Shown here piece by piece: positions 1 through 64,000 of a DNA stretch of 64,000 bases; within the stretch, counting starts at the first letter, position 1; each line of letters opens with the position of its first letter. The stretch covers positions 62,001-126,000 of the forward strand of contig CALXRG010000005.1 of assembly GCA_944390825.1 (NCBI GenBank), given 5' to 3'. Under the pieces are notes generated by a model. That model had not been told where the DNA came from, searched no databases, and was given only the letters and a program-made list of their open reading frames with translations. This DNA is from an uncultured Akkermansia sp. (lineage in GTDB: Bacteria; Verrucomicrobiota; Verrucomicrobiia; Verrucomicrobiales; Akkermansiaceae). A program made the position numbers and the translations under genes.

Positions 1-34
1 ATACAAAAAAACTCAAAAAAAATTGAAATTGTGG

Positions 35-63
35 TTGACGCGCATCAGAAAGTTGTGTATATT
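35..63 (+). promoter_or_regulatory. Sigma70-type promoter for tRNA-Thr / tuf
   Basis: TTGACG (35-40) and TATATT (58-63) are separated by 17 nt. This is the only good promoter match upstream of the tRNA-Thr gene at 104, and it probably drives tRNA-Thr and tuf together. A small hairpin (CCGTC at 76-80 with GACGG at 86-90) lies between the promoter and the tRNA. Confidence 0.7.
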
Positions 64-103
64 GTCCCCGCTTTCCCGTCTCTTCGACGGACCTGGAGTT
101 AAC

Positions 104-175
<72 letters not shown>

Positions 176-221
176 TTTGACTCAGATGCAAGAATAGCAG
201 CCCAAAACACAACTAATTACA

Positions 222-1403
<1,182 letters not shown>

Positions 1404-1457
1404 TCCGCTTCCCGCAAGCAACTGGGCTGCATTCTTCAGGGAATGAGTCCTTGGTCA

Positions 1458-1490
1458 GGGGGGTGCCTGACAGTAAGCCAGGCATCCCCC
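1458..1490 (+). terminator. Hairpin after tuf
   Basis: GGGGGGTGCCTG (1458-1469) pairs with CAGGCATCCCCC (1479-1490), a 12-bp stem with one G-T wobble and a 9-nt loop. No T-tract follows, so it may be a Rho-assisted terminator, an attenuator or a processing site before tRNA-Trp. Confidence 0.5.
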
Positions 1491-1519
1491 GCACGACCTA
1501 AAACACAGAGTAAGGTCAT

Positions 1520-1595
1520 AGGGTATTAGCTCAATTGGTAGAGCAGCGGTCTCCAAAACCGCGTGTTGGGAGTTCGAGTCTCTCATACCCTGCCA
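1520..1595 (+). tRNA. tRNA-Trp (anticodon CCA)
   Basis: The acceptor stem AGGGTAT pairs with ATACCCT, followed by discriminator G and an encoded CCA tail (1593-1595). The D arm is AGCTC/GAGC, the anticodon stem is GCGGT/ACCGC with loop CTCCAAA (anticodon CCA), and the T arm holds GTTCGAGTC. The position just before secE is the usual bacterial tRNA-Trp location. Confidence 0.96.
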
Positions 1596-1671
1596 GCCTT
1601 CTCTTTTTTTTTCTACATATGCCCGCCTCCGGAGCGGGTAATCGAGCAATCCTCCATCCGCGATACCGTTT

Positions 1672-1899
1672 ATGTTCAAGTCCATTTTTACCTTCATTGG
1701 CAACGTCAAAACCGAGCTTGGCAAGTGCTCCTGGCCCTGGGATCAGGATCCCAAAGTGAAGGGATTCAAGAAGTACCGCGAGCTGTGGAGTTCAACAATC
1801 ATGGTGCTGATCACCATGGTGTTGCTGGGCGCGTACGTCGCCTTCTTTGATTTTGTGATGGCGAAGGTCATCAATGCCGCCATCATTTACCTTTCCTGA
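1672..1899 (+). CDS. secE: Preprotein translocase subunit SecE
   Basis: This is a 75-residue protein of the short single-helix SecE type. The N-terminal half holds the conserved amphipathic segment with the W-P and K-KYRELW signatures, and the C-terminal half is one transmembrane helix (about residues 41-65). It clamps SecY in the SecYEG inner-membrane channel. Its place between tRNA-Trp and nusG is the canonical gene order. The ATG at 1672 gives the expected MFKSIFTFIGNVKTEL start. Confidence 0.95.
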   Translation: MFKSIFTFIGNVKTELGKCSWPWDQDPKVKGFKKYRELWSSTIMVLITMVLLGAYVAFFDFVMAKVINAAIIYLS

Positions 1900-1930
1900 T
1901 TGTCCGCATCCCCAACTGCACAACGGCACC

Positions 1931-2563
1931 ATGTCCCGCCCGTACGATCGTAAATCCTCCAAGGTACGCAGCATTCCCGAAGCTAAAGACCAGTGGTACG
2001 TGCTGCACATCCTTTCCAACAAGGAAAAACGCACCCTCGAGAACCTCAAGCGCCTCATCGATGAGGACGAGGAAGTCCGCTCACTCATCCAGAGTGAGCC
2101 TAAAGTTTATGTGGAAAAAGTCGAGGAAGTGCGCAACGGCAAGAAGTACACTGTCGAGCGCAAGCTCTATCCCGGCTACATTTATCTCAACATCGCGCTG
2201 CGCCGCCCGGATGGCAGCCTTCACAACGACGCCTGGTACAAGATTCAGGCGGTTGATGGCGTCATCAGCTTTGCCTGCGGCCGCAACAAAGAACCCCTTC
2301 CCATGCGCCCGGCGGATGTACAGTGCTTCCTCGACGAGGTTGGCCGCCGCGAAGGCGTCACCCGGCCCAAAGTGGTCTTCAACGTCAACGACATCGTTGT
2401 CGTGCGCGACGGAGCCTTCAAGGACGAGCGTGGCGTGGTGGAAGAAGTCGACGCCGAGCGCGGCCGTCTGCGCGTTGGTGTTACGATGTTTGGCCGCTCC
2501 AATGCCCTCGACCTGGACTATACCCAGGTACAGCTTGTGCCCGACGACGAGCTGAACAAGTAA
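1931..2563 (+). CDS. nusG: Transcription termination/antitermination protein NusG
   Basis: The 210-residue product carries an N-terminal NGN domain beginning around WYVLHILSNKEKR and a C-terminal KOW domain (VNDIVVVRDGAFKDERGVV). NusG binds RNA polymerase and couples it to Rho or to the ribosome. The ATG at 1931 is preferred because the longer open frame from 1874 would overlap the end of secE. The protein is longer than the 181 residues of E. coli NusG because of a charged insertion after the first NGN helix (about residues 35-65, rich in Glu/Lys/Val). It precedes rplK as usual. Confidence 0.97.
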   Translation: MSRPYDRKSSKVRSIPEAKDQWYVLHILSNKEKRTLENLKRLIDEDEEVRSLIQSEPKVYVEKVEEVRNGKKYTVERKLYPGYIYLNIALRRPDGSLHNDAWYKIQAVDGVISFACGRNKEPLPMRPADVQCFLDEVGRREGVTRPKVVFNVNDIVVVRDGAFKDERGVVEEVDAERGRLRVGVTMFGRSNALDLDYTQVQLVPDDELNK

Positions 2564-2572
2564 GGCCCACCT

Positions 2573-2613
2573 CTCCGCCGCAACAGGGCGATGGCCGCGA
2601 GGCCCTGGCGGAG
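2573..2613 (+). other. Nested hairpin in rplK leader
   Basis: CTCCGCC (2573-2579) pairs with GGCGGAG (2607-2613), and inside it CAGGGC (2584-2589) pairs with GCCCTG (2602-2607), so the inner and outer stems compete for one base. It lies in the nusG-rplK gap. In many bacteria ribosomal protein L1 represses rplKA by binding this leader; whether this structure mimics the 23S L1 site was not tested. Confidence 0.4.
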
Positions 2614-2677
2614 AAACAACCCCTTTCCGGGCGAGTAAGCTCAGGCAAGCTCTCCCGCAAACAAACACAACAAAACC

Positions 2678-3106
2678 ATGGCTAAAGAAGTAGTAAAAGT
2701 AATCAAGCTGCAGATTCCTGCCGGTGCTGCGAATCCCTCGCCGCCCGTTGGTCCTGCACTCGGTCAGGCCGGTGTGAACATCATGGGCTTCTGCAAAGAG
2801 TTCAATGCTAAGACTCAGAAGCAGGCTGGTGACGTTCTGCCCGTCGTGATCACCGTCTACAAGGACAAATCCTTCGACTTCATCACCAAGATGCCCCCGG
2901 CAGCCAACCTGCTCAAGAAGGCAGCCGGCATCAAGTCCGGCTCCGGTGAGCCGAACAAGACCAAGGTGGCCAAGATCACCAAGGACAAACTGATGGAGAT
3001 CGTCAACACCAAGATGCCCGACCTCAACACCAAGGATCCGGAAGCCGCCGCCCGCATCATCGCCGGCCAGGCCCGCCAGATGGGTATTGAGATTGAAGGC
3101 CTGTAA
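2678..3106 (+). CDS. rplK: 50S ribosomal protein L11
   Basis: The 142-residue product matches L11 in full. It contains [22 protein letters not shown] at the N-terminus, the proline-rich hinge, and the C-terminal RNA-binding domain ending in [17 protein letters not shown]11 binds the GTPase-associated region of 23S rRNA. It is followed 51 nt later by rplA in the standard rplKA order. Confidence 0.99.
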
Positions 3107-3157
3107 CCCCTTCCTGCAGGAGGGAATCCGAAATAACCCGAACGTACTGCTAACGAT

Positions 3158-3856
3158 ATGTCTACAAAACGCTCCAAGCGCTACAACGAAGCAGCCAAGC
3201 TTGTCGCCCCCGGCAAAACCTACGCTGTAGAAGAGGCCGTGGAAGTCATGAAGAGCTTCCCCGCCCCCAAGTTTGACCCCACGGTCACTGTGTCGTTCCG
3301 CCTCACGGTGGATCCCCGCAAATCCGACCAGATGGTGCGCGGCTCTGTTGCTCTGCCGCACGGTACTGGTAAGAATGTTCGCGTCATCGTCTTCGCTCAG
3401 GGCGAGGCCGCCCAGGCAGCCCTTGAGGCCGGTGCCGAGAAGGTCGGTCTCGAGGACCTGATCAAGGAAATCCAGGGCGGCTTCCTGGACTTCGACAGCG
3501 CAATCGCCACCCCGGACGCCATGGCCCAGGTGCGTAAGATTGCCCGTGTGCTCGGCCCGCGCGGCCTGATGCCCAACCCGAAGACAGGCACCGTGACCGA
3601 GGACACCGCCAAGGCTGTCCGCGAAGTCAAGGCTGGCCGCGTTGACTTCAAGGTTGACAAGAACGCCAACATCTCCGCCGCCGTCGGCAAGCTCTCCTTT
3701 GAGAGTGAGAAGCTCGTCGAGAACGCCCGCAGCCTGATTGCTGCCGTGGTGAAAGCCCGTCCGAGCGGCGCCAAAGGTGCCTACATCGCCGGCGCGACCA
3801 TCGCCTGCTCCATGAACCCCGGCCTGCCCCTGAGCCAGGTAGAGTACGCCAAGTAA
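3158..3856 (+). CDS. rplA: 50S ribosomal protein L1
   Basis: The 232-residue product is standard L1 length. It shows the conserved [18 protein letters not shown] segment and the N-terminal [10 protein letters not shown] start. L1 forms the mobile L1 stalk on 23S rRNA and in many bacteria represses its own operon. Only 23 nt separate it from rplJ. Confidence 0.99.
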
Positions 3857-3879
3857 TCAACCTGAACCCCCATACGATT

Positions 3880-4407
3880 ATGAGCAATCACACGAAAGTG
3901 AATCCTGATAAGACTGTCATCATCGAGCAGCTGCAGGCTCAGGTGAACGCCTCGCCCTTTCTGCTGGTCATCGACTACACGGGCGTGACCGTCCCCGAGT
4001 TCAACAAGCTGCGCGCCTCCCTCGCCGAGGCCGGCGCGAAGTGCGTCGTTGCCAAGAACTCCTTCATGGTCAAGGCTATTGCAGAGGCCGGTCTGCCGGA
4101 CATCTCCTCCTACCTCAAGGGCCAGACTGCCTTTGTCATGGGTGAGAGCGATGTCTGCTCCGCCGCCAAGGCCATCAACACCTTTGCCAAGGCTTCCAAG
4201 AAAGCCCCCTACAAAACAGGCATTCTCGACGGCGCCGAACTGACGCCCGAAAAGATCCAGGCCCTGGGCGATCTGCCCAGCCGCGACGTCCTGCTGGCCA
4301 CCCTGCTTGGTACGATCAACGCCGCCGGCTCCGCTCTGGCTCGCGTCATCCAGGCCTACGTGGACAAGGAAAATGGTGGCAGCGAAGAAAATTCTGCTGC
4401 TGAGTAA
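3880..4407 (+). CDS. rplJ: 50S ribosomal protein L10
   Basis: The 175-residue product matches L10, the base of the L7/L12 stalk. Typical features are the FLLVIDYTGVTVPEFNKLR region, the KNSFM segment and a C-terminal helix that binds L7/L12 dimers. The short 23-nt gap from rplA leaves no room for a long L10-binding leader of the E. coli type in front of this gene; structured RNA lies after it instead. Confidence 0.98.
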   Translation: MSNHTKVNPDKTVIIEQLQAQVNASPFLLVIDYTGVTVPEFNKLRASLAEAGAKCVVAKNSFMVKAIAEAGLPDISSYLKGQTAFVMGESDVCSAAKAINTFAKASKKAPYKTGILDGAELTPEKIQALGDLPSRDVLLATLLGTINAAGSALARVIQAYVDKENGGSEENSAAE

Positions 4408-4425
4408 AAAAAGACTTGAACAGAT

Positions 4426-4456
4426 GGCGGCGGTGTGGTACTACCTCCCCGCCGCC
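4426..4456 (+). other. GC-rich hairpin in the rplJ-rplL gap
   Basis: GGCGGCGG (4426-4433) pairs perfectly with CCGCCGCC (4449-4456). It lies in the 150-nt gap between rplJ and rplL, which also contains a second GC-rich inverted repeat near 4505-4522. An attenuation or mRNA-processing role is an inference from position only. Confidence 0.5.
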
Positions 4457-4557
4457 TGAAAAAATTAGGCTCTCTGTCGGCTCTCCGGCCGGTGAGAACT
4501 GAAATGGGCGGGAAGCCCCCGCCCGCGACAAGAACCAATTAATCCCAAAATACTACA

Positions 4558-4932
4558 ATGGCTGATCTGAATACAATCGCTGAGGAACTCGGCAAGCTGA
4601 CGATCCTGGAGGCTGCTGAGCTTGTGAAGATGCTCGAGGAGAAGTGGGGCGTATCCGCCGCTGCTCCCGTGGCTGCCTCTGCCGTCGCCGCTGCTCCTGC
4701 AGAGGCCGCAGAGGAGAAGACTGATTTCGACGTTGAGCTGACTGAGGCCGGCGCCAACAAGATTGCCGTCATTAAGGCGGTGCGCACCGTCAAGCCCGGA
4801 CTGGGTCTGGCCGACGCTAAGAAGCTCGTTGAGAGCGCTCCGACCGTCGTCATCGAAGGCGCTTCCAAGGAAGACGCCGAGAAGGCCAAGGCCGAGCTCG
4901 AGAAGGCCGGCGCCAAGGTCACGATCAAGTAA
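4558..4932 (+). CDS. rplL: 50S ribosomal protein L7/L12
   Basis: The 124-residue acidic protein has the dimerisation domain at the N-terminus, an Ala-rich hinge (about residues 36-53) and the C-terminal factor-binding domain with [22 protein letters not shown]7/L12 recruits translational GTPases. Gene order rplJ-rplL-rpoB is standard. Confidence 0.99.
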
Positions 4933-4949
4933 CCTACGCTTACATCAAA

Positions 4950-5104
4950 GCAGGGGGGGATTATTGTCCCCTCCTGCGTTCGCGTCTACCCGCAGGACGC
5001 CTTGTCACAGCAACATCTCCACACCGTCGGGAGTGTGGAACCACCCCGTAAGATCGACCGGGGGCTTTCGCATCACAGCGGCGCACGCAAAAGCTCCCCG
5101 TCGG
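4950..5104 (+). promoter_or_regulatory. Probable attenuator region before rpoB
   Basis: Two structures occupy the 236-nt rplL-rpoB gap. The first is GCAGGGGGG (4950-4958) with CCCCTCCTGC (4968-4977). The second is an imperfect stem of 5058-5068 (CCGGGGGCTTT) with 5089-5104, followed by a short T-run (5104-5107). In E. coli this gap holds an attenuator that sets the rpl to rpo ratio; the same role here is an inference. Confidence 0.45.
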
Positions 5105-5168
5105 TTTTATGGTACAGAAACCGAGCCCGCACCCGTGCCAGGGTGCACAACATCATCTCCGCCACTCC

Positions 5169-9239
<4,071 letters not shown>

Positions 9240-9248
9240 ACCTGAACC

Positions 9249-9274
9249 GCTGCCCGCTCGCACGGGCGGGCAGC
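9249..9274 (+). other. Intercistronic hairpin rpoB-rpoC
   Basis: GCTGCCCGC (9249-9257) pairs perfectly with GCGGGCAGC (9266-9274). No T-tract follows, so it is unlikely to terminate transcription; RNA stabilisation or processing is more likely. Confidence 0.55.
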
Positions 9275-9301
9275 AACCCAACCCTCAAACAACCCACCGA
9301 T

Positions 9302-13570
<4,269 letters not shown>

Positions 13571-13586
13571 CCACCACCCCGCGCAC

Positions 13587-13624
13587 CGCTGCCACCGCAG
13601 GCCTCCCCGCCTGCGGTGGCAGCG
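13587..13624 (+). terminator. Terminator-like hairpin after rpoC
   Basis: A 16-bp perfect inverted repeat: 13587-13602 pairs with 13609-13624 around a 6-nt CTCCCC loop, starting 17 nt after the rpoC stop. There is no downstream T-tract, so termination may be factor-assisted. Confidence 0.65.
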
Positions 13625-13887
13625 GAACAGCCGCCAGTTCCCGCGCCCAGTACTCCCATCCAGCCTGCGTTCTCACCGCTCGCCTGATTGTTCCGCTTTA
13701 GGGAGGCGCCTGCTCCCACTCTTCGCTCAACCCGCATGCTCCGTTCATGCCTTACTTGATTGAGCATGATCTGGTGAGGGAAACAAAAGCGTGTAACGTA
13801 AGCACTCAACATAGGTGGATGCTGGAATCCATGAAAGAAAACAGCGTCTCACAGCGTATTCTCTGACAGGGAACACATTTTGAAACC
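13625..13887. other. Intergenic region, rpoC to GH109
   Basis: I see no gene, tRNA or DnaA-box cluster here. No clear promoter for the following gene was found; a weak TATTCT lies about 25 nt before the start codon without a good -35. Confidence 0.4.
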
Positions 13888-15369
13888 ATGATGCAGAAGG
13901 ATACCCCCATGGGATTCGTCGGTGCGGCAGCCGAGACTGCCGCTCAGCCGGCTCCCCCGGCACTCACCCGTGCGGAGCTGACTCACCAGAAGAATATTTC
14001 TGTCGCGGATACTGCGGCAGTTCACCCGCGTCCGGCGGGTTCGGTCTATATGGGGGGCTTCTGTGCACCGGCGATCGAGTGCGTGCGCGTGGCGGTCATT
14101 GGCTTGGACGCGCGAGGTCTGCCCCAGACGGAGCCCTTTGCGACGATTCCCCATTGCGAGGTGGTCGGCGTGTGTGATCTGTATGCCGATGCGACGCAGA
14201 AGGCGGCCAATCTCCTGCAGGAGAAGACGGGCAGGCGCCCCGCCGAATACAACGGTGACCCGGAGGCTTACCTGAAGATGCTCCGCGAGCTGAAACCCGA
14301 TGCTGTCATCATCAGCACCTCTTGGGAGACGCATGCCCGGATGGCGATCGATGCGATGGAGCACGGCGCCCACGCTTTTGTGGAGGTGCCGATGGCGCTG
14401 ACGCTCGAGGAGCTCTGGAGCGTGGTGGATGCCTCGGAGCGCACGCAGCGTCACTGCATGATGCTGGAGAATGTGAACTATGGGCGCGATGAGCTGATGT
14501 TCCTCAACATGGTGCGCCAGGGCCTCATTGGTGAGTTGTTGCACGGCGAGGCGGCTTACATCCACGATCTGCGCAGGCAGATGAGGAGCGAGGAGCGCGG
14601 CTGCGGCTCCTGGCGGACCTATCAATACGCCGGGCGCAACGGCAATTTATACCCGACTCATGGCCTCGGCCCGGTTGCGCAGTATATGAATATCGCGCGC
14701 ACGGAAGATACCTTTGACCGCATTGTTTCCTTCGGCAGTCCGGCACTGGGGCGCGCTGCTTACGCCAAGAAGAGTTTCCCGCCAGATCACAAGTGGAACC
14801 GCTTAGAGTACAAGTGCGCGGATATGAGCACGTCCATTATCAAGACGAAGGCCGGCCGCACAATTCTGGTGCAGTGGGATGAGATCAGCCCGCGTCCCTA
14901 TGACCTCAGAAACCTGATTCAGGGCACTGAGGGCACGCTGGCCGGCTACCCGACCCGTGTTGCCGGTGAGCACATCGGCTATGACTCTGGGGAGAACCAG
15001 CAGGAGGCAGCCAGCCAGTCGGGTGGTAGGGAAATTACCGCTCAGAGCGCTTACCACCGTTGGTATCAGGGTGATGAAGCCGTGGAGGATCTGCACCGCC
15101 AGTATGATCACCCCCTCTACAAGCGCCTGGGAGACATAGCCGTGAAGAATGGTGGCCACGGCGGCATGGACTATATCATGCTGTACCGCATCATCGAGTG
15201 CCTGCACAAGGGTGAACCCCTGGATCAGAACGTTTACGAGGGGGCCCTATGGTCGGCCGTAGGACCGCTTTCCGAGAAATCGGTGAACGAGGGAGGCGCC
15301 CCGCAGGTGTTCCCGGATTTCACCCGTGGTGACTGGAAGACGACGGCTCCTCTGCCGATTATCGGGTAA
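13888..15369 (+). CDS. GH109-type alpha-N-acetylgalactosaminidase (Gfo/Idh/MocA fold)
   Basis: This 493-residue oxidoreductase-fold protein resembles family GH109, whose members cleave alpha-GalNAc from mucin O-glycans and blood-group A antigen using a bound NAD cofactor. A Rossmann nucleotide-binding start is visible (VRVAVIGLDARG, about residue 66). The family segments EVPMALTLEELW, YIHDLRRQM, YPTHGLGPVAQY (Tyr255 and His258) and GGHGGMDYIM follow. The first 65 residues are unlike the usual Tat or Sec signal: no RR motif and no hydrophobic core are seen. The start could be the ATG at 13888, 13891 or 13909. It lies alone behind rpoC and faces the convergent polysaccharide lyase. A generic dehydrogenase of the same fold is the alternative. 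Confidence 0.82.
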   Translation: MMQKDTPMGFVGAAAETAAQPAPPALTRAELTHQKNISVADTAAVHPRPAGSVYMGGFCAPAIECVRVAVIGLDARGLPQTEPFATIPHCEVVGVCDLYADATQKAANLLQEKTGRRPAEYNGDPEAYLKMLRELKPDAVIISTSWETHARMAIDAMEHGAHAFVEVPMALTLEELWSVVDASERTQRHCMMLENVNYGRDELMFLNMVRQGLIGELLHGEAAYIHDLRRQMRSEERGCGSWRTYQYAGRNGNLYPTHGLGPVAQYMNIARTEDTFDRIVSFGSPALGRAAYAKKSFPPDHKWNRLEYKCADMSTSIIKTKAGRTILVQWDEISPRPYDLRNLIQGTEGTLAGYPTRVAGEHIGYDSGENQQEAASQSGGREITAQSAYHRWYQGDEAVEDLHRQYDHPLYKRLGDIAVKNGGHGGMDYIMLYRIIECLHKGEPLDQNVYEGALWSAVGPLSEKSVNEGGAPQVFPDFTRGDWKTTAPLPIIG

Positions 15370-15574
15370 GGGCGCACTTTTTTCCACCCCCTCTCTCAAA
15401 ACCACCCTGTCGCGAGATCAATTTCCGCCCGGCTCCACGCCACAGCGTCCGCCCGGCTCCCATCCGGCTTCTCGCCTGGCCACCATGTGTTCCCGGCCCG
15501 TCCTGCGCACCCGGCCTCCGCATGGAGATGGCCCCGCGCCATCAGCCCGCAGCAGGTGCAGCCCGCCGCGGGGG

Positions 15575-15607
15575 AAAAAACGGGGAGCGTGCGACGAGCG
15601 GTTCCCC
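15575..15607 (-). terminator. Possible terminator of the polysaccharide lyase gene
   Basis: Read on the - strand, GGGGA (15603-15607) and TCCCC (15582-15586) bracket a GC-rich loop and are followed by GTTTTTT (15575-15581). The stem is short. The rest of the 264-nt convergent gap is C-rich and shows no gene. Confidence 0.4.
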
Positions 15608-15633
15608 AAGGGGGGCAGAGCGTGCCTAGGGGC

Positions 15634-18612
15634 TCAGAGTGGGTGCAGTGTCAGGGGCGTGGGGAGCCCCAGCCGGCAGTTCACCTTCAGCCGGCTGTCG
15701 GCGCCGCTGCGGGTGAGGGTGGCACTGCCGCGGCAGGCCGGATCCAGTCGCCACGCGCCACGAAGGAGCAGCTCATGGGTCACGGGCTGGCCTGCTTCGG
15801 TGACGTTTCGGCCGTGCCGCGGCAGGTGCAGGCAGGGATCCGTCACACTGAGCATGAGGCGCGAGTTGCCTTCTTGCTGCGCGAGCACAATTAAGCCCGC
15901 GGGGAGCCGCCGCACCGGGCCCTGCCCGGGTTCGGCGTTTTCAAAGGAGGCGTAGGCCCAAGTGCCGGATGCCTTGTGCCGCGCGGCGTGCAGGGCGCGG
16001 CTGAGTTCCAGAATCTCAAAAGGGTTGCGCGAGGCAGCGCGTTTCAGTTCCCCGGCGCCCGGTTGGATGAGGATGAGGTACGCGTAGCGGGCATCTGCGG
16101 GGGCTTTGCCGTGGTCGAGCCAGGCGGTGCGGAAGCGCCCCCGGGTTTCGCGCCGGGTTTTGTTTTCCCGGGAGGATTGCAGGCCGTCTGCCTGCCGCAA
16201 GTCGCCGTCCAGAACCCGGAAAAAATTGCCGGTGCCATCGGCCAGCCAGCCGTCGGGAGCTGTCGCCGGGTGGGTGCAGGCGGCCTGGGCACATTGGAAG
16301 AGGGTGGTTTCGGTCGGGTAGTTGCCGTTGCTGTTGCCGATGCCGGAGCCCAGGCAGAGCAGCTGGCCGTCGCAGCAGAAGACACTTTTGCGCGCGGTGA
16401 AGTCGGGTGTGAAGTTCGGTTCATCCGCTTCCTGCAGGTGAATGGCAAAGAGCCCGGCGCGCTCCCCCAGCGCACCGGCACCTGCAAAATCCTGCGGGTT
16501 GCAGGCCATGAGCGTTGAGGTGCGCGGGCTTTCCAGCAGATCGAGCGGCAGGTGGATGGTCGTCGCACCCGGCACGCGGTTCCAGTCCCAGCCGGGTTCG
16601 GAAAAACCGCTGGCGGCCTGGGTCACCGGACGGCCGCCGCCGAGGATGCAGACGCTGCCGTAGCTTTGGTAGCGCCCGTAGCGGTTGTCTCGCGTGTAGA
16701 TCTCACTGCCCCAGACATCGCGGTTAAAGCCTTTCATCAGGACGAGAGCTTCGCCGCAGCGGTAGACGCCGGCCGCTGCGTGGTTGTAGGTAAAGAAGCC
16801 CTGGGGCGGCGCAGCGGATTCGCCCGCAGGGGCGCGGCGCGCTGCTTTGGCGGATGCAGCCGCGTCGCCCGGCGCACTCGCCTTGCTGCCCGCCTTGCCG
16901 CCGCCACGGTATCGGAGGTGATCGCAGGCGTTGCTCAGGGCGCGCGCGCTTTCCCCCTGTTCCAGGGCAGCCAGGCGCGCAAAGGCTTCCACACACTGAT
17001 CTGTCATGCTGAGGCGGAAAGGATGGCGGCCGCAGAGCCCCAGGGGCCAGTCCCGCAGGTTGCAGCAGTGGTGCATCGTTTCAAGCGCAAGGCGCAGTTG
17101 CCCCCGCGCCCGGGCATTGAGCCCGTAGGCAGTGCCGGCGCACAGCTCGGCATAGTGCCCCACAGCAGCCAGCCCATCGTTCGCGTAGGCGGGGTAGAAC
17201 CCCCCGTGGTGGAAGATGGTGCCATCCGCCTTGATGCCGCCCAGAGTCCCGGGAGTCGGTTCCAGTGAGGCATTAACCCAGCGGGCAAGACCCCGCAGCT
17301 TGCGCTCACGCTCGGCAGGGGCGGGTTCCATCAGGGCGACCATGAGCCGCGGCAGCAGCAGCGTGTTCCACCCGTCACAGCGGTCCGCCCGGTCTGCGGC
17401 CAGCGGGCAGCGTGTCTCCGGCAGGCCGGACCAGTAGGTGAGCGCCGCCAGGATGTCCCGCCCGCGCGGGTGCCCGGCCAGGGCACGGCGCATGAGCCAG
17501 GCGGAGCGGAAAATGTTGCGCGTGGCGTAGCCGTAGTGGTGGTTGGTGCCCATGCAGCTGCCGTAGGCAAAGCCCTGGTCGAGTGCGTATTCCCAGAGCC
17601 GCAGGTAGCGCTGCTCTGCCTGGGCATCCCCGGCGGTGGCAGCCCGAGCCAGCAGGTTCATGAGTTCGTCGAGCTCGCGCCAGCTGACCTCCCCGGCATC
17701 CGCCCGGCACTCGTCGGCACAGACCAGGGGAGCGCCGCAGAAGCCGCCGCTCCCCGGTGATTCCCGGATGTCCCAGTCCGCCCACAGGCGTTCCAGCCGC
17801 GCCAGATCGGCTTCGGTGGCGCGGGGCAGGCGCATGGCGGAGTCCAGGCGTTCTTCGATGAGATTCATGGCGCGGCGGGCACGGACGTCAGGCGCGCGCA
17901 GCTCTAGATCGCTCTCCTGCTGCTCCCAGCGCCACAGTGAGCTCCAATGCCCCAGCTGCAGGGGATCCACCAGGGCGTTATCCGGCGTCTGGGCGTCCGG
18001 CGTGGTACGCAGGTCAGCCTTCGGCTCGGGCAGGACAAGGCGATCCAGCCACAGCTCGCCCTCTTCTGCCGGGGCAGTCAGGCGGCAGGCTACCGGGAGG
18101 GTGTCCGCCTGCTGCCCGGCGGGTTGGCCGCCCGCGGAGCTCGCGCCGGCGGGCTGCGGCCGCTGCATGAGGCGGAAGGCCATCCAACAGGCACGCCAGC
18201 CGCTGGGCTGCAGGTGGTAGTCAAACCCAGCCTGGGCATTGCCGGCGGCATCCACGAGGTCGATGCGCAGAGTCGCGCCCTTCCCGGAGCTTCTGCTGCC
18301 GCCGGCGGTGCCGGGCGTCTGGGGAGAACGACGGTAGATCCAGAGGCGTATGCCGCCGTCCCGCCAGATGCGTTCTGTCATCGTGCGAGCGGAAAGCGGG
18401 AGCACGAGCGTGTCTCCTGCGCGGTACTTCCAGTGCAGGCTTTGCTGCCCGTCTTTGAAACAGTCGTTGCTCAGGGACAGGACTCCACTGCCGCCGCAAT
18501 GAACGCCGTCCGGCACTTCAGGCCCTTCAAAGCAGGGACCGGCAGGATTCATCGCCTGGGCAGGGGTTATCATGAGCGCAATAAGCGCTGCCCTCCATGC
18601 ACTGCATCTCAT
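15634..18612 (-). CDS. Chondroitinase-family polysaccharide lyase (PL8-like), exported
   Basis: The 992-residue protein has a Sec signal peptide (residues 1-20, ending in PAQA). It then has a lyase N-terminal jelly-roll-like region, an alpha-helical catalytic region (about 220-560) and a C-terminal beta region. The catalytic set of chondroitin ABC lyases can be placed: FHHGGFYPAY gives His469 and Tyr476 with the family spacing of seven, GRHP gives Arg529, and VWGSEIY gives Glu637. NHHYGYATRN, RYGRYQSYGS and GWDWNRVPGATTIHLPLDLLE are further family signatures. It likely degrades chondroitin or hyaluronan-type glycosaminoglycans in the periplasm. An Ala-rich low-complexity insertion lies at about 570-604. 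Substrate is inferred from family only. Confidence 0.85.
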   Translation of the reverse strand: MRCSAWRAALIALMITPAQAMNPAGPCFEGPEVPDGVHCGGSGVLSLSNDCFKDGQQSLHWKYRAGDTLVLPLSARTMTERIWRDGGIRLWIYRRSPQTPGTAGGSRSSGKGATLRIDLVDAAGNAQAGFDYHLQPSGWRACWMAFRLMQRPQPAGASSAGGQPAGQQADTLPVACRLTAPAEEGELWLDRLVLPEPKADLRTTPDAQTPDNALVDPLQLGHWSSLWRWEQQESDLELRAPDVRARRAMNLIEERLDSAMRLPRATEADLARLERLWADWDIRESPGSGGFCGAPLVCADECRADAGEVSWRELDELMNLLARAATAGDAQAEQRYLRLWEYALDQGFAYGSCMGTNHHYGYATRNIFRSAWLMRRALAGHPRGRDILAALTYWSGLPETRCPLAADRADRCDGWNTLLLPRLMVALMEPAPAERERKLRGLARWVNASLEPTPGTLGGIKADGTIFHHGGFYPAYANDGLAAVGHYAELCAGTAYGLNARARGQLRLALETMHHCCNLRDWPLGLCGRHPFRLSMTDQCVEAFARLAALEQGESARALSNACDHLRYRGGGKAGSKASAPGDAAASAKAARRAPAGESAAPPQGFFTYNHAAAGVYRCGEALVLMKGFNRDVWGSEIYTRDNRYGRYQSYGSVCILGGGRPVTQAASGFSEPGWDWNRVPGATTIHLPLDLLESPRTSTLMACNPQDFAGAGALGERAGLFAIHLQEADEPNFTPDFTARKSVFCCDGQLLCLGSGIGNSNGNYPTETTLFQCAQAACTHPATAPDGWLADGTGNFFRVLDGDLRQADGLQSSRENKTRRETRGRFRTAWLDHGKAPADARYAYLILIQPGAGELKRAASRNPFEILELSRALHAARHKASGTWAYASFENAEPGQGPVRRLPAGLIVLAQQEGNSRLMLSVTDPCLHLPRHGRNVTEAGQPVTHELLLRGAWRLDPACRGSATLTRSGADSRLKVNCRLGLPTPLTLHPL

Positions 18613-18621
18613 CTTGGGCTG

Positions 18622-18651
18622 ATTCTACCATGTCAGACGGAGAGGGCGCAA
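18622..18651 (-). promoter_or_regulatory. Probable promoter of the polysaccharide lyase
   Basis: On the - strand TTGCGC (18651-18646) and TAGAAT (18627-18622) are 18 nt apart. The -10 box ends 9 nt before the ATG, so the transcript would have almost no leader. Confidence 0.5.
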
Positions 18652-18982
18652 GAATGAAGAGCAGAGCAAGTGGCTCGGTTTGCCTGTGTCCCGCTGTTTG
18701 GGATGGAAGAATGCGTCGGCATACTGCGTCATGCCGGCTGGAAAGGAGTTGGTTTGCCTTTCCCGGGAGTTACTGTATGCGGGGAGAGCTCAGCTTCAAA
18801 CCATGGTTCGGGGGTGGGAGTGCGCACGAGATTGTGCCTGGGTTGTGGTGTGCATTGCCCGTTTTTTGTTTCAGTGTGAAATTATATCGAAAAATTGCGA
18901 GGTATTTCCAGTACCCGCCTTCTTCTCTGTGTCAAAACTGACAGGACGTATGCGGTTTGCGGGGTGCGTACACAAATGCGGC

Positions 18983-19010
18983 TTGACCCTGAGCAGGCAG
19001 CTGCTATGAT
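18983..19010 (+). promoter_or_regulatory. Promoter of ankyrin-repeat gene
   Basis: TTGACC (18983-18988) and TATGAT (19005-19010) are 16 nt apart and immediately precede the gene. Confidence 0.6.
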
Positions 19011-19035
19011 GTGAGAAACAATGCTAGGATTTGTC

Positions 19036-19722
19036 ATGTTTCCGGAATCATCCAGTATGTTGAGTTCTACGGTGCTAACAGGGGTTGTCGTCCTGCTGGT
19101 GCTGCTCATCGTACTGGGGGCCGTCACCTGCGTCTTCCTGAAGCGGCATGAAAAACGGGAAATAGTGTTGCACAAAGTTGAGCGTTTGCTGGAATCGTGT
19201 GGAGGACAGGTCGATGGACTGGACCGTCATGGCCTGACACCGCTCATGCGTGCCCTGGCGACCTCCGACGATTTCCTGACCGTTGAGGAGCTGCTCAAGC
19301 GCGGTGCCGACCCCGACCGGTGCAATGCATCGGGCTGCACGCCGATGATGATGGCTGCCGATCTTGACCGCGCATCCTGTATCGCGTCCCTTATCCGGGG
19401 CGGTGCGAATGATCAGGCCCGTGATCCCAGTGGCCGGACGGCGCTCATGCGGGCCGTTCTGGCTCATAATCCTGTCAGCGTCGGCCAGTTCGTACTTGGC
19501 GCCACGTCTCTCAATGCTCAGGATCCCGACGGTAACACAGCACTCATGCTCGCTGTGCTGATCGGGCAGATTGATTCCGTGCGGGTGCTGCTCGACACTG
19601 AGGGCCGCGGCGCACGGTGCGAGCCCATCGATGTGACTCTGACGAATGAACAGGGCCTGACCGCTCTGGATATGGCAGAGCAGCGTGGGTTGAGCGAGAT
19701 TGCGGGGCTCCTGCGCCGTTAG
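19036..19722 (+). CDS. Membrane-anchored ankyrin-repeat protein
   Basis: The 228-residue product has a single N-terminal transmembrane helix (about residues 9-30, VLTGVVVLLVLLIVLGAV) and then four to five ankyrin repeats. Each shows the G-TPLM/TALM and LL-RGADP pattern, for example GLTPLMRALA, GCTPMMMAAD, GRTALMRAVL, GNTALMLAVL and GLTALDMAEQ. The repeats probably bind a partner protein; which side of the membrane they face is not clear. The ATG at 19036 has an AGGA six nt upstream and a sensible leader. The in-frame ATG at 19021 would lie only 10 nt from the -10 box. No partner gene is adjacent. Confidence 0.85.
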   Translation: MFPESSSMLSSTVLTGVVVLLVLLIVLGAVTCVFLKRHEKREIVLHKVERLLESCGGQVDGLDRHGLTPLMRALATSDDFLTVEELLKRGADPDRCNASGCTPMMMAADLDRASCIASLIRGGANDQARDPSGRTALMRAVLAHNPVSVGQFVLGATSLNAQDPDGNTALMLAVLIGQIDSVRVLLDTEGRGARCEPIDVTLTNEQGLTALDMAEQRGLSEIAGLLRR

Positions 19723-19894
19723 GCCGCAAGCTGCGCGGCTTTTGTTCCTCCCGGTATGGGGTGTGCTCCTTTGAGAGGGGCCGTGTGGGAGGGGGCTTGT
19801 TTCGCTTGCTCAGGGGGGGCGGATCTGCTTGCGGGGGGCGGGTCCGCTTGCGCTGGAAAGGCGTGTGGCCGGGTGCGGCTCCTTTCCCCGGGAC

Positions 19895-19927
19895 AAAAAA
19901 ACGCTGGGGAGGCTGCTGCCTCCCCAG
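19895..19927. terminator. Bidirectional intrinsic terminator
   Basis: CTGGGGAGGC (19904-19913) pairs with GCCTCCCCAG (19918-19927) around a 4-nt loop. On the - strand it is followed by seven T (19901-19895), so it ends the outer-membrane gene at 20004. On the + strand TTGACTTTT follows, which can serve the ankyrin gene. Confidence 0.8.
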
Positions 19928-20003
19928 TTGACTTTTCCCAAAAGCGGCAGCTTGCTGCGCGGTCCTTCTGGTGGCGTTGTGCTGGTTTGCCTGGTGCCCT
20001 GCT

Positions 20004-21074
20004 TTAGAATGTGTAGGTGCAGCTGACGCCGGCGACAACACCGAAATTGCGGAACGGAATGTTGTTCCAGTTTTCGCTGTACTCGGCAAAGCTGGAGATC
20101 TTGTTGGCTTTGATGGCACCCTTACTGAGCCAGTTGAAGCTGACGCTCGGGGTGACGATGAAGTTGTCCGTCACAAAGTAAGGGGTCATCATCTTGATCC
20201 AAAAAGCTTGTGTGCCGTTGCGGCAGGCGAAGTGGTGGCTTTCAAAGTAGTCCGCCGTGGCAGAGAGCGAGAACTGCACGATGCCTGCCATCTTGATGTC
20301 CTCGGCTGTGCCGATGAGGGGAGCTTTGAAGGTGACGTTCGGTTCAAACCACCAGCCGGTGATGCCCATGACGCTGTAGCGTATGGTGCAGCCGACGGAC
20401 ACCCAGGGGGCGGGGGTCCACTCGGGGCTGACGAAGAATTCGTTGACGCAGGAGGCGCCCTGGTTGCGGTAGTGCTTGGCCATCACGCCCAGCAGACCGC
20501 CGTGGATGACGTCGTGCCCGAAGGAGACGTTCCACTTGTCCTGGGTGTATTTGAGAGCCGTGATGACGGCAAACTCGTTCTCGATGTTGGCTTCTTTGAT
20601 TTTGCTGTTGCGTACCTGGTCGATGGCTCCGTCGAGAGCTGCGGCTTGCTCTGCGCTGATGGCTCCAATGGCGGCCAGCTGCTGGGGAGAATACTGGGTG
20701 TAGGCTCCCATGCCCTGTGAATTGTAGACGAGAGAACGCGCTACGTTAGGACCAAAGCTCGGGTTGCCGTACATGGTGTGGCCGGAGGAGACCATGGTGT
20801 AGGCGATGGTACCGTCGTAGGACCAGCCGTTGCCGAAGTCATAGTTGAGTTTGAGTGCCATGAATTCGGAGCTGTCGCCTTCGGCTACGGAGTGGGAGAT
20901 GACAATGCCGCGGCCGACGTAGTTGGTGTTGTATCCGGCGGTGAAGGAGCCGCTGAGAGGGCAGGCTTTTTCCTGCGCTTCGGGGGTTGTCGTGGCACCT
21001 GCGGGGGCTGTTGCTTCTGCGGCAAACAGGGGAGCTGCTGACAGAGCCGCAGCTATGATGGTGTTTCGGATCAT
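20004..21074 (-). CDS. Putative outer-membrane beta-barrel protein
   Basis: The 356-residue protein has a signal peptide (MIRNTIIAAALSAAPLFA) and then many alternating aromatic/hydrophobic strands typical of an outer-membrane barrel. It ends in aromatic Phe (SCTYTF), the usual barrel-assembly signal. A segment with Ala/Gln-rich helix-like sequence (about 130-165) may be a loop or plug. I do not recognise a specific family and assign no substrate. It is monocistronic, with its own promoter (21144-21172) and terminator (19895-19927). Confidence 0.75.
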   Translation of the reverse strand: MIRNTIIAAALSAAPLFAAEATAPAGATTTPEAQEKACPLSGSFTAGYNTNYVGRGIVISHSVAEGDSSEFMALKLNYDFGNGWSYDGTIAYTMVSSGHTMYGNPSFGPNVARSLVYNSQGMGAYTQYSPQQLAAIGAISAEQAAALDGAIDQVRNSKIKEANIENEFAVITALKYTQDKWNVSFGHDVIHGGLLGVMAKHYRNQGASCVNEFFVSPEWTPAPWVSVGCTIRYSVMGITGWWFEPNVTFKAPLIGTAEDIKMAGIVQFSLSATADYFESHHFACRNGTQAFWIKMMTPYFVTDNFIVTPSVSFNWLSKGAIKANKISSFAEYSENWNNIPFRNFGVVAGVSCTYTF

Positions 21075-21143
21075 GGTTTTAGTAGCGTGGTTGTGATGTG
21101 GTTGCTGTGCGCCCGCGAGGGAGCGGACAAACTAACCGACGTG

Positions 21144-21172
21144 ACTCTATCTGAATTCTAGAGTTAAGTCAA
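21144..21172 (-). promoter_or_regulatory. Promoter of outer-membrane protein gene
   Basis: On the - strand TTGACT (21172-21167) and TAGAGT (21149-21144) are exactly 17 nt apart. The leader before the ATG at 21074 is about 60 nt. Confidence 0.65.
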
Positions 21173-21328
21173 GTTTTTTGTGGCAAAATCGCCTCATTGC
21201 TGTGGCTTGTGTCTCTGTCCGGCCGCTTGAGGGAGATCAGAGGGAAACCGGAGGGAGAGCTTGTGCGGGGGGGAGGGGAGACGCCCTGAAACGTTCGGGC
21301 CCGGGGGAGGCTTTGAGTCAACAAAAGA

Positions 21329-21356
21329 AGAACGCGTCCGTTTTCGGGCGCGTTCT
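21329..21356 (-). terminator. Terminator of poly-Gln lipoprotein gene, copy 1
   Basis: AGAACGCG (21356-21349 on the - strand) pairs with CGCGTTCT (21336-21329), followed on the - strand by the T-rich TCTTTTGTTG. Confidence 0.6.
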
Positions 21357-21391
21357 GAGCATAACAGGGGAAAGATGCTTCCCGGGTCTGC

Positions 21392-21517
21392 TTACTTCTT
21401 GTCAACAACGACAGGAGCCGGAGCGACGGTCTCCGTCGGCTGCTGCTGTTGCTGCTGCTGCTGCTGGCAGGAAACGAGAGCGGCAGCGGCGATAGCAAGA
21501 ACGGCGATGGTCTTCAT
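21392..21517 (-). CDS. 41-residue poly-glutamine lipoprotein, copy 1
   Basis: The ORF is short. A signal sequence (MKTIAVLAIAAAALVSC) ends in a lipobox, LVSC, with Cys17 as lipidation site. Nine Gln (residues 18-26) follow, then PTETVAPAPVVVDKK. The product is predicted to be a lipid-anchored peptide of only 25 mature residues. The Gln tract is encoded by CAG codons with one CAA. A near-identical gene lies 226 bp upstream in transcription. I do not recognise a characterised family and assign no function. Confidence 0.75.
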   Translation of the reverse strand: MKTIAVLAIAAAALVSCQQQQQQQQQPTETVAPAPVVVDKK

Positions 21518-21555
21518 GATGATAACGGTATTTTTTTTGTTGCTGAAGTTGAATA

Positions 21556-21580
21556 AACGCGCCCGGTACACGGGCGCGTT
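21556..21580 (-). terminator. Hairpin between the two poly-Gln lipoprotein genes
   Basis: AACGCGCCCG (21556-21565) pairs perfectly with CGGGCGCGTT (21571-21580). The T-content after it on the - strand is weak, so it may act as a partial terminator or 3' stabiliser. Confidence 0.55.
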
Positions 21581-21617
21581 CAGAACTAAACGGGGGAAGG
21601 AAACTTCCCGGGTTTAC

Positions 21618-21743
21618 TTACTTCTTGTCAACAACGACAGGAGCCGGAGCGGGAGTCTCCGTCGGCTGCTGCTGCTGCTGCTGCTGCTGCTGGCAGGAAA
21701 CGAGAGCGGCAGCGGCGATAGCGAGAACGGCGATGGTCTTCAT
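21618..21743 (-). CDS. 41-residue poly-glutamine lipoprotein, copy 2
   Basis: It is the same length and nearly the same sequence as copy 1: signal sequence with LVSC lipobox, nine Gln at residues 18-26, then PTETPAPAPVVVDKK. The only residue change seen is Val to Pro in the tail. All nine Gln codons are CAG, an unbroken (CAG)9 tract prone to slippage. A sigma70-type promoter lies about 70 nt upstream. The duplicated unit includes the GGGAAG/CTTCCC inverted repeat just after each stop codon. Confidence 0.75.
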   Translation of the reverse strand: MKTIAVLAIAAAALVSCQQQQQQQQQPTETPAPAPVVVDKK

Positions 21744-21811
21744 AATTATCGTATTAGTTTGTTTGGTGTTAATGAAGCCGATGTGCCAACCTAGCACACC
21801 CGCTGAGGCGG

Positions 21812-21839
21812 ATTATACCGACAAAGACGGCTAATGCAA
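21812..21839 (-). promoter_or_regulatory. Promoter of the poly-Gln lipoprotein pair
   Basis: On the - strand TTGCAT (21839-21834) and TATAAT (21817-21812) are 16 nt apart. The leader to the ATG at 21743 is about 60 nt. Confidence 0.65.
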
Positions 21840-22384
21840 GCCTAAAATTCATTTTTCTTGTCATAGCGGGTGCCGTGAGGATGGTGGCATCTGTTGCAAT
21901 ATATTGTTTGTCAATGGTAAAATGAGGTGGAACAGTTGTCTGATTGGCAGAGCTCTTCTTTGCCTGCGTCAAGTATTGGGCGGGATGATGGGGGGTGGTA
22001 GTGTGTGGTCAACAGGGGATAAGATGCTTTGGCGAATGGCGGGAAGGGCGAATGGGAAGGGGACCGGGGGGACTGGAAGGGGGGGCAGGAAGGGAAGTCT
22101 GGGGGTCACAGTGGCGGAGAGGGGAGGAAAGCGGCGATGGGCTCATACTGGGGCCGGCGAGGGGGAGACTGTGGGGGTGTCGGGGTGTCAGGAGATGCGG
22201 GGGAGGTGACAGTGTGGTACGGTGTGGTATTGGCTCCCGTGCCGGGGGAAGGAGGGTGCGCGCAGGGAGGGGTACAGGCTTCGGGCTGCGGGACAGTTTG
22301 CCACGTATCGTGACAGTAGATGACGATGGCCTGTCCTTGCTTGAGACGCTGATGATGAGCCTCTAAAGAAAAAATGATCTTTTT
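21840..22384. other. G-rich non-coding region
   Basis: The stretch of about 545 nt lies between two divergent promoters. From 22041 to 22207 the + strand carries a dense series of G-runs of 3 to 7, enough for several overlapping G-quadruplex motifs. Open frames in it are Gly/Arg-rich and lack start or composition support, so I call no gene. Confidence 0.5.
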
Positions 22385-22415
22385 TTGACAAATTTCGCTT
22401 GACTCGGAGTATAAT
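22385..22415 (+). promoter_or_regulatory. Promoter of a small exported peptide gene
   Basis: TTGACA (22385-22390) and TATAAT (22410-22415) both match consensus exactly. The spacer is 19 nt, longer than optimal, which may indicate regulation by a DNA-twisting factor or simply a weaker promoter. Confidence 0.7.
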
Positions 22416-22479
22416 AAGTGTAGAATACGCGCGCACTCATACAGGGTGCAAGAAAGAGATAGAAAGGAAACATAGAGAG

Positions 22480-22578
22480 ATGACTAAGATGATTATTATT
22501 GCGCTGGGGCTCACAGCCGTGACTGCTACGGCCAACACGCTTCCTCCGACTCCGGAGGTTCCGACTGTTCAGCTCTGA
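22480..22578 (+). CDS. 32-residue exported peptide
   Basis: The ATG at 22480 follows an AAGGAAA purine-rich stretch. The product has a short signal-like N-terminus (MTKMIIIALGLTAVTATA) and a 14-residue mature tail, NTLPPTPEVPTVQL. It is bracketed by a consensus promoter (22385-22415) and an intrinsic terminator (22654-22676), so the transcript is about 250 nt. It could also act as a small RNA. I recognise no family. Confidence 0.5.
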   Translation: MTKMIIIALGLTAVTATANTLPPTPEVPTVQL

Positions 22579-22653
22579 GCATGAATAGATCATGGCACTT
22601 CACGATCGTGGGGGAAGCCTGCCATCAGAGGCGCGAGGGATGCGCTGCATAAA

Positions 22654-22676
22654 CCGCCGTAAGGCGGCTTTTTTTT
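22654..22676 (+). terminator. Intrinsic terminator of the small peptide gene
   Basis: CCGCC (22654-22658), loop GTAA, GGCGG (22663-22667), then C and eight T (22669-22676). Confidence 0.85.
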
Positions 22677-22994
22677 GGCTGTGTGCCGGGCGGTGCTGAT
22701 AGGTGGGTACGGCGGCGAACAGAAAGTCTGACGGTACATGAGATTGGCGCAGGAGTGCCGGAGGGCGCACGTTGAATGGTGAGGAGATGAGGGGATGGGG
22801 GCGTAACCCATCCGGGTTTTGTTCCCGAAGCTGGGGTTAGTATTTCTGATGTTGTCGCGGGAAGCTGCCGCCAAAAATGCCGGTCTTGCCGCGATGGTAT
22901 ACCGGGGCTCAGGTGGGGCGAAGGGCAGGGGCCGGAGCAGAACCCGGACGACAGCAGATGGCGCGCGGCTGGGGCCGCAGGAGGGTTTCTGAAC
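22677..22994. other. Intergenic region
   Basis: This stretch of about 320 nt lies between the small peptide terminator and the stop codon of the amidase gene. I see no gene. A minor hairpin, AACCC (22805-22809) with GGGTT (22814-22818), is followed by TTG. Confidence 0.4.
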
Positions 22995-24113
22995 TCAGCG
23001 TCTGCTGCGACGCTTGCGGCGGCTGGGCTTGGGCGGGTCTTTTTTCTGGGGTTCCTCAGCTTGCTGATCGTGCTCGGTTGCCTTAGGAGCACTTTCTTCG
23101 TATGTCGCCGGGGGGGTAAAACCTGCTGCGGGGGGCGGACTCATGGCGGCGTCCGGTTTCATCGCGGCGGCAAAAGTGTCGATGCCGTCTGCCAGGGCCG
23201 TGCACAGTGTTTGCCGGTAGGCTTCACTGTTAAGGGCGGTGCAGTCCTCTTCGTTGGTGGCGTAGCCGAGTTCGACGAGGGCTGCCGGGCAGTTCAGAGA
23301 GCTCAGCAGGCTGAAGTGGGAGCGCTTGATGCCGGCATCGGTTGCGCCGGTCCGGCTAATCAGGGCGGCGTGCAGGGCGAATGCGAGAGCGATGTTCGCG
23401 GCGTCATGTTCGTTGCCGGGCACGGGATGCTCGTTGAAGGCGGCGGGGGCTGTGGTGTAAGTTTGTATGCCTCGTGTATCACTCCTTCCGCTGTTGAGAT
23501 GCAGGCTGATGAAGATAGCGTTGTCCTGTCGCCGGGTGATTTCGGCTCGTTGCTGGTTGGAGCGGAAGCTGTTGGAATCCTGGGTCAGGATGACGGTGTA
23601 GTGGCGTTTCTGGAGTTCTTCGGCCAGGGCACGCGCGATGAGTTGGGTGAAGTCGGATTCGCGGATGGCTGCACTGCGTACGCCCACGTCGTGGCCTCCG
23701 TGCCCGGGATCGATGACAACGGTCTTCACTTCCTGCCGGTTGGTGATGTAAACGGGGCGCAGGATGGGGTCAAGAAGCTTGCTGACGTCTTCCTGGGAGA
23801 GGAGCAGATCACCGGTTTCGCTGTAGCGGTAGGGTTTGGAAAGCTGAAGCTTGTAGCCCTGGAGTTTCAGCTCGCGCTCGCCGGGGCCGAATTCCAGGCG
23901 CGTGGCGTTGTTGCCGATGCTTTGGATGGCGTCGGAGCCGCGTTCTTTCTTGAGTGGTGTGAACTTGTAGAAGCTGCGCACATCTTCCAGCGGGATGTAG
24001 GGAATGCCGTCCTGCGTGATGATCTTCCACGCGAAGGCAGACTGGGCATTCAGCGGAGCAGTGAGAGCGAGGGTCAGCAGGCAGAGCTGGCTGAAGAAGC
24101 GGGAGATCCTCAT
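22995..24113 (-). CDS. N-acetylmuramoyl-L-alanine amidase (Amidase_3), exported
   Basis: The 372-residue protein has a signal peptide (about 1-28) and an N-terminal domain of about 100 residues shared with the neighbouring paralogue. An Amidase_3 zinc domain follows, with DPGHGGHD (His138), Glu152, SLHLNSG (His205) and the catalytic Glu281 in ALVELGYA. It cleaves the amide bond between MurNAc and the peptide stem in peptidoglycan. The C-terminus (about 320-372) is a low-complexity Pro/Lys/Arg tail ending in KPSRRKRRSRR, which could bind anionic wall or DNA. It lies 26 nt downstream of a second amidase and is probably co-transcribed. Confidence 0.92.
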   Translation of the reverse strand: MRISRFFSQLCLLTLALTAPLNAQSAFAWKIITQDGIPYIPLEDVRSFYKFTPLKKERGSDAIQSIGNNATRLEFGPGERELKLQGYKLQLSKPYRYSETGDLLLSQEDVSKLLDPILRPVYITNRQEVKTVVIDPGHGGHDVGVRSAAIRESDFTQLIARALAEELQKRHYTVILTQDSNSFRSNQQRAEITRRQDNAIFISLHLNSGRSDTRGIQTYTTAPAAFNEHPVPGNEHDAANIALAFALHAALISRTGATDAGIKRSHFSLLSSLNCPAALVELGYATNEEDCTALNSEAYRQTLCTALADGIDTFAAAMKPDAAMSPPPAAGFTPPATYEESAPKATEHDQQAEEPQKKDPPKPSRRKRRSRR

Positions 24114-24120
24114 GGTTCGG

Positions 24121-24152
24121 GAGTTACATCCGGCTGGAGTTACATCCGGCTG
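24121..24152. repeat. 16-bp perfect tandem duplication
   Basis: GAGTTACATCCGGCTG occurs at 24121-24136 and again at 24137-24152, followed by GAG. The stop codon of the upstream amidase lies in the second copy. Confidence 0.9.
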
Positions 24153-25243
24153 GAGCCAGAGTAATTGCCGCGGCTTCTCAGGCGTGTGGAACTTTTCGAG
24201 GTAGCCCGGATGCCGGATCCCCGGCGCGCCGCGCCGATGGAGGACTTGTTCGTGGGGCGTATCTGCTGGCGTCCAATGACAGCGCTGTAGCTCACAACGC
24301 CGTCGCAGATGCTCTTGGCCAGCTTATCCTGGTATTCCTCGCTGGCAATTCTCCGGCCTTCCTGGGCGTTGGAAACGAAGCCCCCTTCAAAGAGAATGGC
24401 CGGGCGCTTGATGGTGCAGAGTACGGAGAAACGCGCCCGCTGGATGCCGCGGTCGATGGCTCCGGTGTTGCGGATTGCGCGGCTGTGGACCGAGGTCGCC
24501 AGAGCGATGTTTTCCGAGTCCTGGTTGTTGCCGGCCAGTTCGGCGTAGCGGCGGGTGCGGGCAAAGGGTGAGGTCGTGCCCTGGGGCGCAAGGGTGAAGG
24601 TCTCGATGCCAGTCGCTGCACTGCGCCCGGAGTTGTGGTGAATGCTGATGAAGATGGAGTTCGGTACCTGGTTGGCGATGTTGACGCGCTGCTGAAGGGT
24701 CAGGAAGCGGTCGTCCTCGCGGGTCATCACAACTTTGTAGCCCAGACTTTCGAGCTTCTTACGCAGCTTGTGCGCAACGGCGAGGTTGCAGTCTTTTTCC
24801 CTCACCCAGGCGCTGACAGCCCCGGCATCATGCCCGCCGTGCCCGGGGTCGATAACGACGGTTTTCACAATGCCCGATTCTGTTGAAAAACGGGGACGCA
24901 GCACCGGATCCACCAGCTTTTTCATATCGATGGCCGAGATGAGCAAATCCCCACCCTGGCTTACCACCGGGTAGGAGAGAACGTAGCGGAAGTTGTTCAC
25001 ATAGAAGTCCTGGCGGTTCGGGCGCACCGAAATCACCCGGTTGCCCGCACCGTAGCTCAGGCAGCCTTCCCTGCCTTTGCAGGGCGCAAAACGATAAAAC
25101 GAGCAGACGTCACGCATTTTGACGTAGTCAACCCCCTGCAGGCTGACCATATCCCACTTGCCTCCCCGGGCATGGGAAAGCTCCCCTGCGCACACGAACA
25201 GCGTGAGCAGGGCGCAGTATAAGGTAGTGATGAGACGCATCAT
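24140..25243 (-). CDS. N-acetylmuramoyl-L-alanine amidase (Amidase_3), paralogue
   Basis: The 367-residue product has the same design as its neighbour: signal peptide (about 1-26), an N-terminal domain of about 100 residues, then Amidase_3 with IDPGHGGHDAG (His135), Glu149, SIHHNSG (His202) and Glu286 in ILFEGGF. Both genes share the order of motifs and an N-terminal DVCSFYRF/DVRSFYKF block, so they arose by tandem duplication. Its N-terminal domain has Cys48, Cys55 and Cys61 where the other copy has none. The C-terminus is Ser/Arg-rich. The -10 box of its promoter lies 12 nt from the ATG. Confidence 0.92.
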   Translation of the reverse strand: MMRLITTLYCALLTLFVCAGELSHARGGKWDMVSLQGVDYVKMRDVCSFYRFAPCKGREGCLSYGAGNRVISVRPNRQDFYVNNFRYVLSYPVVSQGGDLLISAIDMKKLVDPVLRPRFSTESGIVKTVVIDPGHGGHDAGAVSAWVREKDCNLAVAHKLRKKLESLGYKVVMTREDDRFLTLQQRVNIANQVPNSIFISIHHNSGRSAATGIETFTLAPQGTTSPFARTRRYAELAGNNQDSENIALATSVHSRAIRNTGAIDRGIQRARFSVLCTIKRPAILFEGGFVSNAQEGRRIASEEYQDKLAKSICDGVVSYSAVIGRQQIRPTNKSSIGAARRGSGIRATSKSSTRLRSRGNYSGSSRM

Positions 25244-25255
25244 AGTCGCTGTTCT

Positions 25256-25285
25256 AATCTAGCACGCTTCGCGACGGATGTTCAA
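25256..25285 (-). promoter_or_regulatory. Promoter of the tandem amidase operon
   Basis: On the - strand TTGAAC (25285-25280) and TAGATT (25261-25256) are 18 nt apart. The -10 box is 12 nt upstream of the ATG at 25243. Confidence 0.55.
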
Positions 25286-25448
25286 GCCAAAACTTTCATG
25301 TTGAGGCGATTTTCCGCATCCTGGTGAGTTCTCTGAGTTCCGGGGAGAAACAGCCCGGTTGCGGGGCCGTGTGATACGGCGGCAGGCGTCGGATGAAACC
25401 GGGATTATGGGGCAGAACGGAGCGATGCAGACATGCCCCGGTACGGAC

Positions 25449-25478
25449 AAAACCGGCGCCGCCGGAAGGCGACGCCGG
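25449..25478 (-). terminator. Terminator of the pst-phoU operon
   Basis: An 11-bp stem (25453-25463 with 25468-25478, one mismatch, GGAA tetraloop as read on +) is followed on the - strand by TTTTGTCC (25452-25445). It lies 69 nt after the phoU stop. The remaining sequence between it and the amidase promoter shows no gene. Confidence 0.7.
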
Positions 25479-25546
25479 GAGCGATTGTAATGACTTTGGT
25501 TATGATTGTTGTTCTTGTCGGATCCTTTCGGATTCGGGCAAGGTGG

Positions 25547-26221
25547 TCAGTGCCGGTGGCGGATGATTTTGCCGGTTTCGAGGTAGATGATATGCTCGCA
25601 AATATCCGTCGCCATGTCCGCGATGCGTTCGAGGTCGCGCGAGATGCCGAGGCAGGTGAGGTAGTACTCGGTGTGGCGGGAGGATTCTTTGATGCCGTTG
25701 CGGACGAGCTGCCGGATGTCGCGGTTGGCCTGGTCGACCGCGTCGTCGCGCTCGATGACACTGTAAGCCAGTACCGGGTCGGAGTGCTGGAGCACTTTCA
25801 TGGAGTCGCGCAGCATCCGCAGGGTGTTGAGTTCCATATCGGAGAAATCAATCACCTGCACCGGCGCGTCGGCATCCGCCGCCCCGTCATCCAGACGGCA
25901 GCGCTCCAGTGCACGCTCGGCGATGTGGGCGCCGAAGTCCGCCATGCGTTCCAGCGTGGCGTTGATCTTGAGAATGGCGACAACGGTGCGCAGATCCGTG
26001 GCGACGGGCTGGTAAAGGGCAAGCAGCTTGAGGCATTCCTCTTCGATGCGGATTTCTTCGCTGTCTATCTTGGCGTCTTCGGAGATGACCAGATGGGCCA
26101 GCGCTTCGTCACATTTGTCGAATGCCGTGATGGCCCGGCTGATGGCGGATTCTACCTGCCCGCCTTGCGCGACGATCATTTGGAGCAGGTTCATCAGTTC
26201 CTTGATAAAATGTTCTTTCAT
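25547..26221 (-). CDS. phoU: Phosphate transport system regulatory protein PhoU
   Basis: The 224-residue all-helical protein contains two PhoU repeats. Each has the metal-binding helix signature, seen as LERMADFGAHIAE and DLERIADMATDICEH. PhoU links the Pst transporter to the PhoR sensor kinase and keeps the Pho regulon off in high phosphate. It is the last gene of the porin-pstSCAB-phoU operon, the usual place. The 144-nt gap before it holds a tandem repeat array. Confidence 0.96.
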   Translation of the reverse strand: MKEHFIKELMNLLQMIVAQGGQVESAISRAITAFDKCDEALAHLVISEDAKIDSEEIRIEEECLKLLALYQPVATDLRTVVAILKINATLERMADFGAHIAERALERCRLDDGAADADAPVQVIDFSDMELNTLRMLRDSMKVLQHSDPVLAYSVIERDDAVDQANRDIRQLVRNGIKESSRHTEYYLTCLGISRDLERIADMATDICEHIIYLETGKIIRHRH

Positions 26222-26225
26222 GGTA

Positions 26226-26341
26226 TGAGGTTGTGAGAATGAACGTGTGGTTGTGAGGATGGGAGTGGTTACGAGGATGGGGGTGTGGTTGTGAGAATGG
26301 ACGTGAGGTTGCGAGAATGGACGTATGGTGATGCCTGGACG
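26226..26341. repeat. 20-bp minisatellite between pstB and phoU
   Basis: Five head-to-tail copies of a unit like TGTGGTTGTGAGAATGGACG start at 26226, 26246, 26266 (18 bp), 26284 and 26304. A degenerate sixth runs 26324-26341. No spacers separate the units, so it is not a CRISPR. Confidence 0.85.
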
Positions 26342-26365
26342 TGCCGGGAGGGGGGCGGGTCGGCA

Positions 26366-27130
26366 TTAACCGAAGCGGCCGGTGATGTATTCTTCCGTCT
26401 TCTTGTTGGCCGGCGCCGTGAAGATCTGTGCCGTCGGGCCGGTCTCGATGATCTGCCCTTTGTAGAAGAAGGAAGTGAAGTCCGAGATGCGGGAGGCTTG
26501 CTGCATGTTGTGCGTCACAATCACAATCGTAAAGCGCGACTTGAGCTCCAGCACCAGCTCCTCAATCTTGAGCGTCGCCACCGGGTCGATGGCGCTGGTC
26601 GGTTCATCCATCAGCAGGACCTCAGGCTCCGCGGCGAGGGCCCGCGCAATGCAGAGGCGCTGCTGCTGGCCGCCGGAGAGGGCCAGACCGCTGCTTTTGA
26701 GTTTGTCCTTGACTTCATCCCAGATGCTGGCGCCCTGCAAAGCCTGCTCGACACGGTCGGCAATCTCGCTGCGGCTGAGGTTGTAGTGCAGACGCAGGGG
26801 GTAGGCGACGTTGTCGAAGATGCTCATCGGAAACGGCGTCGGTTTCTGGAAGATCATGCCGACGCGGCGGCGCAGTTTAAGCAGATCAACATCCGGGTCG
26901 AGGATGTTTTTGCCGTCCAGCAGGACCTCGCCCGTGGCCCGCTGGTTGCGGTAGAGTTCAAAGATGCGGTTGTAGATGCGCAGGTGGGTGGATTTGCCGC
27001 AGCCGGAGGGGCCGATCACGGCCGTGATGGAGTTGGCGGGGATTTCCAGGTTGTTCTCAAAGAGCGCCTGGTGGTCGCCGTAGTAGAAGTTGAGGTTGCG
27101 GGCGGAGATTTTGATGCGTTGGTTGTTCAT
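26366..27130 (-). CDS. pstB: Phosphate ABC transporter ATP-binding protein PstB
   Basis: The 254-residue ATPase has Walker [10 protein letters not shown] (residues 40-48), the PstB Q-loop region [16 protein letters not shown] signature LSGGQQQR (151-158) and Walker [14 protein letters not shown]. It powers phosphate import through PstCA. The length and the [16 protein letters not shown] block are typical for PstB. Confidence 0.98.
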
Positions 27131-27146
27131 GTCGGAAAATGGGGAA

Positions 27147-27190
27147 GGCGTTAGTGAGCCGTTAGTGAGGCATTGGTGAGGCGTTAGTGT
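27147..27190. repeat. 11-bp tandem repeat at the pstA 3' end
   Basis: There are four units of an 11-bp repeat (27147-27157, 27158-27168, 27169-27179, 27180-27190) with consensus GGCGTTAGTGA. The pstA stop codon (TTA on +, 27184-27186) is inside the fourth unit. Confidence 0.85.
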
Positions 27191-28062
27191 TTACGGTCGC
27201 GGAAGATGCAGCGCGTCGCGATATTGAGTGCCAGAATGAGCCCGGCAATGACCAGGGCCGCACCCCAGCCGGCGGCGTGCATCTCTTCAAAGGGTGAGTT
27301 CATGGTGTACTCGCTGATGAGGACGGGCAGGTTGGCCGTGGGTTTCGTGAAGTAGCCCGTGGGCCAGGTGTCGGCAAACATCGCCGTGAAAAGCAGCGGT
27401 GCCGTTTCGCCGCTGACGCGGGCCAGGGAAAGCAGCACGCCCGTGACCAGCCCGTTGCGGGCCGCTCTCGCGACAATGCTCAGCGTCGCCCGGCAGCGCG
27501 ACATCCCCAGCGCGAGCGCGGATTCGCGCAGCGTGTCCGGCACCATCGCCAGCATGTCTTCCGTCGTGCGCATCATGACCGGGAACATGATGACCGCCAG
27601 CGCTACCGTGCCGGCAAAGCCGGAGAAGTTCCCCGTCGGAATGACGATGATGACGTAGACGAACAGACCGACGATGATGGAGGGCAGCCCCATCATCACG
27701 TTCGCGCTGAAGCGCAGGACGTTCGCGAGGCGGGACTGCTTGCCGAACTCCGCCAGGTAGATGCCCGCGGCGATGGCCGGCGGCACGGAGATGAGTGTCG
27801 CCGCGCCCGTGATGGCCAGCGTGCCCAGCAGGGCGTTGGCGATGCCGGCGCCGATTTCGCCGTAGGGTTTGCTCGGAGCGGTCAGGAACTGCCAGTCGAT
27901 GACGTGAGCTCCGTGGCTGAGGACGGTCCAGAGAATCCAGCCCATGCCGCCCACGGCGATGATGATGGAGATGAGCGAGAAGAGACCGAGCAGGACGTCC
28001 TGTGTCTTGCGCCAGAACAGCGGGCGGAAGGGAGCTTGTGTGTTGAGGGATGTGGGTGTCAT
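27184..28062 (-). CDS. pstA: Phosphate ABC transporter permease PstA
   Basis: The 292-residue inner-membrane protein has about six transmembrane helices and the binding-protein-dependent transport domain. The coupling-loop EAA motif is visible in [18 protein letters not shown]. The ATG at 28062 (MTPTSLNTQ) is chosen because the longer frame from 28107 would run into the end of pstC. It forms the channel with PstC. Confidence 0.96.
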
Positions 28063-28087
28063 GATGTGAAAGAGGGCTGGGGTTGCA

Positions 28088-29011
28088 TTAGCGTTCGCCA
28101 CGGGCACCGCGGGTCAGGTGCAGGTAATACTGGGCGGCCACCTGGATGCTGAAGCTCATCAGCAGCAGGATGAGCCCCAGGGCAAACAGGGCACTGAGCT
28201 GCAGGCCGTCCGCCTCGGCAAAGTTGCAGGCAAGCGTGGCGGCGATGGTCGTGCCGCTGGAGAAGAGGCCGGCGGGCAGGTCCATCATGTTGCCGATGAC
28301 GAAAAGCACCGCCATGGTCTCACCGAGCGCACGGCCCATGCCGATGAAGATACCGCCGAGCAGGCCGCGGATGCCGTAGCGCATGATGACGTCGCGGGTG
28401 GTTTCCCAGCGGGTGCAGCCAAGGCCGTAGGCGGATTCGCGCAGCATGGGCGGGGTCATGCGGAAGACGTCGCGCATGATGGCGCTCATGTAGGGCAGAA
28501 TCATCAGCGAGAGGATGATGCCGGCCGTGAAGAAGCCGAAGCCGCTGTAGCCCTCCCCCAGCAGCCAGGTGCCGCCCGGCAGTTCAGTGAGGCGGAGCTC
28601 ATCCACGAGGAAGGGCTGCACGTGCTCCTGCAGCAGGGGGACGAGGACAAAGAGCCCCCACATGCCGTAGATGACCGAAGGAATGGCGGCCAGCAGGTCG
28701 ATGCAGTGGCTGAGCGGCTTGGCCAGCCAGCCGGGGGCTTCCGTCACAAACAGCGCCGCGACGAAGGAGAGGGGAATGGCGATGAGCAGGGCAATGGCAG
28801 TCGTGAGCAGGGTGCCGGCGATGTTCGGCCAGGCCCCGTAGAGATCCGCCGCAGGGTCCCAGTCCTGCGTCCACAGGAAGGAAAGACCGAAGCGGCTCCA
28901 GGTATCCGCCGAGTGCATGCCCAGCTGGATGAAAATGCCCAGCATCAGCAGCCCCACCAGTGAGGCACAGAGCAGGCAGGTGGTGCGGAAGATAGTGTCG
29001 GTTTGTTGCAT
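28088..29011 (-). CDS. pstC: Phosphate ABC transporter permease PstC
   Basis: The 307-residue membrane protein has about six helices and the coupling loop RESAYGLGCTRWETT. PSVIYGMWGLFVLVP is a typical PstC segment. The ATG at 29011 (MQQTDTIFRTT) fits the family. The longer frame from 29236 would run into pstS and encodes a Pro/Arg-rich stretch that is clearly not protein-like. It pairs with PstA. Confidence 0.96.
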   Translation of the reverse strand: MQQTDTIFRTTCLLCASLVGLLMLGIFIQLGMHSADTWSRFGLSFLWTQDWDPAADLYGAWPNIAGTLLTTAIALLIAIPLSFVAALFVTEAPGWLAKPLSHCIDLLAAIPSVIYGMWGLFVLVPLLQEHVQPFLVDELRLTELPGGTWLLGEGYSGFGFFTAGIILSLMILPYMSAIMRDVFRMTPPMLRESAYGLGCTRWETTRDVIMRYGIRGLLGGIFIGMGRALGETMAVLFVIGNMMDLPAGLFSSGTTIAATLACNFAEADGLQLSALFALGLILLLMSFSIQVAAQYYLHLTRGARGER

Positions 29012-29032
29012 GGTTTCGGGTGGGTTTGGGTG

Positions 29033-29134
29033 CCCTGCCTCGCAGGCAGGGGCGGGGAGAGGGGCGGGTAGTGGTTTTCCGGAGAAGAGAGGGTGGAGCT
29101 GCCTGCCGGAGTGCGCGGCACAGCCGGCAGGCAG
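29033..29134 (-). other. Two strong hairpins between pstS and pstC
   Basis: CCCTGCCT (29033-29040) pairs with AGGCAGGG (29044-29051), and an 11-bp perfect stem joins 29099-29109 with 29124-29134. Neither has a T-tract. Such structures after pstS often protect its mRNA so that the binding protein is made in excess; that role here is inferred. Confidence 0.55.
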
Positions 29135-29153
29135 GCGGGGGGAAGAGATGCGG

Positions 29154-30146
29154 TTAGTCGTCGAGCTTATCCTCAACCTTTTCCGCAACCGATTCCGGCA
29201 GCGGGACGTAGTTGAGCTCGGTGGCAGCAGCCGCACCCTCGTCGAAGCACCAGGAGATGTACTCCTTCATCGCCTCCCGGCGCTCGGCGGGCATGTCCTT
29301 GCGCAGCAGGATGTAGGTCACACCGGTGATGGGCCAGGACTTGGCGCCCGGGATGTTGGTGAGCTCCATGTAGAAGCCCGGTGCGTTGTCCCAGTCGGCG
29401 CAGGACGCGGAAGCGGTGAAGGTCTCCATCGTGGGCTTCACGTACTGGCCATCCGCGTTCTCGAGCATGGCGCAGTTCAGCTTGGCCTCCACCGCATAAG
29501 TGTATTCGGTGTAGCCGATAGCCCCCTGAATGCGGGCAACATTGTTGCACACGCCCGGGTTTTTCTGGCCACCGATGCCAACCGGCCACTTCACGGCCGA
29601 CCCCTGGCCGACTTTCTGCTTCCAGTCAGCGGAAATCTTGCTGAGGTAATTGGTGAAGATGAACGACGTACCGCTGGAGTCCGCGCGGTGCACGACGGTG
29701 ATCTTCATCTTGGGAAGGCGCAGGCCGGGGTTGATGGCGGCGATGGCCTTGTCGTTCCAGTACTTGATGTCACCCAGGAAAATGCGGGCCAGCACATCCT
29801 TGCTGAGCTTGAGCTGCCCGTTGGGCACACCGCGGAGGTTCACAATCACCACCACACCGCCGGTGAGCATCGGCACCTGCACCAGAGCATCGGCCTGCTG
29901 CTGCTCGAGCGTCAGCGGGTTATCCGACCCGGCGAAATCCACCGTACCGGCCTTGATCTGGTTGATGCCCGCCCCCGAGCCAATGCTCTGGTAGGTCACC
30001 GTGGTGCCGGGCGTCTGCTGCGAGTAGCTGTAGGTCCACTTCTGGTAAACCGGAGCGGGGAAGGAGGCACCGGCACCCGTGAGAGCGATCTCTGCCTGGG
30101 CGATAGAGCCGGCAGCCAACAGAGCTAAGACAATGTGTTTCAACAT
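29154..30146 (-). CDS. pstS: Phosphate-binding periplasmic protein PstS
   Basis: The 330-residue protein has a signal peptide (residues 1-18, ending in AQA). The phosphate-binding motifs follow: TGAGASFPAPVYQKW near the mature N-terminus, GSGAGINQI, VDFAGSDNPL and RADSSGTSFIF. It captures phosphate in the periplasm for PstCAB. It follows the porin gene by 87 nt in the same operon. Confidence 0.97.
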   Translation of the reverse strand: MLKHIVLALLAAGSIAQAEIALTGAGASFPAPVYQKWTYSYSQQTPGTTVTYQSIGSGAGINQIKAGTVDFAGSDNPLTLEQQQADALVQVPMLTGGVVVIVNLRGVPNGQLKLSKDVLARIFLGDIKYWNDKAIAAINPGLRLPKMKITVVHRADSSGTSFIFTNYLSKISADWKQKVGQGSAVKWPVGIGGQKNPGVCNNVARIQGAIGYTEYTYAVEAKLNCAMLENADGQYVKPTMETFTASASCADWDNAPGFYMELTNIPGAKSWPITGVTYILLRKDMPAERREAMKEYISWCFDEGAAAATELNYVPLPESVAEKVEDKLDD

Positions 30147-30233
30147 AGCATTTATATCGTTTAATGGTTGTTAAAAAGAGTAGGGTTTATATCCGTGGAT
30201 TCAAACTGCTGAGAGACTGATCAACTGCCTGCA

Positions 30234-31523
30234 TCAGAAGTTCATGCGTACAGCTGAAGTGAAACTCCAGCCGGTGTACCCCTTGTTGCCCTCCGCATCG
30301 AGACCGGCGGAGTTCAGGTATTCCGCCCCCAGCATGAACTTCATCGTATCCGGGCTCTTCGGGCACACATAGTAGTTGAGACCAAAGTAGAAACCCTGAA
30401 GCAGATCGCTCACCTGGGAGTAAGTCGAATTGGTCGCGTAGTAACGCTTGTCAGACTGGATGCCATTGCTGCCGCTGGCAATCTGGTAGCGGAATACCGC
30501 CTCCACATGATCAGTCAGGAAGTAACTCGGCATCACCGTCAGACCATACACATTCTCCGAACCGGCCATCTTGCCATCGCTGCCAATCATGTTGAACCCG
30601 GCCATGGCCTCGGTCATGATGTGGAACTTGCCGTATTTGGCTTGCCAGGTCAGAGCCAGCACATCGCGTGCGCCCGGGCCTTCATAGCCTGCCTGTTCGC
30701 GCCCCTCACGCACAAAACTGTGCATGTAGTCGAGGTAGAGACGGCCGTTGTTCTTGAGCTCGTAATTGAGCGAAAGCCCCACCATCGCATTGTCTGCAGA
30801 GCTGAACACCGGCTCCGCCCACGTGCCGTCGTGCAGACCGTTCATCCACACACCAGCCTCCCAGCCGAAGGTCGCCTTGTCATCCGAGTTCTTGAAGGAA
30901 AGCCCCCAAGTCTTCTCCGCCGTCAACTGGTTGACCAGAGCCGAACGCTCAATCGTAATGATCTTCGCGCTGGAGGTGCGGTACTCACCGATGAAAGCCG
31001 GCTTGTGCTTGCCCAGCGTGAAAGTCACCGGCTCAAACTTGCCGCGGATGAACAGCTCATCGAGCACCCCATCCGTCTGGCCCTCCTGCCAGATGCCATC
31101 GGTCACCTTTTCCGAAGAATCCAGACCGCCGATATTAAAGTTGGCAAACAGCGTGAAGTGGTTGAGCACCTTGGCCTCCGCCCCGAGACGGAAACGGCGC
31201 CATTCATCATTGTGGGCGCGATCCTTACCCGCTGCGTCCTCCTTGATGCGGTCACTGCCGCCCGCCGGGTCGAGAATGCCCAGCTGGTACTGAGCGCGGA
31301 ACTTCAGGTTGAACTCCTGAATCCAGGGGTTCTCCGCACCATCACGCTTAGCATTGAACAGCTTCAGCGCATTCTTGGCCCAATCGCAGGCACTGAAAGC
31401 AGGCTTGCTCACGGCAGCATCAGCTGCGGGCGACTGCGGAGCAGCAGCGTTGGTCTGGCTGGCCAGGCTGAGGGGAGCGGCCCCAAGGACGAGGGCCATC
31501 GACATCAATGTTGTTTTGTTCAT
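30234..31523 (-). CDS. Phosphate-selective porin (OprP/OprO-like)
   Basis: The 429-residue protein has a signal peptide (about 1-26) and a porin O/P-type beta-barrel: FNLKFRAQYQLGILDP, EWRRFRLGAEAKVLNHFTLFANF, LGKHKPAFIGEYRTSS and a C-terminal aromatic residue (VRMNF). It is the first gene of the pst operon and is preceded by a Pho box, which supports a role in phosphate or polyphosphate passage through the outer membrane. Substrate specificity is inferred from family and context. Confidence 0.9.
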   Translation of the reverse strand: MNKTTLMSMALVLGAAPLSLASQTNAAAPQSPAADAAVSKPAFSACDWAKNALKLFNAKRDGAENPWIQEFNLKFRAQYQLGILDPAGGSDRIKEDAAGKDRAHNDEWRRFRLGAEAKVLNHFTLFANFNIGGLDSSEKVTDGIWQEGQTDGVLDELFIRGKFEPVTFTLGKHKPAFIGEYRTSSAKIITIERSALVNQLTAEKTWGLSFKNSDDKATFGWEAGVWMNGLHDGTWAEPVFSSADNAMVGLSLNYELKNNGRLYLDYMHSFVREGREQAGYEGPGARDVLALTWQAKYGKFHIMTEAMAGFNMIGSDGKMAGSENVYGLTVMPSYFLTDHVEAVFRYQIASGSNGIQSDKRYYATNSTYSQVSDLLQGFYFGLNYYVCPKSPDTMKFMLGAEYLNSAGLDAEGNKGYTGWSFTSAVRMNF

Positions 31524-31648
31524 ATGTTGAGTTGTTGTTCTGTCGTTCGGGGAGGTTGGTTGCCCGTCTTCCCCGGCTGACAGCTCCAGTTAACCCGCTT
31601 TCGCAAGAAAAATCAAGAAGCGTAGGGTGAACTGTGCGCCACAGGACA

Positions 31649-31677
31649 TGTGACAGGAATGCTACATGGGTGTTACA
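31649..31677 (-). promoter_or_regulatory. Pho box (PhoB-type operator), three repeats
   Basis: On the - strand three heptamers TGTAACA, TGTAGCA and TGTCACA are each separated by 4 nt, giving the 11-bp period of PhoB binding sites. They lie 126-154 nt upstream of the porin start, at the head of the pst operon. Confidence 0.75.
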
Positions 31678-31898
31678 TGCTTAGCGAGAAACAATAGCGT
31701 GCCGGTTGCGCGCTTGCGGAGCTCTGTGGCGCAGCAGAATATGGAGTCTTCCTGCGGTCAAGCCCAGGAAAGTCTCCACCATCAGAACAAGAAAGTAGAA
31801 CAAGAAAGCGGTTCGGCGGCAGAACCCTGTGTTCCATTTCATCTATTTGTTTTGATGGATTTGCTATGAAAAATGCCTTCTGGAATGCTAATTTCTAG

Positions 31899-31927
31899 TT
31901 GACTCCTAGTGCTTTATGAGCTATAAG
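31899..31927 (+). promoter_or_regulatory. Promoter of the autotransporter gene
   Basis: TTGACT (31899-31904) and TATAAG (31922-31927) are exactly 17 nt apart, about 65 nt before the ATG at 31993. Confidence 0.7.
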
Positions 31928-31992
31928 TCAGGAGAGTGACCGGTTAGATTGTATGACCGGTAAAGCCAACCAACAGACAGAGACCTATTACC

Positions 31993-34986
31993 ATGAAGAA
32001 GAATATGACGATTTTGGCCGCTCTGGCGCTGGGAGCCGGGGCGGGGATGCCGCCGGTTTTTGCGGCAGAAGTTCCCGTGGACGCTCTTCGCCCGGCAGCA
32101 GCCGACAGCATGGGGAATGCCGACGGTATTGAGTACGTGAGCGAGGGCGGCACATTGGTGTACCAGGGCAAGGACGGTATTTTGCTCAAGGAACAGAACC
32201 CCGGTGCTTCCAATTTCGATCGTTCGGCAATCGTGAAAGATGGGCAGGGAACGCTGGTCGTCCGCCCGGAGTCCCCGACGGATACGGCTTTCACCATGGA
32301 TCACAGCTTGGTTGTGCGGGAAGGCACGATGATCATGGAGGGCGTGCAGGTAACCAACACACCTACCCTGGAGAGCCCCAATCTGACGGTGGGGGGCAAT
32401 CACGCTCAGTTGATCCTGGACGGCGCCGTCTATCAGCAGGTCATCAATATGGCCGTGCCCGGTGGCAAGGCCTATGCTTCGGCCATCGTGGTCGGGGGAC
32501 GTGACGGCGATGGCACGCTGACGTTGAAGAACGGTTCCGTCATGAGCAATACCCAGGGGCTGTTCGCGGGGTATCCTTCAAAGGATACGCTAGCTGTTCC
32601 CTCTGACCCCAATCAGTATACGGATGCCCACGTAGCGGGAACCTATCTGACTCCGGAAGAAGAAGACGGCCGCTTATACCGGGATGTGAATCCTCAGGAG
32701 CAATTCTCGTCTGATTACGTCTGCTCTGGAGATGATCCATCGCAAATCTACATGAGCAAGGCGACGATCAATATCCTCGAGGGGTCTCGGTACGAGGCGG
32801 GTACGGCTGTGTACATTCAGAATGCTGAGGTGAATATCGATGGCGAAGGCAGCGCCATGATCGTCGGAACGCGCGCTACCGGTTTATGGCTGGATAGTTC
32901 CCTCGGTGTTGGGAGCGGCTTGGATGAGGGCAATTACCAGCCTTCTGCGGTCTTTCGCGTGACCGGCGGAGCTTTGCTTCAGTTCAACAACGAGGTTTAT
33001 ATGAGCTACGCGAGCGGTCATACAGAGATCCATGTATCCGGCAAAGGTTCAAAGCTCGTGATGGAGAATGCTTTGTACAATACTCCGCTTGACGACCCGA
33101 TGGAGGCTTCGCCTGAGGAGTTCTTTGCCAGCAGTTCCTGCATTTCTCTTGCCGATGGGGCGGAGGCCATCATTCCTCACATGAGGATGGGTGGCAGCGT
33201 CAGTGCTCAGAACGAGCGCGTGCTGCTTGTGGGCGCAGGGTGCAGCTATCACGGAACCGTCCTCGACCAGTTTAGAAATTCTCTGACGCAAAACTGGGGA
33301 ACGATGACTTTTGAGGATGGCAGCCTCAACTTTGCTCCGGAGATGCTGGACAGCAAGAAGGATTTCTACGCAACGCTGCATTTGCAGCAGGGGGCCTGTT
33401 TGATCAATGAGGCAGGCGCGGTGCTTTCTGTGACCAGCGCAAGCGGGCAGTCGACTTTTGCGGCTGATGCCGGCGGGTGTCTCGTTAACAACGGCCGACT
33501 GGTGAGTGATACAGCATTCGCGCTGGCTGGTACGTTGGCCGGCAGCGGCGAGATGGGCAAGGTGGTGACAGAGGCCGGCAGTACTGTGTACGTGGGCGGT
33601 ACCGCGGTGTGTGGTGACCGGTGGACGACGATTGTCGACGTTGTGTCTTCGGCGGGTTCGCCGCATTTTTCTGAGTTGACGCTGGCAGCGGGGACGACGC
33701 TCCGGTTTTACGTGGATGGCGATGTGGCCGCGACGGCGCAGAACACGGGGGCGGGAACGTATTCGAACCTGACCGTGGACGCAGGCGGGCTGACCTTTGC
33801 TGCCGACGGGGTGACGGCTTCGCTGACGCTGGGCCCGAATGTGCTCAAGACGGCGCTGCGGCGCGTGGAGAAGGCTCTCCCGATTGAGTTGGTGAAGGAG
33901 AAGGACGCAGCGGGTTCTCCTGCGGATAAGACGCTGGAGATGCAGATGGATTACCAGCTTACCGGGGAGCACGCGGAGCTGTTCACGGTGGCGCAGAGCG
34001 ATACACTCTGGCTGGTGCTGGCTCCTGCTGCGGTACGCGGTTATGTGGAGTATGGTGCGGCGGATTTGCTTAATACGCTTTGGACGGGTACGGGGACGGT
34101 GCAGGATTTCGCCCGCAAGGCTGTCGGCCAGGCGGCGGTGGCTTCCCGCGTCGGGCATGAGGAGGGGATTAGCCTCTGGGGTGCCGGCCTGGGTTATTTC
34201 ACCACGATGGGCAGTACCCATGGCTTTGATTACAACAGCGGCGGCTACGCCGTGGGTGCGGATGCTGCGGTGCTGCCGGGGGCACGCGTGGGAGCGGCTT
34301 TTGGGCAGACGTTTGGCACGTTTAAGGCGGATTCCGGCACGAAGGTGGATCAGGATGGCCTGATGGTTTCGCTCTACGGCAGTGCGGAGCAGAGGCTCAG
34401 TGAGCGGGTGTCATGGCGTACGAGCGCTTACGGGGCGTACGGGCAGATGGAGAATGAGGGGCGCACGCGCTCGGTGGATGGTACGCCGGGGCGGGCTGAT
34501 TGGGATGATGATGTGTGGACCTTCGGGGTGCAGACGGAGCTGCGCTGTGCGGTAACGGAGCGTTTCACGGTGTCGCCGTTCGTGGGGCTGGATTACCTGT
34601 ACGGGGCGCAGGACGGTTTCATTGAGTCGTTCAGCGATGGCACGAGCCGTTCGTATGACGGCGGGGCGATGCAGGTATGGCGCGTGCCGGTGGGCGTGCG
34701 CCTGGAGGGTGCGATTGCGCTGGGCGGGGAGCAGTACCTGTTCCCTGAGCTGACGCTGGCGTATGTGGGGGATATCAGCCGCAGTAATCCGCATGCGACG
34801 GTGGGGCTCTACGGCACCACGTCGCGGGTGCATGGTAATGACCCGGGCCGCAATGCGTTCATGCTGAATGCCGGGGTGACGTGGAAGATGTCCGAGCAGT
34901 GGGCAACCGGCGCTTCCTACCAGCTGGAGGTGCGCTCAGGACAGACGGCGCAGGGCGTGAACGGCTTCGTGCGCTTCAGCTTCTGA
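31993..34986 (+). CDS. Autotransporter (type V secretion) outer-membrane protein
   Basis: The 997-residue protein has a signal peptide (MKKNMTILAALALGAGAGMPPVFA). A long beta-helical passenger (about 25-720) is rich in G-TLTLKNGSV, INILEGS and VNIDGEGSA-like strands. A C-terminal autotransporter barrel (about 725-997) begins near LWGAGLGYFTTMGSTHGF and ends in GFVRFSF. The passenger is displayed on or released from the cell surface. I see no protease triad or known adhesin domain, so its role is open. It diverges from the Pho-box-controlled porin gene; shared regulation is possible but not shown. Confidence 0.92.
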   Translation: MKKNMTILAALALGAGAGMPPVFAAEVPVDALRPAAADSMGNADGIEYVSEGGTLVYQGKDGILLKEQNPGASNFDRSAIVKDGQGTLVVRPESPTDTAFTMDHSLVVREGTMIMEGVQVTNTPTLESPNLTVGGNHAQLILDGAVYQQVINMAVPGGKAYASAIVVGGRDGDGTLTLKNGSVMSNTQGLFAGYPSKDTLAVPSDPNQYTDAHVAGTYLTPEEEDGRLYRDVNPQEQFSSDYVCSGDDPSQIYMSKATINILEGSRYEAGTAVYIQNAEVNIDGEGSAMIVGTRATGLWLDSSLGVGSGLDEGNYQPSAVFRVTGGALLQFNNEVYMSYASGHTEIHVSGKGSKLVMENALYNTPLDDPMEASPEEFFASSSCISLADGAEAIIPHMRMGGSVSAQNERVLLVGAGCSYHGTVLDQFRNSLTQNWGTMTFEDGSLNFAPEMLDSKKDFYATLHLQQGACLINEAGAVLSVTSASGQSTFAADAGGCLVNNGRLVSDTAFALAGTLAGSGEMGKVVTEAGSTVYVGGTAVCGDRWTTIVDVVSSAGSPHFSELTLAAGTTLRFYVDGDVAATAQNTGAGTYSNLTVDAGGLTFAADGVTASLTLGPNVLKTALRRVEKALPIELVKEKDAAGSPADKTLEMQMDYQLTGEHAELFTVAQSDTLWLVLAPAAVRGYVEYGAADLLNTLWTGTGTVQDFARKAVGQAAVASRVGHEEGISLWGAGLGYFTTMGSTHGFDYNSGGYAVGADAAVLPGARVGAAFGQTFGTFKADSGTKVDQDGLMVSLYGSAEQRLSERVSWRTSAYGAYGQMENEGRTRSVDGTPGRADWDDDVWTFGVQTELRCAVTERFTVSPFVGLDYLYGAQDGFIESFSDGTSRSYDGGAMQVWRVPVGVRLEGAIALGGEQYLFPELTLAYVGDISRSNPHATVGLYGTTSRVHGNDPGRNAFMLNAGVTWKMSEQWATGASYQLEVRSGQTAQGVNGFVRFSF

Positions 34987-35017
34987 GTACCGGGGCGCAG
35001 TTTTGCCCCATGAGCGG

Positions 35018-35057
35018 ATTCCCTGCTTCTTCTCCGTATGGGGGAGAGGCAGGGAAT
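35018..35057. terminator. Long hairpin after the autotransporter
   Basis: ATTCCCTGC (35018-35026) and GCAGGGAAT (35049-35057) enclose a further C/T-rich and G/A-rich complementary stretch around GTAT. It lies between convergent genes and lacks a clear T-tract. Confidence 0.55.
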
Positions 35058-35242
35058 TATGCTGCCCGCAGGGGTGTATGGGGCTGCTGGCGCATGGTGG
35101 CGGTGTTGATGCCGGGGGGATGATGGCATTTGCTTGGTGGTGCAGCACTCGTGCCAGCCGTGGGGGGATTTGACGACTGGCGGGTAAATCATCGGTACGC
35201 AGATGTCGGCGAATCGGGAGCGGTGAGCAGCTCGAGTGCGTT

Positions 35243-36850
35243 TCAATCCTCAAGAGTCAGTCGGCATAACTCGAAGTTGACAAAGAAGCAATAAAGGGAG
35301 TCGATGCGCGTGACGTTAATACCCCAGTTTTTCAGGCGCTGCTGCAGCCAGGGATCTTTGTTGATCAGGTAAGCCGCCGCATGCGTGCGCAGGACTTCTC
35401 TCAAGGCTTCAGCATTTTCCAAGTGCCGGATTTTCCCTTTGGAGTAGCAGGTCTGCAAAGCCCACAGTGCGTTCATTTTGTGGGGAAAGGTGTAGGTGTC
35501 CTTGCCCAGCATGACGTAACAGGCAGGGGAGATGTCCGCACAATCGGTGATGATGGCGGAGGAGGCATCGGCTCTTGTGTATCCGATGAGCTTTTCTGCG
35601 ATGGCTCGCTCGGTGCTTTTGGTGCTTATGTAGCAGGAGATGCTGTGGGCGGCAGCAGTCAGCATGAAGGCTGCGAGAAGGAGTTGGTAGAGGTTTCGCT
35701 TTCGGATTTTGCCGAGCAGGATGAATCCCAGCCACATGCAGGGAAAGGCGGGGATGGTGTAGCGCAGCATGATGACCGGCACGATGAGGTAGGAAGCGGC
35801 GACGCCGATGATCGAGGCGAAGATATACAGGCTGATGCCGCACGTGGCGCTGCCCATGAGCCCCTTGGGTAGGTGGGGCCTGTTCAGGATCGCTGTGAGG
35901 TATGAGAGGGTCAGGAAGGCTGCCACCAGGGCGAAGAAGATGCCGGAGGCTTTGATGTGGGGAAAGACGGTCGGTGTGGCGGTGAAGGCTTCTTTGGGAA
36001 AGAAGGGCATGATGAAGAAGACTCCGGCTTTTTGCCAGGTCATCGGAGGGATCCAGTATCCTTCGCTGATGATTTGGGCTTGCTGTAGCAGGATAAATAG
36101 CCAGGGGAAAAAGCCGATCACGGCGATGCCGCATGCCCCCAGCCATAGCAGGGTGCTGCGCCGCCCCTGTTTCAGGCTTCGATACCCGGCGTAAACGTAG
36201 ATTGGCATGACGGCGAGGCAGGCATAGGTGTGTGTGTAGGCTGCACACAGCCCAGCGCTGGCGAAGAGGATCCAGTGTTTGTACGAGCCGGTTCGCAGGG
36301 CGTTCAGTGCGTAAAGGTAGCAGGCGAAAATGAAGAGCATGGCCCAGCCGTACATGCGGATTTCGGTGCCGTATTTCATGAGGTGCGGCACGCATGTGAC
36401 GGCCAGAATCGCCATGGCCGCCGTGTAGGTGCCCCACGATTTTCGCACGACGGTCACACATAGAAGCAGGGCAATGCCGAAGGGGAGAATCGAAACGACC
36501 TTGCCGGCGGTGATGAGGGGTAGATCCGGTATCAGGGCGTGAAGTGCGTCGATGAGTGCCTTCACGATGATGTAGTAAAGGGGCGGATGTACATCTTGCG
36601 CGGTGATGGAGATCATCTCCGCGTAGCTGTTATCAATGATGCAGAGGGTGGCTGCGGGATCCAGCCAGATGGCGGGGCTGAAGGCGAAATGAATGTGCAG
36701 AGCGAGGCAGAGCAGGGAGATGGAGGCGCAGAGGTAGAGGAAGAGGGGAGAATGGCAGAATTGTGTTGCCTGCTGAAGGAGAGGGGTGCGGGGTTCACCC
36801 CAAAGTAGTGAGAAGAGGTGCTTGGGGAGAGCTTTCAGGTGGCGAATCAT
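35243..36850 (-). CDS. GT39-like membrane glycosyltransferase (GT-C fold)
   Basis: The 535-residue polytopic protein has about ten or more transmembrane helices. The periplasmic loop motif AQDVHPPLYYIIVKALIDAL resembles the catalytic loop of ArnT/PMT-type glycosyltransferases that use polyprenyl-phosphate sugars. TEIRMYGWAML is another family-like segment. The C-terminal 130 residues form a soluble periplasmic domain. The start at 36850 (MIRHLKALPKHLF) is preferred; the 52 extra codons upstream are low-complexity and cross a direct repeat. Acceptor and sugar are unknown. It is monocistronic. Confidence 0.8.
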   Translation of the reverse strand: MIRHLKALPKHLFSLLWGEPRTPLLQQATQFCHSPLFLYLCASISLLCLALHIHFAFSPAIWLDPAATLCIIDNSYAEMISITAQDVHPPLYYIIVKALIDALHALIPDLPLITAGKVVSILPFGIALLLCVTVVRKSWGTYTAAMAILAVTCVPHLMKYGTEIRMYGWAMLFIFACYLYALNALRTGSYKHWILFASAGLCAAYTHTYACLAVMPIYVYAGYRSLKQGRRSTLLWLGACGIAVIGFFPWLFILLQQAQIISEGYWIPPMTWQKAGVFFIMPFFPKEAFTATPTVFPHIKASGIFFALVAAFLTLSYLTAILNRPHLPKGLMGSATCGISLYIFASIIGVAASYLIVPVIMLRYTIPAFPCMWLGFILLGKIRKRNLYQLLLAAFMLTAAAHSISCYISTKSTERAIAEKLIGYTRADASSAIITDCADISPACYVMLGKDTYTFPHKMNALWALQTCYSKGKIRHLENAEALREVLRTHAAAYLINKDPWLQQRLKNWGINVTRIDSLYCFFVNFELCRLTLED

Positions 36851-36908
36851 GAAAGGGGATGCGTGTGATGATGGTGGGGGAGATTCCCTGTGTGATTTCC
36901 TGTGGGTT

Positions 36909-36952
36909 GAATGCACGTAGCCTCTGGGAGGAATGCACGTAGCCTCTGGGAG
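36909..36952. repeat. 22-bp perfect tandem duplication
   Basis: A 22-bp sequence starting GAATGCACGTAGCC occupies 36909-36930 and is repeated exactly at 36931-36952, upstream of the glycosyltransferase gene. Confidence 0.9.
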
Positions 36953-37134
36953 ATGAGCCCGCTTGGCCGCAGCATGGTAACATAGACTTGCGCCGAGGTC
37001 AATCAATTGTAGTGGAATGGGGGATGCGGGTGGGGGTGCAGGCGGGGGTGGAACAGGGGGGGCGGAATGGTGTTTTGTGTGGCATGGCGGCGTGCGGGCT
37101 TGCTCTGGGGGGCGGCTTCATGTAGAATGCGGAC

Positions 37135-39198
37135 ATGGCAGTGAGCAGTACACGGCGTCAGTTTTTGGCCGGGTTGGGTGCCCTGGCAGCGCTGGCGCTG
37201 CCTGCGTGCCGCCGGGCGCAGCAGTATGCTGTGGAGCCGGAGGATTGCCCGGAGTGGGTGCGTGCGGGTGAGGCTACGGCGTTTGCGACGTCGATGCCTT
37301 GGGCGAGTGGGGCGGTGCCGCTGCTGGCGCTTTGCCACGGTGGGCTGCCGACATCGCTGGTGCCGAATCCTCATGCGGCGGCGTGCCGACCAGGGTTGCC
37401 GGCACTGGTGCAGGCGGCGCTGCTGGATGTGTATGACCCGGGTCGGGAGCGCGTGGCGCGTTTTAATGGTGGGGAGTTCCCGCTGGAGGGGGTGCGGGGC
37501 GCGCTGCGGGGATGGAGTCAGGCGCTGCGCGAGGGGCTGAGGCTGGCGCTGCTGCTGCCGGGGGGGCATTCTGCTGTGAGGCAGGCGCAGGTGGAGGCGT
37601 TGCGCGGGGTGAGTCCGGGGTTGCGCTGTTATAGCTGGGATCCTGTGGAGGAGCCGCGCCCGGAGGTGTTCCCGGAGCTGGAGCGTCAGCAGGTGGCGGC
37701 TCTCGGTGCGGCTGTGCGTTTTTCGAATGGTTATGCGGCGACGGGGGAGCGCGCGCTGGTGGTGCTGACGGATTTGCTGCGCCGTGGGGAGTTGGATTTG
37801 CTGCTGGTGATGACGCCGGCGGATCCGGCGGCGCATTCGCCGACGTTTGCGGAGGCTCTCCGGGTGACGGAGGCGGCGACGCTGCGCTGTTGCTTGCGGC
37901 GGGATGTGACGGCGGATTGCTGCCAGTATACGGTGCCGCAGACTCATTTCCTGGAGGAGTGGGGGGCGGATGCGGATGCGTGTGGTTGCTGGTGTTTGCG
38001 GCAGCCGGTGATGCTGCCGCTGGTGCCGGCTTTTTCTGAGGCGGAGTTGCTGGACGCGCTGATCCATGGGGGGGATTTGCCGGCGGTGGGGGGAGCTACC
38101 CCGTTTTCGCCGGCTCGGGATTGGGTGGCACGTGCGCTGGGTGGGGGTGAGGCTTTGGAGCGGGGGTTGAGGCGGGGGTTGGTGCCGGGGGCTCCCCGGC
38201 CGGTTGCGCTGCCGGTGGCTGCTGCGGGTACGCCGTATTTGCATCCGCTGGTGGTGGATGGGCGTTTTTTGCATAATGCTTGGTTGCGGGAGGTGTTTGA
38301 TTCTTTGAGTGGTTGCGCGGGTCTTCCCCCGGTTTTTGTGCCGGGGGAGGGGGCTGAGCTGGGGGGATGGCGGGTTTCGCGCTGGCATTTGCCTTGTGTG
38401 CGGGTGCCGGGTTTGTCCCATGGCTTGCTGCCGATGCTGCCGGGTGTGGCGGCGGCGATGTCGGTATCGCAGATGCCCGGCCAGCCTGCGGAGGCTCCCG
38501 CGCTGCCGGTGCAGCGGTCATGTGAGGCTCCGGAGCTGGTGGAGCAGGCGTGCGCGCCGGTGCAGGGGGCTTCTCCGCAGTGGGGGATGCGGATTGATTT
38601 TGGGGCTTGCATCGGTTGCCATGCGTGTACGGTGGCGTGCCGTGCTGAGAATAATATCCCGACGGTGGGGGCGGAGGAGCAGCGCAGGGGACGCGATTTG
38701 CAGTGGCTGCGTATTGATCGCTATCTCGACCGCACCGGGCGCGTGTGCTTTTTCTTGCCCAGTGCTTGCCGCCAGTGTGAGCAGGCTCCGTGTGAGTCGG
38801 TGTGCCCGGTGAATGCAACGGTGCATACGGCGGCTGGGCTGAATGCGATGGTGTATCCGCGCTGCTGGGGAACGCGCTACTGCGCGGCGGCATGCCCGTA
38901 TCAGGCGCGTACGTTCAATTTTTATGATTATGCCCGGGAGGCGTACCATGAGCAGAAGTTGCCGCCGAATCCTGCGGTGACGGTGCGTTCGCGCGGGGTG
39001 ATGGAGAAGTGTACGTATTGTGTGCAGCGTATCAATGCGGCGAAGGTGAGCGGGGAGCGTCCGCAGGCGGCTTGTGAGCAGGCTTGCCCGGTGGGGGCTA
39101 TCCGTTTGCTGGATTTGGTGCGGGAGCCCATCGGGCGGGCGGTGGTGAACTTTGATGCGGCTCAGACGCGGCCGCGGACGCGTTATGTCAGGGGATGA
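37135..39198 (+). CDS. ActB-like Tat-exported iron-sulfur protein (orphan)
   Basis: The 687-residue protein starts with a twin-arginine signal (STRRQFLAG, Arg7-Arg8) and a lipobox-like LPAC (Cys25). A degenerate molybdopterin-oxidoreductase-like region fills about 40-470. The C-terminal ferredoxin domain has four Cys clusters: C492/495/498/502, C545/548/553/557, C577/583/587 and C626/629/647/651. This matches the ActB subunit of alternative complex III or related quinol-oxidising complexes, which carries electrons through a Fe-S wire. It is shorter than typical ActB, and no ActA, ActC, ActD, ActE or NrfD-like gene is next to it. It overlaps the SNF2 gene. Confidence 0.8.
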   Translation: MAVSSTRRQFLAGLGALAALALPACRRAQQYAVEPEDCPEWVRAGEATAFATSMPWASGAVPLLALCHGGLPTSLVPNPHAAACRPGLPALVQAALLDVYDPGRERVARFNGGEFPLEGVRGALRGWSQALREGLRLALLLPGGHSAVRQAQVEALRGVSPGLRCYSWDPVEEPRPEVFPELERQQVAALGAAVRFSNGYAATGERALVVLTDLLRRGELDLLLVMTPADPAAHSPTFAEALRVTEAATLRCCLRRDVTADCCQYTVPQTHFLEEWGADADACGCWCLRQPVMLPLVPAFSEAELLDALIHGGDLPAVGGATPFSPARDWVARALGGGEALERGLRRGLVPGAPRPVALPVAAAGTPYLHPLVVDGRFLHNAWLREVFDSLSGCAGLPPVFVPGEGAELGGWRVSRWHLPCVRVPGLSHGLLPMLPGVAAAMSVSQMPGQPAEAPALPVQRSCEAPELVEQACAPVQGASPQWGMRIDFGACIGCHACTVACRAENNIPTVGAEEQRRGRDLQWLRIDRYLDRTGRVCFFLPSACRQCEQAPCESVCPVNATVHTAAGLNAMVYPRCWGTRYCAAACPYQARTFNFYDYAREAYHEQKLPPNPAVTVRSRGVMEKCTYCVQRINAAKVSGERPQAACEQACPVGAIRLLDLVREPIGRAVVNFDAAQTRPRTRYVRG

Positions 39199-41971
39199 TG
39201 CCCCACCCCACGGTGTGCGGATGGTGAGTATGGAGCAGCAGGTGCAGATTTCGCTGAGGATGATGGAGCCGCCGCTGGTGACGGTGGTGCCGGCGGGGTG
39301 TTTGCCGCGTTTGGAGAGGGCGTTCGCGGTGTCGGCGGGTCGCGGTATGCTGGATTTGCTGCGTTTCGGGTTGCCGGTGGGGGCTTCTCCGCTGCTGGCT
39401 TGGTTGCAGGAGCGGACGCGTGTGGTGATGATGCGGATGTTGCGGGCGTGCCGCCGGGGTCGGCCGGAGGAGGAGGCTGCGGGGTTTTGTGTGCCGCCGG
39501 CGGAGGAGTTGGTGCGCTGGCTGGAGGGGATGCCGCCGATTTATGGGGCGGAGGTGGGGGTGGAGTGTTTGCGTGCGTGGTTTGAGGGGTTGTTCCCGGC
39601 GTTGCAGGAGCTTTGCCGCCGGGAGTGCTGCTCGCCGGTGGAGTGGTTGTGCCGCCTCGGTGAGGGTTGGCAGCAGCTCGGTATGCTGTGTTTCCACCTC
39701 GCAGAGAATGCGGGGGATGATGCGCTGGAGGCGCCGTTCGCGTTCCTGGCGACGTTTATTCATAAGGTGGGGCCGGATGGTAGGCCGCGCCATGCGCCGC
39801 TGGGGTTGGCGGCGCAGTTGTATGCGGGGGATGCGGAGGCGCTGCTGGCGCTGCTGCGCCCGTTGCGTGATTTGGCTGAGCAGTCGCCGTTCTTGCGTGA
39901 GCTGGTGGATTCGCAGGCGGTGTACCGCCCCTGCGGATGGAGTGCGCGCCAGGCGTATGCATTTTTGGAGGCGCTGCCGCTGGTGGAGGCGGCGGGGATT
40001 GAGGTGCGGATGGTGAATCTCTGGAAGACGCGCCCGCCGAAGGCGGAGCTGGTGGTGCAGATGGAGTTGCCGGAGGGGGAGGAGCTCCAGCCCGGTAGCG
40101 TCGGAAGTAAGCCGGATGGTGCGCCGTCGGTGCAGGTGCATTCGCTGCTGCATTTTATCCCGCAGGTGGCGCTGGGTGATCGGTATTTGTCGCCGGAGGA
40201 GCTGGAGGAGTTGCTGGATGTGGGGGATGGTTTGGTGCGGTTCCGTGGTGAGTGGGTGCGGCTGGACCGGGAGAAGCTTGTGAAGTTGCTGGATAGCTGG
40301 CGGCAGGCGGCGCGGATGGCGGCGGGGGGAATCCCGCTGCTGACGGGGCTGCGCTATTTGCTGGGCAGGAGGTCGGAGGCGTTGCCGGATGTGCCGCTGC
40401 CGAAGGAGCGGGTGCGCCTGGCACCGGGGGCCCGGCTCGCGCTGGCGTTGTCGCGTTTGCAGTTCGGTGATGCTGAGCCGGATTTGCCGGAGCGCTTGCG
40501 GGGGATGTTGCGTCCTTATCAGATGGATGGGGTCCGGTTCCTGGTCAATGTGCCGGAGGCGGGGTTCGGGGCGTGCCTGGCGGATGATATGGGGCTGGGT
40601 AAGACGCTGCAGGTGATTTGCTGGCTGGTGCATTTGCAGCGCTGCGGCAGGTTGGAGCAGGGGGCGGCGCTGGTGGTGGCGCCGGCGTCGCTGCTGCCGA
40701 ACTGGCAGGAGGAGCTGGCGCGTTTCGCTCCGGAGTTGCGTGTGATGACGCTGCATCCGTATGCGCTTAGCCGCCGTGATGCGGAGTATTTGCGCAGTAA
40801 CCCCGGGTGGCTGCTGCGCCGGGCTCATGTGGCGCTGACGACCTATGGTATGGTGACGCGCCAGGAGTTGCTGTCCCGCCAGGTGCTGCCTGCGCTGGTG
40901 CTCGATGAGGCTCAGGCGATTAAGAATGCGGATTCCGCGCGCACAAGGGCGGTGCTGCGGCTGACGTCGCCCCGCCGTGTGGCGCTTTCCGGGACTCCGG
41001 TGGAGAATTCGCTCGGGGAGCTGCGCAGTTTGTTTGAGTTCCTCAATCCCGGGTTACTCGGCGGGGAGAAGGAGTTTAATGCGATGGTGCGGGAGATGGG
41101 GTCGGATTATACGATGCTGCGCCGGATGGTGAGGCCTTTCATGCTGCGGCGTCTCAAGAGTGATCCGGCGCTGCTGCCGGAGTTGCCGCCGAAGACGGAG
41201 CAGGCGGCGTACTGTTATCTGACGCCGGAGCAGGCGGCGCTTTACGCGCATGAGGTGCAGCACCTCCAGGCGGTGATCCAGGAGCCGGACCCGACGACGC
41301 GTCTGGCGCTGGTGCTGCCGATTCTCGGCCGTTTCAAGCAGATTTGCAATCACCCTGCACAGTATTTGGGGGAGAGTTATTTCGCGCCGGAGCGCAGTGG
41401 CAAGATGCAGCGCCTGGGGGCGCTGGCGGGCCAGATCGCGGCGGCGGGCGGGGCGTGCCTTGTGTTTACGCAGTACCGTAGGATGATTGAGCCGCTGCAT
41501 GATTACCTGGCGGGGATTTTTGGTGCTCCCGGGTTGTGTTTGCACGGGGGAACGCCGATCGCGGAGAGGCGCGGGCTGGTGGAGCGTTTCCAGCACCCCG
41601 GGGGGCCTCCTTTCTTTATTTTGTCGCTCCGGGCTGCGGGAACGGGGCTGAATCTGACGCGTGCGCATCATGTGATCCATTTTGACCGCTGGTGGAACCC
41701 GGCCGTGGAGAATCAGGCGAGTGACCGCGCGTACCGTATCGGTCAGAAGCGGGCGGTGGTGATTCACCCGATGATTAGTGTCGGGACGATCGAGGAGAAT
41801 ATCCACCGGATGCTGTCCCGTAAGTCGGCGATGGCGGAGGCGCTGCTGGGCGGCGGTTTGGAGAAGTTGCTGCTGCACTTGAGCGCGCAGGAGCTGCTGG
41901 CGCTGGTGCAGCCCACCGGTGTTGCTGCGGGTGCTACGTCGGGTGCTGCGCCGGGCCGGGCGGGGGAGTGA
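39185..41971 (+). CDS. SNF2-family DNA helicase/ATPase
   Basis: The product is 928 residues from the ATG at 39185. The N-terminal half (about 1-400) is a bacterial-type accessory region. The C-terminal half is a Swi2/Snf2 motor: DDMGLGKT (467-474), DEAQAIKN (Walker B, 574-577), SGTPVEN, then the helicase C domain with LRAAGTGLNLT, HFDRWWNPAVENQASDRAYRIGQ. It is a dsDNA translocase, possibly in DNA repair or transcription recycling (RapA-like roles are known for relatives). The start is uncertain: ATGs at 39221 and 39230 are also in frame. It overlaps the preceding gene by 14 nt from 39185. Confidence 0.93.
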   Translation: MSGDDAPPHGVRMVSMEQQVQISLRMMEPPLVTVVPAGCLPRLERAFAVSAGRGMLDLLRFGLPVGASPLLAWLQERTRVVMMRMLRACRRGRPEEEAAGFCVPPAEELVRWLEGMPPIYGAEVGVECLRAWFEGLFPALQELCRRECCSPVEWLCRLGEGWQQLGMLCFHLAENAGDDALEAPFAFLATFIHKVGPDGRPRHAPLGLAAQLYAGDAEALLALLRPLRDLAEQSPFLRELVDSQAVYRPCGWSARQAYAFLEALPLVEAAGIEVRMVNLWKTRPPKAELVVQMELPEGEELQPGSVGSKPDGAPSVQVHSLLHFIPQVALGDRYLSPEELEELLDVGDGLVRFRGEWVRLDREKLVKLLDSWRQAARMAAGGIPLLTGLRYLLGRRSEALPDVPLPKERVRLAPGARLALALSRLQFGDAEPDLPERLRGMLRPYQMDGVRFLVNVPEAGFGACLADDMGLGKTLQVICWLVHLQRCGRLEQGAALVVAPASLLPNWQEELARFAPELRVMTLHPYALSRRDAEYLRSNPGWLLRRAHVALTTYGMVTRQELLSRQVLPALVLDEAQAIKNADSARTRAVLRLTSPRRVALSGTPVENSLGELRSLFEFLNPGLLGGEKEFNAMVREMGSDYTMLRRMVRPFMLRRLKSDPALLPELPPKTEQAAYCYLTPEQAALYAHEVQHLQAVIQEPDPTTRLALVLPILGRFKQICNHPAQYLGESYFAPERSGKMQRLGALAGQIAAAGGACLVFTQYRRMIEPLHDYLAGIFGAPGLCLHGGTPIAERRGLVERFQHPGGPPFFILSLRAAGTGLNLTRAHHVIHFDRWWNPAVENQASDRAYRIGQKRAVVIHPMISVGTIEENIHRMLSRKSAMAEALLGGGLEKLLLHLSAQELLALVQPTGVAAGATSGAAPGRAGE

Positions 41972-42383
41972 TGGTGCGGGGTGGTTCGGGGAGTCGGTGC
42001 CTGGATGGGTTTGGTTCAAGCGGGCGGGCGAGTGCGTCGGCCCGGTAGATGCGGGGGTGTTGCTGAGCGGTTTCATGCTCGCGCTGGTAGTGGCGGGCGC
42101 AGAGCAGGAGGACTCCCAGCAGGATGATGACGCAGCCGGCCAGCAGCCAGAAGGCGACTTTGCTCGAGGAGGTGCGCGGAAAGAAGCGGTGCTGTACCCA
42201 GGTGTGCAGCATGCGGTGCGCGACGGCCAGCAGGGTCGCGATGCTGAAGATCATTTCGCCGGCGTCGAGGCTCCAGCCGAGACCTGTGAGGATGGCGGCG
42301 ATAATCCAGAGGCCAATGCAGGCGCGGTCGTAGCGGGTGTTGATGGCGGCGATGTCGGCCAGTTCACGCGGGGTTTTCGGCAT
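41934..42383 (-). CDS. Small membrane protein, two transmembrane helices
   Basis: The product is 149 residues from the ATG at 42383 (MPKTPRELADIAAINTRYDR). Two hydrophobic helices are visible, CIGLWIIAAILTGLGW and VAFWLLAGCVIILLGVLLLC, with a His/Arg-rich loop between and a Pro-rich tail. I recognise no family. It lies 115 nt downstream of the RND pump gene on the same strand, past a hairpin. Its last 38 nt are antisense to the 3' end of the SNF2 gene. Confidence 0.6.
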   Translation of the reverse strand: MPKTPRELADIAAINTRYDRACIGLWIIAAILTGLGWSLDAGEMIFSIATLLAVAHRMLHTWVQHRFFPRTSSSKVAFWLLAGCVIILLGVLLLCARHYQREHETAQQHPRIYRADALARPLEPNPSRHRLPEPPRTITPPPGPAQHPT

Positions 42384-42454
42384 GGGATGGGAGTGGGTAG
42401 GCGGGCCGGGAGGGGTGGAGTGGGTGAGGGAAAACGGGGTGGGAGAGGGGGTAA

Positions 42455-42488
42455 GGGCCCGCCCTGCGATTGGCGGCGGGGCGGGCCC
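42455..42488 (-). terminator. Hairpin after the RND pump gene
   Basis: GGGCCCGCCC (42455-42464) pairs perfectly with GGGCGGGCCC (42479-42488), starting 11 nt after the pump stop codon. There is no T-tract, so read-through into the small membrane protein gene is possible. Confidence 0.55.
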
Positions 42489-42498
42489 GGGGGCTGGT

Positions 42499-45400
42499 TT
42501 ATTCTTTCTCGGCGGATTTGATCCAGCCTGAGAAGATGCGCGCGGTGGCGGGCATGACCAGCAGGTTGAGGATGGTGGCGCTGACAAGACCGCCAAATTG
42601 AACGATGGCCAGCGGGGCGAGCAGTTCGCCGCCGGGTTGGTCTTTCGCCCAGACGAGGGGCAGCAGGCCAAGAATGGTGGTCAGCGAGGTCATGATGATG
42701 GGGATGACGCGCTCCCGGGAGCCTTCGCGGATGGCTTCATCGACACTCAGGCCGCTTTGCTCGAGTGAGCGGTAGCGGTTGAGCAGGATGAGGCCGGAGC
42801 GGATGGCAAAGCCGATGACGGTCACAAAGCCGATGATGGAGCTCACGGAGAGGATGGGCGGGATGTAGTGCCCGGTCATCAGGGAGTGCATGGTGTCGCT
42901 GGAGGCGAGGAAGACGGCGATGATGCCGCCGACCAGGCAGAGCGGGATGTTGATGAGGGTGATGACGGCGCGCCTGACGCTGCCCAGTGAGGTGGCCAGC
43001 AGCAGGACGATGAGGACGCAGACGATGCTGCCGAGGATGTAGAGCCGCTTGCCGGCTTCTTCCCGGCTTTTGATGGTGCCGGCGTAGTCGACGGTGCAGC
43101 CCATGGCGTTCATGGCGGGATCGAGTTTCTCACGGCAGGCGTCGGCGAGGTCGCCGAGGTTGGAGTCCAGTGAGGGGTTGCAGGAGATCATCGCTTTGCG
43201 GCGGGTGTAGTCGCGCAGGATGAGGTTGGTGACTTCGGTGCGGTAGACTTCCGCGACGTCGCTGAGTCTCATCGTGCGGCCGCCCGGGGCGACGAGCTGG
43301 AGGTTGCGCACGTCATCGACGCTCTGACGCAGCTCGGGGTCGAGGCGCAGCATGATGTTCCAGCGGTCGAGGTTGCGGATGACTTCGCCCATCTTGAGGC
43401 CGTTGAGGGCGGCGGAGACTTGCTCGGCGGCTTCCGCTACGGTGAGGCCGCAGGCGGCGAGGGCTTCCCGGTTGTAGTCGACGCAGACGGTGTCGACCAT
43501 GACTTCACGGTTGGCCCGGGCATCGGCTACTTCCGGCATTCCCTGGAGGATCTCGGCGGCTTTTTTGGCGGCGGCGCGGATTTGCGGGAGTTCATCGCCG
43601 TAGATGTTGATGGCGATTTCGGAGTTGGAGCCGGAGAGGGCGTTGCTGATGCGGTGGGCAAGCGGGAAGCCGATCATGCCGCTGGCGCCGGGAATGCTGC
43701 GCAGTTGCTGCTGGATTTGCTCGCGCAGTTGGCGCTGGTTTTTCTCCAGGTCGACGCGTACGACGAGTTCGGAGGCGGAGACGGGTTCGGCGTGTTCGTC
43801 ATTTTCGGCGCGTCCTGTGCGCTGCGCGACGGTTTTGACGCCGTCGATTTGTTGCAGTTCGTGCATGACCTGGCCGGAGATGCGCTCGGTTTCTTCCAGT
43901 GAGGTGCCCGGGACGGCGTTGACAAAGACGGTGTAGCAGTCCTCATTGAAGGGTGGCAGGAAGCTGGTGCCAAAGGTGGAGGCCAGCCAGAGTGAGGCGC
44001 CGGTGAGCACGAGCAGTGAGCCGAAGACGGTTTTGGGGAAGCTCATGCAGAAGTTCAGAACCGGGGTGTAGAGGCGCTTGATGAGGCGCGCCGAGGCGGA
44101 GTCGCCGCTGCTGTTGGAGGCGTTGGCTCCGGGGGTGTTGGCTGTGGCTCCGGGGAGCTGTGCCGTTGCGCTGGTTTCTGCTGTTCCGTTGCTGCCCGGT
44201 TTGCCGGTTTTGAACCACATGAGGCAGAGCACGGGGATGATGGTGATGGACACCAGCAGGGAGGCGAAGAGTGCCAGGATGTAGGAGATGCCCAGCGGAC
44301 GGTAGAATTGACCTTCCAAGCCGCTCAGGAAGAGCAGGGGAACGAAGACCAAAATGATGATGACGGAGGAGAAGCTGATGGAGCTGACAATCTCGCCTTT
44401 GGCTTCCATGAGCACGGCAATGCGCGATTTTTGCTGCTCCGGCGGCAGCGCGGCGTTGCGGCTCAGGCTGCGCCAGGCGTTTTCGACGAAGATGATGGCG
44501 TTGTCGACGACGTCACCTACCGCGACGGCAAGGCCGCCCAGGGTCATGATGTTGATGGCCAGACCGAACACTGGGAAGCAGGCCATGCCCAGCAGGACGG
44601 AGAGCGGCATGCTTACGAGGGTAATCAGGGCGGTGCGGATGTTGAGCAGGGTCAGGAAGATGACAATCATCACGACGATGCCGGCAATGTAGAGGGTTTC
44701 TTTGCCGTTCTCCAGGGAGAGGGTGATGAAGTCTGCCTGCCGGTAGGCGTCGGCGTGCAGTTTCATGTTGGCCGGGAGCTGACTGGAGGCAAACTCGCGG
44801 ACGGCTTTGTCAACGGCCTGGGTGAGCTCCATGGTGTTGGCACCGGGTACTTTCTGCACGGAGAGGATGACTGCCTGCTGGCCCTGGAAGCCCGCGTTGC
44901 CGCGGCGGGGAGCGCCGTCGATGCGCACGTCCGCAACGTCTTCCAGCCGCAGGACTCCACTCGGATGGCCGGGGACCAGGGTGCGTTTGATGTGCTCGGG
45001 AGTCATGGCGCGCGAGGCTTGCTGCACGGGCAGTTCCTGCCCGGCGACGTCTTCGAGGTAGCCGGCAGGGACGCTGCTTTGGGAGGCATCGACGGTGGCT
45101 TTGAGATCATCGAGGGTGATGCCGGCCTGGCGCATTTTTTCGGGGTCGAAGAGAATCTGGTACTCCGGCAGGCGGCCGCCCAGCACGGTGACCTGACCGA
45201 CGCCGGGAATGGACATGAGGCGGTTGCGCAGGTCAAACTCGCCGACGCGCCGCATGTCCAGCGGGTCGGCGGTTTCATCCCCGGTGATGGCGATGAGCAT
45301 GATCTCACCGGTGACGGAGACGATGGGGGCCATCTCGCACTCAACGTTGTCGGGCAGCATCTCGCGCACGGTGGACAGGCGCTCGGAGACGATTTGGCGC

Positions 45401-45714
45401 GCGAGGTAGATGTCCGTATCCCAGTCGAAGTCGACCCAGACGAAGGAGAGGCCGCCGGCGGATGAGGAGCTGACGCGGGTGACGCCGGGGGTGCCGTTCA
45501 TGGCGGATTCCAGCGGGATGGAGATGTATTGCTCAACTTCTTCGGCGGAGAGGCCGCCGGCTTCGGTCTGGATGGTGACGCGCGGGACGTAGAGCTCGGG
45601 GAAGACATCGACAGGCAGTCGGCTGACGACGACGGCGCTCAGCAGGGCGAGCGCCAGGGTGAGGATGAGAACCGTGACGCGGTTTCTCAAACAGAAGTCC
45701 AGGAGGGCATTCAT
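42499..45714 (-). CDS. Heavy-metal RND efflux pump, inner-membrane subunit (CusA/CzcA-like)
   Basis: The 1071-residue pump has the RND layout: helix 1 (VTVLILTLALALLSAVVV), a large periplasmic loop, helices 2-6, a second loop and helices 8-12. ELYVPRVTIQTEAGGLSAEEVEQYI and GGLAVAVGDVVDNAIIFVENAWR (helix 4 with the proton-relay Asp) place it nearer the CusA/CzcA metal branch than the AcrB drug branch. A low-complexity Thr/Ala/Asn/Ser-rich stretch (about residues 515-545) lies in the middle cytoplasmic loop. It works with the adaptor and outer-membrane channel encoded upstream in the same operon. Confidence 0.93.
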   Translation of the reverse strand: MNALLDFCLRNRVTVLILTLALALLSAVVVSRLPVDVFPELYVPRVTIQTEAGGLSAEEVEQYISIPLESAMNGTPGVTRVSSSSAGGLSFVWVDFDWDTDIYLARQIVSERLSTVREMLPDNVECEMAPIVSVTGEIMLIAITGDETADPLDMRRVGEFDLRNRLMSIPGVGQVTVLGGRLPEYQILFDPEKMRQAGITLDDLKATVDASQSSVPAGYLEDVAGQELPVQQASRAMTPEHIKRTLVPGHPSGVLRLEDVADVRIDGAPRRGNAGFQGQQAVILSVQKVPGANTMELTQAVDKAVREFASSQLPANMKLHADAYRQADFITLSLENGKETLYIAGIVVMIVIFLTLLNIRTALITLVSMPLSVLLGMACFPVFGLAINIMTLGGLAVAVGDVVDNAIIFVENAWRSLSRNAALPPEQQKSRIAVLMEAKGEIVSSISFSSVIIILVFVPLLFLSGLEGQFYRPLGISYILALFASLLVSITIIPVLCLMWFKTGKPGSNGTAETSATAQLPGATANTPGANASNSSGDSASARLIKRLYTPVLNFCMSFPKTVFGSLLVLTGASLWLASTFGTSFLPPFNEDCYTVFVNAVPGTSLEETERISGQVMHELQQIDGVKTVAQRTGRAENDEHAEPVSASELVVRVDLEKNQRQLREQIQQQLRSIPGASGMIGFPLAHRISNALSGSNSEIAINIYGDELPQIRAAAKKAAEILQGMPEVADARANREVMVDTVCVDYNREALAACGLTVAEAAEQVSAALNGLKMGEVIRNLDRWNIMLRLDPELRQSVDDVRNLQLVAPGGRTMRLSDVAEVYRTEVTNLILRDYTRRKAMISCNPSLDSNLGDLADACREKLDPAMNAMGCTVDYAGTIKSREEAGKRLYILGSIVCVLIVLLLATSLGSVRRAVITLINIPLCLVGGIIAVFLASSDTMHSLMTGHYIPPILSVSSIIGFVTVIGFAIRSGLILLNRYRSLEQSGLSVDEAIREGSRERVIPIIMTSLTTILGLLPLVWAKDQPGGELLAPLAIVQFGGLVSATILNLLVMPATARIFSGWIKSAEKE

Positions 45715-45810
45715 GGTTACTGACGGTGTTCTGTTGGTTGGGGATGTATGCCGGATGGGGCCGGGGGGCAGTGCCTGCAGGACGGTTTGCGGTGCCGGAC
45801 GGCGGGGCGG

Positions 45811-47295
45811 TTAGTTGTCTTCGCCTTCATGGAATTTGCCGTCGGCGTGGAAGTGACCGGCTTTCTTTTTGGCCCCTTCCCCAGGCAGGATGTATTTGAG
45901 TTCATAGCCGCCTTTGACGACGATACGCTGGCCGGGTTTGAGGCCTTTGACTGGTGTCATGCCGCGGCGGCTGGTGCCGGCCTGGACTTTCATCATGGCG
46001 AACTTGCCTTCGGCAACCTCGACGAAGACGACGTCATCGACGCCGACCTTCACAATGGCGGAATCCGGGATGGGGATGCTGCCCTGGCTCTGCTCCGAGT
46101 CGTCGTAGAGGTCGAGGCGGCAGAGCTGGCCGGCCGGGACGCCGGCGGGCATGCTTTCCGGGGTGAAGTAGAGGGTGCGGGTGAGTTTCTCCGGGTCGAC
46201 CTGCTCGGCGAGACGCCAGCTGCCCCGGACGGTGACGTTGTCGCGCCCGACGGGGATGGTGGCACGCACCTGGTTAAAGCGAGGCATGTTGCCGGCGTAG
46301 AGCGTGCCGATGATTTCCATGGCGTTGGTGTCGCTCATGGTGAGAACGGGAGCTCCCTGTTCCCCCCAGCTGCCCTGGGAGATGCCGACGTTGCGCACGA
46401 TGCCGTCCTGAAGGGCGCGGACCACCAGCACCTGCATGCCGTCCTGCTCGGTGGCTTCGCCGCCGAAGGTGATGGCGCGCAGGCGGATGCGGGCGGTTTC
46501 CAGCTCCCGCTCGAGCTGCCGCTGCTCGGCGAGTTTGAAGGTGCGCTGCTCTTCCAGTTCACTGTTGCGGCTGCCGGCGGAGGCGAGGCGGTCGAGGCGC
46601 TCCTGCATGGCGATGAGCTCTTCCCGGCTGCGCTCGAGGGCCGCTTCACCGCTGGCGACGGCTGTGATCTGCTCGGTGAGAGTCGGGGATGCCAGGGTGT
46701 AGAGAATGTCGCCTTTCCTGACCTGCTGGGCGGATTTGACGTGCAGGGTCAGCCGGCCGGCACAGGGCAGTGCGTAGGTGTTCATGGCGTGGTTGGGCGC
46801 GCTCAGGTAGCCGTACATGCTGTGGGTGAGGGCTTGGGTGGCTTCCGGGACTTCCTCAATCTGCATGTTGAGGATGTGGCGGGAGCGGGCGTCGGCTTCT
46901 ACGATGACGGCATCCCCCCCGGTGCAGACCTCCTCCGGGGCGTGGACGTGGCCGTGCGCCGCGTGATCGTGGTCGTGGCTTTCGTGTTCAGCTTCGTTGT
47001 GGTCTTCATGCCTGGCCTCGGTGTGGCTGCTGTGGTCGTGGTCTGCGGTGCAGGTGTCGCCAGCGTGCTCGGCGTGCTCAGCATGTTCAGGGTGCTCGGC
47101 GTGCTCGGCGTGCTCGGCGTGCTCGGCGTGCTCGGCGTGCTCGGCGTGCTTGTGCTCGGCATCTGACGGGGGTGCGCTGTCAGGATGTTCTGCGGTGCAC
47201 GGGGCGCCGTCGGTGTGGGTGTGGGGTTCGGCGGCTCGGGAGACGGGAGCGCAGGTCAGCGCGGTGGCAAGGGTGATGAGGATGGAAAGTTTCAT
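45811..47295 (-). CDS. RND efflux adaptor with His-rich metal-binding N-terminus (CusB/CzcB-like)
   Basis: The 494-residue periplasmic membrane-fusion protein has a signal peptide (about 1-21) and then a remarkable His-rich region. Residues 25-118 contain 26 His, including nine AEH/PEH triplets in a row (51-77), and end in DHDHAAHGHVH. From about residue 128 a typical adaptor follows with a barrel-sandwich hybrid domain, a helical hairpin (about 205-270), a beta-barrel and a membrane-proximal domain. A second His patch ends the protein (GHFHADGKFHEGEDN). It joins the pump to the channel and probably hands over Cu, Zn, Co or Ni; the metal cannot be told from sequence. Confidence 0.92.
   Translation of the reverse strand: MKLSILITLATALTCAPVSRAAEPHTHTDGAPCTAEHPDSAPPSDAEHKHAEHAEHAEHAEHAEHAEHPEHAEHAEHAGDTCTADHDHSSHTEARHEDHNEAEHESHDHDHAAHGHVHAPEEVCTGGDAVIVEADARSRHILNMQIEEVPEATQALTHSMYGYLSAPNHAMNTYALPCAGRLTLHVKSAQQVRKGDILYTLASPTLTEQITAVASGEAALERSREELIAMQERLDRLASAGSRNSELEEQRTFKLAEQRQLERELETARIRLRAITFGGEATEQDGMQVLVVRALQDGIVRNVGISQGSWGEQGAPVLTMSDTNAMEIIGTLYAGNMPRFNQVRATIPVGRDNVTVRGSWRLAEQVDPEKLTRTLYFTPESMPAGVPAGQLCRLDLYDDSEQSQGSIPIPDSAIVKVGVDDVVFVEVAEGKFAMMKVQAGTSRRGMTPVKGLKPGQRIVVKGGYELKYILPGEGAKKKAGHFHADGKFHEGEDN
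47062..47145. repeat. 9-bp tandem repeat encoding AEH triplets
   Basis: GTGCTCGGC (read on +) is repeated almost perfectly across this stretch, inside the adaptor gene. Unit length is a multiple of three, so copy-number changes keep the frame and only alter the number of AEH triplets. Confidence 0.85.
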
Positions 47296-48626
47296 GGTTT
47301 GTGGAAGGGGTTGAGGTAGAGAATTTGGGTTTGGACGTCCAGAAGCTGCTCGAGGCAGTCAAGGTAGTTGATGTGACGCTCGAAGACTTCCTGCCGTGAG
47401 CCGGCCAGAGCGGGCATGCCGATTTCGCCGATGGCGAAGAGGGCTTCCTGACGCTGCTCGGCATCGCGCAGGACGCCGAGGTTGGTGAACTCCTCCCGGC
47501 AGTGCTGGAGGGCGAGTTGCTGGCGGTCGGAGAGGGCAGCGGCGTTGCGCAGCAGGGCTCGCCACTGGGAGATGGCATCGTGGTGGCGGATGTCGCGCTC
47601 TGCGTTGGCGGCGGCGATGGCTTCGCGGTTGCGGTTCCAGAGGGGGATGTTGAAGCCGATGGTGGGTTTGAGCTTGTCCACGTCATCCGCTCGCTCCCAG
47701 CCCATGCTCAGGGAAAGCTCGGGGTACTGGCGGCGGATTTCGCGGCGCAGTTCCTGCTCGCCGGCTCCGTAGCTGGCCATCAGGGCTTTGAGTTCGGGAG
47801 ATTCCAGCAGGGCGTCGCCGTCCGCTACCGGAAGAGCCGCCGGCAGTTCGCGCGGCAGGGAGCCCTGAAGCTCGATGTCGCGCATGTCCGGGTGCAGCCC
47901 CAGGAGATTGACGAGTTCCAGGTGCTGCTGGAGGTGCAGGTTGTCCAGCTCCTGGAGTGCTTTCGTGGCGTCGAAGGTGCGCTGGTTGGCCAGCTTGAAC
48001 TCGGCAAACTCGACCTCGCCGAGTTCATAGAGTTTGGCGATCTTTTCTTCCTCGTCGCGCAGCCGGGTGAGGCGGGTGCGCATCAGCTGCTGCTTGGCGT
48101 GGCTGACCATGATGCGGTGACGCAGGGTGTCGAGCTGCTTGAGGAAGTCGCGTTCCTGCGTGCGCATGGTCCAGTAGTCCGCTTCTTTGTATTGCTCAGC
48201 GATTTTGGAGGCCAGGGCGGGCAGGCCGGTGACAGGCAGGGTGAGCCCCGGGTTGTAGGTCTGCCCGGTGGCGTAGGGGCTGAGGGTGTAGGCGAGTTCG
48301 GTGGAGAGTGAGGGGTCTTCCCACAGCCCGGCAAACTCGGCAATGCTGGTGGATTTGGCGTAGGTGAGGCGGGCCTTGTTCAGATCGGGGTTCAGCATGA
48401 GGCCGATGTTGTGCAGATCGGCCAGGCTCAGGGCGGGTTTGGCGCAGAGTTTGCGCGAGAGGGTGAGCCACTCCGCGGTGTTGCGCTGCAGGTCGAGGGG
48501 TTTGGCTGTGTAGACGGTGCAGGCTGCCAGCAGGCCCAGCAGAAGGACGGTGCCGCAGCGTAGGGCTTTGTGCCGTGCCCTATGGTGTGGGGTGTGAGAG
48601 GTGATGAGCGGAAGGTGAGGGTGCAT
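47292..48626 (-). CDS. Outer-membrane efflux channel (TolC/CusC-like lipoprotein)
   Basis: The 444-residue protein has a lipoprotein signal ending in LLGLLAAC (Cys36) and two outer-membrane-efflux repeats with long helices (about 150-230 and 350-430). ISQWRALLRNAAALSDRQQL and ELGEVEFAEFKLANQRTFDA are typical coiled segments. It forms the outer-membrane exit duct of the tripartite pump. Its stop overlaps the adaptor start by 4 nt, so the two are translationally coupled. The N-terminal 20 residues before the hydrophobic core are His/Pro-rich. Confidence 0.9.
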   Translation of the reverse strand: MHPHLPLITSHTPHHRARHKALRCGTVLLLGLLAACTVYTAKPLDLQRNTAEWLTLSRKLCAKPALSLADLHNIGLMLNPDLNKARLTYAKSTSIAEFAGLWEDPSLSTELAYTLSPYATGQTYNPGLTLPVTGLPALASKIAEQYKEADYWTMRTQERDFLKQLDTLRHRIMVSHAKQQLMRTRLTRLRDEEEKIAKLYELGEVEFAEFKLANQRTFDATKALQELDNLHLQQHLELVNLLGLHPDMRDIELQGSLPRELPAALPVADGDALLESPELKALMASYGAGEQELRREIRRQYPELSLSMGWERADDVDKLKPTIGFNIPLWNRNREAIAAANAERDIRHHDAISQWRALLRNAAALSDRQQLALQHCREEFTNLGVLRDAEQRQEALFAIGEIGMPALAGSRQEVFERHINYLDCLEQLLDVQTQILYLNPFHKP

Positions 48627-48660
48627 GATTAAACGTTTGCTTGAATGTTTGTCTGAAGCT

Positions 48661-48688
48661 ATGATATGTTGGAATGGTCGGAAGTCAA
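48661..48688 (-). promoter_or_regulatory. Promoter of the RND efflux operon
   Basis: On the - strand TTGACT (48688-48683) and TATCAT (48666-48661) are 16 nt apart, giving a leader of about 28 nt to the ATG at 48626. No CueR/CopY-type palindrome was recognised. Confidence 0.6.
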
Positions 48689-48885
48689 GGTGATTTTTGA
48701 GGAAGAACGGGTGAATCCCGTAGCGGGGAATCCCGGGTTGGAGAATGTTGCCGCAGAGGAAAGGCGAGGAGGGGAGAATATGGAGAAGGAGGGGGATGAG
48801 GGTAAACCGGGTGGCTGCATCCGGGCATCAAGAGGGGGCCGCCGCGTGAGGTACGGGCGCCAGGGAGAGGCGATTGGGCCGGGGT

Positions 48886-49353
48886 TCAAATGAGCAGGGG
48901 GCGTGGTCGCTCGCCGGGTAGGGGGCGGGCCATCCACGGGTGCTCGTCGGGGAGGGGTATTTGCGCGAGCTGCCAGACGGGCAGGGGGACGCAGGCTTGA
49001 TGCATCAGCGCTGCCGGGCAGGGGGGAAGCTGGGCCTGGATGGAGCAGAGGCTCAGCTGGTAGGCCATGTAGTCGCAGTCATGCGGGGAGCCGGGTTGCC
49101 CGGCCGGGGGAGATGCCGGAGCGGGGCTGCCCGAGCCGGACCGGTCGCTGGCGGCCGGTTGAGGCTGGCAGCAGTCGCAGGAGCCGGTGAGTGCTGCATC
49201 CCCCTTTTCCTGCTGGCTGATCTGATGGCAGGAGCAACCGGCAATGTACATCAGCCCTTCGCAGGCACACAGGTGCGTCAACGACCCCCCGACGACTGCC
49301 GGAAGCATGGCCAGCAGAAGGAGTACTGCGAGGAGGGGACGGGGCTGTCTCAT
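48886..49353 (-). CDS. Cysteine-rich exported protein
   Basis: The 155-residue protein has a signal peptide (about 1-23) and 11 Cys: 29, 31, 40, 42, 59, 61, 62, 93, 103, 112 and 121. The closely spaced motifs CAC, CSC and CDCC alternate with His27, His43 and His91, which suggests soft-metal binding. It is the gene upstream of the metal efflux operon on the same strand and has its own promoter. I recognise no family. A metallothionein-like or copper-chaperone role is an inference. Low-complexity Ser/Pro/Ala lies at about 65-88. Confidence 0.65.
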   Translation of the reverse strand: MRQPRPLLAVLLLLAMLPAVVGGSLTHLCACEGLMYIAGCSCHQISQQEKGDAALTGSCDCCQPQPAASDRSGSGSPAPASPPAGQPGSPHDCDYMAYQLSLCSIQAQLPPCPAALMHQACVPLPVWQLAQIPLPDEHPWMARPLPGERPRPLLI

Positions 49354-49377
49354 GGCGTTTGGAGGCCTGATGAGGTT

Positions 49378-49405
49378 ATTGTACGGTTTGCTGCTTGTAT
49401 GTCAA
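49378..49405 (-). promoter_or_regulatory. Promoter of the Cys-rich protein gene
   Basis: On the - strand TTGACA (49405-49400) and TACAAT (49383-49378) are 16 nt apart, about 25 nt before the ATG at 49353. Confidence 0.7.
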
Positions 49406-49554
49406 GCTTTCATTGCCGGAAGGGAAAGGACCTGTGCCTAAATGATGGGCTTTTTTGCTTTGCTGAAAGAATGGGTGTGCCAGGAGCGTACTTATGAGAA
49501 AGTGGCAGTCGTTTTTACGCCGGCTGCAGATATTCTCCGACCGAATGTAACAAT

Positions 49555-51762
49555 ATGATGACACGAACATTGATGATGGTGGTGGCGTGCTGCCTGTGCG
49601 GGCTCACGCCGATGCAGGCTCAGGCTGAGGTGGGCGCTGCTTTGCAGGCTGAGGAGTTGAAGAATCACCCGTTTATGGATACGCGCCTGTATCCGGAGTG
49701 GTCGAAGATGACGCCGGAGCAGGGTGCTCGGGATGTGCTGCTGGGTATCGAGATGGCGCGTAAGCGCTTGGAGGTGATTTGCTCGGTTAAGCCGGAGCAG
49801 GCGACGTATGAGAATGTGTTTGGCGCGTTCGAGAATGCGGACCGTGAGATGGGTCGCGCGCTTGGGTTTGTGTCTCATTTGTCTTCGGTGATGGATTCGC
49901 CTGAGATTCGCGCGGCAAAGGATCAGGTGTTGCCCGTTTGTGCTGAGTTCGCTAATTCGATTACGGCAAATGAGCGTCTTTGGTCGGTGATTAAGAGTGC
50001 TTCGCAGCAGCCGTGGGTGAAGTCTCTCGATCCGGAGCGGCAGCGTTATGTCCAGCAGGTGGTGGATTCTTTCCGCGACAGTGGTGCGGATTTGCCCGCT
50101 GAGCAGAAGGCCCGCAAGGCTGAGATTGTGCGTGAGTTGACGCAGTTGACGAATCAGTTTAATCAGCATGTGCTGGATGCGACGAATGCCTGGGAGTGGG
50201 TGGTGACGGACAGGGCTCAGCTTGATGGGCTGACGGAGCAGTGGCTGGAGTCTGCCCGTCAGGCGGCGCTGGCTAAGGGGTATGGTACGGAGCAGGAACC
50301 TCAGTGGCTGATTACGCTGGATTATTCCTGTTACCGCCCAGTGATGGAGCTTTGCCATGTGGAGGCTACCCGTCGTAAGTGCTGGGAGGGGTATGCCCAT
50401 ATTGCTAAGGGTGGACCGTACGATACGGAGGCGATTGTGGCCCGGGTGATGGAGCTGCGCCGGGAGTTGGCGGAGCTGCTTGGTTTTGATAATTTTGTGG
50501 ATCTGACGGTGGCCCGGCGTATGGTGAATTCCGGTGATAAGGCGATGCAGTTTGTGGATGGGATGATGCAGAAGCTGAAGCCGGCGTTTGACCGTGAAAA
50601 GGCGGAGTTTATGGCTTATATCGCGAAGTGCACGGGTAAGGAGGTCAATAAGGTGGATCCTTGGAGCCGGATGTATTATGCTTCGAAGATGGCCCATGAG
50701 TTGTATGATTTCGACCCCGAGTCGCTGCGTCCGTACCAGGCGAGTGAGAATGTGATTAAGGGAATGTTCTCTATCGCTCAGCATCTGTACGGTATTTCGA
50801 TCCGTGAGGTGCCGACGGTGTGCCTGAAGCCCGGGGAGTCTTGCCCTGCCGGTAAGGTGGAGGTGTGGCACCCGGATGTGCGGTTGTTTGAGGTGTATGA
50901 CGCTAAGTCAAAGGCTCATATGGGGTCGTTTTACATGGATCTTTACCCCCGCGCGTCGAAGCGCGCCGGGGCTTGGGTGATGATGATGTCGGCCGGTGAG
51001 CCGGCCGCAGACGGTAAGCCTCATGCGCCGCATTTGGCGACGCTGGTGGCGAACCTGACGCCGCCGAATGAGGATGGGGTGGCTTTGTATTCTCATTATG
51101 ATGTGGAGACGCTTTTCCATGAGTTCGGTCATATGCTGCATGTGATGTGCAGTGATGCCGGGTTGCGGACGCATATGGGGACTAGTGTGGCTTGGGATTT
51201 TGTGGAGTTGCCGAGTCAGTTGAATGAGAATTGGACGTGGGAGCCGGAGGGGCTGGCGACGTATTCGTTCCATTATAAGACGGGTGCGCCGATTCCTCAG
51301 GATCTGGTGGATAGTATGCAGAAGGCGCGTTTCTTCATGCCGGCTAATGATAATATGGGGCAGCTCGGTATTGCCAAGCTGGATTTGGAGATGCACATGA
51401 ACTACGATGAGAAGTTCAAGGGTAAGCCGCTGGATGATGCGACAAATGAGTTGCTGGCGCCGTGGCGTATCCCGTTCAGTGTGGAGATTCCTTCGATTAT
51501 GCGCACGCTGACACACTGTATTTCCGGTGGTTACGCCGGTGGGTATTACAGTTACAAGTGGGCGGAGGTGCTGGCGGCGGATGCGTTTAGCCGCTTTGCC
51601 AAGGAGGGGGTGATGAATGAGAAGACCGGTGCTGATTACCGCAAGCACATTCTGGCTCCCGGTGATTCCCGCTCGGCCTCAGATATTTACCGTGAGTTTA
51701 TGGGGAGGGATCCGAATCCTGATGCGTTGCTGAGGAAGCAGGGGTTGATTTCGGAGTCGTGA
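49555..51762 (+). CDS. Exported M3-family oligopeptidase (Dcp/OpdA-like)
   Basis: The 735-residue metallopeptidase has a signal peptide (about 1-24, ending in AQA), so it acts in the periplasm, unlike E. coli OpdA. The zinc motif HEFGHMLH and the downstream Glu-containing segment ENWTWEPEGLATYS are intact, and YSHYDVETLF leads into it. CISGGYAGGYYSYKWAEVLAADAF is the family C-terminal signature. It cleaves short peptides. Two ATGs (49555 and 49558) are possible. Codons end mostly in G or T, unlike the C-ended rpl/rpo genes. Confidence 0.94.
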   Translation: MMTRTLMMVVACCLCGLTPMQAQAEVGAALQAEELKNHPFMDTRLYPEWSKMTPEQGARDVLLGIEMARKRLEVICSVKPEQATYENVFGAFENADREMGRALGFVSHLSSVMDSPEIRAAKDQVLPVCAEFANSITANERLWSVIKSASQQPWVKSLDPERQRYVQQVVDSFRDSGADLPAEQKARKAEIVRELTQLTNQFNQHVLDATNAWEWVVTDRAQLDGLTEQWLESARQAALAKGYGTEQEPQWLITLDYSCYRPVMELCHVEATRRKCWEGYAHIAKGGPYDTEAIVARVMELRRELAELLGFDNFVDLTVARRMVNSGDKAMQFVDGMMQKLKPAFDREKAEFMAYIAKCTGKEVNKVDPWSRMYYASKMAHELYDFDPESLRPYQASENVIKGMFSIAQHLYGISIREVPTVCLKPGESCPAGKVEVWHPDVRLFEVYDAKSKAHMGSFYMDLYPRASKRAGAWVMMMSAGEPAADGKPHAPHLATLVANLTPPNEDGVALYSHYDVETLFHEFGHMLHVMCSDAGLRTHMGTSVAWDFVELPSQLNENWTWEPEGLATYSFHYKTGAPIPQDLVDSMQKARFFMPANDNMGQLGIAKLDLEMHMNYDEKFKGKPLDDATNELLAPWRIPFSVEIPSIMRTLTHCISGGYAGGYYSYKWAEVLAADAFSRFAKEGVMNEKTGADYRKHILAPGDSRSASDIYREFMGRDPNPDALLRKQGLISES

Positions 51763-51799
51763 GGCTTTTTCTCTCGAGTAAGGAAATGGAGTTGACTGG

Positions 51800-51829
51800 G
51801 CCGGAGTTGGGAGCTTTCCCGACTCCGGC
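51800..51829 (+). terminator. Terminator of the M3 peptidase gene
   Basis: A 13-bp stem (51800-51812 with 51817-51829, one G-T wobble) with loop GCTT is followed by TATTTGT. Confidence 0.7.
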
Positions 51830-51981
51830 TATTTGTATGCTCCGGCTTCGCGTGAGGGAACATCCGCGGCGGGTCAGAATGAGAGCGCCCAGAAGAAAGA
51901 GTCCGTAAGGGATATGGTGTGCCACGGGGAGTTCAGCCGCAATATTTGGCATAGGCAGAAGGGGTTCCGCTTGTTTTTTGC

Positions 51982-52010
51982 TTGCTTTTCGGGGCGCCGC
52001 TCTTTATAGT
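51982..52010 (+). promoter_or_regulatory. Promoter of comM
   Basis: TTGCTT (51982-51987) and TATAGT (52005-52010) are 17 nt apart, 26 nt before the ATG at 52036. Confidence 0.6.
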
Positions 52011-52035
52011 GAACTTGGTATTGTATGGCTGAGAG

Positions 52036-53601
52036 ATGATTGCGCGATTGTTTTCTGCTGCTGTTGCTGGCATTGACGGGTTTGAGGTGCAGGTGGAGGT
52101 GGATGCGCGACAGGTGATGGATTCCGCCCGGGTTTCGGTGGTGGGGCTTCCCGATGCTGCGGTGCGGGAGAGTGTGCAGCGTGTGTCTTCTGCATTGAGT
52201 AATTCGTCGTTTTTCCGGCCGTTGGATTTGCTGGTGACGGTGAATCTCGCTCCGGCTGATGTGAAGAAGCAGGGGCCCGGTTTTGATTTGCCGATCGCAC
52301 TCGGGCTTGAGATGGCTATCCAGATGAATTATGAGGCGGTGCCGGAGCCGCTTCGCCGGGCGGTTCCCGGGCGGATGGAGGAGTGGTGTCTTGTGGGTGA
52401 GCTGGCGTTGGATGGCCGGGTGCGTGGGGTGCGGGGTGTTCTGCCACTTGCCGCTGCCGCTCGTGATGCCGGTCGCCGCTTCCTGCTGGTTTCTGAGGAG
52501 AATGCTGCGGAGGCTGCTGTGGTGGATGGTTTGACGGTTTATGGTGTGCGCAGTCTGAGGGAGGCTTGGGAGGTGCTGCTGGATCCCTCGCGCTTCGAGC
52601 CGGCTTCTCCTGCTTCCGGCGCTCTGGCGGATGCGGAGGATTTGGATTTTGCTGATATTAAGGGGCAGTCTTATGCACGCCGCGCTATGGAGATTGCGGC
52701 TGCCGGAGGGCATAATCTGCTGATGTGCGGAAGCCCGGGCAGTGGTAAGAGTATGCTGGCCAGTCGCTTGCCTTCCATCCTGCCGCCGTTGAGTTTTGAG
52801 GAGTCTCTGGAGTGCAGCAAGATTTATTCGGTGTGCGGGGTGCTCCGCGGTTCTGATGGTCTCATGCGGAACAGACCTTTCCGTGCGCCACATCATACGA
52901 TATCTGATGTCGGTCTGATGGGAGGCGGTACCACGATTACGCCCGGTGAGGTCACGCTGGCTCATCATGGTGTGCTTTTTCTCGATGAGTTGCCTGAGTT
53001 CAGCCGGCGCACACTTGAGACGTTGCGCCAGCCGCTGGAAAGCGGTCGGGTCACTATTTCCCGCGCTTCGGGAAGTGTGGATTTCCCCTGTTCTTTTATG
53101 CTGGTGGCGGCCATGAATCCGTGCCCCTGCGGGTATCTGGGAGATCGTCGCCACTCCTGCCGCTGCAGCCCTGCGGATGTGGTCCGGTACCGCAAGAAGA
53201 TTTCCGGCCCGTTGCTGGATCGGTTTGATATGCTGATTGATGTGCCGCCTGTGGATCCTGCCAGCCTGCTGTCCAGACCGCAGGGGGAATCCAGTGCTGT
53301 GATTCGGGAGCGTGTGGTGGAGGCTCGGGGGCGCCAGGCTGAGCGTTATGCCGGGACGGGGGTCGGTTGCAATGCCCGTTTGAGCGGTCGTTTGCTTCAG
53401 CGTTATTGTGTGCTTACGTCCAAACAGAAGCAATTGCTGCTGGATGCGGTGCATCAGCTGGCTCTTTCCGCCCGGGCGTTTGACCGCATTCTGCGCGTCG
53501 CCCGAACTATCGCGGATTTGGACGGACGAAAGGAATTGGCCGATAACGATTTGTACGAAGCTATTCAGTTCCGCCAGTTCGAGAAGCAAATGCGGGCATA
53601 G
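52036..53601 (+). CDS. comM: ComM/YifB-family Mg-chelatase-like AAA+ ATPase
   Basis: The 521-residue protein has the three-part ComM layout: an N-terminal Lon-protease-like fold (VEVDARQVMDSARVSVVGLPDAAVRES), a central AAA+ domain with Walker A GSPGSGKS and Walker B LFLDELPEF, and a C-terminal Mg-chelatase-like domain. A zinc-like cluster NPCPCGYLGDRRHSCRC is present. ComM-family helicases promote branch migration in natural transformation; this is known for relatives. No other competence gene is adjacent. Confidence 0.95.
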   Translation: MIARLFSAAVAGIDGFEVQVEVDARQVMDSARVSVVGLPDAAVRESVQRVSSALSNSSFFRPLDLLVTVNLAPADVKKQGPGFDLPIALGLEMAIQMNYEAVPEPLRRAVPGRMEEWCLVGELALDGRVRGVRGVLPLAAAARDAGRRFLLVSEENAAEAAVVDGLTVYGVRSLREAWEVLLDPSRFEPASPASGALADAEDLDFADIKGQSYARRAMEIAAAGGHNLLMCGSPGSGKSMLASRLPSILPPLSFEESLECSKIYSVCGVLRGSDGLMRNRPFRAPHHTISDVGLMGGGTTITPGEVTLAHHGVLFLDELPEFSRRTLETLRQPLESGRVTISRASGSVDFPCSFMLVAAMNPCPCGYLGDRRHSCRCSPADVVRYRKKISGPLLDRFDMLIDVPPVDPASLLSRPQGESSAVIRERVVEARGRQAERYAGTGVGCNARLSGRLLQRYCVLTSKQKQLLLDAVHQLALSARAFDRILRVARTIADLDGRKELADNDLYEAIQFRQFEKQMRA

Positions 53602-53787
53602 GTCGGCTTGATCCGTTCGGCTTGAGCCGTTTAATCGCGCCTGCTGATACCCGGGGTGGTGCTCATGCGCCTCCCGGCTGCAGGGGCGCCGTGCAGACCC
53701 TGTTGTAGGGCCTGTTGCAGGGCCGCCGTGCAGATTTCCTGCTGTGATGTAGACTTCCCGCCCGGTTGTTTGTGTGCCGGGGTGGGG

Positions 53788-54738
53788 TTATTTGGCGAGT
53801 TTGTTGCGGAAATAGGCAATGGTTTTGTCCAAGCCTTCGTCCAGAGGAATCATCGGCTTCCACCCGAGGCGCTCGGTGGCCAGCGTTATGTCCGGACACC
53901 GCAGGATGGGGTCATCGGAGGGAAGCGGCAGGTAGGTGAGTTTGCTGCCGGTGTTGGGGAGTTTTTTCAGTACGATTTCGGACAGTTCGCGGATGGTGAA
54001 CTCGCCGGGGTTGCCGAGGTTGACCGGGCCAAGGAAGCCTTTGTCGTTTTCCATCATACGTACCATGCCTGCTATCAGATCGTCGATGTACTGGAATGAG
54101 CGCGTCTGATGCCCGTCGCCGTAGATGGTGATGTCCTCACCCCGCAGGGCTTGGCAGATGAAGTTGGAGATGACCCGGCCATCCTGGGGATTCATCTGGG
54201 GGCCGTAGGTGTTGAAGATGCGGATGATGCGGATATCAACGCCTTCATGGCGGTGGTAGTCGAACATGAGGCTTTCCGCGCAGCGTTTGCCTTCGTCGTA
54301 GCAGGCGCGGATGCCGTTCGGGTTCACGTTGCCCCGGTAGCTTTCGACCTGGGGGTGCACCAGCGGGTCACCGTAGACCTCAGACGTCGATGCCTGAAGG
54401 ATGCGCGCGTTATCTCGTTTGGCCAGTTCGAGCATGTTGAGAATGCCAAGCACGCAGGTCTTTGTGGTGAAGATGGAGCGTGTGCCCTGGTAGAAGGGGG
54501 GGGAGGCCGGACATGCCAGGTTATAGATGCGGTCGAGCTTTTCCGGGCAGTTGTAGGGCTCGATGATGTCGTGCTCAACAAAGGTGAAGTTTTCCTGGGT
54601 CAGAAGCTCCCGGACGTTATCCAGTGAGCCGGTGTAGTTGTTGTCTATACAGATGACCCGGTTGCCTTCGGCTACAAGCAGTTTGCAGAGATGTGAGCCC
54701 ACAAAGCCGGTACCTCCTGTGACCAGTATCGTTCTCAT
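53788..54738 (-). CDS. UDP-glucuronate decarboxylase-like SDR (UXS type)
   Basis: The 316-residue extended short-chain dehydrogenase has the NAD-binding TGGTGFVGS at residues 7-15, the UXS-type [12 protein letters not shown] segment and the catalytic [18 protein letters not shown], close to UXS enzymes, suggests conversion of UDP-glucuronate to UDP-xylose, though a dTDP-glucose dehydratase-like or epimerase role cannot be excluded. Its -10 box lies 11 nt from the ATG. It is monocistronic and divergent from mrp. Confidence 0.87.
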
Positions 54739-54749
54739 ATGACCCGCCC

Positions 54750-54778
54750 AGTATAATCGATGGAGGATGAGGCTTCAA
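54750..54778 (-). promoter_or_regulatory. Promoter of the UXS-like gene
   Basis: On the - strand TTGAAG (54778-54773) and TATACT (54755-54750) are 17 nt apart. The -10 box ends 11 nt before the ATG. Confidence 0.65.
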
Positions 54779-54814
54779 GCTTTTTCCGCGCGGGTGCGGT
54801 ATCTTATCTTAGGC

Positions 54815-54842
54815 TTGACTGTTGGGCTATCCGTGGTAAAGT
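54815..54842 (+). promoter_or_regulatory. Promoter of mrp
   Basis: TTGACT (54815-54820) and TAAAGT (54837-54842) are 16 nt apart, with a leader of about 55 nt to the ATG at 54904. Confidence 0.5.
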
Positions 54843-54903
54843 GGGTGGTGCAAAGGTGCCGGGGGTTGAGCCGGCAGCAGATCTTCAAACGATACCTGAT
54901 GAT

Positions 54904-55974
54904 ATGAGTGACGTGACGTTGACTCCCGAGTTGATACGTGCGGCTCTGACAACCGTGAAGTACCCCGGTTTCAGCCGTGATATTGTTTCCTTTGGCCTGG
55001 TCAGAAAGGTGACGGTTTCGCCGGAGGGCGCTGTCGTGGTGGATCTCCTGGTCGAAAGCAAGAATGCTGATGTGCCGCGCTACATCTATGAGAATGTCAT
55101 GGGCGTGGTGAAGGAGCTTCCCGGCGTGAAACAGCTGGATGTGAATATCGAGCACCATGCTCCCCAACAGCGGAAGGCTGCCAGCGATGATCCCGCAGAT
55201 TGGAAGTCGAGTGTGCCGGGTGTCAGGCATGTGATTGCCGTCGCTTCCGGCAAGGGTGGCGTGGGCAAGAGTACTGTGTCTGCTAATCTGGCGGTCGCGC
55301 TTTCCCGGTTGGGCTACCGTACCGGTTTGCTGGATTTGGATATTTACGGTCCTTCGATGGCGCTGATGTTTGGTACCAAGGAGCGCCCGGGCTGCTCGGA
55401 CAAGGAGCAGTTCCTGCCGGTGGAGGCTCACGGTGTCAAGCTTCTTTCCATGGGACTGATGATCGATGAGGCTTCCCCTGTGGCGGTGCGCGGGCCCTTG
55501 GCCACGCGCTATGTGCAGCAGTTCTTGCGTGATGTGGATTGGGGCGGTTTGGATTTCCTCATTTTGGATATGCCCCCCGGTACGGGTGATATCCAGCTGA
55601 CGATTGTGCAGACGGTGGATTTGTCCGGGGCGGTGATCGTGACGACTCCCCAGGAGGTGGCCCTGATTGATGCCCGCAAGGCGGTGGGTTTGTTCAACCG
55701 TGTGGAGACGCCGATCCTTGGCATTATCGAGAATATGAGCTATTTCGTCTGTCCGAGTGATGGCTTGGTGTACAATATCTTTGGCGAAGGCGGCGGCGAG
55801 CGCGAGGCTCAGAAGCTTGGGGTGCCCCTGCTGGGGAAGATTCCGCTGGATATCCAGACGCGCAGCTGCGGTGATGAAGGCCGCCCTGTCGCTCTGGAGG
55901 ATCCCGGGCAGAATCGGGTTGCTGCGGCATTCCAGGGTGTGGCTTCCGGGCTTGCCAGTGTGCTGGGTATGTAA
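54904..55974 (+). CDS. mrp: Mrp/ApbC-family Fe-S carrier ATPase
   Basis: The 356-residue cytoplasmic ATPase has an N-terminal MIP18/DUF59-like domain (about 1-90) and a ParA/MinD-type P-loop GKGGVGKST, with Mrp signatures DIYGPSMALMFG and LDMPPGTGDIQLTI. It carries Fe-S clusters to target proteins. The usual C-terminal CxxC that bridges the cluster at the dimer interface reads C-P-S-D here (Cys283 to Asp286), so one ligand is missing. The ATG at 54904 (MSDVTLTPELIRAAL) is the natural start; the longer frame from 54760 would overlap the promoter. Confidence 0.94.
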   Translation: MSDVTLTPELIRAALTTVKYPGFSRDIVSFGLVRKVTVSPEGAVVVDLLVESKNADVPRYIYENVMGVVKELPGVKQLDVNIEHHAPQQRKAASDDPADWKSSVPGVRHVIAVASGKGGVGKSTVSANLAVALSRLGYRTGLLDLDIYGPSMALMFGTKERPGCSDKEQFLPVEAHGVKLLSMGLMIDEASPVAVRGPLATRYVQQFLRDVDWGGLDFLILDMPPGTGDIQLTIVQTVDLSGAVIVTTPQEVALIDARKAVGLFNRVETPILGIIENMSYFVCPSDGLVYNIFGEGGGEREAQKLGVPLLGKIPLDIQTRSCGDEGRPVALEDPGQNRVAAAFQGVASGLASVLGM

Positions 55975-56010
55975 AGCCCGACAGGTGCCATGCTCCTGTA
56001 TTGACCTGCT

Positions 56011-56037
56011 GCCCCGACCTGCTGAGTTGGTCGGGGC
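56011..56037 (+). terminator. Terminator of mrp
   Basis: GCCCCGACC (56011-56019) pairs perfectly with GGTCGGGGC (56029-56037), followed by GGTGTTTTCG. Confidence 0.75.
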
Positions 56038-56079
56038 GGTGTTTTCGTGATGACGTTTTCATGAGGAAGCGAGGTTGCC

Positions 56080-57063
56080 ATGGGTGATTTGATTTTGAAT
56101 TCCTTTATTTCGACTCTTCCGGTTTTTATCTTTTTCGCGATTGGGTTTTGGTTGCGTCACAAGGGTAGTCTGCAGTCCCATCATGATGCTCCTATCATGC
56201 AGCTGGCTATGGATTTGGGTTATCCCTGCCTGATCTTCTACAACATCATGAAGTATATGGTTGTGGAAGCTGATCCCACCGTGCAATCTGTGTCGTTTAC
56301 CGTCCAGGCGATGGCGTGCGGGTTCCTGGAGATCTTCCTCGGTGTGCTTGCAGCTTGGCTGGTCGCCCGCTTCCTGCGTCTGCGGATTGGAACAGGGCTT
56401 CGCACGTTTACTCTCACGGCCGGAGTGCAGAATTATGCCTTCTTTGTCATTCCCATCATTCAGATGCTTTTTACAGCACCGGGCGACCCGACGATGGGCG
56501 TGCTTTTTGTCCACAATATGGGTTGTGAACTTTTCGTCTGGAGTATCGGTGTGATTCTGATATGCGGTGGGGCCAGGTCGCTGGGGCTCAGCTCTCTGCT
56601 GCGAGGCCCCCTGCTGGCGGTCTGTGTGTCGCTGGCTCTCGCCTGGAGTGGGCTGGGTGCGTATGTGGCGGTGCCGCCGGTCATGAAGGCGGCTGAGATG
56701 ATTGGTGCCGTAGCAACGCCCGTCTGTCTCATTTTGTTCGGATGCTCCATGTATGATTTGTCGCGGCATTTCTCCTGGCAGCCCCGCATGCTTCTTTCCG
56801 GTATGCTGGCGCGGCTGGCGCTTGCACCTGCGCTGATTCTGCTGTGTGCGTGGCTGTTGCCTGTTGATCCGCTGATCAAGCGCATTATGGTGCTCCAGAG
56901 TGCTATCCCCAGCGCGGTGGTGCCTGTGATTCTGGCCAAGCGATTTGGCGGTATTCCCGAGGTGGGAACTCAGGTGCTGCTGGCTACCACTGTTTGCTCT
57001 TTTGTGACACTGCCCATCTGGCTGCTGCTGGGTAATACATTCGTGGTCCCCATTATGCCCTGA
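56080..57063 (+). CDS. AEC-family transporter
   Basis: The 327-residue inner-membrane protein has about ten helices in two inverted halves. The features AGVQNYAFFVIPI, VLFVHNMGCELFVWS and LQSAIPSAVVPVILAKRFGG are typical of the auxin-efflux-carrier family, whose bacterial members export or import organic acids or amino acids. Substrate unknown. It lies 42 nt after the mrp terminator. Confidence 0.88.
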   Translation: MGDLILNSFISTLPVFIFFAIGFWLRHKGSLQSHHDAPIMQLAMDLGYPCLIFYNIMKYMVVEADPTVQSVSFTVQAMACGFLEIFLGVLAAWLVARFLRLRIGTGLRTFTLTAGVQNYAFFVIPIIQMLFTAPGDPTMGVLFVHNMGCELFVWSIGVILICGGARSLGLSSLLRGPLLAVCVSLALAWSGLGAYVAVPPVMKAAEMIGAVATPVCLILFGCSMYDLSRHFSWQPRMLLSGMLARLALAPALILLCAWLLPVDPLIKRIMVLQSAIPSAVVPVILAKRFGGIPEVGTQVLLATTVCSFVTLPIWLLLGNTFVVPIMP

Positions 57064-57456
57064 TGATGCTTTGAGGAGCGACCAGGAGCGCGTTCGCACT
57101 CGTTGCCTTTCCCGCGTCCCATGGGCATGCACAGCCGTTGTTTGCGGGTGCTTTGGCGATGGCGCGGCGCCGTGGTGTCGCTTGGGGGGGCGCTGTTGCA
57201 CACAGGTTACGCTTTCGTTTTTCTGTCGGGTTTTGCAGCCTGGGACCCGGCGTTGTCCTTTTGCCTATTTGCGGCTCGGGCAAGCTGATTGCTTATCCAT
57301 GGCAGGGATTCAGAAGCGAGGCCTTCTGAGATTGACAGGGCGGGGGAGCAGGCGTACAATGGCATGCGTGATGGATGGCGGTTTTGCCGATCGAAGTGAG
57401 GATTGGTGCTGCCGGCTGTCCCATTCTGGAGTTCCCGTTCTGAAGTCGTTGCAGGT
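57064..57456. other. Intergenic region before the CPA2 antiporter
   Basis: I see no gene in these 393 nt. A consensus promoter is present near the right end (listed separately). Short open frames here are low-complexity. Confidence 0.5.
57332..57360 (+). promoter_or_regulatory. Promoter of the CPA2 antiporter gene
   Basis: TTGACA (57332-57337) and TACAAT (57355-57360) are exactly 17 nt apart, about 96 nt before the ATG at 57457. Confidence 0.75.
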
Positions 57457-59178
57457 ATGATTGTCACACTCGTTATTTCTCTCACACTGGCGCTTGTCCT
57501 CGGTATGCTGGCGGAGCGTCTGCGTTTGTCTACCCTGGTGGGTTACCTTTTGGCCGGTATTGTCGCAATGCAGTTGTGGCGCGGCGATATGGATCAGGAT
57601 TTGGTGGAAGACTTTTCCCACATCGGCGTGGTTTTGCTGCTGTTTGGCGTTGGGCTCCAGTTTCATTTCAAGGATTTGGTTGCGGTGCAGAGGCTGGCGT
57701 TGCCCACGGCTATTGTCAGTATGATTGCCCGTACGCTGGTAGTTGCGGCGGCGGCCTGGCTGCTGGGTGATACGATGGGGCTTTCCGTGGTGGGAAGTGT
57801 GATGTTCGGCGTTTGCACCTGTGTTACCAGTACGGTGGTGCTGACCCGTGTGCTAGCCGACAATCGGGTGCTGCAGACTCCCGCCGGTCATACCAGCCTC
57901 GGAATTCTGGTGGTAGAGGATATTTTCACGATCATGATGCTGGTGCTTATGCCGGTGCTTTTCGGTAACAAGCCTTTGCTGGAGTCGCTCCTGTGGATGG
58001 CTGTCAAGCTGGTGCTGCTCGTCATTTGCGTGCTTTACTTTGGGCGCCATGTCATCGGCAGGGTGCTGACTTATGTTTCGCGCTTTGCTTCCGGGGAGCT
58101 GTTTACGCTTTCGGTGCTGGTGTTTGCGCTGGGGATCGCTTTCCTGTCGTCCTATGTGTTTGATGCATCGATGGAGTTCGGAGCCTTCCTATCCGGGATG
58201 GTGGTGGGGCAGAGCAAGTTCGCGGCGCGGGCTGCCAGTGATGCGTTGCCGATGCGCGATGCGTTTGCGGTGCTGTTCTTCGTGTCGGTGGGCATGGGGT
58301 TCGATCCTTTTACGATCTGGGATCACTGGGAGCTTTTGCTGGCAACCGTGCTGCTGACGATTCTTGTTGCCAGCTGGGTTTGCTATGTGACACTCAGGGC
58401 GCTCAAGTCTCCGTTCCGCAAGGCGGCAACGGTGGCTCTTTCCCGGGCTCAGGTCGGCGAATTCTCGTTCATTCTGGCTTCTTTGGCGGCTACTACTTAC
58501 GGGGTGTTGCCCAAGGAGGCCGTCAATGTGATTACGGGGGTGGCGATTATCACCATTACGCTCAATGCTGCCTGCTACCGCTTTGTGCCTCAGTTGATAA
58601 ATGTCTTGGAGAAGAGGGGCTTCGGTGATGCTTCAAAGAATGACGGGGAAATCCTCCCCGAGCCCACAGAGAATCATGACCGCGTCATCGTGGTGGGGCA
58701 CGGACCCTGCGGAGAGATCTGCACGCGCCTTCTGCGGGAGAACGCGGTCGATGCTGTGGTGGTGGAAATGAATATCGACACCGTGAACCGCCTCACCAAG
58801 GCGGGCATTCCCGCCATGCATGGTGATGCACGCCGCCGCTCGATTCTTACGGCGGCCGGTGTGGAGAAGGCCATTTCCATCATCATTACCTCTCCGGCCG
58901 CCCCCGCGATGGAAATTGCGACCATGGCTCGCAGCCTCAACCCGGATATCTACGTGATGGCTCACACTCAGTACGTGCGTACGGCCCAGCATCTGCGCCG
59001 GGAGCTTAAGAATCAGGTGGCCGTTTACTCTGGTGAGCATGAGGTGGCCCTCACGATGATGAGCCACCTGCTGAGCCGTCAGCATGCTACGGCTGATCAG
59101 GTGACCCGCGAGTTGCGGCGTGCCCGTGAGCTGCTGAAGGAGGCCGGGGATTCTTTGTCCGGCCCCGAGCCTTCCTGA
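57457..59178 (+). CDS. CPA2-family cation/proton antiporter with RCK_N domain (KefB/YbaL-like)
   Basis: The product is 573 residues from the ATG at 57457, with about 12 transmembrane helices (1-380). GYLLAGIVAMQLW, LGILVVEDIFTIMMLV (ion-coupling Asp) and EFGAFLSGMVVGQS are CPA2 signatures. The C-terminal RCK_N/TrkA-N domain (about 410-530) begins VIVVGHGPCGEICTRLL and binds nucleotide to gate transport. It likely exchanges K+ or Na+ for H+. The start at 57457 has a GCAGGT just upstream and opens directly into helix 1; 18 further in-frame codons to 57403 are less likely. Confidence 0.92.
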   Translation: MIVTLVISLTLALVLGMLAERLRLSTLVGYLLAGIVAMQLWRGDMDQDLVEDFSHIGVVLLLFGVGLQFHFKDLVAVQRLALPTAIVSMIARTLVVAAAAWLLGDTMGLSVVGSVMFGVCTCVTSTVVLTRVLADNRVLQTPAGHTSLGILVVEDIFTIMMLVLMPVLFGNKPLLESLLWMAVKLVLLVICVLYFGRHVIGRVLTYVSRFASGELFTLSVLVFALGIAFLSSYVFDASMEFGAFLSGMVVGQSKFAARAASDALPMRDAFAVLFFVSVGMGFDPFTIWDHWELLLATVLLTILVASWVCYVTLRALKSPFRKAATVALSRAQVGEFSFILASLAATTYGVLPKEAVNVITGVAIITITLNAACYRFVPQLINVLEKRGFGDASKNDGEILPEPTENHDRVIVVGHGPCGEICTRLLRENAVDAVVVEMNIDTVNRLTKAGIPAMHGDARRRSILTAAGVEKAISIIITSPAAPAMEIATMARSLNPDIYVMAHTQYVRTAQHLRRELKNQVAVYSGEHEVALTMMSHLLSRQHATADQVTRELRRARELLKEAGDSLSGPEPS

Positions 59179-59397
59179 CACTCTCATGCGTTCATTCGTC
59201 CTGAGGCTCTCGTGCGCTCATCTCCCCGAGGCTTTTGGATGATCATCCCCCCTGGGGCTCCTTTGCGCTCATGCGGGTTTCTCAGAAGCTCCGGCGGGGG
59301 GTGCCGGGGTGTTTTTTTCCATGCTGCCGTTGAGGTGCGGCATACCCGGCGTATCCGGCATACCCGTTGTGCGTTTTCAGGAACCGGGAAAACGGTA

Positions 59398-59423
59398 ACG
59401 GCCCCGTGCTTGCTCGGGGCCGT
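59398..59423. terminator. Bidirectional terminator between convergent genes
   Basis: ACGGCCCCG (59398-59406) pairs perfectly with CGGGGCCGT (59415-59423). On + it is followed by CGCTGCTTTTGG and on - by TACCGTTTTCC. Confidence 0.65.
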
Positions 59424-59459
59424 CGCTGCTTTTGGGAAAGGTGATGGGCGGAAAGACGG

Positions 59460-60860
59460 TCAACTGTGCTGCGCGAGCATGCCCAGCAGCTTGCTGTGGA
59501 TGCCACCGAATCCGCCGTTGCTCATGATAAGGAGGACATCGCTCGGGTGGACGTGCTCTACTACGTGGCGGACGATGTCATCCACGCTCTTGCCAAGGTA
59601 ACAGTCGGTGCCCAGTTCCTGTATTTCAGCGCAGAGTGCTTCCTCGTCGAGGCGCTGTTCTGCCGGCAGCTGCTTGTAGGAGCTTACCGGCGACAGAACG
59701 GCAAGGTCTGCTTTGCTGAGGGACTGGGCCAGCTCGTGCTGGAACAGGTTGCGGATGGTCGTGTTGCTGCGCGGGTCAAAAAGAGCCCACAGTCGGGCTT
59801 CCGGGTAGCGCTGGCGCAGGCTGTCTATGGCCTGGCTGACGGCTGTCGGGTGGTGGGCAAAGTCATCGACCACGGTGACGCCGTTGACCGTACCGCGTAC
59901 TTCCTGGCGGCGGGCTACGCCTTCGAAGCCCAGCATGGCGGCGCGTATTTGCTCGTAGCTCAGGCCTGCGGTCTTCGCTGCGCAGATGGCCATGGCGGCG
60001 TTGCGGACGTTGAAATCACCGACCATGGGAACCTCGTATTCTTCATTGCCGAGGGTGAAGGTGCTGCCTTTGCAGCTGTGGACGATGTTGGCAATGCATA
60101 TATCGGCGTCTTCGCCCATGCCGACGCTGGTGATGGCTACCATCGGCAGCTCCTTGGCGGCCAGTTCCCGTACTTCGCAGCAGTTCGGGCAATCGGCATT
60201 GATGAAGACGCGCCCGTTGCTGGGTACGACGCGCAGCAGACGGCGGAACGACAGCTTGATTTCATCTACATTGGCGTAGATGTCCGCATGATCCATTTCG
60301 ATGTTGTTGATGATCACTACATCGGGCAGGTAATGCAGGAACTTGGAGCGTTTGTCGAAGAAGGCTGTGTCGTATTCATCCCCTTCCAGAACGCAAAAAT
60401 CAGAGTCTGTGAAGCGACCGCCGCGGCCGAGATTGCGGGCAATGCCTCCGATCATGAAACTGGGGTTGAGGCTGTTGGCTTCCATCAGCCATGCCAGCAT
60501 GGATGTAGTGGTGGTTTTGCCGTGGGTGCCGGTTACGACGAAGTTGCGTTTGCCCCTCAGGAAAAACTCTTTCATGGTTTCGGGCAGACTCAGGTAACGC
60601 AGGTGGCGGTTGAGAACGGCTTCTGCCTCGGGATTCCCTCGGCTGATGGCGTTGCCCACTACGATGAGATCGGCATCCTCCGGGATGTTTTTTTCACTGT
60701 AACCGGTCGAAATCTTAATGCCTTCAGACTCCAGAAAGGTTGACATGGGGGGGTAGGCATTCGCATCTGAGCCAGTGATCTCGTAGCCTTGTTTCGCCAT
60801 GGCGGACGCGACAGCACCCATGGCCGTGCCGCATACCCCGATAAAGTGAACGTGCTTCAT
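59460..60860 (-). CDS. mpl: UDP-N-acetylmuramate:tripeptide ligase Mpl
   Basis: The 466-residue Mur ligase family member has HFIGVCGTAMGAVASAM at the N-terminus, the ATP loop GTHGKTTTTS, and DDFAHHPTAV in the C-terminal domain. The terminal SNGGFGGIH motif marks Mpl rather than MurC. Mpl reattaches recycled L-Ala-gamma-D-Glu-meso-DAP peptide to UDP-MurNAc. The ATG at 60860 (MKHVHFIGVCGTAMG) is the family start; the longer frame from 60992 is spurious. Together with the two amidases at 22995-25243 it points to active wall recycling. Confidence 0.95.
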   Translation of the reverse strand: MKHVHFIGVCGTAMGAVASAMAKQGYEITGSDANAYPPMSTFLESEGIKISTGYSEKNIPEDADLIVVGNAISRGNPEAEAVLNRHLRYLSLPETMKEFFLRGKRNFVVTGTHGKTTTTSMLAWLMEANSLNPSFMIGGIARNLGRGGRFTDSDFCVLEGDEYDTAFFDKRSKFLHYLPDVVIINNIEMDHADIYANVDEIKLSFRRLLRVVPSNGRVFINADCPNCCEVRELAAKELPMVAITSVGMGEDADICIANIVHSCKGSTFTLGNEEYEVPMVGDFNVRNAAMAICAAKTAGLSYEQIRAAMLGFEGVARRQEVRGTVNGVTVVDDFAHHPTAVSQAIDSLRQRYPEARLWALFDPRSNTTIRNLFQHELAQSLSKADLAVLSPVSSYKQLPAEQRLDEEALCAEIQELGTDCYLGKSVDDIVRHVVEHVHPSDVLLIMSNGGFGGIHSKLLGMLAQHS

Positions 60861-60882
60861 GTGAAAAGTCGTGAAAGCGCAG

Positions 60883-60911
60883 AGCTTATCCCAGAAGTGG
60901 CTTTTTGGCAA
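60883..60911 (-). promoter_or_regulatory. Probable promoter of mpl
   Basis: On the - strand TTGCCA (60911-60906) and TAAGCT (60888-60883) are 17 nt apart, 22 nt before the ATG. Confidence 0.5.
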
Positions 60912-61072
60912 GCTAAATGTGTTGGTTCGATGCTGCTTCTGGTACGTTCGCCATGCCGCCGCAGCCCGCCTGAAGGGGACTGCGGCGTTCATGTGACGTT
61001 TGTCGGGATGGCTTGGTGCCTCTGCCAGGATGGCATAGCGCTTCTGCCTGAGATGGCGTCATGGTCTGGTGC

Positions 61073-62032
61073 TTATGGCAGGATGCCGCAGCGGTGTACG
61101 CATTCTTCCCAGCTGACGCCTTCGGTGAGTTGGCGGGTTAGCCACTCATCGTCCGGTAGAGCGGGGGCGCGGTTGAAGGCGGCGGGGTTGTTGATGCGGG
61201 TGAACAGAGCACGGGCAATCACGGCCTTGGGGATGTCGCGCATGCCAAAGCCGGCCGGTTTGCCGTTGCGGGCCCGGTGCGAGGACCACACCCGAATGCT
61301 CTCGCCCAGATCCCTCACGAAGATGACGAGGTGGCCGCGCTCACGGCCGCCGATGACGGGCGTCCACCAGATTTTGAGTACATCTCCCGGGCAGGCTTTC
61401 GTGTAATCGGTAAAGCTGTAACCGGCGCCCAGGCGGTGAATAAGCAGGGCAAAGCCTGCGCCGTTGGCGTTGGCGTAGCCCCAGGGGGTGACTCCGTCCT
61501 TGCAGGGGGCAGGAAAGAGGGCTTGCCAGGCTTTTTTGCTGATGACCGGGTGCCGGTGGGCTGCATCCCAGTACATCAGTGCCTGGAGCAGGGCGCCGTA
61601 GACGGCTCCTGAGCAGAAGGACGGCCGCATCCCGGCGGGGTTCGCGAGGGGGCGTTGCTGTGTTTCGCTCCATTGGAAGGACGCATGAAGGGCTTCGTGC
61701 GCGGCGTCTTCCGTGCTGTAGCCTCCCGGGCCCCCTGCGTGGATTCCTGTGATGGCCCGTGCGACAGCTCTCTGCCAGGAGCTGCCCTGTGCCTGTGCTG
61801 CTTGTGAAGCGGTACCGGTCCGGCGGGCTTTCAGGGACGGTGTTACGTTGACGACGGCCTGGGCGCCGGCGGGAGAAGCCATGCCGAGACACAACAGACA
61901 CAGCAGGACTGCCCGCGCGGCGGCAGGCCTGCTGTATCTGCCGGGCGCTGCTGTTTGCGTGCTGCTTTTGCCCGTCGCCGCTGTGCGCGTGCCGAATCTG
62001 TTGGACTGCAGGGAGGTGCTCTCGGGTATCAT
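61073..62032 (-). CDS. Secreted NlpC/P60-like putative cysteine hydrolase
   Basis: The 319-residue protein has a long polar N-region (about 40 residues), a signal helix (AVLLCLLCLGMASPAGAQA) and a domain with features of NlpC/P60 or amidase-fold cysteine peptidases. These are RPSFCSGAVY (candidate nucleophile Cys140), CPGDVLKIWW, then RGHLVIFV (candidate His234) and VWSSH (candidate third residue). Such enzymes cut peptidoglycan stems or peptides. The assignment rests on motif order, not on a strong match. The start may be downstream of 62032 because the -10 box is only 8 nt from this ATG. It is divergent from gyrB. Confidence 0.6.
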   Translation of the reverse strand: MIPESTSLQSNRFGTRTAATGKSSTQTAAPGRYSRPAAARAVLLCLLCLGMASPAGAQAVVNVTPSLKARRTGTASQAAQAQGSSWQRAVARAITGIHAGGPGGYSTEDAAHEALHASFQWSETQQRPLANPAGMRPSFCSGAVYGALLQALMYWDAAHRHPVISKKAWQALFPAPCKDGVTPWGYANANGAGFALLIHRLGAGYSFTDYTKACPGDVLKIWWTPVIGGRERGHLVIFVRDLGESIRVWSSHRARNGKPAGFGMRDIPKAVIARALFTRINNPAAFNRAPALPDDEWLTRQLTEGVSWEECVHRCGILP

Positions 62033-62040
62033 GCAGGCTC

Positions 62041-62070
62041 TTTATAGCAGCTGGTGCGCATCCACTGCAA
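62041..62070 (-). promoter_or_regulatory. Promoter of the NlpC/P60-like gene
   Basis: On the - strand TTGCAG (62070-62065) and TATAAA (62046-62041) are 18 nt apart. The -10 box lies 8 nt before the annotated ATG. Confidence 0.55.
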
Positions 62071-62137
62071 GCATAATGTATGCCCGGATATGGTGTGCTG
62101 TGCAGACTGATTTGGAAGTGGATAGCAGAATTTAACA

Positions 62138-64000
<1,863 letters not shown>

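Follow-up and report, generated by a model that had tools for sequence, protein, structure and literature searches.

The window analysed here, a 64,000-nucleotide stretch of a contig from an uncultured Akkermansia sp., encodes the periplasmic adaptor of a putative metal efflux pump, and the N-terminal part of this adaptor is crowded with histidines. The question raised by this locus is whether such a tail is a product of repeat slippage that the protein merely tolerates or a working part of the pump. The adaptor (membrane fusion protein) belongs to a tripartite pump of the HME-RND type, as judged by its open reading frame, profiles and fold; the frame lies on the minus strand (45811..47295), begins with ATG and encodes 494 amino acids. 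A hydrophobic stretch read from the sequence indicates an N-terminal signal peptide at residues 1 to about 22 (47230..47295), with an inferred cleavage site, and the AlphaFold model places a helix at residues 4-14 within it. In the same model residues 15-126 are unstructured, and a confident core begins at about residue 127-128 and ends at about 470 (residues 127-470, 45886..46917, pLDDT mostly above 90). This core is composed of a barrel-sandwich, an alpha-hairpin (204-276), a beta-barrel and membrane-proximal strands.

The original prediction described the gene product as a CusB/CzcB-like metal-efflux adaptor, and its assignment to the HME-RND type is supported by profiles, by the closest solved structures and by the predicted fold. 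ZneB is the best PDB match by sequence (E 1.7e-13) and also the best fold match (VIA-align Z 14.6, over residues 130-472), with CusB at Z 13.9. The HlyD_3 profile scores above its gathering cut-off (26.7 bits versus 22.2) and HlyD_D23 falls just under its own (26.8 versus 30). The adaptor has the HlyD/CusB fold of RND-type periplasmic adaptors, and its gene is clustered with those of an RND permease and an outer-membrane factor. It scores below the curated cut-offs of TIGR00999 for CzcB/NccB (61.1 bits versus 319.3) and TIGR01730 for RND_mfp (56.6 versus 94.9), and the permease scores below that of TIGR00914 for CusA/CzcA HME permeases (604.5 bits versus 701.45). Therefore, we assign the pump to a divergent HME-type branch; the adaptor may work like CzcB/NccB even though it lies outside the TIGR00999 cut-off.

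The minus-strand cluster comprises, in order, a small Cys/His-rich secreted protein, the outer-membrane factor, the adaptor and the permease. The TolC/CusC-like outer-membrane factor (47292..48626, 444 aa, OEP E 6e-13) shares 4 bp with the start of the adaptor gene, and the CusA/CzcA-like permease (42499..45714, 1071 aa, ACR_tran E 8e-225) has CusA as the top solved structure over its whole length (E 1.5e-110) and also matches ZneA (E 1.3e-90). The gene order is constant across the loci of the genus wherever sequence reaches far enough. The small protein of 155 aa upstream of the pump genes (48886..49353, minus strand) was recognized by its composition and position, and has no match in Pfam or NCBIfam. 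Cys-rich open reading frames occupy the matching position at most genus loci that have upstream sequence and in two outgroups; a small Cys-rich and often His-rich protein precedes the outer-membrane factor gene at many of the loci L033 to L064 and also at L085 and L088. Its position is thus conserved while its sequence is poorly conserved, and it is possible that this protein is a periplasmic metal carrier for the pump.

The His-rich, low-complexity region of the adaptor spans residues 25-118 (46942..47223, minus strand), has a pLDDT of about 40 and no secondary structure, and holds exactly 26 of the 33 histidines of the whole protein in 94 residues, as originally counted. Nine consecutive [A/P]EH triplets, also as predicted, occupy residues 51-77 (47065..47145, minus strand), starting at residues 51, 54, 57, 60, 63, 66, 69 (PEH), 72 and 75, with lone AEH triplets at residues 35, 46 and 102. 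The 9-bp DNA repeat proposed to encode them was recovered by TRF as an array at 47063-47150 with period 9, 9.8 copies, 89% matches and no indels. The periodicity score of the protein is 21, whereas 200 shuffles of its residues reached at most 6.5, and the codon pattern for (HAE)2H occurs in the 2.3-Mb genome only in the adaptor gene. Chance or low-complexity noise was rejected by this shuffle test and by the codon comparison within arrays of the genus described below. An assembly artefact was also rejected, given that the array in the window is just 88 bp and that arrays are found in a single-contig genome (L055) as well. Other short repeats lie elsewhere in the window. Between phoU and pstB (26229-26329) a 20-bp repeat (GGTTGTGAGAATGGACGTGT) is present in about five copies; part of it can be read as His codons on the minus strand, so it was considered as a histidine-coding repeat and discarded, being intergenic and outside any protein. 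Two (GCT)9 runs (21439-21466 and 21665-21692) are spaced by about 200 bp with no clear gene covering them, and a perfect two-copy 22-bp tandem repeat (GAATGCACGTAGCCTCTGGGAG, 36909-36952) lies just ahead of an iron-sulfur oxidoreductase-like frame at 37135.

We compared the adaptor across the genus, sampled as one genome per species. It was found in 67 of 76 genomes, and the comparison set, from which four redundant or fragmentary loci were left out, holds 66 distinct adaptors, 50 of them complete. Counted with the signal peptide, the part of the complete adaptors that precedes the core is 35 to 242 aa long and contains 3 to 65 His; 41 of the 50 carry 10 or more N-terminal His. Only the species of the window has the AEH array, which is absent from its closest relative, L002 (72% core identity); most other species have an array of their own. 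At least ten different repeat units are found across the genus: CSGHDHAAEHKHEH-type (L003, L004 and L007), EEHVHGPGCSHDHAA-type (most members of a 13-member clade), DAHGDHAHPHAEGEH (L032, nested within that clade), ADDHSH (L023), GGACKDEHDHDHE (L036 and L040), HDHANCSGHEHAAEGE (L037 and relatives), HEHGEGCTHDHAAE (a clade of 11), HLHTADCSHEAEAPKP (L057), HVHEDGTECSGNHEEPAT (L066) and HxHxxGxxCTxDHxH (a clade containing several single-contig genomes). Some of these units have a common HxHGxxCxHxH flavour that is present also in the outgroup adaptors L083/L084 and may be ancestral. Histidine makes up 24% of the N-terminal region in species with differing units, and the DNA period found by TRF is a multiple of 3 in all 53 arrays of the genus. 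The AEH unit is one among many, and its three-residue length is incidental; the conserved feature is the His-rich composition. Four adaptors of the family and order to which the genus belongs (L071-L074) combine the core and the C-terminal motif described below with an N-terminus that is not His-rich, so the tail is not essential to this pump type. Two draft genomes are unusual: G017 contains two different adaptors (L014 and L032) with different repeat units, which are either paralogues or the product of mixed species, and in G069 no adaptor was found in the draft, while contig C53:1-2964 carries a permease orthologue with one in-frame TGA and ends within the gene.

The proposal that copy number can change in frame holds in part, in that sister species of the genus differ in this way. 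L050 and L055, with 96.3% core DNA identity, differ by one 34-aa duplication (109 versus 143 aa). L051 and L055 (94.1% core DNA identity, each from a single-contig genome) are 36 aa apart in length, L015 and L016 (95.7%) are 13 aa apart, and L027 and L030 share a 21-aa unit, repeated about 2.3 times in the former and 6.7 times in the latter. L017 and L025 are equal in length, so array change is not universal. Draft contigs end within 750 bp upstream of the core in 15 of 57 cases, compared with 19 of 528 contig-bins elsewhere (P 5e-8), and this excess of ends inside arrays suggests that the arrays are long or heterogeneous; arrays truncated by such breaks are read as lower bounds.

In order to compare what is kept and what drifts within the tails, the copies within fixed-period arrays were aligned codon by codon, each distinct variant codon being tallied once per column so that a change copied by a later duplication adds nothing to the tally. 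Among all 32 arrays the His codons show 60 synonymous and 7 nonsynonymous variants, where under neutrality a fraction of about 0.2 should be synonymous. When each clade is represented by a single array (20 arrays), the ratio is 34:2 for His and 27:27 for the remaining two-fold codons (Asp, Glu, Asn, Gln, Lys, Cys, Phe and Tyr; Fisher P 6e-6), counts that keep some non-independence. Copies thus diverge, but not at His: the histidines are selected while the spacers drift. This result is for the arrays of the genus, the AEH array of the window having too few variant codons for a test of its own. Selection on His fits a metal-binding role for the tail.

The opposite end of the protein is of a different nature. 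The original prediction also named a His-rich C-terminus, which is real (GHFHADGKFHEGEDN, 3 His) and proved to be a conserved motif rather than a sponge. The motif, GHFHADGKFH at residues 480-489 (45829..45858, minus strand), is conserved in the adaptors of the genus and in outgroups: GHFHADGxFH occurs in exactly one copy in 66 of 66 genus adaptors, and GHFHADGxxH in eight outgroup adaptors, 25-40% identical, that represent further genera, families and classes of the phylum. Since the DNA pattern for GHFHADG gave chance matches outside adaptors (L095-L097), we relied on homologues instead. We found no report of the string HFHADG in the literature searched. In eight species that form one clade the N-terminal region has 3-4 His, and an extra acidic tail past the motif adds 3-8 His, compared with 0-2 past the motif in the 41 N-rich adaptors. 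This acidic tail looks like a relocated sponge, and its confinement to one clade points to one event. A ninth N-poor adaptor, L065, lacks the C-terminal tail as well.

The partner permease offers evidence on the metal. Its residues E640-H641-A642-E643 (43786..43797, minus strand) align with E599-G600-T601-D602 of ZneA, and H687 (43654..43656, minus strand) with D654, so that E640, E643 and H687 occupy the positions of E599, D602 and D654, which we take to be metal ligands in ZneA. H641 and H687 are invariant in 45 of 45 permeases of the genus and outgroups. At the positions of M573, M623 and M672, presumably the functional three-Met site of CusA, the permease has F, A and N. A Cu(I) pump, the CusB-like reading, is weakened because this site is absent from the partner permease; Cys recurs in many repeat units, and this would suit Cu(I) too. 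From these alignments the substrate is probably a borderline divalent metal, with Zn ranked ahead of Co, Ni and Cu(II). A search of plasmids gave no adaptor match at E 1e-8. Permease relatives do occur on plasmids of Magnetospirillum and Hymenobacter, the former with DEHAE and the matching second His, and the two adaptor relatives borne by these plasmids have neither the tail nor the GHFHADG motif.

Among known systems, ZneB/ZneA of Cupriavidus metallidurans (Zn) is closest to the adaptor by sequence and fold, and permease E640/E643 align with ZneA E599/D602; the adaptor is nevertheless only about 21% identical to ZneB in an alignment that begins past the His-rich tail, at residue 127-130, and the permease has His for D654 and Asn for D658. 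CusB/CusA of E. coli (Cu+/Ag+) resemble the adaptor and permease in fold, and differ by the methionine site and by the His-rich N-terminus of our adaptor. CzcB, from the CzcCBA pump of C. metallidurans (Zn/Co/Cd), is likewise an HME-RND adaptor encoded in the order outer-membrane factor, adaptor, permease, and extra periplasmic metal-binding sites are attributed to it, whereas the adaptor studied here scores 61 against a TIGR00999 cut-off of 319. CzcB has a His-rich N-terminus, so a tail of this kind on such adaptors is already known; we found no report of repeat-unit turnover in CzcB in the literature searched. A lineage-specific three-residue His repeat is also found in another metal-resistance protein, CopA of Cupriavidus STM 6070, where an inserted His segment contains (GHS)5 (PMC7060636), but this belongs to a copper resistance cluster in one strain and not to a pump adaptor. 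What looks new is that the units turn over while His is selected, that the His-rich part seems to have changed terminus in one clade, and that the C-terminus carries an invariant and apparently undescribed motif.

With slightly better than even confidence, we favor the view that the tail is a disordered segment acting as an antenna or buffer for metal in the periplasm, attached to the adaptor of an RND pump that exports a divalent metal, most likely Zn2+. Once the protein has been exported, the His-rich tail would form the start of the mature adaptor. Proteins with this adaptor fold form hexamers around the permease, as in CusBA and CzcCBA, and such an assembly would place six tails around the base of the pump, about 156 His here and up to about 390 in other species. 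These tails could raise the local metal concentration, and the metal they hold might pass to the invariant GHFHADGxFH site at the C-terminus, and from there reach the permease at its His/Glu site (H641, E643 and H687). Both termini of the adaptor should emerge from the membrane-proximal domain. A tail of this kind would need only many His and hydrophilic spacers, so we propose that it is continually rewritten by in-frame gains and losses of tandem copies, which would alter its capacity and leave the core unharmed. Metal binding, the identity of zinc, the hand-over and a tuning of performance by copy number are what we infer.

The main competitor to a buffer is a gate for flux control, in which the tail would sense periplasmic metal, idle the pump when metal is scarce and release it when loaded, so that length would set a threshold and not a capacity. 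This would match the role in flux control proposed for the extra periplasmic metal sites of Cupriavidus CzcB (PMC10127602; PMC11647595), and selection on His and the invariant motif speak for it equally. Species differ almost freely in unit sequence, in spacing and in length, however, and this is more in keeping with a buffer than with a precise switch; we regard the gate as rather unlikely and prefer the antenna or buffer.

A role apart from efflux, such as pH sensing, pump assembly, envelope attachment or a nutritional zinc store, seems improbable to us. His-rich disordered tails do serve as pH sensors or stores in other proteins, but here the tail is part of an HME-type adaptor, the permease that partners it carries invariant His at the positions of metal sites, and Cys recurs in many of the repeat units of the genus. 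We give least credence to the idea that the tails are neutral slippage products, tolerated because the N-terminus is disordered: copy number and unit do differ between close relatives and some relatives lack the tail, yet the protection of His codons (34:2 versus 27:27) and the 24% share of His in species with different units largely refute it for the genus.

A broader interpretation, which we advance tentatively and hold to be somewhat less than an even bet, is that these adaptors carry an evolvable metal rheostat: disordered His arrays that turn over in frame, are selected mainly for His content, can switch terminus and feed an invariant GHFHADGxFH hand-over site that would mark an adaptor subfamily of the phylum. 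The adaptors of the genus provide a case in which a disordered region of a bacterial protein is selected more for its composition than for its sequence. They also offer some 50 natural variants, with related cores and disordered tails of 3 to 65 His, so that an old question, whether His-rich tails on metal exporters store, deliver or gate, becomes testable by tail swaps. Akkermansia is a common gut genus, and its metal handling is therefore of practical interest.

Follow-up and report, generated by a model that had tools for sequence, protein, structure and literature searches.

A Cys-rich leader gene upstream of czcCBA in Akkermansia and its candidate role as an exported, cis-acting metal sensor

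The leader gene and its linkage to efflux genes

The window, i.e., the whole 64,000-nt stretch of DNA from an uncultured Akkermansia sp. that was analyzed here, carries an RND-type czcCBA-like efflux operon preceded by a short leader ORF (Table 1). With the model TIGR00914 the czcA/cusA-like pump reached 604.5 bits, which is below the cut-off of 701.45. In the N-terminus of the czcB-like adaptor (window positions 46900–47295, (-) strand), the signal is followed by a tandem repeat rich in His (HAEHAEH...), which might be a metal-binding tail. For the leader ORF, the window sequence bears out the product of 155 residues with 11 Cys, including CAC, CSC, and CDCC clusters, as given in the initial annotation. 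The several His residues that had been noted amount to five in the translation, and the proposed signal peptide agrees with a hydrophobic N-terminus, for which the AlphaFold model predicts a helix at residues 5–24. Also the promoter that had been assigned to the leader was found upstream of the ORF with 11 of 12 consensus matches. The leader lies on the same strand as the RND operon, as described, whereas “just upstream” applies with a reservation, as the gap of 259 nt is longer than in most relatives. An ORF on the + strand (48940–49497) overlaps the leader ORF.

Table 1. Positions of the leader, its elements, and the downstream operon in the window
Feature	Position	Strand	Remarks
Leader ORF, Cys/His-rich protein, predicted to be exported	48886..49353	(-)	155 aa, stop TGA; homologues in genus
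Predicted N-terminal hydrophobic export signal, residues 1-24	49282..49353	(-)	sequence and helix 5-24 in AlphaFold model
Conserved Cys core C29, C31, C42, C59, candidate metal site	49177..49269	(-)	alignment A1
C-terminal P-L-L-I before stop, last sense codon ATT	48889..48900	(-)	family counts for P at -4 and NNT
Leader promoter TTGACA-16-TACAAT, 11/12	49378..49405	(-)	-10 ends 24 nt before ATG
Leader-czcC intergenic region, 259 nt, rut-like (C-rich, G-poor on transcribed strand)	48627..48885	(-)	no convincing intrinsic terminator
Second promoter-like site TTGACT-16-TATCAT before czcC, 10/12	48661..48688	(-)	possibly chance
czcC-like outer membrane efflux protein	47292..48626	(-)	Pfam OEP 6.1e-13
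czcB-like adaptor, His-rich N-terminal repeat	45811..47295	(-)	Pfam HlyD_3; NCBIfam TIGR00999 below its cut-off
czcA/cusA-like RND pump	42499..45714	(-)	Pfam ACR_tran 8.3e-225; TIGR00914 3.4e-181

The protein had been described as unrecognised, and this was upheld by comparisons with Pfam, NCBIfam, and PHROGs, which yielded no match better than chance, and with the PDB, where all matches had E > 3. A scan of the genome contigs with the window protein as single query did not recover the family, and a protein search of 59 relatives gave one good match beyond its own genome (G029, 3.2e-9). After these single-sequence searches had failed, the family was recovered via the czcC loci. A czcC homologue is present in 64 of the 76 genomes of the genus Akkermansia, including the window's own, and 64 czcC loci besides the window were compared, which come from 63 genomes, one of them with two copies. 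An ORF of the same design lies directly upstream of czcC in 50 of these 64 loci (51 of 65 with the window). Thus, the leader ORF is more than a chance reading frame and is confirmed as a real, conserved gene. Among nine near relatives (36 pairs), the substitutions by codon position (557, 394, and 1088) show coding-type evolution of the leader, with a median dN/dS of 0.26 compared to 0.08 for czcC. No leader is present in 13 of the 64 loci, and one locus holds just 80 nt before czcC, so that it cannot be judged. In two of the loci without leader (L104 and L119), its place before czcC is occupied by an ORF 80–400 nt upstream of czcC with a C-x-x-C pattern, which we take to resemble that of a heavy-metal-associated domain. 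Three of the members (L080, L081, and L103) were added after the first filter. Two contigs of genome G013 each carry the leader-czcC region (L121 and L122), and the leader is the same in both, which may reflect duplication or assembly redundancy; both are counted among the 51, and one was omitted from alignment A1. A set of 36 non-redundant members was picked by a simple string-similarity cut.

A profile of 50 leader members matched 51 places in the genus genomes at E ≤ 1.2e-5, all 51 of them at czcC, while four weak matches (0.002–0.0075) sit away from czcC. None of the 12 genus genomes without czcC gave a confident match. Since the profile was itself built from czcC loci, this shows that there is no confident unlinked copy, and not a blind recovery of every linked copy. 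The proposed link to a metal pump is thereby borne out, and homologues that are never linked to metal resistance genes, which would have spoken against it, are not what the profile search found. Outside the genus but within the same order, 13 leader loci were identified (8 and 5 more), all of which precede efflux genes (10 OEP and 3 HlyD-type). Pfam confirmed all 10 of the order-level downstream proteins tested (7 OEP, 3 HlyD), and an RND pump homologue follows further downstream in 6 of 8 loci, in one case as a partial match at the sequence end. In the order-level relatives L156, L178, and L179, the leader stands ahead of an HlyD-type gene rather than an RND operon, and in L156 this gene is followed by an ABC ATPase-like ORF.

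The Cys core and the C-terminus of the leader

The leader diverges rapidly, with a mean identity of 0.28 compared to 0.44 for CzcC (190 pairs). Of the 11 Cys residues of the window protein, four are conserved in the 50 rows of alignment A1, namely C29 (37/50), C31 (45/50), C42 (45/50), and C59 (48/50), and His91 is retained in 34 of the 50 rows. The remaining seven Cys are poorly kept, so that a lack of Cys conservation, which had been named as an argument against the initial annotation, applies to these seven and not to the core. The middle of the protein is unconserved. Profile libraries miss the family, as nothing beyond the Cys core and the final four residues is conserved. With the 50 rows as input, AlphaFold predicted no fold (mean pLDDT 61.6, pTM 0.32) and was confident in the signal helix only. 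The family members are shorter than 150 aa in 46 of 51 cases, which the window leader exceeds. A script assigned their start codons, not necessarily correctly, whereas the C-terminal counts are independent of them.

At the C-terminus, Pro occupies position -4 in 50 of the 51 leaders (35/36 among the non-redundant members). The last residue is Ile in 32 and Cys in 15 of 51, preceded by Leu (33/51) or Arg (16/51), whereby L-L-I and L-R-C directly before the stop are the commonest endings. The last sense codon is of the type NNT in 48 of 51 leaders, compared to 17.6 expected from the synonymous usage in the same loci, and in 33 of the 36 non-redundant ones compared to 13.0 expected; as the members are related, these last-codon counts do not represent independent draws. 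Among the genus leaders, Ile is encoded by ATT in 31 of 32 and Cys by TGT in 15 of 15 cases. As controls, 6 of 51 czcC genes from the same loci and 6 of 34 window ORFs end in NNT. Outside the genus, 12 of 13 leaders have NNT as last codon, across Ile, Val, Ala, and Leu codons. The stop codons are mixed (27 TGA, 20 TAA, and 4 TAG), and the NNT bias holds across them. Thus, it is well supported that the end of the leader is a constrained site.

The initial annotation had suggested a periplasmic metal scavenger or chaperone, and it might be that the leader acts in trans in the periplasm, be it as a scavenger, as a chaperone that feeds the pump, or as a CzcI-like modulator of pump activity. The link to the pump, which is strict, the predicted export, and the conserved Cys core all agree with such a protein, as does CzcI of Cupriavidus metallidurans, whose gene lies upstream of czcC and which reportedly quenches the activity of CzcCBA (PMC10127602). 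However, a trans-acting protein leaves the synonymous U bias of the last codon and the fixed last four residues unexplained, and the fast divergence, the missing predicted fold, and the spacer hairpins described below speak against it. We therefore consider this explanation somewhat unlikely, and less likely than a cis-acting nascent-chain sensor. The latter would suit the data better than a scavenger or chaperone since the constraint is strongest at the extreme C-terminus and the last codon and since a hairpin frequently follows.

The leader-czcC spacer and the promoters

In all 51 loci czcC lies directly downstream of the leader. Terminator-like hairpins, for which we required ≤ -8 kcal/mol and a subsequent T-run, are present between the two genes in 29 of the 51 loci (20 of the 36 non-redundant ones), whereby the window is not among them; in the other 22 no spacer hairpin reaches the threshold. 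For 22 of the 29 hairpins p was ≤ 0.05 (60 shuffles each). The control regions gave such hairpins in 1 of 13 czcC loci without leader, in 4 of 51 antisense strands, and in 7 of 51 regions upstream of the leader. A stricter terminator scan did not report the hairpins of L064 and L079. In 27 of 29 cases the hairpin starts 11–37 nt after the stop codon, so that most hairpins start outside the stretch that a ribosome at the stop is expected to cover. In the window spacer, the best hairpin has -6.1 kcal/mol (p 0.16), which does not constitute a convincing intrinsic terminator. The spacer contains 109 C and 38 G on the transcribed strand, which places it in the top 0.7% of 6376 stretches, and this C-rich composition could suit Rho.

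RNAalifold analysis of the spacers of 12 near relatives yielded no compensated pair; on visual inspection, individual hairpin pairs have changed in both partners from one relative to another. A CutF-like stem between the leader end and the czcC start was considered as a general feature and rejected (-12.8 vs -12.5 for cross-locus pairs). In several loci, such distant pairing between the end of the leader and the sequence ahead of czcC is striking by eye, yet it is unenriched compared to cross-locus pairs. Pairing of the post-stop bases with the flank of the U-tract was mildly stronger than in cross-locus pairs (-5.5 vs -4.5, own pairing better in 21 of 29), and we do not rely on it. Rfam searches gave no match in the window region 42000–52000 and, among the 64 loci, only a tRNA (17/64).

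Of the 51 loci, 42 have a sigma-70-like promoter at the leader, compared to 4.8 expected from shuffles. This count stems from a scan that was extended 75 nt into the ORF; the 35 of 51 obtained without the extension are too low because some of the script-chosen starts lie too far upstream. In the family, the median distance from the end of the -10 element to the first in-frame ATG is 12 nt, and the transcripts would thus be leaderless or nearly so. In L064 (645–708) and L079 (2472–2484) the promoter overlaps upstream ATGs, which suggests that the true starts are further down, and annotations of such leaders may frequently give an incorrect start.

In the spacer, promoters before czcC occur in 4 of 51 loci compared to 3.3 expected, which is chance level, and the window is one of the four. 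Since the window combines this promoter-like site with the absence of a convincing terminator, czcC may be transcribed separately there. It could also be that leader and czcC form two independent transcription units, with the hairpin merely terminating the leader mRNA and a separate promoter driving czcC. The hairpins in 29 of 51 loci and the 10-of-12 site of the window would fit such an arrangement, but the chance-level frequency of intergenic promoter-like sites over the family argues against it, and we regard it as unlikely.

Proposed mode of action and related systems

A third explanation, in which the fixed hydrophobic end of the protein directs it, once released, to a periplasmic protease as a degradation or PDZ tag and any regulation runs via protein turnover, would agree with the exact C-terminal position, the mostly hydrophobic last residues, and the rapid degradation of CutF after export described in PMC9973294, but it gives no reason to prefer ATT over ATC or TGT over TGC and sits badly with Arg at -2 in 16/51 and a terminal Cys in 15/51, which makes it very improbable.

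CutF and CruR are exported or Cys-bearing uORFs whose synthesis senses copper and controls the next gene, according to PMC9973294, PMC8456105, and PMC9426467. By analogy, and on the basis of the sequence comparisons, we consider it reasonably probable that the leader of czcCBA works in a similar manner, i.e., as a cis-acting metal sensor in the form of an exported nascent chain. Here, the ribosome would translate the leader while its Cys/His part is being exported, and binding of periplasmic metal to the nascent chain would change the dwell time of the ribosome on the terminal P-x-x-[I/C] stretch, either at the stop codon or directly beside it. The dwell would then decide whether transcription or translation continues into czcCBA, in many relatives by way of an intrinsic attenuator and in the window perhaps via Rho, given the C-rich spacer. 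The finished leader protein would probably be a by-product, with the making of the protein rather than the product sensing the metal. Most likely, the leaders constitute a new Verrucomicrobial family of a known kind. If true, the range of cis-acting exported metal sensors would come to include Akkermansia, which is a major degrader of mucin in the gut, as well as its order. A more specific version, which we put forward tentatively as possible rather than probable, is that the exported metal-sensing leaders of Verrucomicrobiota arrest the ribosome at their own stop codon, need both the P-x-x-[I/C] C-terminus and an NNU last codon, and gate an intrinsic attenuator of an RND metal pump, which would amount to a termination arrest of the TnaC type under control from outside the membrane. 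The last-codon constraint offers a sharp handle on whether such sensors arrest ribosomes at termination. According to PMC9973294, the CutF tail gave no arrest when placed inside longer fusions, and according to PMC8456105 CutO activity fell to about 15% upon addition of a C-terminal tag; by analogy, a constraint on the last codon and the stop may explain both.

No paper on this leader family was among those listed in literature searches, and the text of the CutF-like survey contains no mention of Verrucomicrobia (0 occurrences in PMC9973294). Like the Sec-exported CutF of Rhodobacter capsulatus and CutF-like proteins (PMC9973294), the leaders are small, have a Cys metal site (here a candidate) and a constrained Pro-containing C-terminus, and immediately precede metal genes, which for the CutF-like proteins are most often OEP/RND genes; the hydrophobic N-terminus of the window leader would fit an export signal. 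CutF itself is characterized by the PP-rich tail PEPEGPPPRL (PMC8456105) and a stem-loop over the cutO Shine-Dalgarno sequence. In contrast, the Akkermansia leaders end in P-x-x-[I/C]-stop, contain PP within the last 15 residues in only 22 of 51 members, show no enrichment of Shine-Dalgarno-type pairing, and often have a terminator-like hairpin in the spacer. Measured by the definition of CutF-like proteins in PMC9973294, the window leader is too long with 155 aa and its last 15 residues contain no PP; the family agrees in part.

CzcI of C. metallidurans is likewise a small protein, in this case periplasmic, whose gene lies directly ahead of czcCBA (PMC10127602), but it is said in PMC9973294 to be devoid of the C-terminal proline motif. 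None of the 50 members matched a named CzcI or CopL model in NCBIfam or Pfam. Such models are present in both libraries. HYC_CC_PP (NF047658) is likewise a short Cys-rich family with a PP motif in the model name and occurs near metal efflux genes in Bacteroidota. An NF047658 search matched none of the 59 relatives, whereas the control Bacteroides ihuae was found, and the NCBIfam scan gave 0 of 50 members.

CruR/DUF2946 (PF11162) shares with the leaders the Cys-motif uORF and, according to PMC9426467, regulates transcription into the following gene through an arrest motif at its C-terminus, with Rho and a C>G region; unlike CruR, the C-termini of the members carry no RAPP motif. PF11162 matched none of the 50 members at E ≤ 0.1, and no genus genome was among the matches listed in a search of the genomes. 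Given the partial agreement with the CutF-like proteins and the missing DUF2946 and HYC_CC_PP matches, we file the leader as CutF/CruR-like in its proposed action and not as a family member. One order-level relative of the leader scored 19.8 bits on PF11162 compared to the cut-off of 23.7, and among the DUF2946 genes found in the phylum, just 4 of 7 have T at the end of the last codon.
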